Assembly (NCBI GenBank): GCA_014649555.1
Contig: BMTG01000001.1
Location: 682,001 to 746,000 of the forward strand
DNA from: Streptomyces globisporus
Lineage (GTDB): Bacteria > Actinomycetota > Actinomycetes > Streptomycetales > Streptomycetaceae
DNA: 64,000 nucleotides
Reading direction: 5' to 3'
Made by a program: the position numbers and the translations under genes. The notes beneath the pieces were generated by a model. It was not told the DNA's origin and searched no databases. It saw only the letters and a program-made list of their open reading frames with translations. Positions 1 to 64,000 of this stretch are shown here, in pieces (position 1 is the first letter of the stretch; every line of letters begins with the position of its first letter).

Positions 1-207
1 GCCATCATTACTCTCCGCATATGCCAGGCTCCGCTGCGGGCAGGCCCCGCCCCACGTCGGCGCTCGCTTCGGGGCCCGTTCCCGGCCCGTTATCGGCCTC
101 CGTATCGAGGGGTCGCCGGGCGCCGTCGCCTTGACGCGTCCGGGGCGCACACGCCGGGGGCGCGGAAGCGGACAGGAGCTGACCTCAAGGTCCTCTAGCG
201 TCGGGGC

Positions 208-1407
208 ATGACGACACGATCCCCCGCGCCCGGGCCCGCGACTGCTGCCGTGACCGTGACCTGGGCCGGGGCGAACGCCCGGCGGCTGGCCCGGCAGCAC
301 CTCCACCCGGATGCCGCCGCCACCGCGTCGCCCTTCGCCGCGCCGGGCGACGCGGTGGCCGCGATGCTCGGCGCGCACGCCCAGGTGCTGTCGGCGGCCG
401 AGCTGTCCGTGGGGCTGCGCGGGGACGGGCTGACCCGTACGGACGTCCGTACGGCGCTGTGGACCGACCGGACCCTGGTGAAGACGTTCGGGCCGCGCGG
501 CACGGTCCATCTGCTGCCCGCGGCGGACCTGCCCCTGTGGACCGGGGCACTCTCCGCCGTACCGACGGGCCCGAACCCCTTCCCCGAGAACGCCCGGATG
601 ACCCCGGACCAGGTGGAGGAGGTCGTCGCGGCGGTCGGCGACGCGCTGACCGGGGCGGAGCTCACGATCGACGAGCTCTCCGACGAGGTCGTCGCGCGCA
701 CCGGGCCGTGGGCCGGGGACCTGGTGATGCCCGGATTCCAGGCGATGTGGCCACGCTGGCGGCAGGTCCTGCATCTGGCGGGCCACCGGGGCGCCCTCGC
801 CTACGCCCCGAACCGGGGCCGGAAGGCGACGTACACGAACCCCGGATGCACCCCGCTGCCGGGCACCGGGGCGCTGCCGGCCCTGATCGGGCGGTACCTG
901 TACGCCTACGGGCCGGCGACCCCCGCGCACTTCGCCCGGTGGCTCGCGGCACCGAAGCGCTGGGCGGCCGAGCAGTTCGCCGCCCAGGCCGCATCGGGGG
1001 CGATCGAGGAGGTGGCGTTCGGGGAGGCCGGGCCGGCGTGGGTGGTCGCGGGTGACACGGACGTCCCGGACGCGCCGGTGCGGGGTGTGCGCCTGCTCCC
1101 CTACTTCGACGCGTTCGCCATCGCCTCGGCCCCCCGCGAGCGGCTGTTCCCGGGCGCGGCGTGGGAGCGGGCTCTCGGTGGCGGGCAGGCGGGGAACTTC
1201 CCGGTGCTGCTGGTGGACGGCGTGGTGGCGGGCGTCTGGCACCAGCGCCGCTCGGGCCGCCGGATCGCGGTGACGGTGGAACCGCTGAAGCCGCTGTCCG
1301 GGGCGCGGCTGCGGGACCTGGAGGAGCAGGTGGAGCGGGTCGCCGCGATCATGGAGGGGACGGCGGAGCTGACGGTCGGCCCGGTGACGGTGGGGCCGCA
1401 CGCGTAG
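208..1407 (+). CDS. Winged-helix DNA-binding protein, AlkZ/YcaQ-like (HTH_42 family)
   Basis: 399 residues, the usual size for the HTH_42 (PF06224) family. The N-terminal part carries the family pattern of a basic helix, an LGAHAQ segment and RGTVHLLPAADLP, followed by repeated winged-helix modules and a C-terminal VDGVVAGVW strand. Family members include bacterial DNA glycosylases that unhook interstrand crosslinks (AlkZ, YcaQ), and many actinobacterial paralogues have no known substrate. Where those glycosylases have a QxQ or QxD catalytic pair, this protein has H57-A-Q59, so it belongs to a variant subgroup. The ATG lies 20 bases after a CTCTAG stretch and has only a weak ribosome binding site. 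It appears to stand alone. Glycosylase activity is inferred, not shown. Confidence 0.8.
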   Translation: MTTRSPAPGPATAAVTVTWAGANARRLARQHLHPDAAATASPFAAPGDAVAAMLGAHAQVLSAAELSVGLRGDGLTRTDVRTALWTDRTLVKTFGPRGTVHLLPAADLPLWTGALSAVPTGPNPFPENARMTPDQVEEVVAAVGDALTGAELTIDELSDEVVARTGPWAGDLVMPGFQAMWPRWRQVLHLAGHRGALAYAPNRGRKATYTNPGCTPLPGTGALPALIGRYLYAYGPATPAHFARWLAAPKRWAAEQFAAQAASGAIEEVAFGEAGPAWVVAGDTDVPDAPVRGVRLLPYFDAFAIASAPRERLFPGAAWERALGGGQAGNFPVLLVDGVVAGVWHQRRSGRRIAVTVEPLKPLSGARLRDLEEQVERVAAIMEGTAELTVGPVTVGPHA

Positions 1408-1423
1408 GAGCGGGGGGGTGCGT

Positions 1424-1469
1424 GCGTACGGGGGTAAAGCGGGGGTGCGTACGGAGGTAAGGCGGGGGG
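1424..1469. repeat. Two 23-bp imperfect direct repeats
   Basis: Two adjacent 23-bp units (1424-1446 and 1447-1469) agree at about 20 of 23 positions and share GCGTACGG-GGTAA-GCGGGGG. They lie in the short gap between two convergent genes. No function is evident; slippage in a GC-rich spacer would explain them. Confidence 0.5.
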
Positions 1470-1514
1470 CGGGGTGAGTCGGCTGCGCGCGGGCGGAGGC
1501 TCAGCCTGTACGCC

Positions 1515-1961
1515 TCAGGGGCGCGGGTCGAAGCGGATCGCCATCGTGTCTCCGGCGACCACCACGAAGTCCCCTTCCTCGCACCGGATGACGGCCTGGA
1601 GCACCTCGCCGCAGTCGTCCCTGACCTCCTGGGTGCCGACGACCGTCCACGCTCCCCCGTACGGCACCGGCGGCAGGAGCGCGGGCGGCGCGTGGTGCCA
1701 CTGGCTCGCCGGTACGCACCAGTCGGGTAACCGCGGCCAGCTGCCCGGGGTGACGCGCAGCGTCCGGTCGGAGGCGCAGGTCAGCAGGACGGACTGGTCC
1801 TCCGCGAGGACGAACTCGACGGCTTCGGGCGCGCCGGCCCGGCCCTCGGGCCGGTAGTAGACGCCGAGGACGGCGGTGATCCTGGCCCCCGTGAGCCAGT
1901 CTGCGTTGCCGTGCCGCGCGCGCCCGGCGGGCCCCGCACAGTCTTCCCTCTCCACGGTCAT
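1515..1961 (-). CDS. Hypothetical protein, 148 residues
   Basis: I do not recognise this protein. The chosen ATG at 1961 has AAGGAG and GGGAG runs just upstream, and upstream of it the reading frame looks like shadow coding. It is a soluble, beta-rich small protein with ITAVLGVYY, AVEFVLAEDQSVLLTC, GAWTVVGTQEVRDDCGEVLQAV and a C-terminal GDFVVVAGDTMAIRFD. There is no signal peptide and no membrane helix. Three cysteines are present, two of them in conserved-looking strands. It lies between the HTH_42 gene (convergent) and a methyltransferase on the same strand 137 bases upstream, so the two could be cotranscribed. Confidence 0.6.
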   Translation of the reverse strand: MTVEREDCAGPAGRARHGNADWLTGARITAVLGVYYRPEGRAGAPEAVEFVLAEDQSVLLTCASDRTLRVTPGSWPRLPDWCVPASQWHHAPPALLPPVPYGGAWTVVGTQEVRDDCGEVLQAVIRCEEGDFVVVAGDTMAIRFDPRP

Positions 1962-2098
1962 GCCCGCTCCCACTCCTTCACTGTGCGTGCCCCTCGCAGG
2001 GTAGGACGGCGGCCCGCCCGATCCCGTTGCCTCCGGGGCACAGCTGAACTGACGTACGGGGTAAGCGGGTTGACCGGTGGTAGGGAATCCGGCCAACG

Positions 2099-2908
2099 TC
2101 ACCGGGGCTTGCGGGCTTCGATCAGGAAGCGGGCGGTGCGGGCGAGGAACGGCCCCTCCGTCTCGATCTTCCGGTGCAGCGCGGCCAGTCGGGGACGGTA
2201 CTGCTCGACGGTGAAGCCGGGCACCATCCAGATCACCTTGCGCAGGAAGTAGACCACCGCGCCGATGTCGCGGAACTCGGTGCGCAGGGTCTCGGAGCGC
2301 AGGTCCACCACCTCCAGACCGGCCGCCGTCGCGGCGGCCCGCGCGTCCTCGGGGTGCCGGGCACGACGGACCTCGGGCGGCTGCGGGCCGAGGAAGTACT
2401 CCACGAGTTCGAAGACGCTGGCCGGTCCGACCTGCTGGGAGAAGTACGTACCGCCGGGGGCGAGCACGCGCGCGATCTCCTCCCACCACGTGGTGACCGG
2501 ATGGCGGCTGACCACGAGGTCGAAGGCGGCGTCCCCGAAGGGCAGCGGCGGCTCGTCCTCGTCGGCGACGACGACCGCCCCGAGCGGGTGCAGCAGGGCG
2601 GTGGCGCGGGCGATGTTGGGCGGCCAGGCCTCCGTGGCCACGGTGACCGGCGGCAGCTTCGGCGCGGAGGCCAGCACCTCGCCGCCCCCGGTCTGGAGGT
2701 CGAGCGCGGCCCGGGCCCGGCCGAGCCGCTCGGCCATCGCGCGGGCGTACCCCCAGGAGGGACGGTCCTCGGTGGCGCGGCCCTCCAGCCAGGAGAAGTC
2801 CCACCCGTCCACGGTCACGGCGTCGGCCTCGGCCACGAGGGCCTCGAACCGGTCGCGGGAGGCCGGGGAGTCGAACGTGAGGGGGGCGGGAGCGGATGGT
2901 TCGGACAT
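2099..2908 (-). CDS. Class I SAM-dependent methyltransferase
   Basis: 269 residues with a Rossmann methyltransferase core. Motif I is a variant, LDLQTGGGE at about 69-77, where most families have LDxGCGxG. An acidic ADEDEPPLPFGD segment then leads into motif IV (DLVVSRHPV) and the post-motif LAPGGTYFSQQVG typical of Methyltransf_11/UbiE-like enzymes. The C-terminal ETLRTEFRDIGAVVYFLRK resembles a stretch seen in many actinobacterial class I methyltransferases of unknown substrate. The ATG at 2908 is preceded by a short AT-rich gap. The substrate cannot be read from sequence, and the methyltransferase fold call is much safer than any specific role. Confidence 0.82.
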   Translation of the reverse strand: MSEPSAPAPLTFDSPASRDRFEALVAEADAVTVDGWDFSWLEGRATEDRPSWGYARAMAERLGRARAALDLQTGGGEVLASAPKLPPVTVATEAWPPNIARATALLHPLGAVVVADEDEPPLPFGDAAFDLVVSRHPVTTWWEEIARVLAPGGTYFSQQVGPASVFELVEYFLGPQPPEVRRARHPEDARAAATAAGLEVVDLRSETLRTEFRDIGAVVYFLRKVIWMVPGFTVEQYRPRLAALHRKIETEGPFLARTARFLIEARKPR

Positions 2909-2970
2909 ACGGGAATCGTGTCAGCCGCGCCCGGAGCGCGCGACCGGATTCCCGGCGGGCCCGGCCCCTC

Positions 2971-3798
2971 TCACCCGGCCAGGGCCCCCAGCAGCACTCC
3001 GGTCAGCGCCCCGGCGATCATGAACGGGCCGAACGGAATGCCGGTCCTGCGCCCCGCCCGGCGCAGGAGCACGAGGGCGAGTCCGTACGCCGCCCCGAAC
3101 AGGAACCCGGCGAACCCGCCCACGAACAGCACGGTCCAGCCGTACCAGCCGAGGGCGACGCCCAGGGCGAGGGCGAGCTTCACATCGCCGAAGCCCATGC
3201 CGTTCGGGTTGATCAGGAAGAGCAGCAGGTAGAAACCGCCGAGGGCCAGGCCGCCCAGCAGCCCGGAGGTCCAGGACCCGGCGTGCCCGGGGAGCAGTGC
3301 CGCCCCGCCCAGCAGCAGGACGGCCGCGGCCGCGAGGGGCAGGGTCAGCGGGTCGGGCAGCCGGTGGACCCGCCGGTCGACGACGGCGAGGAGCACGGCG
3401 ACGGGGGCCAGTGCCAGCCACCCGACGAGCTCGGGCCGGGCCCCGGTGGCGGCGGCGAGCACGACACAGGCGAGGGCGGTGACGAGGGGGGCGAGGGTGG
3501 TGGGGGCGTAGGCGGGGGGTGTGGGGGCGGGCGTGATCTGCGGTTCCGGGCCGGTCGCTTCCGAAGCCGGGGCTCCCGGGCCGGGGGTTTCCGGGACCCG
3601 GGCGGCCGGGGCGGCGCAAGGCGCGCACCGGGCCGGGCCGAGCCAGCCGCGGGCCGGGCCGGTGAGCGGGTGGCCGGCGGGGCACGCCGTGCGCCAGGGC
3701 TCGTCCGGCTCGACGGCGAACCGGTAGGCGGCACGCGGGATCAGCAGTCCGGTGACGGCACCCCAGACCGCGGCGAGGGCGAGCAGCACGGCGTCCAC
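2971..3798 (-). CDS. Type IV/Flp prepilin peptidase (A24 aspartic protease)
   Basis: 275 residues, polytopic membrane protein. The two catalytic aspartates of A24 peptidases are visible: D141 in VDRRVHRLPD and D205 in the signature GFGDVK (204-207). Cys39, Cys58 and Cys61 with a CPAGH segment near the N-terminus recall the zinc-binding cytoplasmic loop of bifunctional PilD enzymes, but the loop is reduced and followed by a Pro/Ala-rich linker, so methylase activity is doubtful. The predicted role is to cut G|XXXXE[FY] leaders of the Flp, TadE-like and 6610-8649 products. It is coded away from the pilus locus. It starts with GTG, and a -10-like TAGGGT at 3805-3810 (minus strand) would place transcription start almost on the start codon, so the mRNA may be leaderless. 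Confidence 0.88.
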   Translation of the reverse strand: MDAVLLALAAVWGAVTGLLIPRAAYRFAVEPDEPWRTACPAGHPLTGPARGWLGPARCAPCAAPAARVPETPGPGAPASEATGPEPQITPAPTPPAYAPTTLAPLVTALACVVLAAATGARPELVGWLALAPVAVLLAVVDRRVHRLPDPLTLPLAAAAVLLLGGAALLPGHAGSWTSGLLGGLALGGFYLLLFLINPNGMGFGDVKLALALGVALGWYGWTVLFVGGFAGFLFGAAYGLALVLLRRAGRRTGIPFGPFMIAGALTGVLLGALAG

Positions 3799-3831
3799 GG
3801 GGCGACCCTAACGGGCCTCGGGACCTGGGGT

Positions 3832-3871
3832 CTTGGGCCCGAGGGCCCAGAGCGGCCGACCGGGACCCAAG
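3832..3871. promoter_or_regulatory. TTGGGCCC-type box in prepilin peptidase/DUF192 intergenic region
   Basis: CTTGGGCCCG (3832-3841) and CGGGACCCAAG (3861-3871) form an imperfect inverted pair, with another GGGCCCA between them. It lies about 25 bases upstream of the -10-like TAGGGT of the prepilin peptidase gene and between two divergent genes. Similar boxes precede the 679-residue prepilin-like gene and the flp gene. An operator role is inferred from this recurrence. Confidence 0.45.
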
Positions 3872-3922
3872 CGTCGCGGTTCCGGGTCCGGGCGCGTCCG
3901 TCGGGAGCTACGGTCGGTGCCC

Positions 3923-4312
3923 ATGAGGACATGGCGCGATGGCGACGGGACGCTGACGGTCGACACGGACTCCGGGGCCGGGCCGGAGGGACAGGCGGTG
4001 CCGCTGCGGATAGCCGCCTCGTACCGGGCCCGCACCAAGGGGCTGCTCGGGCGGGACGGGATCGAGGGGGCGATGATGCTCACCCCGTGCGGAAGCGTGC
4101 ACACCTTCCGGATGCGGTTCCCCATCGATGTGGCGTACCTGGACCGGAAGTTCACGGTCCTGGCGGTCACCACGATGAAGCCCGGCCGCCTCGGACTGCC
4201 CCGGCTGCGGGCCCGCCACGTGGTGGAGGCGGAGGCCGGGGCGATGGAGCGGTGGGGGGTGCGGCCGGGTGTACGGCTGAAGCTGAAGGCGGCGTCGGCC
4301 ACCGCGCCGTGA
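3923..4312 (+). CDS. DUF192 domain protein
   Basis: 129 residues from the ATG at 3923. The reading frame continues upstream, but that stretch is the promoter region of the divergent prepilin peptidase. The DUF192 (PF02643) core is clear: RTKGLLGRDGIEGAMMLTPCGSVHTFRMRFPIDVAYLD, then a KPGRLGLPRLRARHVVEAEAGAMERWGVRPG stretch. DUF192 proteins are small beta-barrel proteins of unknown activity, often exported in other bacteria; no signal peptide is seen here. The gene is divergent from the prepilin peptidase and shares its control region, so an association with pilus biogenesis is possible but unproven. Confidence 0.85.
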   Translation: MRTWRDGDGTLTVDTDSGAGPEGQAVPLRIAASYRARTKGLLGRDGIEGAMMLTPCGSVHTFRMRFPIDVAYLDRKFTVLAVTTMKPGRLGLPRLRARHVVEAEAGAMERWGVRPGVRLKLKAASATAP

Positions 4313-4325
4313 ACCGTCCAGGGGC

Positions 4326-5528
4326 TTACGGCGGGCCCGCGCCCAGCAGGGTCCAGGCGCCGTAGGCCGCGGACGCGGAGGCGAGGGCGGCGAGCACGGC
4401 GGCCGTCCGGCCCGTGGTGCGCAGCCGCAGCAGGGCGACGGCGGGCGGGAGCAGGAGCGGGAAGGCGGGCATCATCAGCCGCGGCCGGGAGCCGAAGTAT
4501 CCGGCGCCGATCAGCGAGATGACGACGATCGTGATCGCGTAGACGAGCACGGGGAGCGGTTGCCGCTGCCGTACGCAGAGGACCACCAGCCACCCCAGCA
4601 GCCCGAGCGCCGCGCACAGGCCGAGGGCGGCGGGCCACGGCAGCCCGGCGATGAAGGCGGCGAGCGCGCGGCCGCCGTCGATGTTGTTGCCCCACTGCGC
4701 CTGGACGTCGAAGTAGGCGACCGGGCTGCCCTCGCGTACGGCCACGAACACCACGTACGCCAGCCAGCCCATCGGTGCGAGCGCCACGCCCGCGATCATC
4801 CGGGCGTTGCGGCGGAGCACCGGGCCGGCGCGGCGCTCGTCGCGGTACTCCCGTACGAGGGTGACGGCGGCGGTGACCGTCAGGGCCGCGATGAGGGCGG
4901 CCGCCGAGGGCCGGGTGAGCCCTGCCAGGACGCACAGCGCACCCGCGACGATCCAGCGGCCCTTGAGGACGGCGTACAGCGCCCAGGCGGCGAGCGCGGT
5001 GAAGAGCGTCTCGGTGTACGCCATCGACTGGACGAACGCCGTCGGGTAGACGCCCCACAGTGCCGCCAGCACCACCCCCGTACGCCGTCCGCGCAGCTGG
5101 GAGCCGACGGCGAAGATGCCCCAGGCGGCGAGCAGCCCGGCCGTCCAGGCGACCAGGAGCCCGGCGCCGCCGAGGGTGAGCGGAGTCACGGCGGAGACGG
5201 CGCGTTCGAGAGCCGGAAGCAGGGGGAAGAACGCCAGATCGGAGTGGACGGAGCCGTCGGGGAGGGTGACGGTGTAGCGGTAGCCGTTCTCGGCGATGCG
5301 CTGGTACCAGACGGAGTCCCAGCGTCCGCTGAGCGGCCCCAGGGGGTCCTTCCCGCCGGCGGAGGCGGCCGCCCAGAAGACCAGGAGCCCCAGGGCCCGC
5401 ACGGCGGCGTAGACCGCGAGCGCGGGCGCGGCGGCCCGGAACGCGGCGGCGGCCCGGGACCCGCCGGGAGTGCGGGGGGCCGGGGCCGGGCCGGCGGGCG
5501 TCCGGGTGCGGAGCTGGTGATCGGACAT
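4326..5528 (-). CDS. Polytopic mannosyltransferase-like membrane protein (PIG-V/GT-C type)
   Basis: 400 residues with about ten hydrophobic helices. Early in the protein RWDSVWYQRIAENGYRY lies in the first external loop, the acidic-loop motif expected in GT-C lipid-sugar-dependent glycosyltransferases of the PIG-V type; LAFFPLLPALERAV and TAFVQSMAYTETLF follow in the family order. Such enzymes use polyprenyl-phosphate mannose or glucose to glycosylate proteins or envelope glycans outside the membrane. The ATG at 5528 starts MSDHQLRTR; the longer frame upstream is Pro/Gly-rich shadow coding. The C-terminal half carries a LIGAGYFGSRPRLMMPAFPLL segment typical of the family. The substrate is unknown; pilin glycosylation is only a neighbourhood-based guess. 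Confidence 0.8.
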   Translation of the reverse strand: MSDHQLRTRTPAGPAPAPRTPGGSRAAAAFRAAAPALAVYAAVRALGLLVFWAAASAGGKDPLGPLSGRWDSVWYQRIAENGYRYTVTLPDGSVHSDLAFFPLLPALERAVSAVTPLTLGGAGLLVAWTAGLLAAWGIFAVGSQLRGRRTGVVLAALWGVYPTAFVQSMAYTETLFTALAAWALYAVLKGRWIVAGALCVLAGLTRPSAAALIAALTVTAAVTLVREYRDERRAGPVLRRNARMIAGVALAPMGWLAYVVFVAVREGSPVAYFDVQAQWGNNIDGGRALAAFIAGLPWPAALGLCAALGLLGWLVVLCVRQRQPLPVLVYAITIVVISLIGAGYFGSRPRLMMPAFPLLLPPAVALLRLRTTGRTAAVLAALASASAAYGAWTLLGAGPP

Positions 5529-5727
5529 ACGGCCGATTATGACGTCGGCGACGGGTGGGCCGAGCCACGGGCGGGGCGAGGGCCGGGAGGAGGACGGGCT
5601 TCCGGCAGGGGTCCGGGGTGGCGTCCGGCAGGGGTCCGGGCCAGGGTCCGGACCCCGGTCCAGGCCCTCGCCCGGCAGAGGTGCGGGCGGCGCCCGGCCC
5701 CCCGTACCGGCCGGGGCCACTCAGCTC

Positions 5728-6336
5728 TCAGACCCCTCCCACCCCTCCCAGCACCTCGTTCCCGAACACCTTCCACGGCGACATCTCCACCGCGTCCATC
5801 ACCGCCAGCTGCGGGTGCCGGGCCGCCGTCTCGTCCCGTACGGCGACGGTGTCCGGCCAGGCCTCCAGGTGCGCGGCGCCCTCGATGACGACGCCGTCCC
5901 AGTCGGTGGCGGCCGTCGCACCCGCCCGGTCGACGACGAAGCCGATGCACAGCACCGAGGCCCGTCCGACGGTCCGCCGGATGGCGCCCACCGCGTGCTC
6001 CCGCTCCGGCTCGGGCAGCTCCCCCACGGAGAACTCGACGGCGACGACACCGGCCCGGGCCCGCCGGATGCGCACCAGGAGGTCGTCACCCCCGTCCGTC
6101 CACAACCGGAACCCGACCTCGTGCAGCCGCTGGAGGCCGGCGAGGGACAGCAACTGTTCGCGGGTGACGGGCGAACGGGCCCCGAGGGATGCGGAGTCGA
6201 GGCTGACGAGCACCGTGCGGCCGGACGCCGGGTGCACCGGGCGGAGCCCCTCGGCCTCCAGGTCGCCCAGCAGGGTGCGGGCGTCCAGCCGGGTCCAGCC
6301 GAGGTGGTACGAGTAGAAGAATCCGGCACCCACCAT
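5728..6336 (-). CDS. Hypothetical protein, 202 residues
   Basis: I do not recognise the family. From the ATG at 6336 the protein begins MVGAGFFYSYHLGWTRLD and continues as an alternating alpha/beta soluble protein, with VVAVEFSVGELPEPEREHAVGAIRRTVGRASVLCIGFVVD in the middle and MDAVEMSPWKVFGNEVLGG near the end. There is no signal peptide and no membrane span. It is divergent from the 679-residue prepilin-like gene, with a 273-base shared control region containing repeated GGGCCC-type boxes, so the two may be coregulated. Confidence 0.65.
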   Translation of the reverse strand: MVGAGFFYSYHLGWTRLDARTLLGDLEAEGLRPVHPASGRTVLVSLDSASLGARSPVTREQLLSLAGLQRLHEVGFRLWTDGGDDLLVRIRRARAGVVAVEFSVGELPEPEREHAVGAIRRTVGRASVLCIGFVVDRAGATAATDWDGVVIEGAAHLEAWPDTVAVRDETAARHPQLAVMDAVEMSPWKVFGNEVLGGVGGV

Positions 6337-6430
6337 CGACGCCCACCCCCATCGCTCTCGCTGCTTCGCGCGGCGTCGTGGTCGGCGACCCCCGGCACCT
6401 CCGAGCGTACTGAGCGGAGGTCGGGGCTGC

Positions 6431-6566
6431 GTGGGCCCAGGGACCCACCGCCGGCCCCAAGCGGAACGGCCACCGCACCCCGGCGCAACACCCCTGACGT
6501 GCCCCGCACTTGGGCCCGGCTTTGGGACCGGGGGCCCGGGCGGTGGCAGCTTTTCAGCCGTACGCT
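6431..6566 (+). promoter_or_regulatory. Promoter region of prepilin-like gene with GGGCCC/TTGGG boxes
   Basis: GTGGGCCCAGGGACCCAC (6431-6448) is an inverted repeat. CTTGGGCCCGG (6509-6519) is followed directly by CTTTGGGACCGGG (6520-6532). A -10-like TACGCT lies at 6561-6566 with no -35 hexamer at the proper distance (GGGCGG), which fits an activator-dependent promoter. The boxes resemble those upstream of flp and the prepilin peptidase. Function is inferred. Confidence 0.45.
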
Positions 6567-6609
6567 CTCGGCCGTCGGCAACACGCGCGGGTCGAGGAGA
6601 GGGTGCACC

Positions 6610-8649
6610 GTGAGCGGTGACGGGGGCGCAGGCCGGGGCCGGACCCGGGGAGACCGGAGCGCGGGGCACATACCGCTGGGACGCCACGGCATCGCCGGTT
6701 CCGGTGTCCCGTACCCACCCCAACAGGGCAGCCGGTTCTTCGCGTTGACCCGGAGCTGGGTGATCGGCAGCCTGGTCTACCTCGCCCTGGGGTTCGCCAC
6801 GAGCCGGGTCCTGGTCGATCTGCTGGCCACCAAGGAGCGGCTGGAGTCGTTCGGCTGGCGGCTGGCCCTGCTCCACCTGCCCGCCCTCGTCGTGACGCTG
6901 CTGACGGTGCTGGCGGCGACCCGCATCCTTCCCGAGGAGCACCGCGAGTCCTCCCGCACGGTGTATCTGCTCGCGGCCCTGCCCGTACCGCTGGCAGGGC
7001 TGCTGTACGGCTTCGCCGTCGCGGGGGACGTCGTCGGCATCGAGGGCGTCCTCATGCCGGCCGTGTCACTGGCGGCGGGCGCGGCGTCGGGGGTGGCCGT
7101 CGACCGGCTGCTGGAGGAGCGCGCCACCCGGACCCCGGAGCCGCCCCGGTACGCGTACAACTGGCGGGACAGCGGCGCGACGGCGATGGAGTACCTGGGT
7201 GTCGTCGTCCTCGTCACCATGCTGATCGGCGCGATGGCGATGGCCGGGGTCGGCGGCAAGATCGGGGAGCGGCTGCGGTGTGCGATCAGCTCGCTGGCCG
7301 GTGGCGGCGGCTCCTGTGCGTCCGGCGGCCAGGACCCCGAGGCCAAGCCGAAGACGGACGCGGACTACGAACCGAAGATGTGCCAGGTCTCCAGCATCTC
7401 GGACACGGCGGGCGGGAAGGTCAAGATCGGCTGGTTCGAGTGGGGCGAGGAGTACGGCTTCCAGCAGAAGGTCTCCCAGGCGAGCACCGATGTGAACGGC
7501 GACGGCACGGTCGACGGGAAGGACAAAGTCGTCTCGATGACGTTCACCGACGCCGCGTCCGCCGGGGCCACCGCCAGCACTCCGGGCGTCAAGCTCGGCA
7601 GCCTGGGCAAGGCGGATGTCGACATCGGCGGGGGCATCAAGATCACCAACGGTGACACCTGGATCTTCGCGAGCGAGGAGGAGGCTCAGCAGATGCGGGA
7701 CGACATCGAGGAGATGAAGATGTGGGAGACCTCCACCAAGCACAGCGGCGGCTACGGCGGCGGCTGGTACTCCGCGATGAAATGGGCGGAGAAGAAGGAG
7801 GACATCGAGAAGAAGATCGGCGACAAGAAGATCTCCTACTCGACCGTCGGCCTCAACGCCTACGCGGACGGCGGACTCTCCGTCAAGGGCGGCGACGAGG
7901 ACGAGCTGGGCGCGAAACTCGGCGGGAAGGCGACGTTCTCGCCCGAGGTGACGATCACCAAGGACGACGTGAACGGCAACGAGTCGTCCACGTACACCGC
8001 CAAGCTCGAACTGGAGGGCAAGGCCGGCGGGAATGTGGGCCCGGTCAAGGGCACGGTGGGCGGCAAGCAGAACCGTACCGGCGCCATCACCGTCACCCGC
8101 GACCAGAAGACCGGGAAGATCGTCCGGATCGACATGACACAGACCGTGGAGAGCGGCTCGACGTCCGGCAAGGTCGAGGTCGGGGGCGACAACGGCGAGA
8201 GCGGCCAGGACAAGCGGGGCGGCAAGGGCAGCGCGTCGGACTCCTCGGGCGAGACGGGCATCGACGTCGTGACGAACTCGATCGTCTTCGGCAAGGACAC
8301 GGACGCGGCGACCGAGGCCGAGCGGGGCATCGCGGAACAGTGGCTGGACGGCTCCGGCAACAACACGGCCCCCTTCGCGTACCTCTTCGGCGACCACGGC
8401 ATGGAGAACCGCCCGGACGGCAACGACCCCTTCCAGCAGCTGATGTTCGAGGACGGGCTGTCCAGCACCATGCGGTACACGGGCGAGAGCGACGCCCAGG
8501 AGTTCGGCTTCGAGATCTCCCTCGGGATGAGCCTCGGGTTCTCCCTCTCCACGGAGGAGAAGAAGGAGACACTGACGGACGCGCAGTTCCTCGGGGCCCC
8601 GCGGGGCGACGCGCGCACGTATCTTCCGTACAGCTACTGCGCGAACTGA
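6610..8649 (+). CDS. Polytopic membrane protein with internal Flp-type prepilin motif and large exported domain
   Basis: 679 residues from GTG 6610 (AGGAG 11-15 bases upstream). Residues about 1-40 are polar. Four hydrophobic segments follow up to about 170 (FFALTRSWVIG, LALLHLPALVV, LLAALPVPLAG, LMPAVSLAAG). Then comes DSG189|ATAMEYLG, a perfect class III prepilin site G|XXXXEY with a hydrophobic helix (VVVLVTMLIGAMAMAG) closely resembling the Flp pilin. The remaining 480 residues are Gly/Lys/Asp-rich, predicted outside, with a dockerin-like calcium loop at D294-D305, a repetitive Lys/Glu region and a C-terminal YLPYSYCAN. Cutting after G189 would release a 490-residue pilin-like product and leave a four-helix remnant. 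I know of no family with this layout. It is followed 8 bases later by a lipoprotein gene, probably in one operon. Confidence 0.78.
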   Translation: MSGDGGAGRGRTRGDRSAGHIPLGRHGIAGSGVPYPPQQGSRFFALTRSWVIGSLVYLALGFATSRVLVDLLATKERLESFGWRLALLHLPALVVTLLTVLAATRILPEEHRESSRTVYLLAALPVPLAGLLYGFAVAGDVVGIEGVLMPAVSLAAGAASGVAVDRLLEERATRTPEPPRYAYNWRDSGATAMEYLGVVVLVTMLIGAMAMAGVGGKIGERLRCAISSLAGGGGSCASGGQDPEAKPKTDADYEPKMCQVSSISDTAGGKVKIGWFEWGEEYGFQQKVSQASTDVNGDGTVDGKDKVVSMTFTDAASAGATASTPGVKLGSLGKADVDIGGGIKITNGDTWIFASEEEAQQMRDDIEEMKMWETSTKHSGGYGGGWYSAMKWAEKKEDIEKKIGDKKISYSTVGLNAYADGGLSVKGGDEDELGAKLGGKATFSPEVTITKDDVNGNESSTYTAKLELEGKAGGNVGPVKGTVGGKQNRTGAITVTRDQKTGKIVRIDMTQTVESGSTSGKVEVGGDNGESGQDKRGGKGSASDSSGETGIDVVTNSIVFGKDTDAATEAERGIAEQWLDGSGNNTAPFAYLFGDHGMENRPDGNDPFQQLMFEDGLSSTMRYTGESDAQEFGFEISLGMSLGFSLSTEEKKETLTDAQFLGAPRGDARTYLPYSYCAN

Positions 8650-8656
8650 ACGGGCG

Positions 8657-9307
8657 GTGACGGAGTCGATGAGTACGACGACGAGTACGACGACGAGTGC
8701 CAGGGCGCGGAACGTGCGGAAAGCCCTGCGGCGGATGACGGCTGTCACCGCGGCCGTCGCGGGGGCGGCCGTGCTGCTGACCGGATGCGGCGGCGACGCG
8801 GACAAGGCGTCCGTGCCCGAGGGCTGGGGCACGTTGGAGACCGGCAGCCTGAGCGTCGGCTACCCGGAGAGCGAGGGGTACGCGGAGCAGCCGGCGGGCG
8901 AGCGGGCCAAGGCCAACGCGGCCGTCGCGCTGAAGGAGGAGGACGGCATCCGGACCGGCATGGTCTCGGTCCAGCTGGACTTCGCCACGGGCGTGCACGA
9001 CGCGGCCGGGGCGGCGGCAGCGGCGGGTGCCGGCATCGGCCTCAACTCCACCCGCAAGGCGACGGACGACGTACGCCTCGCGGGCCCGGACGACGCCGGC
9101 GAGGCCCGCGAAGCACGCCGGATCGACTACGACTTCACGGCGGACGGCCAGGAGGACACCCCGAACAGGGGGACACCGATGACCGGGGTCCTGGTCGCGG
9201 GGGTGGACTCGAAGGGCGTTCCGTTCGTGGTGCGCCTGAACGCGGTGAAGGACGCGGTGGACGCGGAGGACCTGGACGCGTTCGTGGGGTCGATCACGGT
9301 GAAGTAG
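8657..9307 (+). CDS. Putative lipoprotein downstream of prepilin-like gene
   Basis: 216 residues if GTG 8657 is used; ATG 8669 is an alternative and neither has an ideal ribosome binding site. A Ser/Thr-rich, Arg-containing N-terminus leads to a hydrophobic stretch ending in lipobox LLTGC (Cys44), so the protein should be lipid-anchored on the outside of the membrane. The mature part (GSLSVGYPESEGYAEQ, GMVSVQLDFATGV, ARRIDYDFTADGQ, GVPFVVRLNAVKD) resembles LpqN/PsbP-like small actinobacterial lipoproteins, with a C-terminal VGSITVK. The 7-base gap after the prepilin-like gene suggests cotranscription and a joint envelope role. Confidence 0.8.
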   Translation: MTESMSTTTSTTTSARARNVRKALRRMTAVTAAVAGAAVLLTGCGGDADKASVPEGWGTLETGSLSVGYPESEGYAEQPAGERAKANAAVALKEEDGIRTGMVSVQLDFATGVHDAAGAAAAAGAGIGLNSTRKATDDVRLAGPDDAGEAREARRIDYDFTADGQEDTPNRGTPMTGVLVAGVDSKGVPFVVRLNAVKDAVDAEDLDAFVGSITVK

Positions 9308-9394
9308 GGCGTGGAAGGGCATGGAGAGGGGCGGTTGGAACGTTGTTCCCCGTGCCGGCCACCTTCTGGGCCACTTTCTAGAGGAGACCTCGCC

Positions 9395-10090
9395 ATGGCA
9401 GAGCTGATGATCGACGCCGTCGTGTTCGATGTGCTGGGGACGCTGGTCGACGAACCGGCCGGACTGCGCGCTGGCATCAGCGCGTTCGCCCGGGTCTCGG
9501 CCCTGGAGGCCCCCGGGACCGAACGGCTTCTGCTGCTGTGGCAGCGGCACATCGAGCGCGAGCAACGCCGCATCGTCGACGGCGACCGGCCCTACCTCCC
9601 GAGCGACGCCCTGGACCGGGAGGCGGCCGAGATCGTTGCGCGGACGGCCGGAGCGGAGGATCCGGCGGCGGTGGCGTCGTTGGCCCGGGCGGCCCGCCGC
9701 CTCCCGCCGTGGCCCGACACCGTGGGGGGACTCGCCCGCCTCGCCGGGCACTTCCCGCTGATCGGCCTGTCCAACGCGAGCCGGACGGCGCTGCTGGAGC
9801 TGAACGCCCACGCCGGGCTGCGCTGGCACCAGGCCCTCTCCGCCGAGGACACCCGTACCTACAAGCCGGATCCGGCGGTCTACCGGCTGGCCGTCACCGT
9901 CGCCGGGCTGCCGCCGGAACGCCTGCTGATGGTCGCCGCCCACGCCTGGGACCTGCGCGGCGCGCAGGCGCTGGGTCTGCGCACGGCGTATGTGGCCCGC
10001 CCGGTCGGCGACCCGCCCACGTCCTCGGACCGCTTCGACCTGTACGCCGAGGATCTGGCGGATCTGGCGGATCAGCTCGGGGTGTCCTGA
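9395..10090 (+). CDS. HAD superfamily hydrolase, haloacid dehalogenase type II-like
   Basis: 231 residues from the ATG at 9395, which has GAGGAG 8-13 bases upstream. HAD motifs are in order: FDVLGTLVD (nucleophile Asp12, lacking the second Asp of phosphatases as in type II dehalogenases), GLSNAS, the Lys motif TYKPDPAVYRLAV and the acidic HAWDLRGAQALGLRTAYV. The pattern matches L-2-haloacid dehalogenase-type proteins, which displace halide from short haloacids through an aspartyl ester, but many members in Streptomyces have other or unknown substrates. The gene appears monocistronic. Confidence 0.85.
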   Translation: MAELMIDAVVFDVLGTLVDEPAGLRAGISAFARVSALEAPGTERLLLLWQRHIEREQRRIVDGDRPYLPSDALDREAAEIVARTAGAEDPAAVASLARAARRLPPWPDTVGGLARLAGHFPLIGLSNASRTALLELNAHAGLRWHQALSAEDTRTYKPDPAVYRLAVTVAGLPPERLLMVAAHAWDLRGAQALGLRTAYVARPVGDPPTSSDRFDLYAEDLADLADQLGVS

Positions 10091-10147
10091 AGGCCGCGGG
10101 CCCTGCGGCCCTGCGGCTGCCAGGGATTTTGGGACGCGTTCCGCTTC

Positions 10148-11758
10148 TCAGGTCAGCGGGCACCCGAGCGGGAGGACGCGTTCGGTCAGCCGGCCGGTGA
10201 GATGGGTGCCGGTGACGTCGGCCTCCGCCAGCCAGTCCGCAGCGGTCAGCCGGTCCACGAGGTCCGGCAGGTCGGCGGGGTCGACGGAGCACCAGGAGGA
10301 CAGGGCGTCCAGGCCGATGCCCTCCCCTCCGGGCCCCAGCCGTCCTTCGCCGTCGGAGCCGGTGGCCAGGGCCAGGGCGAGGAGCCGTACGTCGGCCCCG
10401 GTCTTGCCCTTGCGGAGCTTCTTCTCCCCGACGACCCGCTGGGCCCACCCGCTGAGCTTGGGGCGCAGCTTCCTGCCGAACGTGAACGGCCCCGGGTCGT
10501 CCTCGTCGGGTGTGAGGGACGGCACGCTGATGCGGGTGGGGTTCTCCGGGCGGGAGGCGATCAGTTCCTCGGCGGTCCCGGAGATGCCGAGCCAGCCGGA
10601 CTCCACCAACTGCTCCACCAGGTGCTGAGGGTCTTGCAGGGGCAGCCCCTTGATGTCCTGCCCGACGAGGTTGCCGACCCCGGACTGCGCGGTGCGCAGC
10701 GTCACCATCACCACCAGCAGGCGCGCCTCGGCTCCCGGCAGGGGGGCGTTCTCGGCCACGTGTGCCAGGACGGCTCGGGCGTGCTTCCACTGCGCGGGGG
10801 CGGTCAGCAGCCGTACGACAGCGGGCCCTTCGCCGTCCGGGGCCTGGCCGATGCGGTGCAGATGCTGGAGGCGGGCGGTGGCGGCGGCCTGTTCGGCCCG
10901 CTGGGCGTCGAGGCGCAGCCCGGTGTCGGCGGTGGCTTCGGCCCAGGCGTGGAAGGCCTCCGCCTTACGGGCGTGGAGGTCGGCGAGCATCGCGAGGTCG
11001 GGTTCGGTGCGGGCCTGGTAGGCGCGGAAGAGCTCGCCGAGCTCGGTGAGTTCGTCCCGGAGCGCGACGGGCCGCAGGTCGTGGGGGACGAGGCGCTGAG
11101 CGATCCTCCCGCGCGGGGGGCGCTTCCGCGTCGGCCTTGCGGAGCGGGGGGCGGAGCGGGCAGCGGACCGGGGCGCCGACGCCTGCTGGGGGACGGCGGT
11201 GCCGGTGGCGGTGGCGCTGTGCGAGAAGTGCGGGCTGATCGCCGAGAAGGTCGGCGCGTGGACTGAGGGGACTGCGCTGGCTGCGGGGGCTGCGATGTCG
11301 GCCCGGAGCCCGTCGTTCCTCGCCGATGCCTCGGCGGCCGGAGCGGTGGCGACGACCTTCGCGGTGGGGTGGGCGGCTGCGCAGCGCGAGCAGCACTCCA
11401 TGACCTGCCACCAGCGCCCTTCCCGGTCCGTGATGACGGCCAGGACGACCGCTCCCCCGCACCGCCAGGGCACGGGGCGCTCACGCGGCCCGGCGGGGCG
11501 GATGTGCGTATGGCACTCCTCGGCCCGACAGGCGCAGTGCACCGAGGGGCGGGGGGCCGGCCCGGCGCGCAGGTGGGCCTTGAGGTGCGCGATCGCCGCC
11601 GTACGGCCGGCGGCGGCGGAGGGCAGCACCTGCGCGGCGCAGGCCGGGCGGCTGCACGAGACGCGTACGTCCGCACGGCCACGGCCGACCGGGTCCAGCC
11701 GCACCGTCCACCGGCGTCCCGTCACGCGTTCGTTCGTCGCGTGGGCCTCCACACCCAT
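10148..11758 (-). CDS. Hypothetical protein with Cys/His-rich N-terminal region, 536 residues
   Basis: Not recognised. The start at 11758 is supported by GAGGAAGG 8 bases upstream. Residues about 30-135 hold many Cys and His (CSRPACAAQ, HCACRAEECHTH, WRCGG, ECCSRCAAAH), suggesting one or more zinc-binding modules. A low-complexity Ala/Pro/Ser/Arg stretch follows. The C-terminal half is helical (DELTELGELFRAYQARTEPDLAMLADLHARKAEAFHAWAEA) and ends in modules resembling winged helices (LVEQLVESGWLGISGTAEEL, LVDRLTAADWLAEADVTG). This suggests a DNA- or RNA-associated regulator, but no function is assigned. A strong hairpin at 11969-12003 separates it from the pilus locus upstream. Confidence 0.7.
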   Translation of the reverse strand: MGVEAHATNERVTGRRWTVRLDPVGRGRADVRVSCSRPACAAQVLPSAAAGRTAAIAHLKAHLRAGPAPRPSVHCACRAEECHTHIRPAGPRERPVPWRCGGAVVLAVITDREGRWWQVMECCSRCAAAHPTAKVVATAPAAEASARNDGLRADIAAPAASAVPSVHAPTFSAISPHFSHSATATGTAVPQQASAPRSAARSAPRSARPTRKRPPRGRIAQRLVPHDLRPVALRDELTELGELFRAYQARTEPDLAMLADLHARKAEAFHAWAEATADTGLRLDAQRAEQAAATARLQHLHRIGQAPDGEGPAVVRLLTAPAQWKHARAVLAHVAENAPLPGAEARLLVVMVTLRTAQSGVGNLVGQDIKGLPLQDPQHLVEQLVESGWLGISGTAEELIASRPENPTRISVPSLTPDEDDPGPFTFGRKLRPKLSGWAQRVVGEKKLRKGKTGADVRLLALALATGSDGEGRLGPGGEGIGLDALSSWCSVDPADLPDLVDRLTAADWLAEADVTGTHLTGRLTERVLPLGCPLT

Positions 11759-11968
11759 CACACCTTCCTCGACGACTGTTCGTATGCGCACCGCGGCAGC
11801 CACCTGCCTGTGCAGGTGTCAGCGGCGCGCGGCGTGTCACAGTCTGCTACGCCGGGCAGTCCGGATTCCGGCCCACAACACCAACGAGGGTCCGCCGTTC
11901 GGGTGACGGGCTCGGCGGGCATGTGGCCGGATTCCTGCGCCGGCGGTGTGGCCTCGGCAGACGCGCCC

Positions 11969-12003
11969 GCGCCCGCCGTCGTGGGGAGAACGACGGCGGG
12001 CGC
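11969..12003 (-). terminator. Hairpin terminator of the OmpA/Flp gene group
   Basis: Thirteen-base arms GCGCCCGCCGTCG and CGACGGCGGGCGC with a 9-base loop lie 38 bases past the end of the OmpA-family gene. There is no long U tract, as is usual for Streptomyces. Confidence 0.75.
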
Positions 12004-12040
12004 GCGTTTCGAGGTGCGGGGGCCCGGGGGTGCGGAGAGG

Positions 12041-12682
12041 TCAGGACCCCTCTCCGCGCGGGAAGGAGACCTCCACGCGGCGGTTCTTCTTCCGGCCCTC
12101 TTCGTTGCTGTTGCTGGCGATCGGGTACTGCTCGCCGTAGCCCCGGATCTCGTACGTGACGGTGGGGCCGAGCTCCTTCGACAGGACCCCGTGCACGGCG
12201 TCGGCCCGCTGCTTGGACAGGACGTCGCCGTGGGCCGAGGAGCCGAGGTTGTCGGTGAAGCCGAAGACGCGGACCTTGGTCGCGTTCTGCTTCTTGATCT
12301 CCTCGGCGATGGCGGCGATACGGGCATTGGCCGCCGAGCTGAGCTTCGCGCTGTCCTTGCCGAAGAGGACTTCCGCCTGGAGCGCGAACTTGATGTCGGC
12401 GTTGCTGTCCTCGCGGCGTTCCTCGCCGCCGAGGTCCTCGACCACCTGGACGATGTCGAGGACCTTGGACGGACCGAGGGTGCCCCCGTCGGGCATCTTC
12501 AAGTCCGGGTCGTTGGGGTCCACCTGAACCGGTGGCACCGACTGCGCTTCGGTTCCCGGGGGGACGCTCGGGCCGTCGTCGGCCAGGGCGGGCGTCGCCC
12601 CGAACAGCGTGAAGCTCGCGACGACCAGGAATGAGGCGGCCGACAGCCCTACTGGCTTCATCCGGGTGCGTGTGTGTGTCAT
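12041..12682 (-). CDS. Secreted OmpA-family (peptidoglycan-binding) protein of the Tad locus
   Basis: 213 residues from ATG 12682. A signal peptide (KPVGLSAASFLVVASFTLFG..ALA, about 1-35) is followed by an acidic linker and a C-terminal OmpA domain from about 95: ALQAEVLFGKDSAKLSSAAN, VFGFTDNLGS, LSKQRADAVHGVL and NRRVEVSF. These residues in OmpA/MotB proteins contact the diaminopimelate of peptidoglycan, so the product should bind the wall outside the membrane. No beta-barrel precedes it, as expected in a Gram-positive. It is the last gene of the flp-tadG-lipoprotein group, 8 bases after the lipoprotein stop. It may anchor the pilus machinery to the cell wall. Confidence 0.88.
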   Translation of the reverse strand: MTHTRTRMKPVGLSAASFLVVASFTLFGATPALADDGPSVPPGTEAQSVPPVQVDPNDPDLKMPDGGTLGPSKVLDIVQVVEDLGGEERREDSNADIKFALQAEVLFGKDSAKLSSAANARIAAIAEEIKKQNATKVRVFGFTDNLGSSAHGDVLSKQRADAVHGVLSKELGPTVTYEIRGYGEQYPIASNSNEEGRKKNRRVEVSFPRGEGS

Positions 12683-12690
12683 CTCTGCCG

Positions 12691-13311
12691 TCACCCGGAA
12701 ATCTTCACCGACGTGGTCGCGAACGTCGGCAGCGTGAAGTCGACCTCCGTCGTCGTCTCCGGCGGTGCCGGAAACTGCATGAACACGGATGTAGTCTTCC
12801 CGGCCAGCAAAGGCGGAATACCGGTCGTGCACAGGCAACGATTCTCGGTGTCACGCAGGATGTAGTAGCGCTTCTTGCCGACCTTGTCGACAAGAGTCGC
12901 ACCGGCCACCGAGTTGGGGTTCTTCGCCAGCAGAGCCGTCTCCGTGCCTGCCCACGCGGTCGTGTTCTTCGACTGCGTGCCCTCATTCTTGATCGACGCC
13001 TGCAGCGTGATGAATCCACCGGAGTCACGCTTGGCCTGGTGAATGGTCATCACAAGACCGTCGCCCCGGATTTCCGCAAGCTTGGCATTCGGGTCCACGT
13101 TCTCGCCGGCAGCGGTGTCCGGCTGCTGTTCGCCCTTCTCCTCCGTGGGCGGAGTAGCAGGCTCGGAGGGCTTCGCCGAGTTCTCACTGCCCTGCTTGGC
13201 CTCGTCGCTGCCGCCGTCGTCACCGCAGCCGGTGAGCGCCAGGCTGAAGGCAGCTGCCAAGGAGACAACCGCCAGCGCCCTTCTGCCCGTCGTGGTGTGC
13301 CGAATGCTCAT
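12691..13311 (-). CDS. Lipoprotein of the Flp pilus gene group
   Basis: 206 residues. A basic N-terminus, hydrophobic core and lipobox LALTGC (Cys29) mark a lipoprotein. A Glu/Lys/Pro/Thr-rich linker (about 32-68) leads to a beta-rich domain (LVMTIHQAKRDSGGFITLQASIKNEG, TSVFMQFPAPPETTTEVDFTLPTF) that looks like the DUF4352-type immunoglobulin-like fold of cell-surface lipoproteins. Two Cys in ENRCLCTTGIPPLL may form a disulfide. It lies 29 bases after the TadG-like gene and 8 bases before the OmpA-like gene, in one operon with flp. Confidence 0.82.
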   Translation of the reverse strand: MSIRHTTTGRRALAVVSLAAAFSLALTGCGDDGGSDEAKQGSENSAKPSEPATPPTEEKGEQQPDTAAGENVDPNAKLAEIRGDGLVMTIHQAKRDSGGFITLQASIKNEGTQSKNTTAWAGTETALLAKNPNSVAGATLVDKVGKKRYYILRDTENRCLCTTGIPPLLAGKTTSVFMQFPAPPETTTEVDFTLPTFATTSVKISG

Positions 13312-13340
13312 GATCCGTTTCCTCTACTCATCGTTCGCTG

Positions 13341-13949
13341 TCACTGGTCGACCAACCGCACATCGAAGAGGGTCCTGCTCACCGTCTCCCACGGTGGAGG
13401 GCTGCCCGGTGCGATCTCAAGAACCTTGCCGTTCCGGCACGTGAAGATGAAAAGGTCCATGATTCCGTCGCTGTTGGCGTCCACAGCCTTCGGGCGGGGG
13501 CACCGGAACTCGATGAGCGCGGTGGCCTTGGCCTTGGCCTTCTTGTTCTCCGAGCCGGGCAGTACCGAGGAGTCGACCGCCTTCAGGCCCTGGACCTTGA
13601 CCGTGATCCGGTCGCGCAGATATCCAGGAGTCGGATAGCACGAGGTCTTTCGGGCGTCGTTGGCCGCCGCCAGACGGTCCGCCTCGAAACAGCCATCAGC
13701 GAAAGGTGCGTTGAGGAACAGATCCAACGCGTTGGTGGGGAGCGAGGCGTAGAAGCCCGTCCCGAAGTCGTCGCGTGCCTGCTGGGCGGCGGCCAGAGCA
13801 GCGGCGTCGGCCGCGCCCTGGGAACCGTTGCGCAGAGCCGACGCCTTGCCGACAGCGAAGAAGGCCAACGCAAGGAAGAGCAGGCCCGCCACCATCATGA
13901 TGTAGATGGGGAAGGCCTGCCCTCCGTCGTTGCGAGAACGACCGATCAT
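13341..13949 (-). CDS. TadG-like pilus assembly protein
   Basis: 202 residues; ATG 13949 shares its A with the TGA of flp, so translation is coupled. The N-terminus RNDGGQAFPIYIMMVAGLLFLALAFFAVGKAS and GSQGAADAAALAAAQQ is the TadG/TadE-like helix followed by the usual Ala-rich segment. The Glu+5 of the processing site is missing (GQAFPI), so cleavage is doubtful. The exported part has several Cys (FADGCFEAD, KTSCYPTPG, EFRCPRPK, FTCRNGK) that may pair. A calcium-loop-like DANSDGIMDLF lies near residues 155-165. TadG proteins are minor pilins thought to sit at the pilus base or anchor it. Confidence 0.85.
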   Translation of the reverse strand: MIGRSRNDGGQAFPIYIMMVAGLLFLALAFFAVGKASALRNGSQGAADAAALAAAQQARDDFGTGFYASLPTNALDLFLNAPFADGCFEADRLAAANDARKTSCYPTPGYLRDRITVKVQGLKAVDSSVLPGSENKKAKAKATALIEFRCPRPKAVDANSDGIMDLFIFTCRNGKVLEIAPGSPPPWETVSRTLFDVRLVDQ

Positions 13950-14179
13950 CACTGAGCCGTGATGGAATCCACCAGACCGCTGATGCGCTCCGAGATCGCG
14001 CCACCGATTCCCGTGGCCACGATCGCCCCGATGATCGCCACGACCACCAGAATGATCCCCAGGTACTCGAACGCCGTCTGCCCCCGGTCCTTCGCCGCGT
14101 AGCGCTTCTGGATGGCGCTGACGGCGGTGTTGGCCCAGCCGTTGACGCGGACGGCGGTCTTCACGGTGATGTCCGACAT
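13949..14179 (-). CDS. flp: Flp family type IVb pilin
   Basis: 76 residues from ATG 14179, with GGAGGGG 8-14 bases upstream. A 33-residue leader ends DRG33|QTAFEYLG, matching the Flp consensus G|XXXXEY, and is followed by IILVVVAIIGAIVATGIGG and a short tail to give a 43-residue mature pilin. This is the predicted major subunit of the Tad pilus, cut by a prepilin peptidase such as the one at 2971-3798 and polymerised by the TadA/B/C machine coded at 16.9-20.1 kb. It is the first gene of a separate operon with tadG-like, lipoprotein and OmpA-like genes. Confidence 0.92.
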   Translation of the reverse strand: MSDITVKTAVRVNGWANTAVSAIQKRYAAKDRGQTAFEYLGIILVVVAIIGAIVATGIGGAISERISGLVDSITAQ

Positions 14180-14288
14180 GGTGTTCCCCTCCGGGTTCGG
14201 CCGACCGGTTGCCGGCCGACTCGCACGTTTCTGCGGTGCCGCCCCCGTTACCGGCTTCCTCCTGGCCGGTGCCGCTGGCGACAGGAGA

Positions 14289-14365
14289 AACATAGAGGGG
14301 AATCGGCACTCCCACAGAGGGCCCGTGGGCCCATTCCCGGGCCCAAAGGGTCTTCTGGGTCCACC
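14289..14365 (-). promoter_or_regulatory. flp promoter region with GGGCCC/TTTGGG boxes
   Basis: On the minus strand GGTGGACCCAG (14365-14355), CTTTGGGCCCG (14348-14338) and ATGGGCCCAC (14334-14325) are followed by a -10-like TATGTT (14294-14289). The hexamer at the -35 position is TGTGGG, far from consensus. The arrangement of boxes just upstream of a -35-less promoter matches that at 6431-6566. An activator-binding role is inferred. Confidence 0.5.
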
Positions 14366-14389
14366 CGTTGCGGAATCGCTCGGTCATGG

Positions 14390-15358
14390 TCACGGCTGCC
14401 GCCCGGGGTTCCGGGGCGCGGTGCCGAGCCAGTGGGCGATGGCCTCGCTGCGGGTGGCGCTGTGGAGCTTCGTGAAGATGCGGTTGATGTGGTTCTTGAC
14501 CGTCTTCTCACTGATGAAGCAGGTGGCGGCGATCTGCTGATTACTCATTCCGGACGCAATCAGGTCCATGACCTCCACCTCCCTCGAACTCAGCCCGTAC
14601 TGCTGCCTGTTGGGGGTAGGCACCGACCCCCCGGATACAGAAGACTGTCCCACAACTGGTTGCAGTTGCGAAAGGCTTTCCGAAGGTTCGGCGGTGTGCG
14701 CGGGCGGTGGGGCCGGTGCCGTCGCCAGTGCCGAGCCCAGGCCCTCGGGGAGCGGGCCCCGCTGGGGCGGTGTGCCGTGGCGCATATGGGCCAGGAGCGC
14801 GTCCGCGGCGGTGACGGTGAAGTTGGCGCGGCCGTCCTTCGTGTCGCGTACCGCCTGGACCAGCTGGTTCGCCGTGAACTCGCCGTGCACCAGATAGCCG
14901 CCCGCGCCCAGCCGCAGCGCCTCGTGGACGATCTCGCTCTCGCGGCTGTACGTCAGCATCAGCACGGGTGCGATGCCGACCAGGTGCGGCAGGGCCGAGA
15001 TGCCGTCCACACCCGGCATGCGGACGTCCAACAGAACGACGTCGGGGCGGTGTTCGAGCGTCCTCTCGTACGCTTCCCGGCCGTCCGCCGCCTCCGCGAC
15101 CACCTGGATGTCCGCCCGGCCGGACAGCAGTACGCCCAGGCCGGCCCGGACCACCGGGTTGTCGTCCGCGACCACCACCCGGAGGCGTTCGGCGGCCGGA
15201 GCGGCAGGCCCTGGGAAGAACGGGGATGGGGACGGGCTCGCAGAGGGTCGAGGGTCGGGGGCCGGGGTGAGCGGGATGGGCGGCGACGGGTGCTGGGGGG
15301 CGGGGCGGTGAGCCGCCGCCCCGTAGCGGTACGGCGCAGGGGAGACATCGTCCGGCAT
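14390..15358 (-). CDS. NarL/LuxR-type response regulator embedded in Tad locus
   Basis: 322 residues. A 58-residue Pro-rich extension precedes the receiver domain (acidic pair D65-D66, phospho-acceptor D111 in LLDVRMPG, T136 in LMLTYS). The conserved receiver lysine is replaced by His158 (GGYLVHGE). A linker leads to a C-terminal LuxR-type HTH (YGLSSREVEVMDLIASGMSNQQIAATCFISEKTVKNHINRIFTKL). The partner is the histidine kinase 14 bases upstream. It stands directly before the flp operon, so control of flp and the other box-bearing promoters is a natural inference. Confidence 0.9.
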   Translation of the reverse strand: MPDDVSPAPYRYGAAAHRPAPQHPSPPIPLTPAPDPRPSASPSPSPFFPGPAAPAAERLRVVVADDNPVVRAGLGVLLSGRADIQVVAEAADGREAYERTLEHRPDVVLLDVRMPGVDGISALPHLVGIAPVLMLTYSRESEIVHEALRLGAGGYLVHGEFTANQLVQAVRDTKDGRANFTVTAADALLAHMRHGTPPQRGPLPEGLGSALATAPAPPPAHTAEPSESLSQLQPVVGQSSVSGGSVPTPNRQQYGLSSREVEVMDLIASGMSNQQIAATCFISEKTVKNHINRIFTKLHSATRSEAIAHWLGTAPRNPGRQP

Positions 15359-15372
15359 GCTGCGACCTCCTC

Positions 15373-16788
15373 TCAGGGTCGAGGGTTACGGGTGGTGGCG
15401 TGTCCGTATTCGGGTGCTGGTGCTGGTGCTGGTGCGGAAGCAGGTACTGGTACTGGAGCGGGCCCGGGAGTCGGCGACGGGCTCTCCACGGACCCGCCCA
15501 TCAGCGCCGCCAGCGGCAGCTCCACCCGTACCTCCGTCCCCTTCTCCGCCTTCCCCCGCCCGATCCTGATCCGGGCCCCGATCGACGCGGCCCGCTCCAC
15601 CATGCCGACCAGGCCGAAGTGGCCCGCCCGGCGCAGCGCTTCCAGGGTGGTTCCGGCGGGCAGGCCGCGGCCGTCGTCGTACACGGTGACGCGGAGCATG
15701 TCGCCCTTCACGCCCGCGAGGACGATCAGGTACGTCGGGGAGGCGTGGCGGTGTGCGTTCTCCATGGCCTCCGAGGCGACCGTGAGGAGCTGGCGGGCCA
15801 CCGCCTGGGGGACCGGGGGGACCGGGGTCTCCTCGGACAGGCGGCGGAAGGTGGCCGTGATCGGGTGGCGGGCGGTGAAGTCCTCCGCCTGGGCGGCCAG
15901 TTCGGCGACCAGGTCGACGCCGTCCTCCAGGCCCTGTTCGCGGCGCAGGTCCGTGAGCAGTTCCCGGGACTCGGCGGCGGCCCGGCGGGCGGCCCGGGCG
16001 ACCAGCTCCGCCTGGAGCTTCACGGTGGGCGGGTCCATGCGGTCCGCCGAGCCCGCCAGACCGTCGGCGGCCAGCGCCAGGCCGTGCAGGGTCTTGGCCA
16101 CCGAGTCGTGCATCTCCCGTGCCAGACGGGTGCGTTCGCCCTCCACCGCCTCGCTCACCGCCAGCCGCGCCCGGGTCTCGGTCAGCGCCTGGGTGGCCGT
16201 CCCGAAGCGCAGGAGCAGGTTCCGCAGGGTGACCCCGACCGCCCCGGCGATCACGCAGAAGCCGGGGAGCAGGAGCGCCGTCGCTCCGCCCGCCTCCAGT
16301 TTCGGGACGCTGGCGTACACGCCGACGACGATGACCACCTGGAGCGCCGCGAAGACCGCCGCGCCGCGCCAGCCGTGGACCAGGCCCGCCAGCAACGGGG
16401 TGCAGACGGTGACGTAGGCGAGGGTCGACTCGGGGGTCGCCGTGATCAGGAGCAGGGCGCCGAAGAGCGCGTCGACGGCCAGGAGCCAGGGGTGGCGCAG
16501 CAGGATCGGGCCGAAGCGCTCCCAGTCCCGGAACAGGACGTACGAGCCCATGAAGGTGACCAGGATCGCCGAGCCGATGAACCACGTGGGCAGGCCGGGG
16601 GCCGTATGGCTGATGGCGTACGGAGTCGCTATCGCGATCATCGCCAGCCGGAAGCCGAAGACCTGGCGGCACATCGCCTGGAGCGCGTTGACCTGGATGG
16701 CGAACGCCGGGCGGGCCGGGGTGCCGGTGTGGGCGCGGGTCAGTTCCGCGGCCAGTCCGGGATGCGCGCTGCCGAGCTGGTATGCCAT
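15373..16788 (-). CDS. Sensor histidine kinase (HisKA_3 type) embedded in Tad locus
   Basis: 471 residues. Five or six membrane helices (about 45-190) form an integral sensor with little extracellular sequence. A short coiled coil then leads to the HisKA_3 H-box EGERTRLAREMHDSVAKTLHG, with phospho-acceptor His227. The HATPase region shows EAMENAHRHASPT (N box), VYDDGRGLPAG (G1) and HFGLVGMVERAASIGA (G2). A Pro/Ala tail (PAPVPVPASAPAPAPAP) ends the protein. It pairs with the response regulator coded 14 bases downstream. The signal is unknown; membrane or envelope state is plausible given the lack of a periplasmic domain. Confidence 0.9.
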   Translation of the reverse strand: MAYQLGSAHPGLAAELTRAHTGTPARPAFAIQVNALQAMCRQVFGFRLAMIAIATPYAISHTAPGLPTWFIGSAILVTFMGSYVLFRDWERFGPILLRHPWLLAVDALFGALLLITATPESTLAYVTVCTPLLAGLVHGWRGAAVFAALQVVIVVGVYASVPKLEAGGATALLLPGFCVIAGAVGVTLRNLLLRFGTATQALTETRARLAVSEAVEGERTRLAREMHDSVAKTLHGLALAADGLAGSADRMDPPTVKLQAELVARAARRAAAESRELLTDLRREQGLEDGVDLVAELAAQAEDFTARHPITATFRRLSEETPVPPVPQAVARQLLTVASEAMENAHRHASPTYLIVLAGVKGDMLRVTVYDDGRGLPAGTTLEALRRAGHFGLVGMVERAASIGARIRIGRGKAEKGTEVRVELPLAALMGGSVESPSPTPGPAPVPVPASAPAPAPAPEYGHATTRNPRP

Positions 16789-16905
16789 GTGCCTGTCACC
16801 TCCGTCTCGTGGTCCGTACGAGGACTCGCGCTCGTGTCCCGTATCCGTCGCGTGTCCCGTAAAGCTGCTCCTGGGTCTCCGTCCCCATCCCGCCCGTCGT
16901 TCATG

Positions 16906-17793
16906 TCACCCGCCCGTGAGTGCCCCGAAGTCGACGTCGGCTCCGTACACGAATCCGACCGTGAGCAGCAGGAGCGTGCCGGGCAGCAGGAACGTGGTCA
17001 CCGCGAACGTCGCCTTCGGGACCGCCTTGGCCGCCTTTCGGCGGGCGTTCTGGGCGTCGGTGCGGCGCATGTCGTTGGCGATCTGGATCAGCGTCTCGAC
17101 GATCGGAGCGCCCAGCTCCTCGCCCTGCTGGAGCGTCGTGACGAACATGGCGACCTGTTCGGAGTCGTTGCGTCTGCGCAGTTCCTCGAAGGCCTGACGG
17201 CGGCTGACGCCCATGTCCATCTGTCGGAGCGTGATGCGCAGTTCGTCGGACCACGGGCCCTCGTACTTCTCCGCGACCCGGTCCAGCGCCTGCCGGAAGC
17301 CGAGTCCGGCGGAGACGACGACCGCCAGGACGTCGAGGAAGTCCGGCAGGGTGCGTTCGATGTGCTCGCGGCGGACCCGGATCGCCGACCAGATGCCCGC
17401 CTCCACCCAGAACAGGCCGAAGGCGACCATCAGGAGGGCCAGGAACAGTTGGCCGCGCAGGAGCATGGAGAACGCGCCCAGCAGGCCCAGCGCGCCGTAC
17501 ACCGCGCGGCGGGCGGCGTAGCGGTCGATGGTGAGGCCGCCGGGGTTGCCCGCCAGGTCGATCTGGCGGCGCTTCTTGTTGACGGCCTTCGGGCCCATCA
17601 TCCGCAGGACCGCGGGGGCCCACCGGATGCCGAGGCGGTCGATGCCGGAGCCGACCGCGCCGGTGCGGGTGGCCCCGGATTCGAGGGCGACGGCCAGGTC
17701 GCCGGGGAGCTTGGCGTCGGCCCGGTACATCCGGATGCCGTGGATGGCCCCGTACACGGCGAGTCCGACGACGAGAGCTAGCAGCAGGTCCAT
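16906..17793 (-). CDS. tadC: Tad pilus inner-membrane platform protein TadC
   Basis: 295 residues with the type II secretion F (GspF) domain: LPDFLDVLAVVVSAGLGFRQALDRVAEKYEGPWSDELRITLRQMDMGVSRRQAFEELRRR and a C-terminal QGEELGAPIVETLIQIANDMR helix pair, with hydrophobic helices near residues 5-20, 85-130 and 265-285. It forms the membrane platform with TadB on which the ATPase TadA works. It lies 22 bases after tadB in the same operon. Confidence 0.9.
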   Translation of the reverse strand: MDLLLALVVGLAVYGAIHGIRMYRADAKLPGDLAVALESGATRTGAVGSGIDRLGIRWAPAVLRMMGPKAVNKKRRQIDLAGNPGGLTIDRYAARRAVYGALGLLGAFSMLLRGQLFLALLMVAFGLFWVEAGIWSAIRVRREHIERTLPDFLDVLAVVVSAGLGFRQALDRVAEKYEGPWSDELRITLRQMDMGVSRRQAFEELRRRNDSEQVAMFVTTLQQGEELGAPIVETLIQIANDMRRTDAQNARRKAAKAVPKATFAVTTFLLPGTLLLLTVGFVYGADVDFGALTGG

Positions 17794-17815
17794 GGCGGTT
17801 CTTCCCCTCAGCTCG

Positions 17816-18760
17816 TCAGACGTCGATACGGGACAGGCGGCGGATGACCACGAAGCCGATGGCGTACAGCACGATCGCCACGACCACCGCCGCCTGGCCG
17901 ATGAACGCGCCCGTCATCCGGTCCAGGGCGCCGGGCATGACCGCGTTCATCAGGAGCATCGCGCCGATGCCGAAGATGGGGACGGCGTAGGCGGTGACGG
18001 TGACCTGGGAGAGCTGGGTCTTGACCTCGCGGCGGGTCTCCTTGCGCTCCTCCAGGGTCTCGGTGAGGTTGCGCAACGAGCTGACGACCGTACCGCCGGC
18101 CCGGTTGGAGAGGACCAGCGTCGTGACCAGGACGACCAGTTCGCGGGAGGGGAGGCGATCCGTCAGTTCGCTCAGTGCGTCCTCCAGCGGTTCGCCTACG
18201 GCCAGGCGCCGTGCCACCCGGGCCAGTTCCTCGCCCGCCGGGTTCTCCAGCTCCTCGGCGGCCATGGACAGCGAGGTGCGCAGGGCCAGGCCCGCCTGGG
18301 TGGCGTTGGCGAGGATGCGGGAGAGCTCGGGGAGCTGGTTGATGAAGCGCTCGGTGCGCTTGATCCGCTGCCAGTTGAGGAACGCGTTGGTGCCCCAGAG
18401 GCCGATCAGCGCGGCGACCGGGCCGAAGAACGCGGCGAGCATGGAGGAGGCGATCATCCAGAGCCCCGCCATGGCGACGACCGCGTAGACGAGGAACTCG
18501 CCGGGCGTGATGTCCAGGCCGGTCGCGGCGAGCTTCAGCTCCAGTTTCCGGCCGAGTGCGGTGCCGCGCAGCCTGCGGTCGAGCCCCTTGAAGCGGCGGA
18601 TGCGCCCCGTCTCGGGGATCTGCCCGACGTGCGAGAGCCGTTCGACGAGGGCATCGCGGTCGGCCTTGCCGCCGGAGTAGGCGTACAGGCCCATCACGCC
18701 GAGCACGCAGCACAGCAGCGTGACGCCGACGGTGACCAGGGGGAGGTTGACGTTGTCCAT
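17816..18760 (-). CDS. tadB: Tad pilus inner-membrane platform protein TadB
   Basis: 314 residues with a GspF domain: ELSRILANATQAGLALRTSLSMAAEELENPAGEELARVARRLAVGEPLEDALSELTDRLPSRELVVLVTTLVLSNRAGG, flanked by hydrophobic helices at about 5-25, 95-140 and 265-305. The KETRREVKTQLSQVTVTAYAVPIFGIGAMLLMNAVMPG segment is typical of TadB. It is the platform partner of TadC and TadA. The start at 18760 follows the tadA stop by 10 bases. Confidence 0.9.
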   Translation of the reverse strand: MDNVNLPLVTVGVTLLCCVLGVMGLYAYSGGKADRDALVERLSHVGQIPETGRIRRFKGLDRRLRGTALGRKLELKLAATGLDITPGEFLVYAVVAMAGLWMIASSMLAAFFGPVAALIGLWGTNAFLNWQRIKRTERFINQLPELSRILANATQAGLALRTSLSMAAEELENPAGEELARVARRLAVGEPLEDALSELTDRLPSRELVVLVTTLVLSNRAGGTVVSSLRNLTETLEERKETRREVKTQLSQVTVTAYAVPIFGIGAMLLMNAVMPGALDRMTGAFIGQAAVVVAIVLYAIGFVVIRRLSRIDV

Positions 18761-18770
18761 GGCGCGGTAC

Positions 18771-20108
18771 CTAGTTGGCCTCTCGGGTGGCGAGCTGTTC
18801 GGCGGACTGGGCGACGCCGAACGCCTGCGGGATGGGCTGACTGGCCAGGTAGAGGCGCTCGGCGAGCCTCCGGGGCAGCGGGAGGTACTGGAAGTCGCCG
18901 TGGATGCGACCGTCCGGGGCCATCGGTTGCGCGTTGAAGCGGGCGACCGTGACGATGCGGTACGGGTCGCGGCCGTGGCTGTCCAGGACGGCGATCTCAG
19001 TGATCTTCCTGGCGCCGTCGGCGTGCCGGGTGAGCTGGACGATCACGTCGACGGCGCTGTTGATCTGGTCGTGCAGCGCCTCGAAGGGGATCTCGACCTC
19101 CGACATCGAGGCGAGGGTCTGGAGCCTCATCAGCGCGTCCTCGGCGCTGTTGGCGTGGACGGTGGCCAGCGAGCCGTCGTGACCGGTGGACATCGCCTGG
19201 AGCATGTCGAGCGACTCGCCGCCTCGGACCTCACCGACGACGATCCGGTCGGGGCGCATACGCAGCGAGTTGCGGACCAGGTCGCGGATGGTGATCTGCC
19301 CCTTGCCCTCGACGTTGGCCGGGCGGGACTCCAGCCGGATCACATGGCTCTGCTGGAGCTGGAGTTCGGCGGAGTCCTCGATGGTGACGATGCGCTCGGC
19401 GTTCGGGATCAGCCCGGAGAGCGCGTTGAGGAGAGTCGTCTTGCCGGTGCCGGTGGCCCCCGAGACGATGATGTTGAGCTTGGCCTGGACGAGCCCGGCG
19501 AGCAGCACCAGCATCTGTTCGTCCAGCGAGCCGAAGCCGATCATCTCCTGGAGGGTGAAGGAGCGCGGGAAGCGGCGGATGGTGAGCGTCGCGCCGGTCA
19601 GCGACAGCGGCGGGATGATCACGTTGACACGTTCGCCGCTGGGGAGGCGGGCGTCGACCATCGGATTGGACTCGTCGACGCGGCGGTTGACGGTCGACAC
19701 GATCCGCTCGATGGTCTGCATCAGCTGCTCGTGGGAGCCGAAGCGCATCGGAAGCTGCTCGACCCTGCCGTTGCGCTCGACGAAGATCTGGTCGGGGCCG
19801 TTGACCATGATCTCGGTGATGGACGCGTCCTCCAGCAGCGGTTCCAGGATACCGAGGCCGAGCGCCTCGTCGACGACGCGGCGGATGAGCTGCGAGCGCT
19901 CGACCGTGGAGAGGACCGGGCCCTCGCGGCTGATGATGTGGCCGAGGACGCGTTCCAGCCGGGCCCGCCGGTCGGCGGCGGCCAGCGAGGACATCTCCGC
20001 GAGGTCGATCTCCTCCAGCAGCTTGGCCCGGTAGGTGGCCACCAGGTGGCCGTCCTCCCGTGCCCCACCCTGCTCCTCCGGAGCGGTCATGCGTGCCCGC
20101 AGGCTCAT
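18771..20108 (-). CDS. tadA: Tad pilus assembly ATPase TadA/CpaF
   Basis: 445 residues from ATG 20108 with AGGAG 9 bases upstream. An N-terminal helical domain is followed by the secretion ATPase core: Asp box region TIRRFPRSFTLQEMI, Walker A GATGTGKT (217-224), Asp box TIEDSAELQ, Walker B RIVVGEVRG (289-296) and His box MSTGHDGSLATVHANS. This hexameric ATPase drives Flp pilus polymerisation in the cytoplasm against TadB and TadC. Length and order fit CpaF. It lies in the middle of the operon, 47 bases after the TadE-like gene. Confidence 0.95.
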   Translation of the reverse strand: MSLRARMTAPEEQGGAREDGHLVATYRAKLLEEIDLAEMSSLAAADRRARLERVLGHIISREGPVLSTVERSQLIRRVVDEALGLGILEPLLEDASITEIMVNGPDQIFVERNGRVEQLPMRFGSHEQLMQTIERIVSTVNRRVDESNPMVDARLPSGERVNVIIPPLSLTGATLTIRRFPRSFTLQEMIGFGSLDEQMLVLLAGLVQAKLNIIVSGATGTGKTTLLNALSGLIPNAERIVTIEDSAELQLQQSHVIRLESRPANVEGKGQITIRDLVRNSLRMRPDRIVVGEVRGGESLDMLQAMSTGHDGSLATVHANSAEDALMRLQTLASMSEVEIPFEALHDQINSAVDVIVQLTRHADGARKITEIAVLDSHGRDPYRIVTVARFNAQPMAPDGRIHGDFQYLPLPRRLAERLYLASQPIPQAFGVAQSAEQLATREAN

Positions 20109-20155
20109 GTGCGTAACTCTCCTCGTCGGGTCGGAAATCCCCGGGCGGGCCGGCG

Positions 20156-20548
20156 TCAGAAGCCGAAGCCGGATTTTTCGTTGGGCATGGTCGTACTCCG
20201 CTCGGCCCACCAGCCGTCCAGCCCCGGCACGACGGAGGGCACCCTGACCCGGACCGTGACCGTGATGTCCTGGCCGCCGCTCTCGCGGTAGCGGAACCCG
20301 CCGCTCTCCACCCAGTCGCTCACGGCGTCGCGGGCGTTGGACTGGCCGCTGCCACGGGCGTCCACGCTGGCCGCCGTACGGGCCCCGGCGCGGGCGGCGG
20401 TGCCCGCCTGGCTGGCGGCGTACGCGGCGAGGCCGAGCTGAATGGCTCCCATCGCGACGAGGAGCAGCAGGGGGAGGAAGCCGAGGTACTCCATGGCGAC
20501 CTGGCCCCGGTCGCGGTCGGTCCCGCGGTGCGGGCGCGTCGTCGTCAC
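20156..20548 (-). CDS. TadE-like pseudopilin (second copy)
   Basis: 130 residues from GTG 20548, which overlaps the stop of the preceding tadE-like gene by 4 bases (GTGA). DRG15|QVAMEYLG is a perfect prepilin site, followed by FLPLLLLVAMGAIQLGLAAYAASQAGTAARAGARTAAS and a beta-rich exported tail with TVTVRVRVPSVVPGLDG. It is a predicted minor pilin that is cut like Flp and helps initiate or cap the pilus. Ends 47 bases before tadA. Confidence 0.9.
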   Translation of the reverse strand: MTTTRPHRGTDRDRGQVAMEYLGFLPLLLLVAMGAIQLGLAAYAASQAGTAARAGARTAASVDARGSGQSNARDAVSDWVESGGFRYRESGGQDITVTVRVRVPSVVPGLDGWWAERSTTMPNEKSGFGF

Positions 20549-20973
20549 TGGTCCTCCCTCGGCGATCCGGCCTTGCCGGTGATCTTTGTGTCGAGGTCGA
20601 ACAGGCCCGGCACCAGCACCGGGACCTTCAGCTCCACCGTGGCCTCGTACAGGCCGCTGCCTCCGCCGCAGTCCACGTCCGCCGCCTTGCGCCAGGCGCT
20701 GGGCAGATCCTTCAGCGCTCCCTGCCTGCACGCCGTCCCGGGCGCGAACTCCGCCCCGCTGCCCTTGCGCGCGCCCACGTCCGCCGCGTTGCCCGCGAGG
20801 CTGAAGGTGTAGCCGATCAGGGCGCACTCCCAGAGCACGAGCATGATCAGGATGATGAAGGGGGTCATGCCCAGGAACTCGACGGCCGTCTGGCCGCGGT
20901 CCCGGCCCCGGCGGTCACGTAGGGCGGTGATCCGCCCCCGTATGCCGCTGCGAGCTGTTCTCGTGGTGGTCAT
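20545..20973 (-). CDS. TadE-like pseudopilin (first copy)
   Basis: 142 residues. A basic leader ends DRG27|QTAVEFLG, a prepilin site of the TadE type, followed by MTPFIILIMLVLWECALIGYTFSLAGNAADVGARKGS. The exported tail has Cys at ECALIG, GTACRQG and ADVDCGGG, and a VELKVPVLVPGLFDLD strand that parallels the second TadE-like protein. The start follows the cpaE stop by 3 bases and its stop overlaps the next gene by 4, so the three are translationally linked. Confidence 0.9.
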   Translation of the reverse strand: MTTTRTARSGIRGRITALRDRRGRDRGQTAVEFLGMTPFIILIMLVLWECALIGYTFSLAGNAADVGARKGSGAEFAPGTACRQGALKDLPSAWRKAADVDCGGGSGLYEATVELKVPVLVPGLFDLDTKITGKAGSPREDQ

Positions 20974-20976
20974 CGC

Positions 20977-22290
20977 TCAACGTGTCCCCTCGGAGTCTCC
21001 GGCGCCGCGGCCGGAGCCGTCGCGCCGGCGGCGCGGGCGTCCGATCGAGCCCCGGTCGTTCTTGAAGGCGCCGCTGTTCCGTTTGACCAGGGCACCGCCG
21101 CTCTTCTTACCCGTCGCACTCTCCTTGACGATGCCCAGCTCTCCGGCCAGGCCCCAGAGCGCCTGTTTGACGGTGCTCTTGGCGTCCAGTTCGTGCAGGC
21201 GTCCGGAGTCGATGGACGCCTGGAGCTCCTTGAAGTTCGCGGGGACCGCCGCCGAGGCGACCCGGGTGCCGGTGATCTTCTGGATCAGCGGCGGCTGGAT
21301 CTCGGTGTTGCGGGTGAAGCGGTTGACGAGGGTGACCGTCTCCTCCGCCTTGCGGATCTGGAGCCGTTCCCACATCCGTACGACGCGTTTCGCGCCGCGC
21401 ACCGCGACCACGTCGGGGGTGGTGACCAGCACGGCCACGTCCGCCATCTCGACGGCGGCCGCGTTGGCCCCGTTCATCTGGCCGCCGCAGTCGATGACGA
21501 CGATCTCGTAGCGGGTGCGCAGGGCGCTGACGATCTGGCGGGCCGACCGGTCGCTGACCTCCTCGCCGCGCTCGCCCTCGCCGGGGGCGAGGAGCAGGGC
21601 GAGGCCGGTGGAGTGGGAGAACACCGCGTCGGACAGCACCCGCGGCGATATGTCGGTGATCAGGGCGAGGTCGACCAGCGAGCGGCGGAACTGGACGTCG
21701 AGGAACGAGGCGATGTCCCCGGTCTGGAGGTCCATGTCGACCAGCGCCACCGTGTTGCCGGACGCCTGAGCGGCCAGGGCGAGTTGGATGGCCGTGACGG
21801 TCGCGCCGACACCGCCCTTGGCGCCGGTGACCGTGACCACGGTGCCGCCGGGGCCGGTGAAGACGTCGTTGCCGGAGGTGAGGTGGCGGCGCACCCCGGC
21901 GGACCACTGGGCGGCCGCCTGGACTCGGTTGGCGAGTTCCTCGTAGCTCAGCGGGAGGGTGACCAGGCCGCGGGCTCCGGAGTCCATCGCGTCGGCGAAG
22001 AGGTTCGGGCTGGCGTCCGCGGTGATCAGGACGACGCCGACGGACGGGAACCGCAGCGACACCTCCCGGATCAGCTCCAGGGCCGGCACCGGGCCGATCC
22101 GCTCGTGGACCAGCACCACCTCGGGCAGTTCGTCGAGCGCCTCGCCCGCGAGGCGCGCCAGGGTGTCGATGAGCTGGGTGGAGTCGCCGACCGGGGTCGC
22201 CGGTTCCGCGTCGGGCAGCTGGCTGAGCAGGGTGGTGACGGAGCGGGCCGCGTCGATGTCGCCGACGGCCGGGAGGATTCTGGTGGTCAT
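20977..22290 (-). CDS. cpaE: CpaE/TadZ-like pilus ATPase
   Basis: 437 residues from ATG 22290. The N-terminal 130 residues form a receiver-like atypical domain (VVLVHERIGPVPALELIREVSLRFPSVGVVLITA). A ParA/MinD-type domain follows with a deviant Walker A, K158GGVGAT, in which the second Lys/Thr position is Ala; a switch region VDMDLQTGDIASFLD and VVIDCGGQMN are present. TadZ proteins localise the pilus machine to a site in the cell. The C-terminal tail is Lys/Arg-rich and disordered. It lies between cpaB (7-base gap) and the tadE-like genes. Confidence 0.9.
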   Translation of the reverse strand: MTTRILPAVGDIDAARSVTTLLSQLPDAEPATPVGDSTQLIDTLARLAGEALDELPEVVLVHERIGPVPALELIREVSLRFPSVGVVLITADASPNLFADAMDSGARGLVTLPLSYEELANRVQAAAQWSAGVRRHLTSGNDVFTGPGGTVVTVTGAKGGVGATVTAIQLALAAQASGNTVALVDMDLQTGDIASFLDVQFRRSLVDLALITDISPRVLSDAVFSHSTGLALLLAPGEGERGEEVSDRSARQIVSALRTRYEIVVIDCGGQMNGANAAAVEMADVAVLVTTPDVVAVRGAKRVVRMWERLQIRKAEETVTLVNRFTRNTEIQPPLIQKITGTRVASAAVPANFKELQASIDSGRLHELDAKSTVKQALWGLAGELGIVKESATGKKSGGALVKRNSGAFKNDRGSIGRPRRRRDGSGRGAGDSEGTR

Positions 22291-22297
22291 CCCGTCC

Positions 22298-23005
22298 TCA
22301 CTTGTCCTTGTCGAGCGTGTAGGTGCGGTCCCCCGGGCGGATGGTGCCGTCGCTGCCGGGGGCGACGAGCGCCAGGCGCACATGCTCGGCGAACGACTCG
22401 GCGTAGGCGACGCGCTGGGTGTCCAGCGTGTTCAGGGCGAAGGTGATCGGCACGGCCTCGGTGGCCCGGGTGCCCCGGTCGTCCGCGCTCGGGTCGAGGG
22501 CGGTGAGCTCGCCGACGTCCAGCACCTTGGCGTTGGAGACGATGACCTTCGACTGGGCCGGGTCGCCCTGCTGCTCACCGGCGAAGGTGGCGTAGATGTT
22601 GACCGTGGCACCCGGCGTGATCTTGCCCGCCACGCCGGTCGAGGCATCGATCATGATCGCGATCTCCTGCTCTCCGGCGCGGAGTTCGGGCTTGCGGACC
22701 ATCATGTCCGACTGGAGCAGCGAACCTTGGCGGAGTTCGGTGACCGCGATCTTCGACTCGACCTCCCGCAGGTCGGTCACGGCGTTCTCCGAGAGCCACC
22801 GTTTGGGCATCTTGATCTTCTCGAACTGGCCGCTGTTCAGGGCGGTGTACGGCGCCACGTTGGTCTTCAGCTGGTACGCCGTCACCTCGGGCCCGACCTT
22901 CGAGTTGACGTCGCTGATCACCGAGAGCACGCCGGCGAAGGCCGCGAAGGCGCACAGGACCGACAGGAGCAGGAGTATCACGCCGCGGCGCTGGCGGGAG
23001 TTCAT
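22298..23005 (-). CDS. cpaB: Flp pilus assembly protein CpaB (RcpC)
   Basis: 235 residues. One N-terminal membrane helix (GVILLLLSVLCAFAAFAGVLSVI) is followed by an SAF-type domain (VAPYTALNSGQFEKIKMPKRWL, LRQGSLLQSDMM) and the CpaB beta region (AIMIDASTGVAGKITPGATVNIYATF, VIVSNAKVLDVGEL, VPITFALNTLDTQRVAYAESFAEHVRLALVAPG). In Gram-negatives CpaB works with an outer-membrane secretin; no secretin is coded here, so it probably acts in the wall space. First of the tightly packed core genes; an 18-bp tandem repeat lies just upstream. Confidence 0.92.
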   Translation of the reverse strand: MNSRQRRGVILLLLSVLCAFAAFAGVLSVISDVNSKVGPEVTAYQLKTNVAPYTALNSGQFEKIKMPKRWLSENAVTDLREVESKIAVTELRQGSLLQSDMMVRKPELRAGEQEIAIMIDASTGVAGKITPGATVNIYATFAGEQQGDPAQSKVIVSNAKVLDVGELTALDPSADDRGTRATEAVPITFALNTLDTQRVAYAESFAEHVRLALVAPGSDGTIRPGDRTYTLDKDK

Positions 23006-23073
23006 GGTCCGGACAACCTCGTTCGAATCGGATGCGTGGAGCGGACAGCGGACAGAGTGAGCGGTGCTGCGGA

Positions 23074-23145
23074 ACGGGCACGTGCGGTGGAGCGGGTACG
23101 TGGTGTGGAGCGGGTGCGTGCGGTGGAGCGGGTACGTGCGGTGGA
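23074..23145. repeat. Four 18-bp tandem repeats in cpaB leader region
   Basis: Four adjacent 18-bp units (23074-23091, 23092-23109, 23110-23127, 23128-23145) with consensus GCGGGTACGTGCGGTGGA, plus a degenerate fifth start (GCGGTTACG). They lie in the 245-base gap between the Cys-motif gene and cpaB, 69 bases upstream of the cpaB start on the other strand. Confidence 0.85.
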
Positions 23146-23250
23146 GCGGTTACGCGCTTACATCTACGGCTACGGCTACGTCCACTGCGGCCGGGAGGAG
23201 GCGGCGGGGTGGGAGCGCCGGGCGGGGACGGTGGGCGGGGAGCGGTCGCG

Positions 23251-24135
23251 TCAGGGGCCCGGTGATTCGTCGGCCCCATGGTGTGGGACACCGGCGGGCA
23301 GCGCGCGGTTCTCCGAAACCGGGAGTGGTGCGGAACAGAATGCGCAGCGGTCGCCGATGAGTTCCATGGCGCACCAGTGACACTTTTCCCGGCGTACGGA
23401 GGAGACCAGCTGGTAGAGCACGGAGAGGTCCGGGAGATGGGCGGCGAACTCCACCAGTTTTCCCGTACCCCACCAGCGCGGCGAGTCGGCCGGGACCGAG
23501 GTGTCGTGAATGGCCTGGACCTTCCAGGCGGGCGCAAGGGTCTCCTGTACCCACGCCGACTGCAGATTCCCTTTGGCCACCAGAAGATGCGTACCGAAAT
23601 CCGGACCGGCGAGCGGTTCGGCGGCCGGACCCACTTTCACCAGCTGCGGCTCGGGGCCGGCGAGCACGGCGAACTGGGACCCGGGGACCCAGGACTTGGC
23701 GTGGCTCTTGAGGCTGACCGGGACCCGGTCGAGCCGGGCGACGGAGTTGAGGAGGGCGCCCGCGTAGATGTAGTGCGACAGCAGCCGGGCGGCGGAGGCG
23801 ACCACCCCGGGGCTGAAGTCGCAGATGGACAACTGCCGTAGCTGGCGTACCAGTACGGCGACGCCGAGGGGCGGGAGGTCCACCTTGACCAGGGCGATCC
23901 GGTCGCTCTCCAGCACCGAGCGGATGGAGTGGAGACGGCGTTCGTGCTCGGGCCGGATGCCCGAGGGGTAGAGGGCGATCACATACCCGTGCTGTTCCAG
24001 CAGCAGGTGCATGTCGCCGATCGCCAGCTCCAGCACCTGGGCCTCGGGGGCCTGGAGCAGAGCGGCGGTCGGTGTCTGCTGGTCGGTCGGCGGCAGCACC
24101 AGGTCTGCGCTCGTCACTGCTATCGCGGTCGGCAC
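23251..24135 (-). CDS. Conserved hypothetical protein at head of Tad operon, C-terminal zinc-ribbon-like motif
   Basis: 294 residues. I do not know a named family. The middle is an alpha/beta domain (VLELAIGDMHLLLEQHGYVIALYPSGI, RIALVKVDLPPLGVAVLVRQLRQL, DFSPGVVASAARLLSHYIYAGALLNSVARL). Residues about 250-275 carry EKCHWCAMELIGDRCAFCSAP, a CxxC...CxxC zinc-ribbon-like pair. There is no signal peptide. Position and strand place it at the head of the core pilus operon, though the repeat-bearing 245-base gap before cpaB allows separate transcription. A cytosolic accessory or regulatory role is inferred. Confidence 0.72.
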   Translation of the reverse strand: MPTAIAVTSADLVLPPTDQQTPTAALLQAPEAQVLELAIGDMHLLLEQHGYVIALYPSGIRPEHERRLHSIRSVLESDRIALVKVDLPPLGVAVLVRQLRQLSICDFSPGVVASAARLLSHYIYAGALLNSVARLDRVPVSLKSHAKSWVPGSQFAVLAGPEPQLVKVGPAAEPLAGPDFGTHLLVAKGNLQSAWVQETLAPAWKVQAIHDTSVPADSPRWWGTGKLVEFAAHLPDLSVLYQLVSSVRREKCHWCAMELIGDRCAFCSAPLPVSENRALPAGVPHHGADESPGP

Positions 24136-24691
24136 GCTCTCCCCGTTTCGGCTCCGGTCGACGTGGGGACGCCGACCGCAATCGCTCCTGCTCCGTGCTC
24201 CTGCCCCAGCACTTTAGCCACGTCTCACCAGGCAGAGAACAGTTATCGGAGACCAGTACGGCACCATGCGAACACCGTTCCAACAGGGGCCGGGTGCTAA
24301 ACGGGATGAAATCGATTTCCCTCAACTCAACTGCCACTGCGGAGCGTTACCGGATCCCGCGTCCGCTTTTCGATCATGTATCCATTCGCGCACGTCATCC
24401 TGGATTTCGGGGCGATGGACTCCCTTTTCGTAAGGGCGTTTCCGTGACCGTCCGGAGATCTTCCGCAAGATCACTCGTGCGGGGGGCGGAGTGCGCTCGC
24501 GGTGTCGCTCGCGGACCGGGAATCAGCCGCCCGGCACCCCCGTACGGGGGTGACCGCACCCCCTCGCGCTCGCCTCCACGGACGGCCTTTCACCGCCAGA
24601 GGTCTTGACAACTTGATTGGTCTGGACCAGTTTATGCGCACTGCACCGCACCGCCCATCCCCGGCACCCCCAACTCCCCCCGGAGGCACCA
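24136..24691. other. Divergent control region, Tad operon / chitinase
   Basis: A 556-base region without a gene. The left part (about 24200-24330) is less GC-rich and should hold the promoter of the Tad-side operon; a -10-like TAAAGT is seen on the minus strand at 24216-24211. The right end holds the chitinase promoter with its DasR-type site. The middle shows no open frame with coding character. Confidence 0.6.
24605..24632 (+). promoter_or_regulatory. Chitinase promoter with DasR-responsive element (dre)
   Basis: A perfect -35 TTGACA (24605-24610) is followed by ATTGGTCTGGACCAGT (24616-24631), which matches the dre consensus WCTGGTCTAGACCASW at nearly every position. DasR is the GntR-family repressor that releases such sites when glucosamine-6-phosphate accumulates. 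The site overlaps the promoter spacer, so binding should block RNA polymerase. The distance to the GTG start is 60 bases. Confidence 0.85.
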
Positions 24692-26422
24692 GTGGAACGC
24701 TCAGCAGGCCGCAGCCGCAGAAGACGCCGCCGCTCCCGGCCGGTACTCGGCGCCACCCTCGCCGTCGCCACGGCGGCCGCCCTGACCGTCACCGGGCTCG
24801 TCAGCACCGCCCAGGCCGCCGACATCAACAACGCCAAGAACGCGGGCTTCGAGTCGGGCCTCGCCAACTGGTCCTGCTCCGGGGGCAGCGGCGCCGCCGT
24901 CTCCTCCCCCGTGCGCAGCGGTACGTCCGCGCTGAAGGCCACCCCGGCCGGCCAGGACAACGCCAAGTGTTCGCAGTCGGTCAAGGTGAAGCCCAACTCG
25001 ACTTACGCGCTCAGCTCCTGGGTGCAGGGCGGTTACGCCTACCTCGGTGTGAGCGGCACGGGAACCACCGACGTCTCCACCTGGACGCCGGGCTCCTCCT
25101 CCTGGACCAAGCTCTCCACCAGCTTCACGACCGGCGCGAACACCACATCGGTGACCGTCTACACCCACGGCTGGTACGGGCAGGCCGCCTACTTCGCCGA
25201 CGACGTCGAGGTGACCGGGCCCGACGGCGGGGGCGGCGAGGAGCCCGGACCGGTCATTCCGGCGGCCCCGGCCGGCCTCACGGCGGGCGCCACGACCACG
25301 TCCTCCGTCGCCCTGTCCTGGAACGCGGTCTCCGGTGCCACGGGCTACAAGGTCTACCGGAACGGCGTACAGGCGACCACCTCCACCGGGACCTCGGCGA
25401 CCGTCACGGGCCTGACCGCCGACACCGCCTACCAGTTCTCGGTGAGCGCCACCAACGCGGCCGGCGAGTCGGTCAAGTCGGCGGCCATCAGCGCCCGTAC
25501 GGCGAAAGAGGGCACGGGCCCCGGGCCCGGCCCCGCGGTGCCCAAGCACGCGGTCACCGGCTACTGGCAGAACTTCAACAACGGCGCGGCCGTCCAGAAG
25601 CTGACCGACGTCCCGGCCGACTACGACATCATCGCGGTCTCGTTCGCGGACGCCACGCCGACGCCGGGCCAGGTCACCTTCAACCTGGACACGGCCGGGC
25701 TGAACGGCTACACCGACGCCCAGTTCCGGGCCGACATCAAGACCAAGCAGGCCCAGGGCAAGAACGTCATCATCTCGATCGGCGGCGAGCTGGGCACGGT
25801 CCGGGTCGACAACGACGCCTCTGCCACCGCGTTCGCCAACTCGGTTTACGCGCTGATGCAGGAGTACGGCTTCAACGGGGTCGACATCGACCTGGAGAAC
25901 GGTCTCAACGCCACCTACATGACGAAGGCGCTGCGCCAGCTGTCGGCGAAGGCGGGCAGCAAGCTGGTCATCACGATGGCTCCGCAGACGATCGACATGC
26001 AGTCGACGTCGGGCGAGTACTTCAAGACGGCGCTCAACATCAAGGACATCCTGACCGTCGTCAACATGCAGTACTACAACAGCGGTTCGATGCTCGGCTG
26101 TGACGGCAAGGTCTACTCGCAGGGTTCGGTGGACTTCCTCACCGCGCTCGCCTGCATCCAGCTGGAGGGCGGCCTCGACCCGTCCCAGGTCGGCATCGGG
26201 GTCCCCGCCTCCACCCGCGGCGCGGGCAGCGGCTACGTCAGCCCGTCCATCGTGAACGCGGCGCTGGACTGCCTGACCAAGGGCACCAACTGCGGCTCGT
26301 TCAAGCCGTCGAAGACCTACCCGTCGCTGCGCGGCGCGATGACCTGGTCGACGAACTGGGACGCGACGGCCGGGTTCGCCTGGTCGAAGGCGGTCGGCCC
26401 GCACGTCCGCAGCCTGCCGTAA
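24692..26422 (+). CDS. Secreted GH18 chitinase with CBM and fibronectin type III domains
   Basis: 576 residues from GTG 24692 (GGAGG 6-10 bases upstream). A twin-Arg/Lys-rich signal peptide runs to about Ala42. Residues about 44-175 form a carbohydrate-binding beta domain (GFESGLANWSC, SYVLSSWVQGGYAYLGVSG-like), 188-271 a fibronectin type III domain (APAGLTAGATTTSSVALSWNAV) and 283-576 a GH18 barrel. Catalytic features: SIGG, and NGVDIDLE with Glu402 as acid and Asp398/Asp400; the first Asp of DxxDxDxE is Asn395. QYYNSG and MTWSTNWD line the cleft. It hydrolyses chitin outside the cell. A dre site predicts DasR control. Layout matches Streptomyces ChiC/Chi63-type enzymes. Confidence 0.93.
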   Translation: MERSAGRSRRRRRRSRPVLGATLAVATAAALTVTGLVSTAQAADINNAKNAGFESGLANWSCSGGSGAAVSSPVRSGTSALKATPAGQDNAKCSQSVKVKPNSTYALSSWVQGGYAYLGVSGTGTTDVSTWTPGSSSWTKLSTSFTTGANTTSVTVYTHGWYGQAAYFADDVEVTGPDGGGGEEPGPVIPAAPAGLTAGATTTSSVALSWNAVSGATGYKVYRNGVQATTSTGTSATVTGLTADTAYQFSVSATNAAGESVKSAAISARTAKEGTGPGPGPAVPKHAVTGYWQNFNNGAAVQKLTDVPADYDIIAVSFADATPTPGQVTFNLDTAGLNGYTDAQFRADIKTKQAQGKNVIISIGGELGTVRVDNDASATAFANSVYALMQEYGFNGVDIDLENGLNATYMTKALRQLSAKAGSKLVITMAPQTIDMQSTSGEYFKTALNIKDILTVVNMQYYNSGSMLGCDGKVYSQGSVDFLTALACIQLEGGLDPSQVGIGVPASTRGAGSGYVSPSIVNAALDCLTKGTNCGSFKPSKTYPSLRGAMTWSTNWDATAGFAWSKAVGPHVRSLP

Positions 26423-26451
26423 CCCGTAACACCGACGCATCCTCGAAACCT

Positions 26452-26481
26452 GCAGCGCCGCCGCTCCCCCGGCGGCGCTGC
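26452..26481 (+). terminator. Chitinase terminator hairpin
   Basis: Twelve-base arms GCAGCGCCGCCG and CGGCGGCGCTGC with a 6-base loop, 30 bases after the chitinase stop. It separates the gene from the convergent Nramp-like gene. Confidence 0.8.
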
Positions 26482-26504
26482 GGCGTTACGTGGGCACGCG
26501 CCCG

Positions 26505-27815
26505 TCACCAGGGCAGATCGCGCACCTGCTGGACGCACAGCACGACGAACAGCAGCCCGGAGAGGGCGAGCATCCCGTTGCTGACCCATCCGTTACGCCA
26601 TTCACCGGGCGTACGGGAGGAGTTGAGCAGCCAGATCAGGGTCAGGGCCAGGAACGGCATGAAGAACGCGCCGAGCACCCCGTACGCGATGACCAGGCCG
26701 AAGGGCTCGTCCAGCCAGAGCAGCGTCATCGGCGGGAAGGTCAGCCAGAGGAGGTAGGCGCGGAAGGGCAGCGAGCGCTGCTGCCGCTCGGTGGCGGCCG
26801 GTCCGGCGTGCTCCTCCGCCTGCTGCGCCCCGGCCGCCGGGGCCCGGAACCGCTCGACGAAGTCGGCGAACATCAGGCTCACCCCGTGCCAGACACCGAT
26901 CAGCGACGAGAACGACGTGGCGAAGAAGCCGACCAGGAAGAGCTTGGCGGTGCCCGCGCCGAAGCGGTCCTCCAGCACCTTGCCGAGGTCGACCAGCCCG
27001 CGGTCGCCTGAGGTGAGGGCGATCTGCGAGGCGTGCAGGAGCTCGGCGCCGACGATGAGCATCGCCACGACGAAGAGCCCGGTGGTGATGTAGGCGACCC
27101 GGTTGTCGAGCCGCATCACCTTCATCCAGGAGGAGTTGCTCCAGCCCTTGGCGTTGACCCAGTACCCGTAGGCCGCCATCGTGATCGTGCCGCCGACGCC
27201 GCCGATCAGCCCGAGGGTGTAGAGGAGCGAGCCGTCCGGAAGCACGGGCAGCAGTCCGGCGAACGAGGCCCCGACGTCCGGGACGACCCGGATGGCCACG
27301 TACACGACCACCACGAACATGATGCCGATCAGGACCGTCATGACCTTCTCGAAGACGGCGTACCGGTTGAACCAGACGAAGACCAGCCCGATCAGCCCGG
27401 TCACGATCGCCCAGAACTTCAGCCCGGGACCGTCGGGGAACAGCGCCACGATGGGCAGGGCGCTGGAGGACATGGCCGTCGCCCCGTAGATGAAGCCCCA
27501 GACCACGACGTAGATCGCGAAGTAGACCGTGGTCCACGGGCCCAGGCTGCGCCAGCCGTCGAAGAGCGTGCGCCCGGTCGCCAGGTGCCAGCGGCCGGCG
27601 GCCTCGGCGAGCGAGATCTTGACGACGCAGCCGATCACCGCCGCCCACATCAGGGTGTAGCCGAACTTGCTGCCCGCGATCAGCGTCGCGACCAGGTCGC
27701 CGGCCCCGACCCCGGTCGCCGCGACGACGATGCCGGGGCCGATGTACTTCCAGCTGGACTTACGTGGTCGGGAGGCCGGCTCCCCTGTCTCTGTGGTTGC
27801 GCTTGTCTCCGCCAT
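26505..27815 (-). CDS. Nramp-related membrane carrier lacking canonical metal motifs
   Basis: 436 residues from ATG 27815, with about eleven membrane helices in the LeuT-type Nramp order. The first helix reads GPGIVVAATGVGAGDLVATLIAGSKFG, where proton-coupled Mn/Fe carriers have DPGN; helix 6 has TITMAAYGYWVNA where they have MPH. Both metal-binding motifs are therefore altered, as in Nramp-related magnesium carriers and other uncharacterised branches. TTVYFAIYVVVWGFIYGATAMSSSALP and SFSSLIGVWHGVSLMFADF are typical of this actinobacterial branch. The substrate is unknown. An upstream ATG (27911) is possible but lies in non-coding-like sequence. Confidence 0.85.
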   Translation of the reverse strand: MAETSATTETGEPASRPRKSSWKYIGPGIVVAATGVGAGDLVATLIAGSKFGYTLMWAAVIGCVVKISLAEAAGRWHLATGRTLFDGWRSLGPWTTVYFAIYVVVWGFIYGATAMSSSALPIVALFPDGPGLKFWAIVTGLIGLVFVWFNRYAVFEKVMTVLIGIMFVVVVYVAIRVVPDVGASFAGLLPVLPDGSLLYTLGLIGGVGGTITMAAYGYWVNAKGWSNSSWMKVMRLDNRVAYITTGLFVVAMLIVGAELLHASQIALTSGDRGLVDLGKVLEDRFGAGTAKLFLVGFFATSFSSLIGVWHGVSLMFADFVERFRAPAAGAQQAEEHAGPAATERQQRSLPFRAYLLWLTFPPMTLLWLDEPFGLVIAYGVLGAFFMPFLALTLIWLLNSSRTPGEWRNGWVSNGMLALSGLLFVVLCVQQVRDLPW

Positions 27816-28311
27816 GCCGATCAAGGAAGCGCAATCGGCGGGACAGCACAAGGGGTGTGCACGGAATCGGTGGGCCGAGACCCGCCACGAGGTGGGATCA
27901 GCAACCATCAAGCAGTCCCGGGAAAGCTGGACGCGGCCCGGACGGCTTGGCGCAGCGCGTACGCGACAGCCGGTTCACCGCGCCGCCGATCACGGCGGGA
28001 CACGGGGTCAGGGCTTGCCGGCTGCCTGCCCTGCACCGCGATCCCTTGGATCGGATACTGGCCGCCCGGGCTCGGACCGAGGGAATGACCACCGTCACCC
28101 GCGACAAGTGGATCCCGCAGTACGACGTCTCCGTCATGGCCGTCTGAACGGGGCGGCCGGAGCACAGGGCATGCCGCGCGGGGCGGCGTAACGTAGGACG
28201 CGAGACCCACCGGCCGGCAGCGAGCGGCGGACAGGGGGAGGGAGCGAGCGCCCACGGGGGCGGAGCGGGCGCGGTTCCGGCGACACGTTGCGGGCTTCCG
28301 AAGGAGGCGCC
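27816..28311. other. Intergenic region, no supported gene
   Basis: About 496 bases between divergent genes. A 20-codon frame (28085-28147, MTTVTRDKWIPQYDVSVMAV) is visible but has no good ribosome binding site and nothing to support it. No strong promoter consensus or hairpin was noticed. It presumably holds the two divergent promoters. Confidence 0.5.
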
Positions 28312-29397
28312 ATGTCGCACACGATCGAGCGGACAGCGGATCCGGTACGGCAGGAGGAGTTCGCCGGACGGATGGTCCGGGTTCTCAACGATTCCTGCCT
28401 CGGTTATCTGTGCAGCCTCGGGCACCGGACGCGGCTGTTCGACGTGATGGCGCAGCTGCCGCCGTCGACCAGCGAGGAGATCGCCGAGGCCGCCGGGCTG
28501 AACGAACGCTATGTGCGCGAGTGGCTGGGCGGGGTGACGGTGGGCGGGATCGTCGTGTACGACCCGGCGGACGGCACGTACGGGCTGCCGCCCGAGCACG
28601 CCGCGTCCCTGTGCCGCGCCGCCGGGCCGGACAACCTGGCCTCCTTCCTCCAGGACCTCGCGCTGATCGGGCTGGTCGAGGACGAGGTGGTCGCGGCGTT
28701 CCGGGACGGGGGCGGGGTGCCCTACTCCTCATACCCGAAGTTCCAGGAGCTCCAGGCCGAGGAGACGGCCCGGGTGTACGACGCGGCGCTGGTCGACGCG
28801 ATCGTCCCGCTGGTGCCCGGCCTGCCGGAGCGGCTGGGCTCCGGCGCCGGTCTGGACGTGCTCGACGTCGGTACGGGTCAGGGGCACGCGGTGAATCTGC
28901 TGGCGCGGGCGTTCCCGGTCAGTCGGTTCACCGGAGTGGACATGTCGGAGGGCGGTATCGCGGCGGCCCGGGAGGAGGCGGCGCGGCTGGGCCTGCGGAA
29001 CGCGCGCTTCGAGCTGGCTGACGCGGCCGCCGTGACCGGCCCGTACGACCTGGTGACCGCCTTCGACGTGATCCACGACCTGGCCCGCCCGGCGGAGACC
29101 CTGGCGGCCGTCGCCGGTGCGCTGCGGGACGACGGGGTCTTCCTGATGGGGGACATCGCGGCCTCCAGCCGACTGGAGGAGAACCTGGACCTCCCCCTGG
29201 GCCCCACGCTCTACGCCTTCTCGGTCTTCTACTGCATGACCACCTCGCTGAGCGAGGGCGGGGCGGGTCTGGGGACCGTTTGGGGTCGGCAGACCGCGCT
29301 GCGCATGCTGGGGGAGGCGGGCTTCGGGGAGGTGGAGGTGCGCGAGGTGGAGGGCGACATCCTGAACGTCTACTACGTGGCCCGCAAGGGGAGTTGA
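28312..29397 (+). CDS. SAM-dependent methyltransferase with winged-helix N-terminus
   Basis: 361 residues from ATG 28312, with AAGGAGG 6 bases upstream. The N-terminal 100 residues are a winged-helix-like dimerisation domain (LGHRTRLFDVMAQLPPSTSEEIAEAAGLNERYVREWLGGVTVGGIVVYDPADGTYGL) seen in the Rv2258c-type methyltransferases of actinobacteria. The Rossmann part has motif I LDVGTGQGHAVNLLA, FTGVDMSEGGI, DLVTAFDVIHDLARP and a long C-terminal YCMTTSLSEGGAGLGTVWG region. The substrate is unknown. It ends before a strong bidirectional terminator. Confidence 0.88.
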   Translation: MSHTIERTADPVRQEEFAGRMVRVLNDSCLGYLCSLGHRTRLFDVMAQLPPSTSEEIAEAAGLNERYVREWLGGVTVGGIVVYDPADGTYGLPPEHAASLCRAAGPDNLASFLQDLALIGLVEDEVVAAFRDGGGVPYSSYPKFQELQAEETARVYDAALVDAIVPLVPGLPERLGSGAGLDVLDVGTGQGHAVNLLARAFPVSRFTGVDMSEGGIAAAREEAARLGLRNARFELADAAAVTGPYDLVTAFDVIHDLARPAETLAAVAGALRDDGVFLMGDIAASSRLEENLDLPLGPTLYAFSVFYCMTTSLSEGGAGLGTVWGRQTALRMLGEAGFGEVEVREVEGDILNVYYVARKGS

Positions 29398-29411
29398 GGG
29401 CAGGGCGCGGA

Positions 29412-29440
29412 GGGGCGGGGCTTGGCGAGAGCCCCGCCCC
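29412..29440. terminator. Bidirectional terminator hairpin
   Basis: Eleven-base arms GGGGCGGGGCT and AGCCCCGCCCC around a 7-base loop in the 49-base gap between the convergent methyltransferase and GntP genes. It can serve both. Confidence 0.85.
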
Positions 29441-29446
29441 CCATCC

Positions 29447-30922
29447 CTAGATGACCAGGCTCAGCAGCGCCGCGACCACGAAGCCCGCGACCGAGAGCAC
29501 CGTCTCCAGGACCGTCCAGGACTTCAGGGTGTCGCGCTCGCTGATGCCGAAGTACTTCGACACCATCCAGAAGCCGCCGTCGTTCACGTGCGAGGCGAAG
29601 ATCGAGCCCGCCGAGATCGCCATGATGATCAGCGCGAGGTGGGCCTGGGAGAGGTCCTGGCCCTCGACGAGCGGGACCACGATCCCGGCCGTGGTGACGA
29701 TCGCGACGGTGGCGGAGCCCTGGGCGACGCGCAGGACGACCGAGATCAGCCAGGCGAGCAGGATGACCGGCAGGCCGACGTCGTTGAAGGTGTCGGCGAG
29801 CGCGTCCGCGATGCCGCTGCCCTTGAGGACCGCGCCGAAGATGCCGCCCGCGCCGACCACCAGCAGGATGTTGCCGACGGGCTTGAGGGAGGACGTGGAG
29901 ACGGACTCCAGGGACTTGCGGGACCAGCCGCGCCGGATGCCCAGCAGGTAGTACGCGAGGAACAGGGCGATCGTCAGGGCGACGAACGGGTTGCCGAAGA
30001 ACTCGATCACCGAGCGCGGGGTGGACGGGTCCAGGGCGATCGAGGAGAACGTCGCGGCGAGGATCAGGATCAGCGGGGTGCCGATGATCGCGAGGACCGT
30101 GAGGAGCGGGACCGGCTTCTCGTGCGGGGTGACGCCCGCGGCGCGCTGCTCGGCGGCGACGGCGGCCTTGGCCTCCTCGGCGGCCTCCACCATGTCCTGC
30201 GGTACGTCGACGAAGACCCGCTTGCCGATCCAGGCGGAGTAGCCCCAGGCGGCGATGACGGACGGGATGCCGACGACGACGCCCATCAGGATGACCCAGC
30301 CGAGCGACACGTTGAAGAGTCCGGCGGCGGCCACCGGGCCGGGGTGCGGCGGCAGGAACGCGTGGGTCATCGACAGGCCCGCAAGCAGCGGCATGGCGTA
30401 GAGCAGGATCGATTTTCCGGAGCGCTTGGCCGCGGCGTACACGATCGGCGCGAGGACGAAGATGCCGACGTCGAAGAAGACCGGGATACCGAAGACGAGG
30501 CCGGTCATCCCCATCGCGAGCGGAGCGCGCTTCTCGCCGAAGAGGTTCAGCAGCCGGGCACTCAACACCTCGGCCCCGCCGGAGACTTCGAGGATCGCGC
30601 CGAGCATGGTGCCGAGTCCGATGATGATCGCGACATGGCCGAGGATGCCGCCCATGCCGGATTCGATGACCGAGACGGCGGCGGATTTCTGCACGGTGCC
30701 GAAGAGTTCGGTGACCGAGAGCCCGGCACCGAGGCCGACGGCTATGGAGACCGCGAGCAGGGCGACGAACGGCTGGAGCCTGACCTTGATGATCAGGAAG
30801 AGCAGGAGGGCGATCCCGAGGGCGGCGACGGTCAGCAGACCGGCGGTGCCGTCGATCAGGAGGAGCAGTCCACCGGTGTGCGGTGGGGTCTCGGCCGGCG
30901 CGGGGGTTGCGGCGAGCAGCAT
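29447..30922 (-). CDS. GntP-family permease (sugar acid or amino-acid importer)
   Basis: 491 residues from ATG 30922 with about 12-14 membrane helices. GntP signatures include VIESGMGGILGHVAIIIGLGTMLGAILEVSGGAE, RAPLAMGMTGLVFGIPVFFDVGIFVLAPI, THAFLPPHPGPVAAAGLFN and GSIFASHVNDGGFWMVSKYFGIS. Family members import gluconate, 2-keto-3-deoxygluconate-type acids or D-serine (DsdX) with protons. It lies 164 bases downstream of the RidA gene on the same strand, so it belongs to the adjacent catabolic cluster. There the deaminase, deacylase and KDG-type kinase suggest an amino-sugar acid as cargo, but gluconate and D-serine remain possible. Confidence 0.9.
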   Translation of the reverse strand: MLLAATPAPAETPPHTGGLLLLIDGTAGLLTVAALGIALLLFLIIKVRLQPFVALLAVSIAVGLGAGLSVTELFGTVQKSAAVSVIESGMGGILGHVAIIIGLGTMLGAILEVSGGAEVLSARLLNLFGEKRAPLAMGMTGLVFGIPVFFDVGIFVLAPIVYAAAKRSGKSILLYAMPLLAGLSMTHAFLPPHPGPVAAAGLFNVSLGWVILMGVVVGIPSVIAAWGYSAWIGKRVFVDVPQDMVEAAEEAKAAVAAEQRAAGVTPHEKPVPLLTVLAIIGTPLILILAATFSSIALDPSTPRSVIEFFGNPFVALTIALFLAYYLLGIRRGWSRKSLESVSTSSLKPVGNILLVVGAGGIFGAVLKGSGIADALADTFNDVGLPVILLAWLISVVLRVAQGSATVAIVTTAGIVVPLVEGQDLSQAHLALIIMAISAGSIFASHVNDGGFWMVSKYFGISERDTLKSWTVLETVLSVAGFVVAALLSLVI

Positions 30923-31086
30923 GGGGACTCCGATGGTGCTGGAGGGCAGGGGGGAGCGCGGCACGGCGCCCCCGGGGAGCGGGGCGCCGTGCCGTACGGC
31001 GTACTGCGGGAGTGGTTCTGCGTGTGGAGCAAAGAATTCAGAGGGGAGAGAGCCGGACGGTCCTGGGGGATACGGGAACCGTCAGC

Positions 31087-31497
31087 TCAGCTCAGCACCG
31101 CGAGCGCGTCGATCTCGATGAGCAGGCCCTTGGGCAGCCCCACGTAGACGGTCGTGCGGGCGGAGGGGGCCTCCTTGAGGTTCTGCTCGGCGAAGTACGC
31201 GTTGTAGATCTCGTTCATCTCCGCGAAGTGGTCCACGTCCGTGAGGTAGACGCGCATCATCATCACGTCGTCCCAGCTCGCGCCGCCCTCCTCCAGAATC
31301 GCCTTGACGTTGGCGAAGGTCTGGAGGGTCTGCTCGCGCAGGGTGGGGCCGGCCGGGGTCGGGGCCTGGCCCGCCACGGCGGGGAGGAAGCCGACCTGGC
31401 CGGCGACCTGGAGGATGTTCCCCTTCTTCACGCCGTGCGAGAACTTCGCCGGCGGCGTGGTGTGGGTGGAGGGGGTGAGGGCGGTCTTCTCGGTCAT
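31087..31497 (-). CDS. RidA-family enamine/imine deaminase
   Basis: 136 residues. The RidA fold is clear: FSHGVKKGNILQVAGQVGFLP, LREQTLQTFANVKAILEEGGASWDDVMMMRVYLTDVDHFAEMNEIYNAYF and the C-terminal ARTTVYVGLPKGLLIEIDALAVL with the conserved Arg and Glu of catalytically competent members. RidA hydrolyses 2-aminoacrylate-type enamines released by PLP dehydratases. Here it fits as partner to the PLP deaminase coded divergently at 33.5 kb. It starts 6 bases after the IclR stop. Confidence 0.92.
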   Translation of the reverse strand: MTEKTALTPSTHTTPPAKFSHGVKKGNILQVAGQVGFLPAVAGQAPTPAGPTLREQTLQTFANVKAILEEGGASWDDVMMMRVYLTDVDHFAEMNEIYNAYFAEQNLKEAPSARTTVYVGLPKGLLIEIDALAVLS

Positions 31498-31503
31498 GGC
31501 TGA

Positions 31504-32262
31504 TCAGACTTTCTTGGGTCGGTTGGTGCCGGAGTACTCCCGGCTGATGGTCTCGGCGGTGCGCCGGACCAGCGGGAGCAGGGTGAGGAGTTCCTCGGCC
31601 GTGACGACCACATTCGGTGCGGACACCGACATGGCCGCGACGACCCGCCCGTCCGCGCCGCGGATGGGGGCGCCGATGCAGTTGATGGACTCCTCGTGGC
31701 CACCGAGGTCGGTGGCCCAGCCCTGTTCGCGGACGACGGTGAGCTCCTTGAGGAAGGCGGCCGCGTCGGGCGTCGAACGGGACGTGTACATGGGGTAGTC
31801 GAGCTTCTCGGCGATGGTGCGCCGTTCGGGCTCGGTGAGGTCGGCCAGCAGGAGCTTGGCGACGGCCGCGACGGTGATCGCGACGGGCTTCCCGATCCGG
31901 GAGTACATCCGGACCGGGTAGCGGCTCTCGACCTTGTCGATGTAGAGGACTTCCTGCTCCTCGTACACGGCGAGGTGGACGGTGTGCCCGCACCGGTCGT
32001 TCAGGGCGACCAGGTGGGGGTGGGCGATCTCGCGTACGTCGAGGTTCTCGACGGCCTCCTGCGCGAGGGCGAACAGCCGGGCGCCGAGGCGGTAGCGCTG
32101 GTCCTCCTGGCGGTAGACGAGGCCGTGCTCGTGGAGCGTACGCAGCAGCCGCAGCGCCGTGGACTTGTGGACGCCGAGCCGCTCGGCGACCTGGCCGAGG
32201 TCGGCGGGTCCCTGGGCGAGCAGCGGCAGGATGCTCAGCGCCCGGTCGACGGTCTGGCTCAT
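31504..32262 (-). CDS. IclR-family transcriptional regulator
   Basis: 252 residues. An N-terminal winged helix (VDRALSILPLLAQGPADLGQVAERLGVHKSTALRLLRTLHEHGLV) is followed by the IclR effector domain (YIDKVESRYPVRMYSRIGKPVAITVAAVAKLLLA, SINCIGAPIRGADGRVVAAMSVSAP). Its ATG overlaps the kinase stop by 4 bases. IclR proteins often control sugar-acid catabolism (KdgR type). The likely operator is the 17-bp palindrome at 33499-33515 in front of the divergent deaminase gene. Confidence 0.92.
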   Translation of the reverse strand: MSQTVDRALSILPLLAQGPADLGQVAERLGVHKSTALRLLRTLHEHGLVYRQEDQRYRLGARLFALAQEAVENLDVREIAHPHLVALNDRCGHTVHLAVYEEQEVLYIDKVESRYPVRMYSRIGKPVAITVAAVAKLLLADLTEPERRTIAEKLDYPMYTSRSTPDAAAFLKELTVVREQGWATDLGGHEESINCIGAPIRGADGRVVAAMSVSAPNVVVTAEELLTLLPLVRRTAETISREYSGTNRPKKV

Positions 32263-33401
32263 GGTGTGCGTACCTCCTCGGAGGCCCGGTCGGCTGCGGT
32301 CCAGCCGGGGCCGAGACGAAGTGTCCCCCAGGCGTCGTCGTCGAGGGCGACGAGCCGGTCGGCGTGGTCGCGGGCGGGCGGTTCGGTGAGGTCGCCGGGG
32401 ACGGTGAGGACGGCGGCGGCCATGAGGTGCCCGTGCCGGGCACGGTCACGGACGGGCAGCCCGCGCAGGGTGGCGGAGAGGAACCCGGCGGCGAAGGCGT
32501 CGCCCGCCCCGACGGCGGCGACGACGTCGACGTGGAGGGCGGGGACGTGGGTGACGGTGTCACCGCTTCCGGCCCCGGCAGCGGCCTTTTCAGCCTCTCC
32601 GGCGGCAACACCAGCCCCTTGGGCGTTTGAGGAGCGGGGTCCGGGGCGGAGCCCCGAGGCGAACACCGTCGCGCCCGCGCTCCCCCGCTTCACCACGAGC
32701 ACGGACGGCTCCGGAACCGCCGCCCGGATCGCCTCCGCCCCCACGATCCCCCACGCCTCCTCCGCCTCGTCCTCCCCCACGAACACGAGATCGGCCCGCC
32801 GCGCCAGCTCCAGCAGCACGGACGCGTCCGCGTCCCCGCCCCGCCACAGATGCGGCCGGTGGTTCACGTCGAACGACACCAACGGGCGCCCCGGCCGCGC
32901 GGCCGTCAGCTCCCGCATCAGCTCCAGGCAGTCACCGGACAGCGCCGCCGTGATCCCCGACAGATGCAGGATGCGCCCCGCGAACAGCTCCTCGTACGGC
33001 ACGTTCGCCGGCGACATCGCCGAGGCGGCCGACCCGGCCCGGTAGTACGCGACCTCGTGCGTGTCGGTCCCCCGGTCCGTGGCCGTACGGAAGTAGATGC
33101 CGGTCGGCCGGACCGGATCGCGGCGGACCGCCGACGTGTCGACCCCGTACGACGCGATCGTCTCGACGAGGTGGTCGCCGAACCCGTCCGCGCCGACCCG
33201 GCCGACCCAGGCCGCCCGGTGCCCGGCGGCGGCGAGTGCGCAGGCCACGTTGGATTCGGCCCCGCCGATCCCGCGCCCGAAGGAGGGCACGTCGGCGAGG
33301 CGGCCGGGCTGCGAGGGCAGGAACGTCACCATGGACTCACCGAGACAGACGGCATCGGCGGCCGTGGCGGCGTCGGCCGTCCCTGCTGCGGGTCCGGACA
33401 C
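32259..33401 (-). CDS. PfkB-family kinase, 2-keto-3-deoxygluconate kinase-like
   Basis: 380 residues. Features of KDG kinases are in order: GESMVTFLPSQPG, GGAESNVACALAAAG, TGIYFR, and YYRAGSAASAMSP, close to the YYRxxSAAS motif that binds KDG. LVSFDVNHRPHLW and the anion-hole/catalytic GAGDAFAAGFL follow. A roughly 30-residue Gly/Ala-rich insert before VPALHV is coded by a genome repeat (32590-32657). The enzyme should phosphorylate KDG to KDPG. It is first of the minus-strand arm, its stop overlapping the iclR start, and implies that the pathway yields a 2-keto-3-deoxy sugar acid. Confidence 0.88.
   Translation of the reverse strand: MSGPAAGTADAATAADAVCLGESMVTFLPSQPGRLADVPSFGRGIGGAESNVACALAAAGHRAAWVGRVGADGFGDHLVETIASYGVDTSAVRRDPVRPTGIYFRTATDRGTDTHEVAYYRAGSAASAMSPANVPYEELFAGRILHLSGITAALSGDCLELMRELTAARPGRPLVSFDVNHRPHLWRGGDADASVLLELARRADLVFVGEDEAEEAWGIVGAEAIRAAVPEPSVLVVKRGSAGATVFASGLRPGPRSSNAQGAGVAAGEAEKAAAGAGSGDTVTHVPALHVDVVAAVGAGDAFAAGFLSATLRGLPVRDRARHGHLMAAAVLTVPGDLTEPPARDHADRLVALDDDAWGTLRLGPGWTAADRASEEVRTP
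32590..32657. repeat. Streptomyces-type dispersed repeat inside the kinase gene
   Basis: The stretch CAGCCTCTCCGGCG...GGGCGTTTGAGGAGCGGGG followed by TCCGGGGCGGAGCCCCG resembles, from memory, a very common intergenic repeat of Streptomyces chromosomes. CGGGGC-GGA-GCCCCG is a small hairpin. Here it is read in frame as part of the kinase, adding a low-complexity insert. Identification is by recollection of the consensus. Confidence 0.6.
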
Positions 33402-33443
33402 TGAGGGCTCCTCGCTGATCGGCGTGCGGGCCGGTGGTCACCA

Positions 33444-33515
33444 TTGACCGGGCATCGGCTCGGATGTTAGACAGCGTTGAGCGATATACGCAATGGGTGT
33501 TGCATATGTTGCAAC
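33444..33515 (+). promoter_or_regulatory. Promoter and IclR-type operator of the deaminase/deacylase arm
   Basis: TTGACC (33444-33449) and TAGACA (33468-33473) are separated by 18 bases, a fair -35/-10 pair. Downstream, GTTGCATATGTTGCAAC (33499-33515) is a 17-bp palindrome with 6-base arms. The operator lies between promoter and start codon, and between the divergent arms, as expected for the IclR regulator coded next door. Binding is inferred. Confidence 0.6.
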
Positions 33516-33534
33516 GAACTTCGAGGAGCTCCCC

Positions 33535-34857
33535 TTGGCAGCCGAAAGCCCCACCGACCGCACCGCGTCCTCCGCACCCTCCGCGGCGTCCCTCACGGCC
33601 TCCCTCGCCGACGAGCGCGTCGGCCACCGCTTCAAGGCGCTGCCGCCGGACGCGGAGGGCCTGACCGTCGGGGCGCTGGCAGCCGAGCGCCGCAACCTCT
33701 TCACCGGCGGGTTCACCACCCCCGTCCTCGCGCTCTCCGCCGAGTCGGTGGCCCACAACCTCGACCTCCTGGAGACGTACGCGGAGCGCCACGGCCTCGC
33801 GTTCGCCCCGCACGGCAAGACGTCCATGTCCCCGCAGCTCTTCGTGGACCAGCTGGAGCGCGGCGCGTGGGGCATCACGGCCGCCGTGCCGCACCAGGCG
33901 CGGGTCTACCGGGCGTACGGCATCGGCCGGATCTTCCTCGCCAACGAACTGGTCGACCCGGTCGCCCTGCGCTGGCTGGCCGGCGAGATGACGGCCGACC
34001 CGTCGTTCCGCTTCGTCTGTTACGTCGACTCCGTGCGCGGCGCCGAGCTGATGGACGAGGCCCTGAGCGCCGCGGGCGCCACCCGCCCCGTCGACGTGGT
34101 CGTCGAGCTGGGCGCGGGCGAGGGCGCGCGCACCGGGGCCCGCACGGACGCCGACTGCGCCGCGGTCGCCGACGCGGTGGCGGCGGCCGGATCGCTGCGC
34201 CTGGTGGGCGTCGCCGGGTACGAGGGCGAGGTGCCGGACGCGGACCCCGAGCGGGTACGGGCGTGGCTGCGGCGGCTCGTAGCGCTGGCGGCCTCCTTCG
34301 ACGGCGAGAAGCGGTTCGCCGGGGCCGAGGAGATCGTGATCAGCGCGGGCGGCAGCGCCTGGTTCGACGCGGTCGCCGACGTCTTCGCCGAGATCCCCGA
34401 ACTGAGCCTGCCCGTACTGAAGTTGCTGCGCTCCGGCGCGTACGTCTCGCACGACGACGGCCACTACAAGCACCTCACCCCCTTCAACCGCGTCCCCGAG
34501 GAGGGCGCCCTGGAGCCCGCCTTCAGGCTCTGGGCGCAGGTCGTCTCCCGTCCGACCGTCGAGCAGGCCTTCCTCAACGCGGGCAAGCGGGACGCGGCCT
34601 ACGACCTCGACCTGCCCGAGGCGCAGGTGGTCCGCTCCGGCCGGGACGGCTCGGTGCGGCCCGCCACCGGGATCACGGTCACGGGTCTCTCCGACCAGCA
34701 CACCTGGGTGCGGACGGAGTCAGGGGCCGAGCTGGAGGTGGGCGACTGGGTCGGCATGGGCCTCTCGCACCCCTGCACCAGCTTCGACAAGTGGCAGCTG
34801 ATCCCGCTGGTCGAGGCGGACGGCACGGTCACCGACTACATCCGCACGTTCTTCTGA
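33535..34857 (+). CDS. PLP-dependent D-amino-acid deaminase, D-threonine aldolase/D-serine dehydratase fold
   Basis: 440 residues from TTG 33535, which has GAGGAG 8 bases upstream. The in-frame ATG at 33493 would place the operator inside the gene. The alanine-racemase-type barrel starts with FTTPVLALSAESVAHNLDLLETYAERHGLAFAPHGKTSMSPQ (PLP Lys in HGKT). The C-terminal D-serine dehydratase-like domain shows YVSHDDGHY and GLSDQHTWVR...VGMGLSHPCTSFDKW, with His and Cys suited to metal binding. The family removes ammonia from D-serine, D-threonine or D-glucosaminate. It is followed 40 bases later by the deacylase gene. Confidence 0.88.
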   Translation: MAAESPTDRTASSAPSAASLTASLADERVGHRFKALPPDAEGLTVGALAAERRNLFTGGFTTPVLALSAESVAHNLDLLETYAERHGLAFAPHGKTSMSPQLFVDQLERGAWGITAAVPHQARVYRAYGIGRIFLANELVDPVALRWLAGEMTADPSFRFVCYVDSVRGAELMDEALSAAGATRPVDVVVELGAGEGARTGARTDADCAAVADAVAAAGSLRLVGVAGYEGEVPDADPERVRAWLRRLVALAASFDGEKRFAGAEEIVISAGGSAWFDAVADVFAEIPELSLPVLKLLRSGAYVSHDDGHYKHLTPFNRVPEEGALEPAFRLWAQVVSRPTVEQAFLNAGKRDAAYDLDLPEAQVVRSGRDGSVRPATGITVTGLSDQHTWVRTESGAELEVGDWVGMGLSHPCTSFDKWQLIPLVEADGTVTDYIRTFF

Positions 34858-34897
34858 GCCGACGCCCCTTCCCTCCTCCCGCCCCGAAAGGCCACCC

Positions 34898-36520
34898 ATG
34901 GACCTGGTCCTGCGTGACGCGCTCGTCGTCGACGGCACCGGCGAGCCCTCCTACCGCGCCGATGTGGCCCTCGACGGCGGCCGCATAGCCGAGATCCGCC
35001 CCGAGGGCTCCCCCGGTCCCCGCCCGACCGCCGCCCGGACCGTGGACGCGGACGGCCTCGCGCTCGCCCCCGGCTTCATCGACATGCACGCCCACAGCGA
35101 CCTGGCGCTGCTGCGCGACCCGGACCACAGCGCGAAGGCGGCGCAGGGCGTCACCCTCGAAGTGCTGGGCCAGGACGGCCTGTCGTACGCTCCCGTCGAC
35201 GACCGTACGCTCGCCGAGGTCCGCCGCTCCATCACCGGCTGGAACGGCGACGGAAGCGACATCGACTTCGACTGGCGCACGGTCGGCGGCTATCTGGACC
35301 GCCTGGACCGGAACTTCGGCGGCCAGGGCATCGCGGTCAACGCCGCCTACCTGATCCCGCAGGGCACGGTCCGGATGTACGCGGTCGGCTGGGACGACCG
35401 GCCCGCCACCGACGCCGAACTGACCCGGATGCGGGAGCTGGTGGACCAGGGCATGCGCGAGGGCGCGGTGGGCATGTCGTCCGGGCTGACCTACACCCCC
35501 GGGATGTACGCGGACGACGCCGAACTCACCGAACTCTGCCGGGTGGTGGCCCGCCACGGCGGCTACTACTGCCCGCACCACCGCAGTTACGGGGCCGGCG
35601 CGCTCGAAGCGTACGAGGAGATGGTGCGGCTGACGCACACCGTCGGCTGCGCCCTCCATCTCGCCCACGCCACCATGAACTTCGGCGTGAACAAGGGCAA
35701 GGCACCCGACCTGGTCGCCCTCCTCGACGGCGCGCTGGCCGCCGGTTCCGACATCTCGCTCGACACCTACCCGTACACCCCCGGCTGCACCACACTCGTT
35801 GCCATGCTGCCCAGTTGGGCGAGCGAGGGCGGACCGGAGTCGGTCCTGACCCGGCTCGAGCACCCGGCGAGCGCGGAGAAGATCCGGCACCATCTGGAGG
35901 TGCTGGGCTCGGACGGCTGCCACGGGGTGCCGATCGAGTGGGACACCATCGAGATCTCCGGCGTGAGCGCGCCACATCTGGGTGAGTACGTGGGCCGTAC
36001 GGTCGCGGAGTCGGCACGAGTGCGGGGCGAGGAGCCCTGGGTGACCGCGCGGCGGCTCCTCACCGAGGACCGGCTCGGGACGACGATCCTCCAGCATGTG
36101 GGCCACGAGGAGAACGTCCAGCAGATCATGCGCCACCCCGTGCACACCGGTGGCAGCGACGGCATCCTCCAGGGCGACAAGCCGCACCCCCGGGCGTACG
36201 GCACGTTCCCGCAGTATCTGGGGCGGTACGCGCGAGAGTTGGGAATCCTGACGCTGGAGGAGTGCGTCGCCCATCTGACCTCGCGCCCGGCCGCCCGGCT
36301 GCGGCTCGCGGACCGGGGCCTGGTGCGCGAGGGCTACCGCGCGGACCTGGTGCTGTTCGATCCGGAGACGGTGGCGGCGGGCTCCACGTTCGAGGAGCCG
36401 CGCACGCTGCCGGTGGGCATCCCGCACGTCCTGATCGACGGCCGGTTCGTCATCGAGGACGGCAAGCGGACGTCGGTGCTGGCGGGCAAGGCGGTCCGGG
36501 GAGCGGCAGCGACGGTCTGA
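34898..36520 (+). CDS. D-aminoacylase-like amidohydrolase (N-acyl-D-amino acid deacylase family)
   Basis: 540 residues. Amidohydrolase metal motif GFIDMHAHSD (His64, His66) is followed 29 residues later by GQDG (Asp93), where D-aminoacylases have the zinc ligand Cys of NCG. CPHHRSYG, LHLAHA, DTYPYTPGC and HTGGSDGI supply later His/Asp ligands, and the C-terminal small beta domain ends VLIDGRFVIEDGK. The enzyme should hydrolyse an N-acyl group from a D-configured amine; with the deaminase and KDG kinase next door, N-acetyl-D-glucosaminate is an attractive substrate. The Asp for Cys exchange supports a branch distinct from classical D-aminoacylase. Confidence 0.87.
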   Translation: MDLVLRDALVVDGTGEPSYRADVALDGGRIAEIRPEGSPGPRPTAARTVDADGLALAPGFIDMHAHSDLALLRDPDHSAKAAQGVTLEVLGQDGLSYAPVDDRTLAEVRRSITGWNGDGSDIDFDWRTVGGYLDRLDRNFGGQGIAVNAAYLIPQGTVRMYAVGWDDRPATDAELTRMRELVDQGMREGAVGMSSGLTYTPGMYADDAELTELCRVVARHGGYYCPHHRSYGAGALEAYEEMVRLTHTVGCALHLAHATMNFGVNKGKAPDLVALLDGALAAGSDISLDTYPYTPGCTTLVAMLPSWASEGGPESVLTRLEHPASAEKIRHHLEVLGSDGCHGVPIEWDTIEISGVSAPHLGEYVGRTVAESARVRGEEPWVTARRLLTEDRLGTTILQHVGHEENVQQIMRHPVHTGGSDGILQGDKPHPRAYGTFPQYLGRYARELGILTLEECVAHLTSRPAARLRLADRGLVREGYRADLVLFDPETVAAGSTFEEPRTLPVGIPHVLIDGRFVIEDGKRTSVLAGKAVRGAAATV

Positions 36521-36522
36521 CG

Positions 36523-37371
36523 TTACGAAGCGTCCGCCGCGCGCTCGGCCGCCCAGGCGAGGTCCTCCTCGGTGGGGGCGTCGTCCTGGGTGAGCGCGCG
36601 GCGCCAGTAGCCGCTGAACTCGACGGCCGCCTTGGGCAGTTCGCGGTCCTCGACCAGATGGCGGCGCAGTGCCCGCACGGCGGACGCCTCGCCCGCCACC
36701 CAGGCCGCGTCCACCCCGTCGAGGTCCGCTCCGGCGTCCCGTACGGCGTCCACCAGCGAGCCGCCCCGGTCGCGGTGCACCCAGCGGACCTCGGCGCCCC
36801 CGGCCGCGGCCGGCAGCTCCCGCTCCTCCGCCGCGTCCGCGACCTCGGCGTAGACGACCACGCCGGTCCCGGCGGGCAGAGCCTCCAGCACCGTGGCGAT
36901 GGCCGGGAGCGCGGTCTCGTCCCCGGCGAGGAGCATCCGCCGCGCGGCGGGCAGCGGGCGGGCGTAGAGGGAGGACGGGCCGACCATGCCGAGGACGTCA
37001 CCCACCCGGGCGCTCGCACCCCAGCGCGCGGCGGGTCCGCCGTCGCCGTGCAGCACGAAGTCCACGGCCATCACGTTGCGTTCGCGATCGTACGAGCGGA
37101 CGGTGAAGCTGCGCATCCAGGGCCGCTCCGCCTCCGGGACCGCGAGGTACGCCTCGTACCAGCGCATGCCGTACGGGTCGTCGGCGTCCCGCTCCGGCAG
37201 TCGGGGGACGGCCTGTCCGGCGCGCGGCAGACAGAGCTTCATCTGCTGGTCCGGGCGGTCCTCCAGGAGCCCGGGCAGCTCCTCGGCGGTGAAGCCGATC
37301 CTCGCCGTCCCGGGGGTGACCCGCCCGACGTCCATGACCCGTACGTACGTGACCGGCAGCGCCTGACCCAT
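36523..37371 (-). CDS. Siderophore-interacting protein (FAD-binding ferric reductase)
   Basis: 282 residues. The FAD-binding domain shows PWMRSFTVRSYDRERNVMAVDFVLHGDGGPAARW and the SIP C-terminal domain LAGDETALPAIATVLEALPAG and WVAGEASAVRALRRHLVEDRELPKAAVEFSGYWRRA. Such proteins reduce ferric siderophores in the cytoplasm with NAD(P)H. Divergent from a TetR regulator with two operator-like palindromes in between, so iron release may be controlled by a ligand rather than by iron directly. It ends 2 bases past the convergent deacylase gene. Confidence 0.92.
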   Translation of the reverse strand: MGQALPVTYVRVMDVGRVTPGTARIGFTAEELPGLLEDRPDQQMKLCLPRAGQAVPRLPERDADDPYGMRWYEAYLAVPEAERPWMRSFTVRSYDRERNVMAVDFVLHGDGGPAARWGASARVGDVLGMVGPSSLYARPLPAARRMLLAGDETALPAIATVLEALPAGTGVVVYAEVADAAEERELPAAAGGAEVRWVHRDRGGSLVDAVRDAGADLDGVDAAWVAGEASAVRALRRHLVEDRELPKAAVEFSGYWRRALTQDDAPTEEDLAWAAERAADAS

Positions 37372-37404
37372 CGCGACCCGACCCCTCTCCCGTGGAGCTT
37401 GATA

Positions 37405-37453
37405 CCTTACGGCGTAAGGAATGACCCGCCGGACGTTACTTTACACCGTAAGG
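37405..37453. promoter_or_regulatory. Two TetR-type operators between SIP and tetR genes
   Basis: CCTTACGGCGTAAGG (37405-37419) is a palindrome with 6-base arms. CTTTACACCGTAAGG (37439-37453) is a one-mismatch copy centred 34 bases away that runs into the ribosome binding site of the tetR gene. Such a pair fits autorepression and joint control of the divergent siderophore-interacting protein gene. Confidence 0.7.
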
Positions 37454-37461
37454 AGTCGCAC

Positions 37462-38283
37462 GTGGTGGTCTTCGCCGGGCAGGGTGATCCGCGCCGCTCC
37501 CTCTCCCTCCTGTGGCGCGCGGACGCCCCGCCGCCGACGCGCGGCGGCCCGGGGCCCAAGCCCCGGCTGAGCGTGGACGCGATCGTGGCGGCGGCCGTGG
37601 CGCTCGCGGACGAGGAGGGCATGGGGGCCCTGTCGATGCGCGCGGTCGGCGACCGGCTCGGGCGCACGGCGATGGCGCTCTACACCTACGTTCCCGGCAA
37701 GAGCGAGCTGCTGGACCTGATGTACGACGCCGTCCACGCCGAACTGCCCACCGCATACCCGGAGTCGGACCCGGCCGACTGGCGGGCGGCGCTCACCGCG
37801 TGGGCCGGGGAGGTCCTGGAGTTCCACGTCCGCCACCCCTGGGTGCTCCAGGTCTCGCAGGCGCGGCCGGTGCTGGGGCCGCACGAGTACGCGGGCCTGG
37901 ACACGCTGGTGACCCTGTTGCGGGCGACCGGGCTCGAAGCGGGGGTGCTGCGACGGCTGGTGGGGACCCTGTTCCCGTTCGTCCGGGGCTCGGCGCAGGC
38001 GGTGGCCGACGCGAGGCTGGCCGCTGCGGCGACCGGGAGTTCCGACGAGGAGTGGTGGGCGGCGCGCTCGGCGGCGCTGCTGGAGTTGGTCCCGGACTTC
38101 GCGGAGCGCTTCCCGGCGGTGAGCGGCCTGGAGGCGGAGGGGCCGGTGGAGCCGTATCCGGGCGAAGGGACCGAGGGCGCCGAGGCCGTGCCGTATCCGG
38201 AGCGGGAGGCCCGCGAGACCTTCCGGGTGGGACTCGGGGTGCTGCTGGACGGGATCGAGGCGGCACGCGTCGGCCGGACCTGA
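37462..38283 (+). CDS. TetR-family regulator (TetR_C tetracycline-type C-terminal domain)
   Basis: 273 residues from GTG 37462 with AAGGAG 7 bases upstream. After a 30-residue N-terminal extension the HTH reads AIVAAAVALADEEGMGALSMRAVGDRLGRTAMALYTYVPGKSELLDLMYD. The C-terminal domain (DWRAALTAWAGEVLEFHVRHPWVLQVSQARPVLGPHEYAGLDTLVTLLRATGL) is the tetracycline-repressor type. It should dimerise and bind the two palindromes just upstream, controlling itself and the siderophore-interacting protein gene. Its effector is unknown. Confidence 0.92.
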   Translation: MVVFAGQGDPRRSLSLLWRADAPPPTRGGPGPKPRLSVDAIVAAAVALADEEGMGALSMRAVGDRLGRTAMALYTYVPGKSELLDLMYDAVHAELPTAYPESDPADWRAALTAWAGEVLEFHVRHPWVLQVSQARPVLGPHEYAGLDTLVTLLRATGLEAGVLRRLVGTLFPFVRGSAQAVADARLAAAATGSSDEEWWAARSAALLELVPDFAERFPAVSGLEAEGPVEPYPGEGTEGAEAVPYPEREARETFRVGLGVLLDGIEAARVGRT

Positions 38284-38324
38284 CCGGAGCCGGATCCGGC
38301 CGACGCGCCTGCGCTGCGGGGCGA

Positions 38325-39185
38325 CTACGGCTTGGGGAGCCCGCAGCCCTCACGGTCGAGGTCGATCTTGCTGCCGGCCCCGATGCACGGAACCATGTTG
38401 TACGTCTGCTGGGCGTAGTTGATGCCCTCGCGGACGGTGACCTCGCCGTTCTCGTCGACCTCGCACGGGTTGTTGTCCGTGCACTCCTGGCCGCTCTCGT
38501 TGCCGGTGTTGTTGACGGCGACCACCTTGCCGGTGGCGTCGTCGATCACCGGCGAGCCGGACGTACCGCCGATGGTCTGGCACTCCGGGGTGTAGCGGAC
38601 CGAGTCCTTCCAGGTCCACCGGCCCTCCTTGAGCTGATGGACGAAGCCGTCGATGTCGCAGCTGTAGGTGCGCTTCCAGTAGCCGGAGGCGACCGTGATG
38701 GCGGTACCCGCCGTCGGGTGGGCGGTCTCCAGCTCCAGCGCCCGGATGCCGTAGCTGTCCTCGATCTGCTGGTAGGTGGAGGTCGTTTCGTAGAGCGAGA
38801 GATCGGTGTCGGTCATGGTGCCGTACGCGATCTTGCTCGCCTTCAGCGTGCCGGCTCCGTCGCCCGAGGCGTTGAGCAGGGTGAAGGTCCGGGAGGACGG
38901 CTGGTCGACAACAACCTCGCCGGGGCCCGGGAAGCCGGACTCCAGGCAGTGCCCGTTGGAGAGCACGAGGGCGGGGTCGGTGGGTGCGGAGTCGGGCGAA
39001 CGGACAACGGAGCCCGAACAGTTGCTGAGCGCGACGGTCCCGGCGAAGGTCACGGCCTTCGCCGCAGGGCCGGCCTTGGATGCGGATTCCTGTGCCTGCT
39101 GTGCGGGTTCGGCTGCGACGACGGGCGCGGCACCGGCCCCCAGGAGCAGGGCAGCAAGAAACGCACCGACGAGAGGCTTGTTCAT
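38325..39185 (-). CDS. Secreted trypsin-like serine protease
   Basis: 286 residues from ATG 39185 with GGAGG upstream. A signal peptide (about 1-25, cleavage after VVAA) precedes a short pro-region. The chymotrypsin fold shows the triad His79 (LSNGHC), Asp128 (TDTDLSLYE) and Ser209 (GGTSGSPV). Several Cys can pair (NCSGS/HC, YSCDID/PECQT, QECTDNNPCEVD, VPCIGAG/REGCG). A calcium-loop-like DNNPCEVDENGE lies near the C-terminus. It is predicted to act outside the cell. No operon partner is evident, and the preceding gene on this strand is unrelated. Confidence 0.92.
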   Translation of the reverse strand: MNKPLVGAFLAALLLGAGAAPVVAAEPAQQAQESASKAGPAAKAVTFAGTVALSNCSGSVVRSPDSAPTDPALVLSNGHCLESGFPGPGEVVVDQPSSRTFTLLNASGDGAGTLKASKIAYGTMTDTDLSLYETTSTYQQIEDSYGIRALELETAHPTAGTAITVASGYWKRTYSCDIDGFVHQLKEGRWTWKDSVRYTPECQTIGGTSGSPVIDDATGKVVAVNNTGNESGQECTDNNPCEVDENGEVTVREGINYAQQTYNMVPCIGAGSKIDLDREGCGLPKP

Positions 39186-39310
39186 GTGGGGGGTACCTCC
39201 AGTGATGCCAAGGGCCGGAGATCTTCCAGCTTTTGACATGCGCATGTTTGCGCAGATGCCAGGCCATCACAAGGGGTCAATTCCGGCCCCCGGTTACGGC
39301 TACCGCCGGC

Positions 39311-39712
39311 TCAGCCCCGCACGCGCTCGGCGGCAGGCTCGACAGCGGGGCCGGCAGCGGCCTCCGCGCCGGACTCCTCCGCACCCCGGTAGATGTGGTC
39401 GCGCCCCCACGCCCCCAGCGGCTCCAGCGCCGCGTTCAGCGAGAGCCCCAGCGGGGTGAGCGAATACTCCACGCGCGGCGGCACCTCGGCGTACACCTCG
39501 CGGTGCACGATGCCGTCGTCCTCCAGCTCCTTGAGATGGGAGCTGAGCACCTTCTCGGTCACCCCGGGCACGGCCCGGCGCAGCTCACCGAAGCGGCAGG
39601 TCTTCTCGTTCAGCGCCCACAGGATGAGCACCTTCCACTTGCCGCCGATCACATCCATCGCCGCGTCGATCCCGCAGACGAACGCCCCCGGCCTCCGTAC
39701 GATCCGTGTCAT
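39311..39712 (-). CDS. HxlR-family transcriptional regulator
   Basis: 133 residues from ATG 39712. The HxlR winged helix is complete: CGIDAAMDVIGGKWKVLILWALNEKTCRFGELRRAVPGVTEKVLSSHLKELEDDGIVHREVYAEVPPRVEYSLTPLG. The Cys near the start is often redox- or electrophile-reactive in this family. An acidic/Ala tail follows. It is divergent from an NAD(P)-dependent reductase gene, the usual target of HxlR proteins, with a 101-base shared control region. Confidence 0.92.
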   Translation of the reverse strand: MTRIVRRPGAFVCGIDAAMDVIGGKWKVLILWALNEKTCRFGELRRAVPGVTEKVLSSHLKELEDDGIVHREVYAEVPPRVEYSLTPLGLSLNAALEPLGAWGRDHIYRGAEESGAEAAAGPAVEPAAERVRG

Positions 39713-39813
39713 CGCCCGTCCGCCCCTCCCCGCCTGCTCGCTATCCACGAGGTAACCACCCACTCCATAGTGCGTACTTGTTGCCGTCGGAGCCTTCGAC
39801 CAGCCTAATCGGC

Positions 39814-40632
39814 ATGTCCGACAACACCGTTGCTTCCGCCTCCCCCGCCCCTCTCACCCTGCTCGGCCTCGGTTCGATGGGCGCCGCCCTCGCCCGCACC
39901 TGGCTCGCCGCCGGGCACCGCCTGACCATCTGGAACCGCAGCCCCGGCAGAACCGCCGAACTCGCCGCCGCCGGCGCGCGGGTGGCCGCGACGGCGGCCG
40001 AGGCGGTCGCCGCGAGCCCGCTCGTCGTGACCTGCCTGCTGGACGACGCGTCGGTCCGCGCGGCGCTGGCGGAGGCCGACCTCACGGGCAAGGACCTGGT
40101 CGACCTCACCACCTCCACCCCGGCCGAGTCGCGGGCCCGCGCGGCCTGGGCGAACGAGCGCGGCGCCCGCTTCCTGGACGGCGGGATCATGGCCGTGCCG
40201 CCGATGATCGGGGTGCCGGAGGCCGGGGGTTACGTCTTCTACAGCGGCTCCCGCGAGGTCTTCGACGCCCACCGCGCGACGCTGGCCGTGCCCGTCGCCA
40301 CCCGGTACGTCGGCACCGACCCCGGCTTCGCCGCACTCCACGACGTGGCGCTGCTCAGCGCGATGACCGCCATGTTCGCCGGGGCCCGGCACGCGGCCGC
40401 GCTGGTGGCCGACGCCGGGATCGACCAGAAGGAGTTCGGCACCCTGGTCGCGGACTGGCTCACGGCGATGGCCCCGGCGACGGCGGCGTACGCGGGCGGG
40501 CCCGTGCCCGACGACCCGACCAGCGCGGCCGTGGCGGAGGCGGGGGACGCGGCGCTGCTCCGCACGGCCGAGGAGCAGGGCGTCGGGACGGCCCTGCTCA
40601 GCGCGTCGGCGGGCGCGATGAACGGCGTGTGA
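39814..40632 (+). CDS. NAD(P)-dependent reductase, imine reductase/beta-hydroxyacid dehydrogenase-like
   Basis: 272 residues. The Rossmann domain begins LTLLGLGSMGAALARTWLAAGHRLTIWNRSPGR (GxGxMG, NR suited to NADP). Downstream DLTTSTPAESRARAAWANERGARFLDGGIMAVPPMIG resembles imine reductases, and the C-terminal helical domain (ALHDVALLSAMTAMFAGARHAAALVADAG) mediates dimerisation. The catalytic residue of imine reductases is not obvious, so the exact reaction is open. It is divergent from, and probably controlled by, the HxlR regulator. Confidence 0.85.
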   Translation: MSDNTVASASPAPLTLLGLGSMGAALARTWLAAGHRLTIWNRSPGRTAELAAAGARVAATAAEAVAASPLVVTCLLDDASVRAALAEADLTGKDLVDLTTSTPAESRARAAWANERGARFLDGGIMAVPPMIGVPEAGGYVFYSGSREVFDAHRATLAVPVATRYVGTDPGFAALHDVALLSAMTAMFAGARHAAALVADAGIDQKEFGTLVADWLTAMAPATAAYAGGPVPDDPTSAAVAEAGDAALLRTAEEQGVGTALLSASAGAMNGV

Positions 40633-40633
40633 C

Positions 40634-40678
40634 AGGCGCGGGGCGCGCCGCACCAGCACATCGACGCGCCCCGCGCCT
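40634..40678. terminator. Bidirectional terminator hairpin
   Basis: Fourteen-base arms AGGCGCGGGGCGCG and CGCGCCCCGCGCCT with a 17-base loop lie between the convergent reductase gene and the 109-residue protein gene. Confidence 0.8.
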
Positions 40679-40692
40679 CGCGCCCGTCCGGG

Positions 40693-41022
40693 TCAGGCTT
40701 CCGACGCCGCGGCCTCCTTGGCGTACGTCACGGCCTGGAGCAGCGTCAGTCCGGGCTCGGCCCGACGCAGGATCTTGATGGCCTCCACGGAGTCCGCCGG
40801 GCCCTGGTGCCCGGCGGCGTCGAGCCGCTGGCGCACCCATCGGCCGCGCAGCTCGGCGTCCGGGCGCCCGGCGGACTCCTCGGCCAGCGCGAGGGCACGC
40901 TCCAGTCCGGGGCGCTCGGCGTCCGGGGCGGCCTCCAGCGCGCTCCGCAGGGCGGCGACGACCTCGGGGGCGTCGCGGACGACGAGGACGGCGAGGGGCT
41001 GGGGCTTCCGGAACAGGCTCAT
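40693..41022 (-). CDS. Small protein with ribosomal L7/L12-like C-terminal segment
   Basis: 109 residues. The N-terminal part is helical and acidic (APEVVAALRSALEAAPDAERPGLERALALAEESAGRPDAEL). The C-terminal VEAIKILRRAEPGLTLLQAVTYAKEAAAS has the spacing of the L7/L12 C-terminal domain, where KxVRxxTGLGLKEAKxLVE binds elongation factors. Streptomyces carries several such L7/L12-like small proteins of unknown role. There is no signal peptide or membrane helix. It is monocistronic. Confidence 0.75.
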   Translation of the reverse strand: MSLFRKPQPLAVLVVRDAPEVVAALRSALEAAPDAERPGLERALALAEESAGRPDAELRGRWVRQRLDAAGHQGPADSVEAIKILRRAEPGLTLLQAVTYAKEAAASEA

Positions 41023-41211
41023 GATCCACCGCTACCCGGGCGGGCCCGGATCTCACCGGAGTTGAGCAACATCTGAGCCGCCGGGTCCGGGTGAGCGCGC
41101 GCACCCGGGGCCTTCGTCGACGGCCTCGGTCCAGCGACCGAGGCCCTCCGGTCACGCACTTCGGTCCGCAGCCGGAGGCATACCCGCGCCCCGGCTGCGT
41201 ACGTTCGAGGT

Positions 41212-42024
41212 ATGACACTCGACCTTGACGCCTACTTCGCCCGCATCGGCTGGACCGGGGATCCCCGCCCCACCCTGGAGGTGCTGCGGTCCCTGCACCG
41301 GGCCCACTTGTCCGGCATCCCGTTCGAGAACCTGGACGCCGTACTCGGCTCCGCCCCCTCTCTGGCGCTCGACGACCTGGAGGCGAAACTCGTGCGCAGC
41401 GAGCGCGGCGGGTACTGCTTCGAGCACGGCACCCTCTTTGCCGCCGTCCTGCGGCAGATCGGCTTCTCCGTGACGCCGGTGACGGCCCGCGTGATGCTGG
41501 GTGCTGCGCCGGGCGACATCCGGCCGCGTTCGCACATGCTGCTGCAGGTGGACGTGGAGGGTGAGCCGCACCCGTACCTGGCGGACGTCGGTTTCGGGGC
41601 GACCGGCGCTCTGCTGGAGCCCATCGAGCTGGTGGAGGGAGCGGAGCTGTTCGACGCCCCGCGCCACCACCGGCTCGTCCACGTCGCGCACGTCGGTCCG
41701 CTGCCGACGTGGGAGCTCCAGGCGGACAAGGGCGGGTCGTGGGAGCCGCAGCACACGTTCACCCTGGAGCCGTTCGAGGCGCCGGACTACGAGATGATGA
41801 ACTGGCACGTCGCGACGCACCCGCGCTCGCCGTTCCGGCAGGCGGTGTACGCGCAGCGCACCCGGATCGGCTCACACCTGGCTCTGGCCGGGCTGGACCT
41901 GGTGGAGACGGCCGACGACGGCACGGTGAAGGAGCGGCGGCTCAAGGACGGCGACGAGGCGCTGCGGGTCCTGGCGGACGATTTCGGCATCCGGCTCCCG
42001 GAGGGCACGCGGCTGCCGGAGTGA
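41212..42024 (+). CDS. nat: Arylamine N-acetyltransferase
   Basis: 270 residues. The cysteine-protease-like triad is in place: Cys69 (RGGYCFEHG), His108 (SHMLLQVD) and Asp125 (YLADVGFG), at positions almost identical to characterised bacterial NATs. FENLDAVLG near residue 40 and YAQRTRIGSHLALAGLDLVE in the C-terminal lid are family features. It transfers acetyl from acetyl-CoA to arylamines or hydrazines in the cytoplasm; related enzymes also form amides in antibiotic pathways. It has its own leader. Confidence 0.92.
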   Translation: MTLDLDAYFARIGWTGDPRPTLEVLRSLHRAHLSGIPFENLDAVLGSAPSLALDDLEAKLVRSERGGYCFEHGTLFAAVLRQIGFSVTPVTARVMLGAAPGDIRPRSHMLLQVDVEGEPHPYLADVGFGATGALLEPIELVEGAELFDAPRHHRLVHVAHVGPLPTWELQADKGGSWEPQHTFTLEPFEAPDYEMMNWHVATHPRSPFRQAVYAQRTRIGSHLALAGLDLVETADDGTVKERRLKDGDEALRVLADDFGIRLPEGTRLPE

Positions 42025-42240
42025 CGGCGGGGCCGCCCCCCGCGTGGCGCATCTCACCCGCGCCGGCCGCCCACGCCGCCTTTCCAAGCCGCGGCGCCGC
42101 CCCGACCGGGAGATCCCACGGTCCGGGGCGGCGGCGGGCATGGCGATGGAAGACGGGGCGGGCCGGGGACGGGCCCCGGAGGGAGTACGCCGGGAGCAAT
42201 CCCCGCGCACCCCGCGAAACGCCGCCGTAAGCTCGCGGAC

Positions 42241-43452
42241 ATGCAGGTCATCCAGTCGACGAAGCTCGCCAACGTCTGTTACGAGATCCGGGGCCCCGTG
42301 CTGGAGGAGGCGATGCGGCTGGAAGCGGCCGGTCAGCGCATCCTCAAGCTGAACACGGGCAACCCCGCCGCGTTCGGGTTCGAGTGCCCGCCGGAGATCC
42401 TCGAGGACATCCTGCGCAACGTCGCGGGCGCGCACGGCTACGGCGACGCGAAGGGCCTGCTGTCCGCGCGCCGCGCGGTGATGCAGCACTACCAGACCAG
42501 GGGCATCGAGCTCGACGTCGAGGACATCTACCTGGGCAACGGCGTCTCCGAGCTGATCCAGATGTCGATGCAGGCGCTGCTGGACGACGGCGACGAGGTG
42601 CTCGTACCGGCTCCGGACTATCCGCTGTGGACCGCGTCGGTCTCGCTGGCGGGCGGGACGGCCGTGCACTACCGGTGCGACGAGCAGGCCGACTGGATGC
42701 CGGACCTCGCGGACATCGAGCGGAAGATCACCGACCGCACCAAGGCCCTGGTGATCATCAACCCGAACAATCCGACCGGTGCGGTGTACGACGACGAGAT
42801 GCTGCGCGGTCTCACCGAGATCGCCCGGCGGCACAACCTGATCGTCTGCTCCGACGAGATCTACGACCGGATCCTGTACGACGGCGCGACCCACACCCCG
42901 ACGGCGGCCCTGGCCCCGGACCTCATGGTGCTGACCTTCAACGGGCTCTCCAAGAACTACCGGGTGGCCGGCTACCGCTCCGGCTGGATGGCCGTCTGCG
43001 GCCCGAAGGCGCACGCCACCTCGTACATCGAGGGGCTGACGATCCTCGCCAACATGCGGCTCTGCGCCAACATGCCCTCGCAGCACGCGGTGGCCACCGC
43101 GCTCGGCGGGCGGCAGTCGATCGAGGACCTGGTGCTGCCGGGCGGCCGGATCCTGGAGCAGCGGAACACGGCGTACGACCTGCTGACCTCGATCCCCGGG
43201 GTGACCTGCGTGAAGCCGAAGGGGGCGCTGTATCTCTTCCCCCGGCTCGACCCCAAGGTCTACAAGATCAAGGACGACCGGCAGATGGTGCTGGACCTGC
43301 TGCGGGCCGAGAAGATCATGGTCGTGCAGGGCACCGGCTTCAACTGGCCCGAGCCCGATCACTTCCGGATCGTCACGCTGCCGACGGTCGAGGACCTGAC
43401 CGACGCGGTGACCCGGATCGGCACCTTCCTGGACGGTTACGGACAGCCGTAG
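42241..43452 (+). CDS. Alanine-type aminotransferase (AlaA-like, PLP fold I)
   Basis: 403 residues. Fold I features: KLNTGNPAAFGF, GYGDAKGLLSARRAVMQHY, DIYLGNGVSELIQMSMQALLDDGDEVLVPAPDYPLW, NPNNPTGAVYDDEML, CSDEIYDRILYDG and the PLP lysine Lys238 in LSKNYRVAGYRSGW. The length and the N-terminal QSTKLANVCYEIRGPVLEEAMRLEAAGQ match E. coli AlaA, a glutamate-pyruvate transaminase. It should interconvert pyruvate and alanine. It is monocistronic with a 216-base leader region that shows no other gene. Confidence 0.92.
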   Translation: MQVIQSTKLANVCYEIRGPVLEEAMRLEAAGQRILKLNTGNPAAFGFECPPEILEDILRNVAGAHGYGDAKGLLSARRAVMQHYQTRGIELDVEDIYLGNGVSELIQMSMQALLDDGDEVLVPAPDYPLWTASVSLAGGTAVHYRCDEQADWMPDLADIERKITDRTKALVIINPNNPTGAVYDDEMLRGLTEIARRHNLIVCSDEIYDRILYDGATHTPTAALAPDLMVLTFNGLSKNYRVAGYRSGWMAVCGPKAHATSYIEGLTILANMRLCANMPSQHAVATALGGRQSIEDLVLPGGRILEQRNTAYDLLTSIPGVTCVKPKGALYLFPRLDPKVYKIKDDRQMVLDLLRAEKIMVVQGTGFNWPEPDHFRIVTLPTVEDLTDAVTRIGTFLDGYGQP

Positions 43453-43565
43453 CCGGACCGGCGGACCGTGGGCGGTACGGGCAGCCGTTGCCGGTCGGCG
43501 CACGAGGGACGGTCACGGACAGCCGTGCACCGATCACAGTTCCGGATCGCAGATAACTTTAGACT

Positions 43566-43590
43566 CGTTCCAATGTAGGATGGTGGAACG
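43566..43590 (+). promoter_or_regulatory. Inverted repeat enclosing a -10-like element
   Basis: CGTTCCA (43566-43572) and TGGAACG (43584-43590) flank an 11-base spacer containing TAGGAT (43576-43581), a good -10 hexamer. Binding of a repressor dimer would cover the promoter of the 132-residue protein gene that starts 20 bases downstream. Confidence 0.5.
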
Positions 43591-43609
43591 CACCCTCGGG
43601 AGGCCATCC

Positions 43610-44008
43610 ATGTACGAGCCGATCCGCAGCCCCTCGGTCCACACCCCGGCCGACGACGCGGACTTTCCGCACCGCAGCCGTGAGGAGGAGCTGGACATCC
43701 AGCTCGCCGGGCATCTGGCCGCCCTCCTCGCGGTCACCGACGAGCTGGGCCTGGGCACTGCGGGCGACCGTATCGCCGAGCAGGTGGCCCGGCTGCGTGG
43801 CGCCCCGCCCGCCCGGCACGCCGGGCTGACCGCCGCGGCACCCGCGGACCTCCACCGCCGCGCCCACGCCCTCGCGGGCCGCGCCCTGCTGGTGGCCGCC
43901 TCCCGTGCCGACACGACCGCCGCCATCCTCTCCGCCGAGCGGATGGACGCACACACCGCGGCCCTCGCCGACGCCGCTCCCTCCGGGCGGCTGGTCGGCG
44001 CCCACTGA
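43610..44008 (+). CDS. Hypothetical helical protein, 132 residues
   Basis: I do not recognise a named family. ATG 43610 has GGGAGG 8 bases upstream. The protein is soluble and almost wholly helical and Ala-rich: SREEELDIQLAGHLAALLAVTDELGLGTAGDRIAEQVARLRG and DLHRRAHALAGRALLVAASRADTTAAILSAERMDAHTAAL. There is no Cys and no membrane segment. A palindrome-enclosed promoter precedes it and a hairpin terminator follows, so it is a regulated single gene. Confidence 0.7.
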   Translation: MYEPIRSPSVHTPADDADFPHRSREEELDIQLAGHLAALLAVTDELGLGTAGDRIAEQVARLRGAPPARHAGLTAAAPADLHRRAHALAGRALLVAASRADTTAAILSAERMDAHTAALADAAPSGRLVGAH

Positions 44009-44012
44009 CGGC

Positions 44013-44047
44013 CCCGGTCCGCGCGCCTCGGAGGCGTGCGGACCGGG
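44013..44047 (+). terminator. Terminator hairpin
   Basis: Ten-base arms CCCGGTCCGC and GCGGACCGGG with an inner GCCTC/GAGGC stem, starting 5 bases after the stop of the 132-residue gene. Confidence 0.8.
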
Positions 44048-44135
44048 TGCCACGCGTTGGCTTTCGAGCCCCGTACAGCGAGCCGTCACCCCACGGAAGC
44101 CCGGCGCTCAGCGGCCACGCGGCAGGCGGACGGCC

Positions 44136-44531
44136 TCAGTCGTTGTAGATCCAACTGCTCCAGGAACCGCACGTATCGTCCCCGAAGTCGGCGACGCACG
44201 CCTTGACCCGCACCTTGCTGCCCTTGCCGCCCCAGGCGTTCCTGCTGCTGTGTTCGTACATCTCCTTGTTGCAGGACCCCATGCTGAACGAGCCCCCCGA
44301 GTACGAGCACTTGCCCTTGCGGTAGAGACCCCAGGTCCCGGTGCTGTCACGCAGTTGGTTCTGCCACAACGTGTAGACGGAATTCCCGTCGGGCGAGTGG
44401 TCCGATGCGAACACGACGTCGCCGTACGGCTTGAAGCAGCCGGTGGCGGCGATGTTGCCGGAGCCCACACAGAATTCCTTCGGGACCGACGAACAGCAAC
44501 CGGGGCGCGAGGGGCGGCCCCGGAGCGTCAC
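44136..44531 (-). pseudogene. Probable 5'-truncated gene for a small secreted protein
   Basis: The frame codes KEFCVGSGNIAATGCFKPYGDVVFASDHSPDGNSVYTLWQ, then YRKGKCSYSGG, SMGSCNKEMYEH and a final CGSWSSWIYND. This Cys-containing, aromatic-rich pattern resembles the mature part of small Streptomyces secreted proteins. No signal peptide, ribosome binding site or convincing start precedes it: going upstream, the frame runs into the pckG terminator. GTG 44531 is the best formal start. Base composition is less GC-rich than neighbours. I read it as a gene that lost its 5' end, though a real leaderless cytosolic gene is not excluded. Confidence 0.5.
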
Positions 44532-44542
44532 GGAAACGGGGC

Positions 44543-44575
44543 GGCCCCCGGAACCGTGAGGGGGTTCCGGGGGCC
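44543..44575 (-). terminator. pckG terminator hairpin
   Basis: Thirteen-base arms GGCCCCCGGAACC and GGTTCCGGGGGCC with a 7-base loop, about 140 bases past the pckG stop on its strand. Confidence 0.75.
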
Positions 44576-44715
44576 GGGAGGGTGTCCTTGGTCGGGGACA
44601 GGCCCTCCGGGGCTGTCGTCGCCGACAGGCCCCGTACCGCGGCGGATCGTTCGGCCCCACAGGTCAGGGCGGATGTCCGATGGACCCGGCCGCGGGGTCG
44701 TGGGGAGTGCCTGGA

Positions 44716-46539
44716 TCAGCCCAGACGCTCGACGAGCGCGTGGTACTCGTCCCACAGCTCCTTGGGGGTGTGGTCGCCGAAGGTGTTGAGGTGCTCGGGG
44801 ACCAGGGCGGCCTCCTCGCGCCAGACCTTCTTGTCGACGGTGAGGAGGAAGTCGAGGTCGGCCTCGGAGAGGTCCAGGCCCTCGGTGTCCAGCGCACCCT
44901 TGGCCGGCAGGATGCCGATCGGGCTCTCGACGCCCTCGGCCGTGCCCTCCAGCCGCTCCACGATCCACTTGAGCACGCGGCTGTTCTCACCGAAGCCGGG
45001 CCAGACGAACTTGCCCGCGTCGTTCTTGCGGAACCAGTTCACGTAGTAGATCTTCGGCAGCTTGGCCTGGTCCTTGTCGGCGCCGACCTTGACCCAGTGG
45101 TTCATGTAGTCGCCCATGTTGTAGCCGCAGAACGGCAGCATGGCGAACGGGTCGCGGCGCAGCTCGCCGACCTTGCCCTCGGCGGCGGCGGTCTTCTCGG
45201 AGGCGACGTTGGCGCCGAGGAAGACGCCGTGCTGCCAGTCGAAGGACTCGGTGACCAGCGGGACGGCGGAGGCGCGGCGGCCGCCGAAGAGGATCGCGGA
45301 GATCGGCACGCCCTGGGGGTCCTCCCACTCGGGCGCGATGATCGGGCACTGTCCGGCGGGGACGGTGAAGCGGGCGTTGGGGTGGGCGGCCGGCGTGGCG
45401 GACTCGGGGGTCCAGTCGTTGCCCTTCCAGTCGGTGAGGTGCGCGGGCGCCTCCTCGGTCATGCCCTCCCACCACACGTCGCCGTCGTCCGTCAGCGCCA
45501 CGTTGGTGAAGACGGAGTTGCCCCACATGGTCTTCATGGCGTTGGCGTTGGTGTGCTCACCGGTGCCGGGCGCGACGCCGAAGAAGCCGGCCTCGGGGTT
45601 GATGGCGTAGAGGCGGCCGTCCTCGCCGAACCGCATCCAGGCGATGTCGTCGCCGATGGTCTCCACGGTCCAGCCGGGGATGGTCGGCTCCAGCATGGCG
45701 AGGTTGGTCTTGCCGCAGGCCGAGGGGAACGCGGCCGCGACGTACTTCGACTCACCGCGCGGCGGCGTGAGCTTGAGGATGAGCATGTGCTCGGCGAGCC
45801 AGCCCTCGTCGCGGGCCATGACGGAGGCGATGCGCAGGGCGTAGCACTTCTTGCCGAGCAGGGCGTTGCCGCCGTAGCCGGAGCCGTACGACCAGATCTC
45901 GCGGTCCTCGGGGAAGTGCGAGATGTACTTGGTGGAGTTGCAGGGCCACGGGACGTCCTGCTCGCCCTCGGCCAGGGGGGCGCCGAGCGTGTGGACGGCC
46001 TTCACGAAGAAGCCGTCGGTGCCCAGCTCGTCCAGGACGGCCTGGCCCATGCGGGTCATGGTGCGCATGGCGACGGCGACGTACGCGGAGTCGGTGATCT
46101 CGACGCCGATCGCGGAGAGCGGCGAGCCGACGGGCCCCATGCAGAAGGGGACGACGTACAGGGTGCGCCCGCGCATGGACCCACGGAAGACACCGTTCTC
46201 ACCGGTGAAGATCTCCCGCATCTCGGCGGGGTCCTTCCAGTGGTTGGTCGGCCCCGCGTCCTTCTCCTCCTTCGAGCAGATGAACGTACGGTCCTCGACG
46301 CGGGCGACGTCGGTGGGGTCGGAGGCGGCGTAGTACGAGTTGGGCCGCTTGATCTCGTCCAGCTTGGTGAACGTGCCCTTGGCGACGAGCTCCCCGCACA
46401 GGCGCTCGTACTCGGCCTCGGAGCCGTCGCACCAGACCACCCGGTCCGGCTGGGTGATGGCTGCGATCTCGTCGACCCAGGAGATGAGCTCCTGGTGGTG
46501 GGTGGGGACAGTGAGGGGAGCCGCGATGTCGCGCGCCAC
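44716..46539 (-). CDS. pckG: Phosphoenolpyruvate carboxykinase (GTP)
   Basis: 607 residues from GTG 46539 with AGGAG upstream. GTP-type PEPCK features: [54 protein letters not shown], the P-loop-like [12 protein letters not shown] with reactive Cys, [33 protein letters not shown] and [25 protein letters not shown]. It converts oxaloacetate and GTP to phosphoenolpyruvate at the entry to gluconeogenesis. Length and motifs match the family throughout. It is monocistronic with its own terminator. Confidence 0.97.
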
Positions 46540-46733
46540 GATCGCTCCTACGTTGAGGGTGTCAGTTGTCTGTAGGCCCCGTGGGGGCTGCGACCCGGAT
46601 GCTTCGTACCCTTCGAAATCCCCTGGCGCTCATCCGGTGCCGACTGCACTCATTTGATCATCCGACCGATCCGCCCATATGTCCAGGGGGCCTCACACGT
46701 GAGCATCGCCACTCATTTGCGCCCCATATCCGG

Positions 46734-46753
46734 TACCTACGGTGGCGTAGGTA
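46734..46753. promoter_or_regulatory. 20-bp palindrome before hemolysin III gene
   Basis: TACCTACG-GTGG-CGTAGGTA has perfect 8-base arms and ends 10 bases before the ATG at 46764. It covers the expected -10/start-site zone, so a repressor site is more likely than a terminator; which protein binds it is unknown. Confidence 0.55.
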
Positions 46754-46763
46754 GCATGCGGAT

Positions 46764-47456
46764 ATGACTGACGCTGCCACTGACGCCGCGACCCCGGGCC
46801 CTGTCGTACTCGACCCCACCCCCGTCAAACCCCGGATGCGAGGCTGGCTGCACGCCGGAATGTTCCCGGCGGTCCTGATCGCCGGCATCACGCTGATCGC
46901 GCTGACCGACAGCACGACGGGCCGGATCGCCTGCACCGTCTACATCCTCAGCGCCTGCCTGCTGTTCGGCGTCAGCGCGGTCTACCACCGCGGCACCTGG
47001 GGGCCGCGCGGCGAGGCGGTGCTGCGCCGCCTGGACCACGCGAACATCTTCCTGATCATCGCGGGCACCTACACCCCGCTGACGCTGCTCCTGCTTCCCG
47101 AGTCGACGGCCCGGCCGCTGCTGTGGGCGGTCTGGGCGGCCGCGGCGGCGGGCATCGCGTTCCGCGTCTTCTGGGTCGGCGCACCACGCTGGCTCTACAC
47201 CCCGTGCTACATCGCGATGGGCTGGGCGGCGGTATTCTTCCTGCCGGACTTCATGCGGACGGGCGGTATCGCGGTCCTGGTCCTGGTGATCGTCGGCGGG
47301 GTGCTCTACAGCGCGGGCGGCGTGATCTACGGCATCAAGAAGCCGAACCCGTCGCCGCGCTGGTTCGGCTTCCACGAGGTCTTCCACTCGCTGACGCTGG
47401 CGGCGTTCATCGCGCACTACGTGGGCATCTCGCTGGTGGCGTACCAGCACGGATAG
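46764..47456 (+). CDS. Hemolysin III family (PAQR) membrane protein
   Basis: 230 residues with seven hydrophobic helices. PAQR/hemolysin III residues are present: the first-helix region GVSAVYHRGTWGP (conserved His), RRLDHANIFLIIAGTYTPL (Asp-His) and the C-terminal GFHEVFHSLTLAAFIAHY with two His. These Ser/Asp/His positions bind zinc and resemble those of ceramidase-like PAQR enzymes. The bacterial members sit in the cytoplasmic membrane and their function is unsettled. A short leader with a palindromic operator-like site precedes it, and a convergent terminator follows. Confidence 0.92.
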   Translation: MTDAATDAATPGPVVLDPTPVKPRMRGWLHAGMFPAVLIAGITLIALTDSTTGRIACTVYILSACLLFGVSAVYHRGTWGPRGEAVLRRLDHANIFLIIAGTYTPLTLLLLPESTARPLLWAVWAAAAAGIAFRVFWVGAPRWLYTPCYIAMGWAAVFFLPDFMRTGGIAVLVLVIVGGVLYSAGGVIYGIKKPNPSPRWFGFHEVFHSLTLAAFIAHYVGISLVAYQHG

Positions 47457-47477
47457 ACGCCTTCGGGTGACGCACGA

Positions 47478-47508
47478 AGGGGCCGGTCGCCCAGGACGAC
47501 CGGCCCCT
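47478..47508. terminator. Bidirectional terminator hairpin
   Basis: Twelve-base arms AGGGGCCGGTCG and CGACCGGCCCCT around a 7-base loop, between the convergent hemolysin III and DUF255 genes. Confidence 0.85.
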
Positions 47509-47527
47509 CACCCGTGCTGAGGGTCTC

Positions 47528-49543
47528 TCACCCGCCCAGCTTGGCCGCCAGCTCCCCCGCGTCCGTCGTCGGCGCGTCGCAGACGAAGTGGCGGCAGACG
47601 TACGCGGTCGGCTCGCCGCCCATCAGCGGCCGGTCGACCAGCAGCGGGAACTCGGCCCCGGCCCCTTCGCCGGCCGCGACCACCGCGCCCGGGGCCCGCC
47701 CCAGCAACGCCGTACGGTGCAGCTCACCGCCGACCGGTCCCGCCACGGCGACCTCCCGGGGGCCGTCGAGCAGCGCCTCGGCCACCGCGAGCCCCCAGCC
47801 GACGAACCGGGGGACGCGCGGGCCCAGGGCCTTCACCACACCGAGCGCGCCCTCGGCGGCGGTGCGGTGGGCCTCGGACCCGGTGTACGCGGCGTACGAG
47901 AGCAGCGCCCCGGCGGCGGCCGTCCACCCGGACGGGGTGGCGCTGTCGGTCGGATCCTGGGGCCGCCGGATGAGCTGCTCGGCGTCATGGGCGGTGTCGT
48001 ACAGCTGGCCGCCCTCCCCCGTGAACTGCTCCAGCACGATGTCCAGCAGGAACCCGGCGAACTCCAGCCAGGCGCCCTCCCCCGTCACCGCGGCCAGCGC
48101 GAGGAACCCTTCGGCGACATCGCCGTAGTCCTCCAGCACCCCGGCGTTGTTCCCGGCGCGCCCGTCCTTGGACGTACGGGTCAGCCGGGCCACCTCGCCC
48201 AGATGCACCCGCACGAGCAGATCGGCGGCCTCGGTGGCCCGCTCCACGAGGTCGGGCCGGTCGAAGTAGGCGCCGGTCTCGGCGAGGGCGGCGATGGCGA
48301 GCCCGTTCCAGGCGGCGACGACCTTGTCGTCCCGCCCCGGGTGCGGCCGCTCGTCACGGGCGGCCAGCAGCCGGGCCCGTACGCCGGCGACGCGCGCGGC
48401 GTCCACGGGCCCCGCGTCCCCCGGCAGCCGGAGCACGGAGGCGCCCTCCTCGAAGGTCCCTTCCTCGGTCACCCCGAAATAGGCCGCGGCGAAGGCGGCA
48501 TCGTCCTCCCCCAGCACCTCACGCAACTGCTCGGGCGTCCACACGTAATAGGCGCCTTCGACATGCCTACCGTCAGCGTCCTCGCTGTCGGCATCGAGCG
48601 CGGAGGCGAACCCGCCCTCGGCGGTCCGCAGCTCCCGCACCATGAAGTCGGCGGTCTCCAGGGCGATCCGGCGCGCCTCGTCCGACCCGGTGGCCCGCCA
48701 GAGGTGGGCGTACACCCGGCAGAGCAGGGCGTTGTCGTAGAGCATCTTCTCGAAGTGCGGGACGATCCACTCCCGGTCCACGGAGTACCGCGCGAACCCG
48801 CCGCCGAGCTGGTCGTAGATCCCACCGCGGGCCATGGCCGAGCAGGAATCGGCGGCCATCTGGAGGGCCCCCTCGGCCCCCGTACGGGCGTAATGCCGCA
48901 GCAGGAACTCCACCACCATGGCCGGCGGGAACTTGGGCGCGCCCCCGAACCCGCCGTGCTGCTCGTCGTACTCCCGGGTCAGCCCGAGCAGGGCCTGCGC
49001 CACCTCGGACTCCCCCGGCACCCCGTCCCCACCGTGGACCAGCGACCGCCCCGCCAGATCGGCGACGATGCGCCCGGCGACCTCGGCGACCTCTTCCCTC
49101 CGGTCGGTCCAGGCGACCGTGACCCCCTCCAGAACCTGCTGGAAGGAGGGCGAGCCGTGCCGGGGCTCGGGCGGGAAGTAGGTCCCGAAGTAGAACGGTT
49201 CGGCGTCCGGGGTGAGGAAAACGGTCATCGGCCACCCGCCGTGCCCGGTGGCCGCCTGCACGGCCTCCATGTACACGGCGTCGACGTCGGGCCGCTCCTC
49301 CCGGTCGACCTTCACGGGCACGAAGTGCGCGTTGAGGTAGGCGGCGGTCTCATCGTCCTCGAAGGACTCGTGCGCCATGACGTGGCACCAGTGGCAGCTG
49401 GCGTACCCGACGCTGAGCAGCACGGGCACATCCCGCTTCCTGGCCTCCTCGAACGCCTCGGGCGACCAGGGCCACCAGTCGACGGGATTGTCGGCGTGCT
49501 GGAGGAGGTACGGGGAGGTGGTCTGCGCAAGTCGGTTGGCCAT
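47528..49543 (-). CDS. DUF255 thioredoxin-fold protein (YyaL/SPATA20 type)
   Basis: 671 residues from ATG 49543. The N-terminal thioredoxin-like domain is typical: [43 protein letters not shown] (CxxC, Cys50 and Cys53), [37 protein letters not shown]. The rest is an alpha/alpha barrel like that of N-acylglucosamine epimerase-type glycosidases ([35 protein letters not shown]). The family is widespread, and its substrate is not firmly known. It should be cytoplasmic. It is monocistronic. Confidence 0.93.
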
Positions 49544-49733
49544 GCACCCCATCCTCGCGCACCCTCCCTCACGACACCCGTGCGCCACGGGGCGGGGTGG
49601 AAAGGGGCAGGCGGGGCGGGTCGGCGCCCTCTGCGCCGGGCACGCTTCCGATGCCGGGCCGCCGGACAGCACCGGGCAGTAGGCTGGGCCCAGCAGCGCC
49701 GAAACTGTGGATGCACCGCGAAGGAGGCACACC

Positions 49734-50300
49734 ATGACCGCCGAGATGGTGACGCCCGAGTGGATGCACGCACAGATCAGCGCAGAGGAGTACGACTCCT
49801 GGTCCGAGGAGCAGTGCGCCGGCATCGAGATCGTGGACGGGATGGTCGTCGTGAGCCCGAGCGCCTCCAAGCGCCACAACCGGCTGGCCCGCATCCTGGC
49901 CAACGCTCTGGACGCCGCCGCAGGCCCGGACTGGAACGCGGACACGGACTTCGACGTCCGCCTGCAGGACGTTCCCCTCACCAACCGCCGCGCTGACGTC
50001 ATCGTCTACCGGGCGGAGACCATCGACCTCACGCCCACCCGCCCCGAGCACGTGCTCCTGGTCGTGGAGGTGGTGTCGCCCGGCTCGGAAACCACCGACC
50101 GGATCGTGAAGGTCGACCAGTACGCCAAGGCCGGCATCCCCTTCTACTGGCGGGTGGAGCAGGCCGCCACCGGTGTCCCGATCGTGTACACCTACGTCCT
50201 CGACCCCGCCACCAAGGCTTACCGGGACGGCGAGATGTTCACCGGCACGGTGAAGGCCACCGCCCCTTTCTCCATCACGGTCGATCTTGGGCACCTGTAA
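49734..50300 (+). CDS. Uma2 family (DUF820) putative endonuclease
   Basis: 188 residues from ATG 49734 with AAGGAGG 7 bases upstream. PD-(D/E)xK-type residues are in order: [37 protein letters not shown] (Asp), [35 protein letters not shown] (ExVSP and Lys). The Uma2 family is abundant in Streptomyces and cyanobacteria and often linked to mobile or defence contexts, but no partner gene is evident. Nuclease activity is inferred from the fold. Confidence 0.9.
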
Positions 50301-50702
50301 GGAGCGGAGAAGTCGCGCCGCTTTCGAGGTTCGATCACCAACGCATCTGTCCCGCGTCGCCGTCGACCTGCGCTGCCCCTCGGAGGAGCCAGGACCGGCC
50401 GCGTCATCTTCTCTTACCTGGCACGCAGTCGGCTCCTCGACGAAGCCCACACCGCACTCGGGCTTCGGAACCGCCGTGGGCACCAGCCTCGACCGGATCG
50501 AGAGCGGAATCCGCTCCGCGGTTCCCGGAATCAGCCTCGGTCAACCGACCCGGGGAGTCGGCTCCTTGACCCTCCCTTGCCCTGCGCCCCTCGCGCCGAT
50601 GCGCTCCACGCAGGACACTTGACCCCGACGCTTGGTAACTGACGCTTGATCCGGCGCTCCGGAACCCGGGATCCGGAACGCAGCTCTCGGAGGGGGACAC
50701 AT
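50301..50702. other. Intergenic region before the TPR/STAND gene
   Basis: 402 bases without a supported gene. A TTGACC at 50619-50624 could be a -35 for the downstream gene, but no matching -10 is convincing. No hairpin, tRNA or repeat was noticed. Confidence 0.5.
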
Positions 50703-53700
50703 ATGCGGGACAGCCATCGGGCGGAAGCCGAGAGGCTGTTGGTGCGGGCCGTGGAGGAAGAGGCGCGGCGCAGCGGCGGGCGGACCGATGCCGGGGCGCT
50801 GATGTCGCGGGCGCGGGCCGCGCTCGACACCATGGCCGCCAGCGCGGGCGAGGAGTACGCCGCGTACACGCAGGCACTGGACTCGGCGGCGGCGGGCGAC
50901 CGGCCGCTGGCGGAGCGCTTCAGCAGAGCGACGCTCGGAACGCCCTTGCTGGTGACGGGAGTTGCCGCGGCTGCCGCGTTCGGCGCGGATCTGGCGCTCG
51001 GGGCGAACACCGGTCTGGCGTTCGGCGCGGGCGCGGCCGTCGCGGTGGCCGGTACGGCGACGACCGTGGCGAAGGTGACCGCCTCGCACTGGCCCGCCGC
51101 CCACCGCCGGGCCGCGGCGGCCGGACAGCCGGGCGGGGCCGAGCAGTTGCGGCTCCAGTGGCTGACCGCCCTGGAGGTACGGGGCATCCGCCCGTACCTG
51201 GACCAGCAGCGCATGCTGACGCCCGCCAAGCGCGCCCCGAAGAAGCAGACCGCGCCGGTGGTACGGCAGTTGCGCGGCGGCGACCGCAGTGCGGCGGCCC
51301 GCACCCGGGTGGTGCTGGAGCAGTCGTTCGGCCATCTCCCGCAGGCGGAAGGGCCGTTCAGCGGGCGGCGGACCGAGCTGGCGCAGATCGCGCAGTGGGT
51401 GCACGCGGCCCGCGCCTCCACGCAGACCCGGCCGACCGTCGTCGTGCTGCACGGCGCCCCTGGGTCGGGGCGGACCGCGCTCGCGGTGCGGGCGGCCCAC
51501 ACGCTCAAGGACCAGTTCCGGGGGGCGTGCGTGGTCGATCTGCGCGGCCAGGTCGCCGGGGAGAGCCCGCTGCCGACCCGGGACGCCCTGCTCCATCTGC
51601 TGAACCGGCTGGGCGCGCCGCGCGAGCAACTGCTGTTCCGGGAGGGCTCGTCGGCGGAGCAGCAGGTGCGGCGGCTCTCCGAGCTGTACCACCAGCACCT
51701 CACGGGGACGCCGGTCACCATCGTGCTCGACGACGCGACGGACGCCGGTCAGGTGCGCACCCTGGTGCCGGAGCGCTCGGACAGTCTGGTGATCGTCACC
51801 GCCCGGGAGCCGCTGGAGCTGCCCGAGGACCTGGCGGCCTGGGTGCACCAGCTGCCGGTCGGCGCGCTGGACGCGGCGGGCGCGGAGGAGCTGCTGCGGG
51901 AGGTCGCCGAGGAAGAGGAGGCCGGGCCGTACGACTACCCGTCGACGGACGCGATCGTGGAGCTGTGCGGCGGGCTGCCGCTGGCGCTGCGGGTGGCCGG
52001 TTCCGCGCTGGGGGCGCGCAGTCGGCACACACTGGCGGAGGACCTGGGGGCGTACGGTCCGGTGGACCCGGTCGAGCGGGCGCTGTGGCTGCGCTACACC
52101 GACCAGGGCGACCAGGCCCGCCGGCTGCTGCGGCGGCTCGCGCTGGCGGGCCGGGCGAGCCTCGGCGCTGCCGCGGCCGCCGCGCTGCTGGCGGCGGACG
52201 AGCAGGAGGCGGACCGGCTGCTCACCGTGCTGGCCCGGGCCGGGCTGCTCACGCGCGTACGAGGATCGCGCTACCGGCTGCACGATCTGGTGCGGGCCTT
52301 CGCGCTGGCCCGGCTGCTGGACGAGGAGGAGCCGGCCGAGCGTACGGCAGCCCAGGAGCGGCTGCTGACGAACTACGCGGAGCTGGCCGACGCGGTGATC
52401 CGGATGGTCGACGGGAAGATGTCGACCCGCGCCGGGCAGTTCGGCTCGCACGGGTTCGGTTCGCTGGACTCGGCGCTGCGCTGGCTGGACGACGAGTCGA
52501 GCTTCATCACCTCCGCGCTGCGGCACGCGGAGGGCGTCGACCAGGCCACGGTGCTGCATCTGCTGGGCGCCCTGTGCGACTACTGCCTGCTGCGCGGCGA
52601 TCTGTACCGGCTGGGTGAGATCAGCGAGCTGACCCAAGCGGTGGACCAGGGGCTGCTGGAGCGCTCGGTGCAGTGGCGTACGGGCATCGCGGCCCGGCAG
52701 CTCGGCGAGCTGGACAAGGCCCGCACCACCCTGTCCTCCGTCGTCGGCCTCTACCACGAGGCGCAGAACGACGCGGGCGAGGCGCTGGCCCTCTGCTCGC
52801 TCGGCATCACCCTGCACCACCAGGGCAATCTGACCGAGGCCGCGGCCCGGCTCGGTGAGGCGCTGGCCCTCCAGTCGTCCGAGGCGCAGGCCGAGGACCG
52901 GGCCTGGACCCTGCACGCGCTGGCGGCCGTGGAGCGCGACCGGGGCGATCTGCCGAGGGCGCTGGCGCTGCTGGCCGACGCGCTGCGGCTGCACCGGGAG
53001 GGCGAGTCCCTGCACGGCGAGGCGTGGACGCAGTTCCAGCTGGGCCAGGTGCGGCTGCGCACAGGCGAGGTGGCGGCGGCCGAGGAGGCCCTGAGCACCG
53101 CCCTGGAGCTGTACGGGCGCACCCGCGACGGGCGCGGTGAGGCGTGGGCGATCACCCAGCTGGCCCGGGCCCGGCTGCTGGACGAGGACCCGGCCGCCGC
53201 GCTGGAGCAGCTGCGGGACGCCCTGGCCCGGCACCGGGACAACGAGGACGCGCGCGGTGAGGCGTGGACCCTGTACTACCTGGGTCAGGCGCTGGAGGAG
53301 GACGGGGACACCGATCAGGCGGTGCGCGAGCTGGAGCGGGCCCGCACGATGTTCTCCCGGATGCGGGACGTGTACGGGCTGGCGTGCGCCCGGCACCATT
53401 CGGGCAGGGTGACCCGGGACCAGCGGGCCGCGCAGACGGGCAACCTGCGCAACTCCGGGTTCGCCCGGCAGCTGCTGATGGACGCCCGGGCCGACTTCCG
53501 GCGGATCAAGGTGCCCTACGGCGAGGCGTGGGCCTGCGTGGAGCTGGCGTTGATCGACGCGGGCAACGGGCGGGCCCCGCAGGCGCTGGAGCTGTGCGGG
53601 GAGGCGGCGGAGCTGTTCGCGTCGTACGGGGACGCGCGGGGCGGCGACTGGGCCCGGTTCCTGCGCTGCACGCTGCTGCCGTACGCCTCGCCCGGGGGCA

Positions 53701-53924
53701 GCGAGGTGGGTTCGGTGGTGGCTCAGCAGGAGCTGGCCGAGCTGGTCGGGGCCCGGCATCCGGCGCGGGACGCGAAGCTGGAGCAGTCGGCGGCGGCGTT
53801 CGCGGTGGCGCTGGAGCGGGGCGTCGACCTGGAGGACGGCTGGCAGGCGTGGCGGCTGGGGCTGATCCCGGCCCGTAGCGCGGGCCAGATCATGGGCGTG
53901 GCGGTGGAGCCGGCGAGGACGTGA
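50703..53924 (+). CDS. Membrane-anchored STAND-like NTPase with TPR repeats
   Basis: 1073 residues from ATG 50703 (GGAGGGGG upstream). After an N-terminal helical region, two hydrophobic segments (about 78-120, LLVTGVAAAAAFGADLALG and LAFGAGAAVAVAGTATTVA) suggest a membrane hairpin. The NTPase domain shows HGAPGSGRTAL (251-260) where the Walker A Lys is Arg257, Walker B TIVLDDA and an NB-ARC-like GLPLALRVAGSALG. A winged-helix-like LYRLHDLVRAFALARL follows. From about 640 on, at least eight TPR-like units recur with GEAWTLYYLGQAL-type repeats. It resembles AfsR/SARP NB-ARC-TPR regulators but has no DNA-binding domain. Role unknown. Confidence 0.82.
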   Translation: MRDSHRAEAERLLVRAVEEEARRSGGRTDAGALMSRARAALDTMAASAGEEYAAYTQALDSAAAGDRPLAERFSRATLGTPLLVTGVAAAAAFGADLALGANTGLAFGAGAAVAVAGTATTVAKVTASHWPAAHRRAAAAGQPGGAEQLRLQWLTALEVRGIRPYLDQQRMLTPAKRAPKKQTAPVVRQLRGGDRSAAARTRVVLEQSFGHLPQAEGPFSGRRTELAQIAQWVHAARASTQTRPTVVVLHGAPGSGRTALAVRAAHTLKDQFRGACVVDLRGQVAGESPLPTRDALLHLLNRLGAPREQLLFREGSSAEQQVRRLSELYHQHLTGTPVTIVLDDATDAGQVRTLVPERSDSLVIVTAREPLELPEDLAAWVHQLPVGALDAAGAEELLREVAEEEEAGPYDYPSTDAIVELCGGLPLALRVAGSALGARSRHTLAEDLGAYGPVDPVERALWLRYTDQGDQARRLLRRLALAGRASLGAAAAAALLAADEQEADRLLTVLARAGLLTRVRGSRYRLHDLVRAFALARLLDEEEPAERTAAQERLLTNYAELADAVIRMVDGKMSTRAGQFGSHGFGSLDSALRWLDDESSFITSALRHAEGVDQATVLHLLGALCDYCLLRGDLYRLGEISELTQAVDQGLLERSVQWRTGIAARQLGELDKARTTLSSVVGLYHEAQNDAGEALALCSLGITLHHQGNLTEAAARLGEALALQSSEAQAEDRAWTLHALAAVERDRGDLPRALALLADALRLHREGESLHGEAWTQFQLGQVRLRTGEVAAAEEALSTALELYGRTRDGRGEAWAITQLARARLLDEDPAAALEQLRDALARHRDNEDARGEAWTLYYLGQALEEDGDTDQAVRELERARTMFSRMRDVYGLACARHHSGRVTRDQRAAQTGNLRNSGFARQLLMDARADFRRIKVPYGEAWACVELALIDAGNGRAPQALELCGEAAELFASYGDARGGDWARFLRCTLLPYASPGGSEVGSVVAQQELAELVGARHPARDAKLEQSAAAFAVALERGVDLEDGWQAWRLGLIPARSAGQIMGVAVEPART

Positions 53925-53978
53925 CCCCGCGCGGCGACGGCCGCGCCCACGACCGTACGGGACGGAGAAACGGGACCG

Positions 53979-54006
53979 AGGCGTCCGGCAACCCCGCCGG
54001 ACGCCT
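53979..54006. terminator. Bidirectional terminator hairpin
   Basis: Eleven-base arms AGGCGTCCGGC and GCCGGACGCCT with a 6-base loop followed by TTT, between convergent genes. Confidence 0.85.
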
Positions 54007-54058
54007 TTCCCGTTCCCGTACGCGCGGAATCATCGTCCGTACGCGCGGGCCCGGCGCG

Positions 54059-54313
54059 CTACTTGCCGGGCGACGCCGCCTTGCCCTTGTCCCCGGCGGG
54101 CTCGGCCGCCGCCGTGTCCGGGTCGGGGGCCTCCTCGAAGTTCACCCGGCCCATGTGGCGGTTCATCGACTTCATCAGGGCCCACACGCCGACGGCGAGC
54201 GCGGCGAAGACGAGGAAGCCGAGGACGCCGGGGGTGACCTTGTTCTTGTCGAGCTCTTCGGCGGCGAGCGGGACGAGGTGCGTCAGTGCCTGGGTCGCGT
54301 ACATATCAGGCAT
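54059..54313 (-). CDS. Small single-span membrane protein downstream of mca
   Basis: 84 residues from ATG 54313, which overlaps the end of mca by 8 bases; an internal ATG at 54304 is also possible. One membrane helix (VLGFLVFAALAVGVWALM, about 29-46) is preceded by an AAEELDKNKVTPG segment and followed by an SMNRHMGRVNFEE cytoplasmic stretch and an acidic Pro/Ala tail. The overlap means translational coupling to mca. Function is unknown; the pairing with mca is, from memory, common in Streptomyces. Confidence 0.8.
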   Translation of the reverse strand: MPDMYATQALTHLVPLAAEELDKNKVTPGVLGFLVFAALAVGVWALMKSMNRHMGRVNFEEAPDPDTAAAEPAGDKGKAASPGK

Positions 54314-55187
54314 TGTCGCGGATGCCCGCGAAGAGGTCGCTCTCGGGGAGGGAGGTATCGACCAGAGACTTCGCCAGCTCGTACTCCTCGGTCGGCCAGA
54401 CCTCGCGCTGGACGTCCATCGGGACCCGGAACCAGCCGCCCTCGGGGTCGATCTGCGTGGCGTGCGCGATCAGCGCCTTGTCACGGATCTCGAAGAACTC
54501 GTCGCAGGGGATGTGCGTGGTCAGGGTGCGTTCGACGCGCTCGAACTCCTTCCACCGCTCCAGCCACTCCCCGTACGGGGACTCCATGCCCCGGGCGAGG
54601 AGTGCCTCGTGCAGGGCGACGGTGCGCGGCCGGTTGAAGCCCTGGTTGTAGTAGAGCTTCCGCGGCGTCCAGACCGGGCCGAACTCGTCCTCGGGGAAGC
54701 GCTCCGCGTCGGCCGCACCGTCGAACGCGATCATCGAGATCGTGTGCGTCATGATGTGGTCGGGGTGCGGGTAGCCGCCGTTCTCGTCGTACGTGGTGAC
54801 GACCTGCGGCCGGAACGCGCGGATCTTCGCCACCAGGCGCCCCGCCGCGACCTCGGGGTCCTCCAGGGCGAAGCAGCCCTCGGGCAGCGGCGGCAGCGGG
54901 TCGCCCTCGGGCAGCCCCGAGTCGACGAAGCCGAGCCACTCCTGCTGGACGCCCAGGATCTCCCGGGCCTCGTCCATCTCCTTCTTGCGGACCTCGTGGA
55001 TGTTCTTCTCGATGTACGCGTCGCCCTGGAGCTTCGGGTTGAGGATGGAGCCGCGCTCGCCCCCCGTGCAGGTCACGACCAGCACGTCCACCCCCTCGGA
55101 CACGTACTTGGCCATGGTGGCCGCGCCCTTGCTCGACTCGTCGTCGGGGTGGGCGTGAACGGCCATCAGTCGCAGCTGCTCAGTCAA
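54306..55187 (-). CDS. mca: Mycothiol S-conjugate amidase
   Basis: 293 residues from TTG 55187, with GAGG 9 bases upstream and an N-terminus (TEQLRLMAVHAHPDDE) at the position expected from homologues; ATG 55205 would add six residues. LmbE-type zinc motifs: AVHAHPDDE and TYDENGGYPHPDHIMTH. The ARxTGGERGSILNPKLQ segment and long C-terminal region (FGPVWTPRKLYYNQGFNR, FFEIRDKALIAHATQIDPEGGWF) mark Mca rather than MshB. It cleaves mycothiol S-conjugates to mercapturic acids during detoxification. It is divergent from the DUF4307 gene. Confidence 0.93.
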   Translation of the reverse strand: MTEQLRLMAVHAHPDDESSKGAATMAKYVSEGVDVLVVTCTGGERGSILNPKLQGDAYIEKNIHEVRKKEMDEAREILGVQQEWLGFVDSGLPEGDPLPPLPEGCFALEDPEVAAGRLVAKIRAFRPQVVTTYDENGGYPHPDHIMTHTISMIAFDGAADAERFPEDEFGPVWTPRKLYYNQGFNRPRTVALHEALLARGMESPYGEWLERWKEFERVERTLTTHIPCDEFFEIRDKALIAHATQIDPEGGWFRVPMDVQREVWPTEEYELAKSLVDTSLPESDLFAGIRDNA

Positions 55188-55344
55188 AGCTCGATCCTCA
55201 GTCATTGGTCGCTCTGGTCGATCATCGGTCGCTGGGGTCCATCCGGTCGGTGTGGGGCGCGATCGGGTGACGGGGGTGCGGCTTCTATAGTGACTGAACG
55301 AGGGGCCGGAAAATTCCTCCCGGCCCGGTCCGGAGGGAACGATC

Positions 55345-55761
55345 ATGACGACGGTTCGCGAGGCTGCGCCCGAGGGGCGGTACGGCCGGACCGAGGACCA
55401 GCGTGCGGACCGCAAGCTGAAGATCGTCGGATCGGTCCTGGGCGTCGCCCTGCTCGGTGTGATCGGGTGGATCGGCTACGACTACGTGGGCAACCAGGGC
55501 ATCAGCGGCGAGATGATCAAGTTCAAGGTCGTCTCCGACACCCGGGCCGACGTCCACCTGGAGGTCCGCAAGGACCGCGAGGGCCACGGCTACTGCGTGG
55601 TGCGGGCGCTCAGCGAGGACGGCTCCGAGGTGGGCCGCAAGGAAGTCCGGTTCGACCGGGCCGAGGACCGGATCGACGAGGTCGTGACCATGGTGACCCG
55701 GTCCCGGGCGACCGCGGTCGAGCCGATGGGCTGCACGGCCGACGACGGCCCGCGCGGCTGA
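55345..55761 (+). CDS. DUF4307 membrane protein
   Basis: 138 residues. A charged N-terminus (GRYGRTEDQRADRKLK) is followed by one membrane helix (IVGSVLGVALLGVIGWIGYDYV) and a beta-rich exported domain (MIKFKVVSDTRADVHLEVRKDREGHGYCVVRALSEDGSEVGRKEVRFDRAEDRIDEVVTMVTRSRATAVEPMGC). This matches DUF4307, an actinobacterial family usually found next to mca and greA, as here. A -10-like TATAGT lies at 55286-55291. Function unknown. Confidence 0.92.
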   Translation: MTTVREAAPEGRYGRTEDQRADRKLKIVGSVLGVALLGVIGWIGYDYVGNQGISGEMIKFKVVSDTRADVHLEVRKDREGHGYCVVRALSEDGSEVGRKEVRFDRAEDRIDEVVTMVTRSRATAVEPMGCTADDGPRG

Positions 55762-55973
55762 TCCGGGCACACCGGCTCCGACCTGCGACGATACGGAGCG
55801 CGGCGGCCGGTCCTGGCGCGTGACGGTTTACCTTCTCCCCCTTTTCCTGCGGAATTGTTAGGCTCGTGGTTTCGCCCACTCGCAGAGGCACATGCTTCTG
55901 GGTAGGGCGATGCTTTGTATTCCCAACCCTTCCCAGCATTCCCAGCACTTCCCAGTACCGACGAGGAGCACCT

Positions 55974-56471
55974 GTGACCCAGACCAGCGAGAACGTCACC
56001 TGGCTCACGCAGGAGGCGTACAACCAGCTCAAGGCCGAGCTGGAGCACCTGTCTGGTCCCGCGCGCACGGAGATCGCCGTCAAGATCGCGGCGGCCCGTG
56101 AGGAGGGTGACCTCCGGGAGAACGGCGGGTACCACGCGGCCAAGGAGGAGCAGGGCAAGATGGAGCTGCGGGTGCGCCAGCTGACCCAGCTCCTGGAGCA
56201 CGCGAAGGTCGGCGAGGCGCCGGCCGACGACGGCGTGGTCGAGCCCGGCATGGTCGTCACGATCGCCTTCGACGGCGACGAGAACGACACGCTGACCTTC
56301 CTGCTCGCCTCCCGTGAATACGCCAGCACGGAGATCGAGACGTACTCCCCGCAGTCCCCGCTCGGCCTCGGTGTGAACGGCAAGCGGACCGGCGACGACG
56401 CGGACTACGAGCTGCCGAACGGCAGGACCGCCTCGGTGAAGATCCTGGCGGCGAAGCCCTACACGGGCTGA
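55974..56471 (+). CDS. greA: Transcript cleavage factor GreA
   Basis: 165 residues from GTG 55974 with GAGGAG 6 bases upstream. The N-terminal coiled coil has WLTQEAYNQLKAELEHL and the tip AAAREEGDLRENGGYHAAKEEQGKMELRV, whose acidic residues reach the polymerase active site. The C-terminal FKBP-like domain ends in SPQSPLGLGVNGKRTGDDADYELPNGR, with the actinobacterial insertion. GreA rescues backtracked RNA polymerase. TAGGCT at 55859-55864 could be the -10 of its promoter. A very strong hairpin follows. Confidence 0.95.
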   Translation: MTQTSENVTWLTQEAYNQLKAELEHLSGPARTEIAVKIAAAREEGDLRENGGYHAAKEEQGKMELRVRQLTQLLEHAKVGEAPADDGVVEPGMVVTIAFDGDENDTLTFLLASREYASTEIETYSPQSPLGLGVNGKRTGDDADYELPNGRTASVKILAAKPYTG

Positions 56472-56495
56472 CGTCCGGCCCACCACGACGCGTAC

Positions 56496-56542
56496 GACGC
56501 GGGAGCCCCGGCCTTCTTGATGAAGGCCGGGGCTCCCGCGTC
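56496..56542. terminator. Strong bidirectional terminator hairpin
   Basis: Perfect 21-base arms (56496-56516 and 56522-56542, beginning GACGCGGGAGCC) with a 5-base loop, between convergent greA and ABC transporter genes. Unusually long and perfect. Confidence 0.9.
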
Positions 56543-56562
56543 GTCGGTCGGTCCTCGGTGGC

Positions 56563-57426
56563 TCAGGTGGCGGCCGAGCGGTACTTGCGGACCGCGAGAG
56601 TCCGGAAGACCACGATGATCAGCACCGACCAGATGATCGAGGCGATGATCGGGTGCTCCATCGGCCAGGCCCCGGTCACGGACTTCGGCACGCCCGGCAT
56701 CGTGTTGCCGAACAGCTCGCGGGCCCCCGCCACGGTGGCGCTGAACGGATTCCACTCGGCGACGTGCTGGAGGAACGTCGGCATGCCGGTGACCGGCACG
56801 AAGGCGTTCGAGATGAACGTCAGCGGGAACAGCCAGATCAGCCCGCCGGAGGTGGCCGCCTCCGGGGTGCGCACGGACAGGCCGATCAGCGCGCCGATCC
56901 AGGAGAACGCGTAGCCGAGCAGGAGCAGCAGCAGGAAGCCGCAGATGACCTTGCCGAGGTTCTCGTGGGTGCGCCACCCCACCAGCAGGGCGACCCCGGC
57001 GAGGACGACGAGGGTGAGGGTGGTCTGGACGAGGTCGGCGAGCGTCCGTCCGGTGAGGACCGCGCCCCGGGCCATGGGCAGCGACCGGAAGCGGTCGATG
57101 AGCCCCTTGTGCATGTCGTCGGCGATGCCCGCGCCGGCGCCCGCGGTGGCGAAGGTGACGGTCTGGGCGAAGATGCCCGCCATCAGGAATTCCTTGTACA
57201 GCTGCGGGTCGGTGGAGCCGCCGATGCTGATCGAGCCGCCGAAGACGTAGGTGAACAGCACCACGAACATGATCGGCTGGATCAGTCCGAAGATCACCAT
57301 CTCGGGGATCCGGGTCATCCGGATCAGATTCCGCTTGGCGACGACGAGGGAGTCCTTCACGGACTGCGTGACGCCCCCGGAGGGGCGGGGCACCAGAGCG
57401 GGGGTGTCCTTGGCGATCGCGCTCAC
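56563..57426 (-). CDS. ABC-2 type transporter permease (DrrB-like)
   Basis: 287 residues with six hydrophobic helices and an ABC-2 membrane domain: RNLIRMTRIPEMVIFGLIQPIMFVVLFTYVFGGSI, EFLMAGIFAQTVTFATAGAGAGIADDMHKGLIDRFRSLPMARGAVLTGRTLADLVQ and FPLTFISNAFVPVTGMPTFLQHVAEWNPFSATVAGARELFG. These match the DrrB/ODR exporter family. Its start overlaps the ATPase gene stop by 4 bases (ATGA). It works with the adjacent ATPase as a drug or lipid exporter; the substrate is unknown. Confidence 0.93.
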   Translation of the reverse strand: MSAIAKDTPALVPRPSGGVTQSVKDSLVVAKRNLIRMTRIPEMVIFGLIQPIMFVVLFTYVFGGSISIGGSTDPQLYKEFLMAGIFAQTVTFATAGAGAGIADDMHKGLIDRFRSLPMARGAVLTGRTLADLVQTTLTLVVLAGVALLVGWRTHENLGKVICGFLLLLLLGYAFSWIGALIGLSVRTPEAATSGGLIWLFPLTFISNAFVPVTGMPTFLQHVAEWNPFSATVAGARELFGNTMPGVPKSVTGAWPMEHPIIASIIWSVLIIVVFRTLAVRKYRSAAT

Positions 57427-58397
57427 CGGGCGTCCTCCTTGTCCTCGTTCTGGTTCGCCTCGGCCGCGTGGCCGGTCAGGGAGAGGAAGACGTCGTCGAG
57501 GGTGGGCCTGCGCAGGGCGATGTCGTCGATCTCCACGCCCTGGGCGTCCAGGTCACGGATGATCTCGGCCAGCAGCTTGGCCCCGCCGCTGACCGGTGCG
57601 GTCAGCTTGCGGGAGAGCTGGACGACGGTGACCTCGCCCTTGGCGAGGGCGCCCAGCACGGACCGGGCGCGCTCGATCTCGTCGGGGCGGTGCACGACGA
57701 TCTCGACGCGCTCGCCGCCGGTGCGGGCCTTGAGCTCGTCGGAGGTGCCGCGGGCGATGACCTTGCCGTGGTCGATGACGCAGATGTCGTTCGCGAGGCG
57801 GTCGGCCTCCTCCAGGTACTGCGTGGTCAGCAGCAGCGTCGTACCGCCCGCCACCAGGTCCTCGATCACGTCCCACAGCTGCTGCCGGTTGCGCGGGTCG
57901 AGGCCGGTCGTCGGCTCGTCCATGAACATCACGGGCGGCGACACGACGAGCGCCGCCGCGAGGTCGAGGCGCCGGCGCATACCGCCGGAGTACGTCTTGG
58001 CGGTGCGGTCGGCGGCGTCGCCGAGGTTGAACCGGTCGAGCAGGACGCCCGCACGGGCCTTCGCGTCCCGGGCGCTCAGCTGGTAGAGCTGCCCGACCAT
58101 CTGGAGGTTCTCCCGGCCGGTCAGATACTCGTCGACGGCGGCGAACTGCCCGGAGAGCCCGATCGAGCGGCGTACCTCGTTGGGCTTCTTCAGTACGTCG
58201 ATCCCGGCCACGGTCGCCGTGCCGCTGTCCGGGCGCAGCAGCGTGGTCAGCACCCGTACGGCGGTGGTCTTGCCCGCGCCGTTGGGCCCGAGCAGTCCGA
58301 GGACGGTGCCCTCGGGGACGTCGAGATCGACACCGCCCAGGGCTCGGACGTCGCCGAAGGTCTTCACCAGACCCTCGGCGTGGATCGCACCTGGCAT
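57423..58397 (-). CDS. ABC transporter ATP-binding protein (DrrA family)
   Basis: 324 residues. Walker A GPNGAGKTT, Q-loop IGLSGQFAAVDEYLTGRENL, signature YSGGMRRRLDLAAALV, Walker B VMFMDEPTTGLDPRNR and the H-loop LLTTQYLEEADRLA are all intact. The C-terminal extension (GGERVEIVVHRPDEIERARSVLGALAKGEV, IDDIALRRPTLDDVFLSLTGH) is the DrrA type that supports the permease. It forms a two-gene operon with the DrrB-like permease and energises export. Confidence 0.95.
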   Translation of the reverse strand: MPGAIHAEGLVKTFGDVRALGGVDLDVPEGTVLGLLGPNGAGKTTAVRVLTTLLRPDSGTATVAGIDVLKKPNEVRRSIGLSGQFAAVDEYLTGRENLQMVGQLYQLSARDAKARAGVLLDRFNLGDAADRTAKTYSGGMRRRLDLAAALVVSPPVMFMDEPTTGLDPRNRQQLWDVIEDLVAGGTTLLLTTQYLEEADRLANDICVIDHGKVIARGTSDELKARTGGERVEIVVHRPDEIERARSVLGALAKGEVTVVQLSRKLTAPVSGGAKLLAEIIRDLDAQGVEIDDIALRRPTLDDVFLSLTGHAAEANQNEDKEDAR

Positions 58398-58556
58398 GGA
58401 GAGACTCCCCCGTCACTCGTGGACGACTGTGCCCGTACGGAGCCGGTGCCGGTCGGAAGCCGGTGCGCGTACGGGTCTACTCGGCGATCCTAGGATTCGC
58501 GGGGCCGCATCGCGCGCTGAATACCGAGATCCGGCCAAGCGGCGCGAAGCGGACGG

Positions 58557-59786
58557 TCAGCCTATGACCCGGTAGCCCTCCGCGCGCAGCGTCTCCTCGA
58601 CGTCCGCGCAGTGCTGCGGGCCCTTCGTCTCCAGATACAGGTCGACCTCCGCCTCGGTCAGCCCGAGGCGCGGGTCGGTGCGCACATGGCTGATGTCGAG
58701 GACGTTGGCGTCGGCCACGGTCAGCGTGGCCAGCAGGGCGGCGAGCGCTCCCGGGCGGTCGGTGAGCCGCAGCCGCAGGCTGAGGTAGCGGCCCGCCGCG
58801 GACATCCCGTGCCGCAGGATGCGCTGCATCAGGAGCGGGTCGACGTTGCCGCCGGACAGCACGGCCACCACCGGCCCGCGGAACGCCTTCGGGTCGCTGA
58901 GCAGCGCGGCCACCGGGCTGGCCCCGGCGGGTTCGACGACCAGCTTGGCCCGCTCCAGGCAGAGCAGCAGCGCACGGGACAGCTCGTCCTCGGTGACCGT
59001 GCGGACCTCGTCGACCAGCTCCTCGACCAGGGCGAACGGTACGTCGCCGGGGCGGCCCACCTTGATGCCGTCGGCCATCGTGGCCGGGGCGTCCAGCGAG
59101 ACGGGGTATCCGGCGGCGAGCGAGGGCGGGTAGCAGGCGGCGCCCTCGGCCTGGACGCCGACGATCCGGACGTCGGGGCGCAGGGCCTTCACCGCGACGG
59201 CGACGCCCGCGGCGAATCCGCCGCCGCCGATGCCGAGGACGATCGTGCGGACCTCCGGGCACTGCTCCAGGATCTCCAGGCCGACGGTGCCCTGGCCCGC
59301 GATGATGTCGGGGTGGTCGAAGGGGTGGATGAAGACCGCGCCGGTCTCCTCCGCGTACCGCTCGGCGGCGGCGAGGGTCTCGTCGACGACCTGGCCCTGC
59401 AGCCGCACCTCGGCCCCGTACTCCCGGGTCGCGGCGACCTTGGGCAGGGGCGCCCCGACGGGCATGAAGACCGTGGAGCGTACGCCGAGGAGGGATGAGG
59501 CGAGCGCGACGCCCTGGGCGTGGTTCCCGGCGCTGGCGGCGACCACCCCGGCCGCCCGCTCGACCGGAGTGAGGCCGGAGATCCGGACGTAGGCGCCGCG
59601 CAGTTTGAAGGAGCCGGTGCGCTGGAGGTTCTCGCACTTGAGGTGGACCGGGGCGCCGACCAGCCCGGTCAGATGGCGGCTTCCCTCCAGTGCGGTCACC
59701 CGGGCCACCCCGTCGAGCATTTTCTGCGCGCCCCGGACGTCGTCGAGGATCAGGGCCGGGTGGTGGGCGGTCGCGCGGAAGTTCAT
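58557..59786 (-). CDS. ilvA: Threonine ammonia-lyase with C-terminal ACT domain
   Basis: 409 residues from ATG 59786. The fold II PLP enzyme shows CENLQRTGSFKLRGAY (PLP Lys), AASAGNHAQGVALA, PVGAPLPKVAATREYGAEV, the glycine-rich phosphate site LGIGGGGFAAGVAVAVKAL and PAGASPVAALLS. A single ACT-like domain (SLRLRLTDRPGALAALLATLTVADANVLDISHVRTDP) ends the protein. This layout is that of the shorter, catabolic-type (TdcB-like) threonine deaminase common in actinobacteria. It makes 2-oxobutanoate and ammonia. It is divergent from a marR gene. Confidence 0.93.
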   Translation of the reverse strand: MNFRATAHHPALILDDVRGAQKMLDGVARVTALEGSRHLTGLVGAPVHLKCENLQRTGSFKLRGAYVRISGLTPVERAAGVVAASAGNHAQGVALASSLLGVRSTVFMPVGAPLPKVAATREYGAEVRLQGQVVDETLAAAERYAEETGAVFIHPFDHPDIIAGQGTVGLEILEQCPEVRTIVLGIGGGGFAAGVAVAVKALRPDVRIVGVQAEGAACYPPSLAAGYPVSLDAPATMADGIKVGRPGDVPFALVEELVDEVRTVTEDELSRALLLCLERAKLVVEPAGASPVAALLSDPKAFRGPVVAVLSGGNVDPLLMQRILRHGMSAAGRYLSLRLRLTDRPGALAALLATLTVADANVLDISHVRTDPRLGLTEAEVDLYLETKGPQHCADVEETLRAEGYRVIG

Positions 59787-59942
59787 GCCCGCAAGTCTTG
59801 CAGCTCGGACGGGGCGCGGCAGACTTGTCCATGGCGGCCTGCGGTGGTGTCCGCAGGTTTGTGCGGCACTGGTACACGTTGCCCCGGGGCCGCGTACTCT
59901 GTCCCCCACTCATCCGACACCGCACGAAGAGAGTCCCCGGCC

Positions 59943-60473
59943 ATGCCCCCTCAGGACATGACGACTGCTGCGTCTCCTTCCGGGGGCGCCGCCCCCGAAC
60001 ACCCGGGCCCCGACCGCCTGCTGGACTCGCTCCAGCACCAGGTGGCGGTCTTCGCCCGCCGTGCCGAGCAGACCCGCCTCGGCGGTGTCGGCCAGGTCCG
60101 CAACTCGATGGACCGGGCGGCGTACCTGCTGCTGAACCGGCTGGACAAGGAAGGGCCGATGGGCGTCAAGGCGCTGGCGGCCGGGATGGGGATCGACTCG
60201 TCGACGGTGACGCGGCAGGTCGCGCCGCTCGTCGACACCGGTCTGGTCAAGCGCACGTCGCACCCGGAGGACGGCCGGGCCGTGGTGCTCCAGCTCTCCC
60301 CGCGCGGCCAGGCCCGCCTGGAGGAGGTCCGCGCCTCGCGGCGCGAGCTGATGTCGCAGGTGACGGACGGGTGGACGGAGGAGGAGCGGGACACGTTCTG
60401 CGCCCTGCTCACCCGTTTCAACGGGTCGCTGGCCGCCCGGCAGGCCGCGTACCAGCCGCCGCAGGCCGACTGA
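59943..60473 (+). CDS. MarR-family transcriptional regulator
   Basis: 176 residues from ATG 59943; an in-frame ATG at 59958 is a possible alternative. The MarR winged helix: RAAYLLLNRLDKEGPMGVKALAAGMGIDSSTVTRQVAPLVDTGLVKRTSHPEDGRAVVLQLSPRGQARLEEVRASRR. N- and C-terminal helices form the dimer interface. No clear palindromic site was spotted upstream. It is divergent from ilvA, so control of itself or ilvA is possible. Ligand unknown. Confidence 0.93.
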   Translation: MPPQDMTTAASPSGGAAPEHPGPDRLLDSLQHQVAVFARRAEQTRLGGVGQVRNSMDRAAYLLLNRLDKEGPMGVKALAAGMGIDSSTVTRQVAPLVDTGLVKRTSHPEDGRAVVLQLSPRGQARLEEVRASRRELMSQVTDGWTEEERDTFCALLTRFNGSLAARQAAYQPPQAD

Positions 60474-60544
60474 CGGCCGCGCAGGTCTCTTCCCCGCGTC
60501 CGGACTCTTGACCGGGGCGGTGCACCGGGGCTCGTATGTGGTGC

Positions 60545-61051
60545 ATGGCAGAGCGGGCGACCCACCGGGACCGGCTCCGCGCCCTGGAGTTCGAGGCCTT
60601 CGTGGCGGGCGCGGGCGGACGCCTGCTGCACACGGCGACGCTGCTGACCGGCGAACCGCCGCAGCCGCCGGGTGCGTATGTCCGGGCCGAGGCGCTGCTG
60701 CGCGCGGCGCTCGCCCGGACGTACGCCGACTGGGACCGGCTGCACGGCGGCGACCCCTACGACCGGGCCCGCCGGGAGCTGGCCCTCCGCTTCGCCCGCG
60801 AGGCCCGGCGCCACCAGCGGCCGCGCGGCGGTCTGCTGGACCGGCTGACCCCGATCGAGCGGCTGGTGCTGGTCCTGCGGATGTACGAGGAGGTCGGCGA
60901 GGGACAGACGGCGGCGCTGCTCGGGCTGTCGGCCGACCGGGTCCGCGCGGTGTGCGCGCGGGCCGTGGCGACGCTGCGGGCGTCGGGTGCGGGGCGCGGG
61001 GCGGGGCCCGGAACGCGGGGGACGGCCCCGGCCCCCCGGAGGACGCCGTGA
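60545..61051 (+). CDS. Sigma-70-like protein (region 4 HTH)
   Basis: 168 residues. Part of the N-terminus (LEFEAFVAGAGGRLLHTATLLTGEPP, AEALLRAALARTYADWDRLHGGDPYD) has the rhythm of SigE-type ECF region 2, and the C-terminal LLDRLTPIERLVLVLRMYEEVGEGQTAALLGLSADRVRAVCARAVATLRAS is a region 4-like HTH. Region 2.4 promoter recognition residues look weak. The GTG of the next gene overlaps its stop by 4 bases. A regulatory pair with that membrane protein is likely; true sigma activity is uncertain. Confidence 0.72.
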   Translation: MAERATHRDRLRALEFEAFVAGAGGRLLHTATLLTGEPPQPPGAYVRAEALLRAALARTYADWDRLHGGDPYDRARRELALRFAREARRHQRPRGGLLDRLTPIERLVLVLRMYEEVGEGQTAALLGLSADRVRAVCARAVATLRASGAGRGAGPGTRGTAPAPRRTP

Positions 61052-61305
61052 GCGCGGACCGGCGGGACCCGCGCGAGGAGCAGGTCCGGCGGATGCTGGA
61101 CGGCCCGCATCCCGCCCTGCCGCCCGACCTGGCCGCGCAGGCGGTCCGGCACGGCGGACGCCGCCTGCGGCTGCGCCGGGCGGCGCAGCGGACGGCGGGC
61201 TGGCTGCTGGCCCTGGCGCTCGTGGCGTTCCTGGTCTGGATCGGCGTCGAGCAGCCGTGGGCGACCGAGCCCGCCCAGGTCACTCCCCCGTTGGAGGGCT
61301 GGTGA
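61048..61305 (+). CDS. Small single-span membrane protein coupled to sigma-like gene
   Basis: 85 residues from GTG 61048 (GGAGG 8 bases upstream). A basic cytoplasmic part (DRRDPREEQVRRMLDGPHPALPPDLAAQAVRHGGRRLRLRRAAQR) precedes one membrane helix (TAGWLLALALVAFLVWIGV) and a short Pro-rich exterior. The 4-base overlap and topology suit an anti-sigma-like partner, though it lacks a zinc-finger motif (no HxxxCxxC) and has no Cys. The assignment as partner is inferred from position. Confidence 0.7.
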   Translation: MSADRRDPREEQVRRMLDGPHPALPPDLAAQAVRHGGRRLRLRRAAQRTAGWLLALALVAFLVWIGVEQPWATEPAQVTPPLEGW

Positions 61306-61375
61306 GCCGTTGGGGTCCCGGTGGGAGAGGCCTACGCTGGAGAAGGCGGCTGCTGTACGAGCCGAGGAGGCCGTG

Positions 61376-61573
61376 ATGACGAGGAAGACCGCGGACTGCC
61401 GCAAGTATCCGAGCGAGATGAACTGCACCCTCACCCTCACCGGTGAGGAGGACGAGGTCGTCCGGGCCGCGAGCGAGCACGCGGCGTCGGTCCACGGACA
61501 CGAGGACACCCCCGAACTGCGCGAGCAGGTCCGGGGCATGCTGGAGGACGCGGACGAGAAGGTGGGTGCCTGA
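61376..61573 (+). CDS. DUF1059 small protein
   Basis: 65 residues from ATG 61376 with GAGGAGG 6 bases upstream. The DUF1059 pattern is nearly complete: ADCRKYPSEMNCTLTLTGEEDEVVRAASEHAASVHGHEDTPELREQVRGML. Two Cys are conserved in the family. The structure is predicted to be a small ferredoxin-like alpha/beta fold, and the role is unknown. A strong terminator follows. Confidence 0.9.
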   Translation: MTRKTADCRKYPSEMNCTLTLTGEEDEVVRAASEHAASVHGHEDTPELREQVRGMLEDADEKVGA

Positions 61574-61586
61574 ACGCCGGGACGCG

Positions 61587-61618
61587 AGGGGCGCCCGCCG
61601 GTTCCGGCGGGCGCCCCT
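61587..61618. terminator. Bidirectional terminator hairpin
   Basis: Fifteen-base arms AGGGGCGCCCGCCGG and CCGGCGGGCGCCCCT with a 2-base centre, between the convergent DUF1059 gene and the cystathionine gamma-synthase gene. Confidence 0.88.
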
Positions 61619-61633
61619 GTCATGTCCGCAGGA

Positions 61634-62779
61634 TCAGCCCAGCGCCTGGGTGAGGTCGGCGAGCAGGTCGTCACCGTTCTCGATGCCGACGGAGATCCGG
61701 ACCAGGTCGGCCGGGACCTCCAGCAGGGAGCCCGCGACGGAGGCGTGCGTCATCCGGCCCGGGTGCTCGATCAGCGACTCCACGCCGCCGAGGGACTCGC
61801 CGAGCGTGAAGAGCTTCGCGCGGTTGCAGACCTCGACCGCCGCCTCCTCGCCGGCCGCGACACGGAACGACACCATGCCGCCGAAGGCCTTCATCTGCTT
61901 GGCGGCGACCTCGTGGCCGGGGTGCTCGGGCAGGCCCGGGTAGAGGACCTGGGAGACCTTGGGGTGCCGGGTCAGCAGGTCGGCGACCTTGGTGGCGTTC
62001 TCGGTGTGCCGGTCCATGCGGACGGCGAGCGTCTTGATGCCGCGCAGCACGAGCCAGGCGTCGAAGGGACCGGCGACCGCGCCCATGGCGTTCTGGTGGA
62101 AGGCCAGTTCCTCGGCGAGCTCCGGGTCGCTGACGACGAGCGCGCCGCCGACGACGTCGGAGTGGCCGCCCATGTACTTGGTGGTGGAGTGCACGATGAC
62201 GTCCGCGCCGAGCGCCAGGGGCTGCTGAAGGTAGGGCGAGGCGAAGGTGTTGTCGACGACGAGGCGGGCCCCGGCCTGGTGCGCGACCTGGGCGACGGCG
62301 GCGATGTCGGTGATGCCGAGCAGCGGGTTGGACGGGGTCTCCACCCAGACCGCCTTGGTGCGCGGGGTGATCGCGGCCCGTACGGCGGCCACGTCCGAGG
62401 TGTCGGCCACCGAGAACTCCACGCCCCACCGCGCGGCGACCTTCGCGAACAGCCGGAACGTGCCGCCGTAGGCGTCGTTCGGGATGACCACGTGGTCGCC
62501 GGGGGTCAGCAGCGTCCGCAGGAGGCAGTCCTCGGCAGCGAGACCGGAGGCGAAGGCGAGACCGCGGCGGCCGCCTTCGAGGGCCGCGAGGTTCTCCTCC
62601 AGGGCGGTACGGGTCGGGTTGGCGCTGCGGCTGTACTCGTATCCGCCGCGCAGTCCGCCCACGCCGTCCTGCTTGTACGTGGAGACCTGGTAGATCGGCG
62701 GAACCACCGCGCCGGTGAGGGGGTCGGCGGTGTTCCCCGCGTGGATGGCGAGGGTTTCGAAGCTGTGCTGGTCGCTCAT
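61634..62779 (-). CDS. metB: Cystathionine gamma-synthase
   Basis: 381 residues from ATG 62779. Cys/Met PLP family features: FETLAIHAGNTADPLTGAVVPPIYQVSTYKQDG, YEYSRSANPTRTALEENLAALEGG, VDNTFASPYLQQPLALGADVIVHSTTKYMGGHSDVVGG (PLP Lys) and LGESLGGVESLIEHPGRMTHAS. Methionine-branch synthase and cystathionine gamma-lyase are hard to tell apart. The sequence matches the actinobacterial MetB/CGS group, which forms cystathionine from O-acylhomoserine and cysteine, but lyase activity is possible. Confidence 0.92.
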   Translation of the reverse strand: MSDQHSFETLAIHAGNTADPLTGAVVPPIYQVSTYKQDGVGGLRGGYEYSRSANPTRTALEENLAALEGGRRGLAFASGLAAEDCLLRTLLTPGDHVVIPNDAYGGTFRLFAKVAARWGVEFSVADTSDVAAVRAAITPRTKAVWVETPSNPLLGITDIAAVAQVAHQAGARLVVDNTFASPYLQQPLALGADVIVHSTTKYMGGHSDVVGGALVVSDPELAEELAFHQNAMGAVAGPFDAWLVLRGIKTLAVRMDRHTENATKVADLLTRHPKVSQVLYPGLPEHPGHEVAAKQMKAFGGMVSFRVAAGEEAAVEVCNRAKLFTLGESLGGVESLIEHPGRMTHASVAGSLLEVPADLVRISVGIENGDDLLADLTQALG

Positions 62780-62846
62780 GAGGCCCGAGCGTAGTTCCTG
62801 GCGGAGGCCCTTACCGGCCACTCGCCGCTCCGGTGACAATGGAGCC

Positions 62847-63950
62847 ATGGAGATTCTGTTGTTCCTGCTCGCGATGTGCATGCTCGCGGCGGTCATCGGC
62901 CCCTGGTTGATGCGCCGCCGGGGCGGTATCCGCCAGGTCGCCCCCGGGTCGCCGGACGCCGCCGACCCGGACACCTACGGCTTCGCCCGCCAGGAGGAGC
63001 TGGACGTCCGGATGCCGGGCCCCGACCAGGACCTCCTGGACGTGCTCGACGTCGTCCAGGGCACCCAGCAGTGGCAGGCGGCCTCCCAGCTGCTGGCCGG
63101 GACGCCCAAGGAGGGCGAGGTGCGCTGGCAGCGGATCCAGGCCTTCGCGGGCGCGGCCTCGCTGGAGCTGGCGCAGCAGCCGGGCAAGGGCGGCTCGTGG
63201 CTGCGGGCCTGGCGCGCGGAGTCCCCGAAGGACGCGGGCGGTGCGGCGGTGCACGCGGAGTTCCTGGTGCAGCAGGCGTGGCGCTCCTCGGCGGCGGGCA
63301 GCGACGACTTCCGGATCATCCTGGAGGAGGCCCGTACGGTCTGCGGCGAGGCGGCCCTGCTCGCGCCGGGCGACCCCGTGCCGTACATCGTGGAGCTGGC
63401 GGTGGCCCGGGGCCTGGGCTACACCCCCGAGCAGTTCGACCAGCTGTGGGCGAAGATCATCGACCGGGCCCCGGCGCACCTGGGCGCGCACATCGCGGCG
63501 CTGCACTTCCACTCCGAGCGGTGGCACGGTTCGCGCAAGGACGCCGAGGCCTTCGCCACGGCCGCCGCCGCCCGCGCCCCGCAAGGTTCGCTGCTGGCGG
63601 CGCTGCCGCTGTTCGCGGTGTACGAGCACCTGCCGGAGGTCAACCTGGTGCAGGGCTTCTACCGCAGCCAGGTGGTGACCAAGGCGGTCGAGGGCGCGAT
63701 GTTCGCGGTGCACGCGGCACGCCAGGACGACCCGATGCTCGCCCACGTCCGTCACCTCCTGGTGCTGTTCCTGGTGCACATGGAGCGCTGGTCGGAGGCG
63801 ATGCACCAGCTGGTCCGGATCGACGGCCACGTGGGCGCGCTGCCGTGGACGGCGGAGCCGGACCCGGCGGCGCAGTACACGGTCTACCGGGCGCTGGCGG
63901 TCGCGGGGTACGAGGCGAACGGCGGCAGCCCGGCGACGCTGCCGCACTGA
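62847..63950 (+). CDS. Hypothetical membrane-anchored protein with TPR-like helices
   Basis: 367 residues from ATG 62847. A single N-terminal membrane helix (MEILLFLLAMCMLAAVIGPWLM) with a following RRRGG stop suggests an N-out, C-in protein. The cytoplasmic part is helical with repeat-like pairs (LLDVLDVVQGTQQWQAASQLLAGTPKEGEVRWQRIQAFAGAASLELA, AWRSSAAGSDDFRIILEEARTVCGEAALLAPGDPVPYIVELAVARGLGY, AHLGAHIAALHFHSERWHGSRKDAEAFATAAAARAPQGSLLAALPLFAVYEHL). I know it only as a conserved actinobacterial protein without a function. Confidence 0.78.
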   Translation: MEILLFLLAMCMLAAVIGPWLMRRRGGIRQVAPGSPDAADPDTYGFARQEELDVRMPGPDQDLLDVLDVVQGTQQWQAASQLLAGTPKEGEVRWQRIQAFAGAASLELAQQPGKGGSWLRAWRAESPKDAGGAAVHAEFLVQQAWRSSAAGSDDFRIILEEARTVCGEAALLAPGDPVPYIVELAVARGLGYTPEQFDQLWAKIIDRAPAHLGAHIAALHFHSERWHGSRKDAEAFATAAAARAPQGSLLAALPLFAVYEHLPEVNLVQGFYRSQVVTKAVEGAMFAVHAARQDDPMLAHVRHLLVLFLVHMERWSEAMHQLVRIDGHVGALPWTAEPDPAAQYTVYRALAVAGYEANGGSPATLPH

Positions 63951-64000
63951 CCTTCGTACGGCTTCATGGTCTGGCGGGGGCGGGAGCGGGGGCCCGCCCG

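Follow-up and report, generated by a model that had tools for sequence, protein, structure and literature searches.

The window analysed here, a stretch of 64,000 nucleotides from Streptomyces globisporus, carries at positions 6610-8649 of the + strand an open frame of 679 codons, which encodes a four-helix membrane domain, a Flp-type prepilin module and a beta-rich cargo domain, in this order. The sequence GAGGAGAGGG lies directly 5' of the GTG at 6610, and the GC content by codon position is of the coding type from about 6700 to the stop. Conservation is poor over residues 2-40, so that translation may actually begin slightly 3' of 6610. A mis-called start or a frameshift artefact was considered as the source of the N-terminal part, and is ruled out by the GC pattern, by selection and by the 40 fused loci described below.

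Hydropathy blocks are found at residues 43-74, 80-109, 117-165 and 188-219, and the AlphaFold model places helices at 42-72, 81-106, 116-123/125-138 and 144-173. Because the two agree, four membrane helices within residues ~42-173 (6733-7128) are a fair reading of the N-terminal part, which is homologous to a protein that relatives encode in a separate gene. The prepilin-peptidase motif G189|ATAMEY (7174-7194), with a predicted cut after codon 189, comes next. The initial annotation of this DNA had recognised a Flp prepilin site behind a four-helix membrane domain, and we concur, the match G189|ATAMEYLG being exact. The site is followed by the Flp-type hydrophobic helix of the mature protein (residues 190-216, 7177-7257), modelled as a helix of low confidence (pLDDT < 50), and by a Cys pair (7279-7317), of which C224 is nearly invariant and C236 invariant in 10 aligned rows; in the alignment, the toxin-bearing paralogues discussed below likewise carry Cys after the Flp helix. 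The cargo domain (residues 251-679, 7360-8646) is beta-rich and predicted to form a porin-like beta-barrel with helical inserts. The part past G189, first described as 480 hydrophilic residues, does hold a large domain, but it amounts to 490 residues and includes the helix, a linker with the two Cys and a beta-rich domain of ~430. No Pfam or NCBIfam family scores above cut-off on the 679-residue protein.

Immediately 3' of the fused gene lies its constant partner, a lipoprotein gene with a lipobox ending in LLTGC (8657-9307, +). All other genes of interest are on the - strand: the prepilin peptidase (Peptidase_A24, 2971-3798; Pfam PF01478, E 4e-13), the OmpA-domain protein of the Tad cluster (12041-12661; Pfam OmpA), which served as a marker of the cargo site, a TadE/G-like protein (13341-13949; Pfam Tad), the Flp pilin (13949-14179; recognised by its motif, with no Pfam match at E 0.01), a TadB/C-type T2SSF protein (17816-18760) and a TadA-type ATPase (T2SSE, 18771-20108), both identified by domain match, two TadE-like genes (20156-20973) and a ParA/MinD ATPase (20977-22290) that we take to be TadZ. 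The Tad-cluster OmpA gene is matched in 99 of 101 Streptomyces genomes, so that co-occurrence with Tad says little. The opposite-strand neighbour of the fusion (5728-6336, -), which has no Pfam family, is kept beside it in several relatives. A DUF3592-type gene is present in many such operons, fused as well as split (for example L103:8675-9124), and none follows the lipoprotein gene of the window, as judged by our home-made gene caller.

Conservation and selection at the prepilin site

A strict motif (G and EY separated by four residues, with a hydrophobic stretch behind them) was run on the 62 genes that the home-made gene caller predicts in the window. It is carried by the 679-residue ORF, by the Flp pilin (13949-14179, -) and by one of the TadE-like genes (20156-20548, -) only, against 0.04 matches per window expected from 200 rounds of shuffling in 8-residue blocks. 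In the other TadE-like gene, E-F replaces E-Y, so that the sharing of the motif first claimed for the Flp pilin and the TadE-like proteins of the window holds for the pilin and one of the two others.

Among the best 78 loci of 102 confirmed relatives, G-1/E+5/Y+6 is kept in all 40 fused loci and in 35 of the 37 readable split loci, the other two having G/E/F and G/D/Y; one further split locus is masked. Truncated fusions that have lost the cargo (L074-L077) carry D or G in place of E+5. The protein thus has the G(-1), the E(+5) and the ensuing hydrophobic helix of Flp/TadE-type prepilins; their short hydrophilic leader is missing from the fused form, where the 189-residue four-helix part takes its place.

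In 11 comparisons, the four-helix domain has a dN/dS of 0.24-0.64 and the cargo one of 0.13-0.39. Before the site, the 16-17 codons of the linker are nearly free to vary (0.66-2.7, on few sites). As judged from these codon comparisons, the ORF is under purifying selection, and the prepilin site is under selection as well. Prepilin peptidases cut on the cytoplasmic side of the membrane. Since an even number of helices returns the chain to that side, the site is probably cytoplasmic, and a cut inside the membrane, as proposed at first, is improbable.

Fused and split genes in Streptomyces

A first search of 61 genomes found full-length relatives in three other Streptomyces, and two separate genes in six more. 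Among 392 Streptomyces genomes, 62 have a match at E 1e-8. From our reading of the match table, the whole fusion is present in at least 20 of the 392 (71-100% identity), and a match to Flp plus cargo beginning near the site in at least 32 (35-55% identity), both counts being lower bounds with three candidates scored per genome; the remaining matches are partial, broken, paralogous or limited to the four helices. A scan of named genomes yielded the 102 confirmed relatives, the best of which represent 78 distinct loci, classed with the home-made gene caller and profiles as 40 fused and 38 split. In 35 of the 38 split loci, the pilin gene has a separate four-helix gene 3' of it (none was found in L130, L146 and L163); within the stretch examined, such a gene is seen in none of the 40 fused loci. 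Fused and separate four-helix domains are clearly alike (hhalign probability 99.8, E 8e-30). In 30 of the 37 readable split genes, a start codon is found 13-22 codons before the site, which would yield a prepilin leader of ordinary length; in the other seven the nearest start is farther off.

When 82 cargo domains are placed in a tree, a branch with 100/100 support separates all fused forms from a side that holds split forms only, several of them on long branches. The fused forms therefore appear as one clade, and one fusion event suffices. That the 679-residue ORF is a gene fusion with a conserved prepilin site is, on this comparison of sequences, near certain. The initial annotation had seen in it a novel, self-standing layout; since relatives use two genes, self-standing it is not, although it was right that no known domain family covers the protein.

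Seven four-helix genes stand without an adjacent cargo (L074:4619-5209, L075:4726-5346, L076:1013-1522, L077:4814-5431, L078:4870-5337, L080:4796-5245 and L081:5518-5964), and in four of these a remnant of a decayed Flp helix is still present. Matches to a cargo profile occur in 3 of 396 actinomycete genomes, namely that of the window, another Streptomyces and G445.

The lipoprotein partner

A member of the lipoprotein family lies 3' of the pilin or fusion gene in 77 of the 78 loci (the best of the 102 relatives), the exception being a contig end, and the lipobox Cys is invariant in 29 aligned rows. The pair of cargo and lipoprotein genes is also found in a distant actinomycete. A sequence search of solved structures gives no match for the lipoprotein, and the 29 lipoproteins have only stray weak matches in Pfam. 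A small exported protein near the L086 cargo was considered as a member of the family and dropped, Pfam assigning it to Inhibitor_I42.

Fold and relatives of the cargo

The predicted fold of the cargo can be likened to the outer-membrane beta-barrels CymA, OmpG and FadL, at ~5-12% identity. Two AlphaFold models, of the window cargo and of a homologue, have mean pLDDT of 68 and 72; their alignments share most rows, so that they are not independent. With plain Foldseek, nothing matches the window model at E 0.001, and the homologue has three matches, all to FadL and with low TM-scores. The hydrophobic faces of the modelled barrel are only mild, and a sequence search of solved structures with the ORF family returns two weak stray matches. 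Taken with moderate confidence, the models suggest a porin-like barrel. We do not claim membership among these proteins, from which the window protein differs by its monoderm host and its attached pilin helix. A dockerin/EF-hand-like loop, DVNGDGTVDGKD, is present at residues 286-305 (7465-7524), with a Pfam E-value of 0.1, below cut-off.

Good conservation and a constant C-terminus set the cargo apart from the classical tip of a polymorphic toxin, and the window protein has no toxin-domain match in Pfam or NCBIfam. In two loci (L085:6334-8055, - and L086:4143-5873, +) the cargo stands behind a different N-terminus without Flp site. This helical-looking N-terminus presumably resembles ESX-secreted (ESX/WXG100-like) proteins, a label that no Pfam or NCBIfam match backs.

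Toxin-bearing paralogues with the same Flp module

Toxin domains occur in other proteins headed by the Flp module, which there has either a short leader or an unrelated four-helix domain in front of it; several of these proteins lie beside Tad genes. Found behind the module are Tox-REase-5 (L040, L041, L044, L050, L088, L206), Abhydrolase_8 (L042, L222), pretoxin-HINT (for example L047, L048, L075, L079, L172, L173, L196), HINT plus EndoU (L049) and a deaminase (L186). Outside the genus, RHS repeats (L224:1411-5445, -, 1344 aa) and a calpain-type peptidase (L225:2994-4352, -, 452 aa) directly follow a Flp-type site. Four Flp-module proteins (L045, L046, L074, L185) have no toxin-family match, and the Pfam scan of Flp-site proteins left out L171:2958, L172:974, L181, L190:10373 and L191. 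An Imm52-type gene lies 3' in L088 (E 1.8e-6, above cut-off) and in L041 (E 5.6e-5, 23.3 bits for a cut-off of 25, hence below it). As a group, these paralogues fit the pattern of polymorphic toxins: a constant N-terminus, varied toxin domains and adjacent immunity genes. In L040, L047, L048, L050 and L088, toxin-type Flp proteins occupy the very position of the window ORF, between the OmpA and the DUF192/peptidase genes.

We surveyed this cargo site over ~17 kb, ending at the peptidase gene if one was found, in 40 of the 99 OmpA-matching genomes, a non-random sample of mostly the best-scoring ones from which genomes already examined were omitted. A large Flp-site protein is present in 12 of the 40, or 10 if the family of the window is set aside, and the pattern detects none in 28; both the home-made gene caller and the motif pattern can miss genes or shift starts.

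The genome of the window encodes two more Flp proteins with four helices, one on C1 at ~59.8 kb (L041:7913-10402, -) with Tox-REase-5 and one on C13 at ~237 kb (L222:2848-5241, -) with Abhydrolase_8. A profile of the four-helix and Flp parts of the paralogues matches in 7 of 296 actinomycete genomes, full-length in two Streptomyces only, one of them that of the window. We considered whether their four-helix domains and that of the window form one family. The profile comparison, in which five of the 40 fused rows dropped out (the motif pattern missed them) and the paralogues contributed nine sequences, gives a probability below 1%, and the domains are treated as unrelated. Since they are not detectably related, the four-helix leader layout seems to have arisen more than once.

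Among 72 distinct Flp-site proteins of at least 300 residues, taken from loci fetched as relatives and including the family of the window, 33 have four helices before the site, 33 none and six three; one, two or five were never seen. By eye, the start seems clipped in five of the six three-helix cases, and the sixth has a weak helix. Of the 33 helix-free proteins, one has a leader of more than 60 residues. Such counts of four or none fit a topological demand.

Precedents among known systems

Modular pilins, in which a pilin module is joined to a large module that is not pilus-specific, are a known kind (PMC8179133, available part), and the window protein has this composition. The type IV pilin PilB of Streptococcus sanguinis likewise carries a large non-pilin module behind a class III signal peptide, and this module is believed to be displayed at the tip; the leader of PilB, however, is a hydrophilic peptide of seven residues, whereas the window protein has a four-pass membrane protein in that role and, as its module, a beta-domain without family (PMC8179133, same part). 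The Kil/Tad tips of Myxococcus (KilN minor pilins) are comparable by description, in that a large minor pilin with a variable C-terminal domain, borne on a Tad pilus, serves there in contact-dependent killing; they are TadEFG-type heterotrimers in diderms, and the accessible portion of that paper describes no multipass leader (PMC12075869). Flp-linked polymorphic toxins have also been mentioned in print: Flp pilins are among the secretion-targeting or anchoring parts of ARC toxins, which bear other cargo, and the portion of the text at hand mentions neither a four-helix leader nor a Tad-cluster cargo site (PMC12605009). In PMC3482391, the words pilin, pilus, Flp, TadE and prepilin are absent from the first 300,000 of 357,715 characters.

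We found no title or abstract that describes a pilin with a four-helix leader, in a search outside which preprints and most subscription papers fell; the same search returned no study of a Streptomyces Tad pilus and no printed precedent for cleavage by a prepilin peptidase behind a four-pass domain. As far as the literature was searched, a multipass partner used as leader is new. The new class of Tad-linked surface protein initially announced is thereby narrowed: its pilin half belongs to a known kind (PMC8179133, in the part available), and the novelty resides in the leader.

Processing and role of the fused protein

The question arises as to how such a protein would be handled by the cell. 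In our best reading, the ORF encodes a modular Tad minor pilin that has its own membrane partner as leader, within a family of Tad-linked effectors. We infer the following steps. The four-helix domain would insert with both ends in the cytoplasm, leaving the linker and G189 exposed to the cytoplasm, within reach of the Tad prepilin peptidase (2971-3798), which would cut after G189. This cut would free, on the one hand, the four-helix membrane protein that relatives make from its own gene and, on the other, a mature modular Flp pilin, with its helix in the membrane and its beta-rich domain outside, the membrane domain having replaced the leader peptide. The Tad machine would then display or release the pilin, most likely at the pilus tip, together with the lipoprotein. 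We give this explanation as a whole, a polyprotein-like prepilin cut after G189 and displayed or released by Tad with the lipoprotein, a probability of about two thirds. Taken separately, cleavage at G189 is quite likely, and display by the Tad pilus is favoured with some reserve. The Tad-linked surface protein with a genuine and probably cut prepilin site that had been postulated at the outset is borne out to this extent, the site being conserved in every fused locus.

What the cargo does is a separate matter. It may bind a surface or a partner, as an adhesin or surface-sensing tip, a plausible role to which we would give less than even odds. Many known modular pilins bear binding modules (PMC8179133, in its available part), and the cargo is conserved, with a possible calcium loop (below the Pfam cut-off); no known binding domain reaches the cut-off in Pfam or NCBIfam, however, and the same Tad-cluster position is taken by relatives that bear toxins.

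Alternatively, the porin-like cargo might insert into the membrane of a touched neighbour, with the lipoprotein, and possibly the four-helix protein, acting as immunity. In that case the fusion would make toxin and protector in equal numbers. Such an envelope-acting effector can be reconciled with the modular-pilin explanation, which leaves the purpose open, but we consider it unlikely: the limited pLDDT of two models that are not independent, the scant Foldseek matches and the mild hydrophobic faces all argue against it. Moreover, separate immunity-type genes accompany the toxin paralogues, whose own four-helix domain is unrelated, so that the four-helix domain need not be an immunity protein. 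A still bolder scheme would make Streptomyces Tad pili weapons with exchangeable cargo, in which four-helix leaders, evolved at least twice from unrelated domains, feed large effectors to the prepilin peptidase; here, a pore-forming porin-like barrel and its own membrane-bound protector would be made as one polypeptide and parted by the peptidase. Taken in all its parts, this scheme is a long shot.

The protein might also remain uncut, its five helices anchoring the cargo at the surface and its Tad link being historical. The anchor is indeed long, and processing is predicted from sequence; yet G-1/E+5/Y+6 is kept in 40 of 40 fused loci, though an anchor needs none of these residues, and the linker before the site varies freely, which makes this version improbable. 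Finally, an internal start may give the fusion a short leader, but the start codons near the site vary in position.

To return to the modular-pilin reading, the natural fusion tells which membrane protein works with the Tad minor pilin. It predicts that a prepilin peptidase acts behind a multipass domain, and the existence of split and fused forms makes this prediction directly testable: from their comparison, a cut after G189 would regenerate the two proteins of the relatives. For predatory diderms, killing by contact through Tad-type pili has been described (PMC12075869, in the portion accessible); to judge from the toxin-bearing paralogues, Tad pili may deliver effectors in Gram-positive soil bacteria as well.
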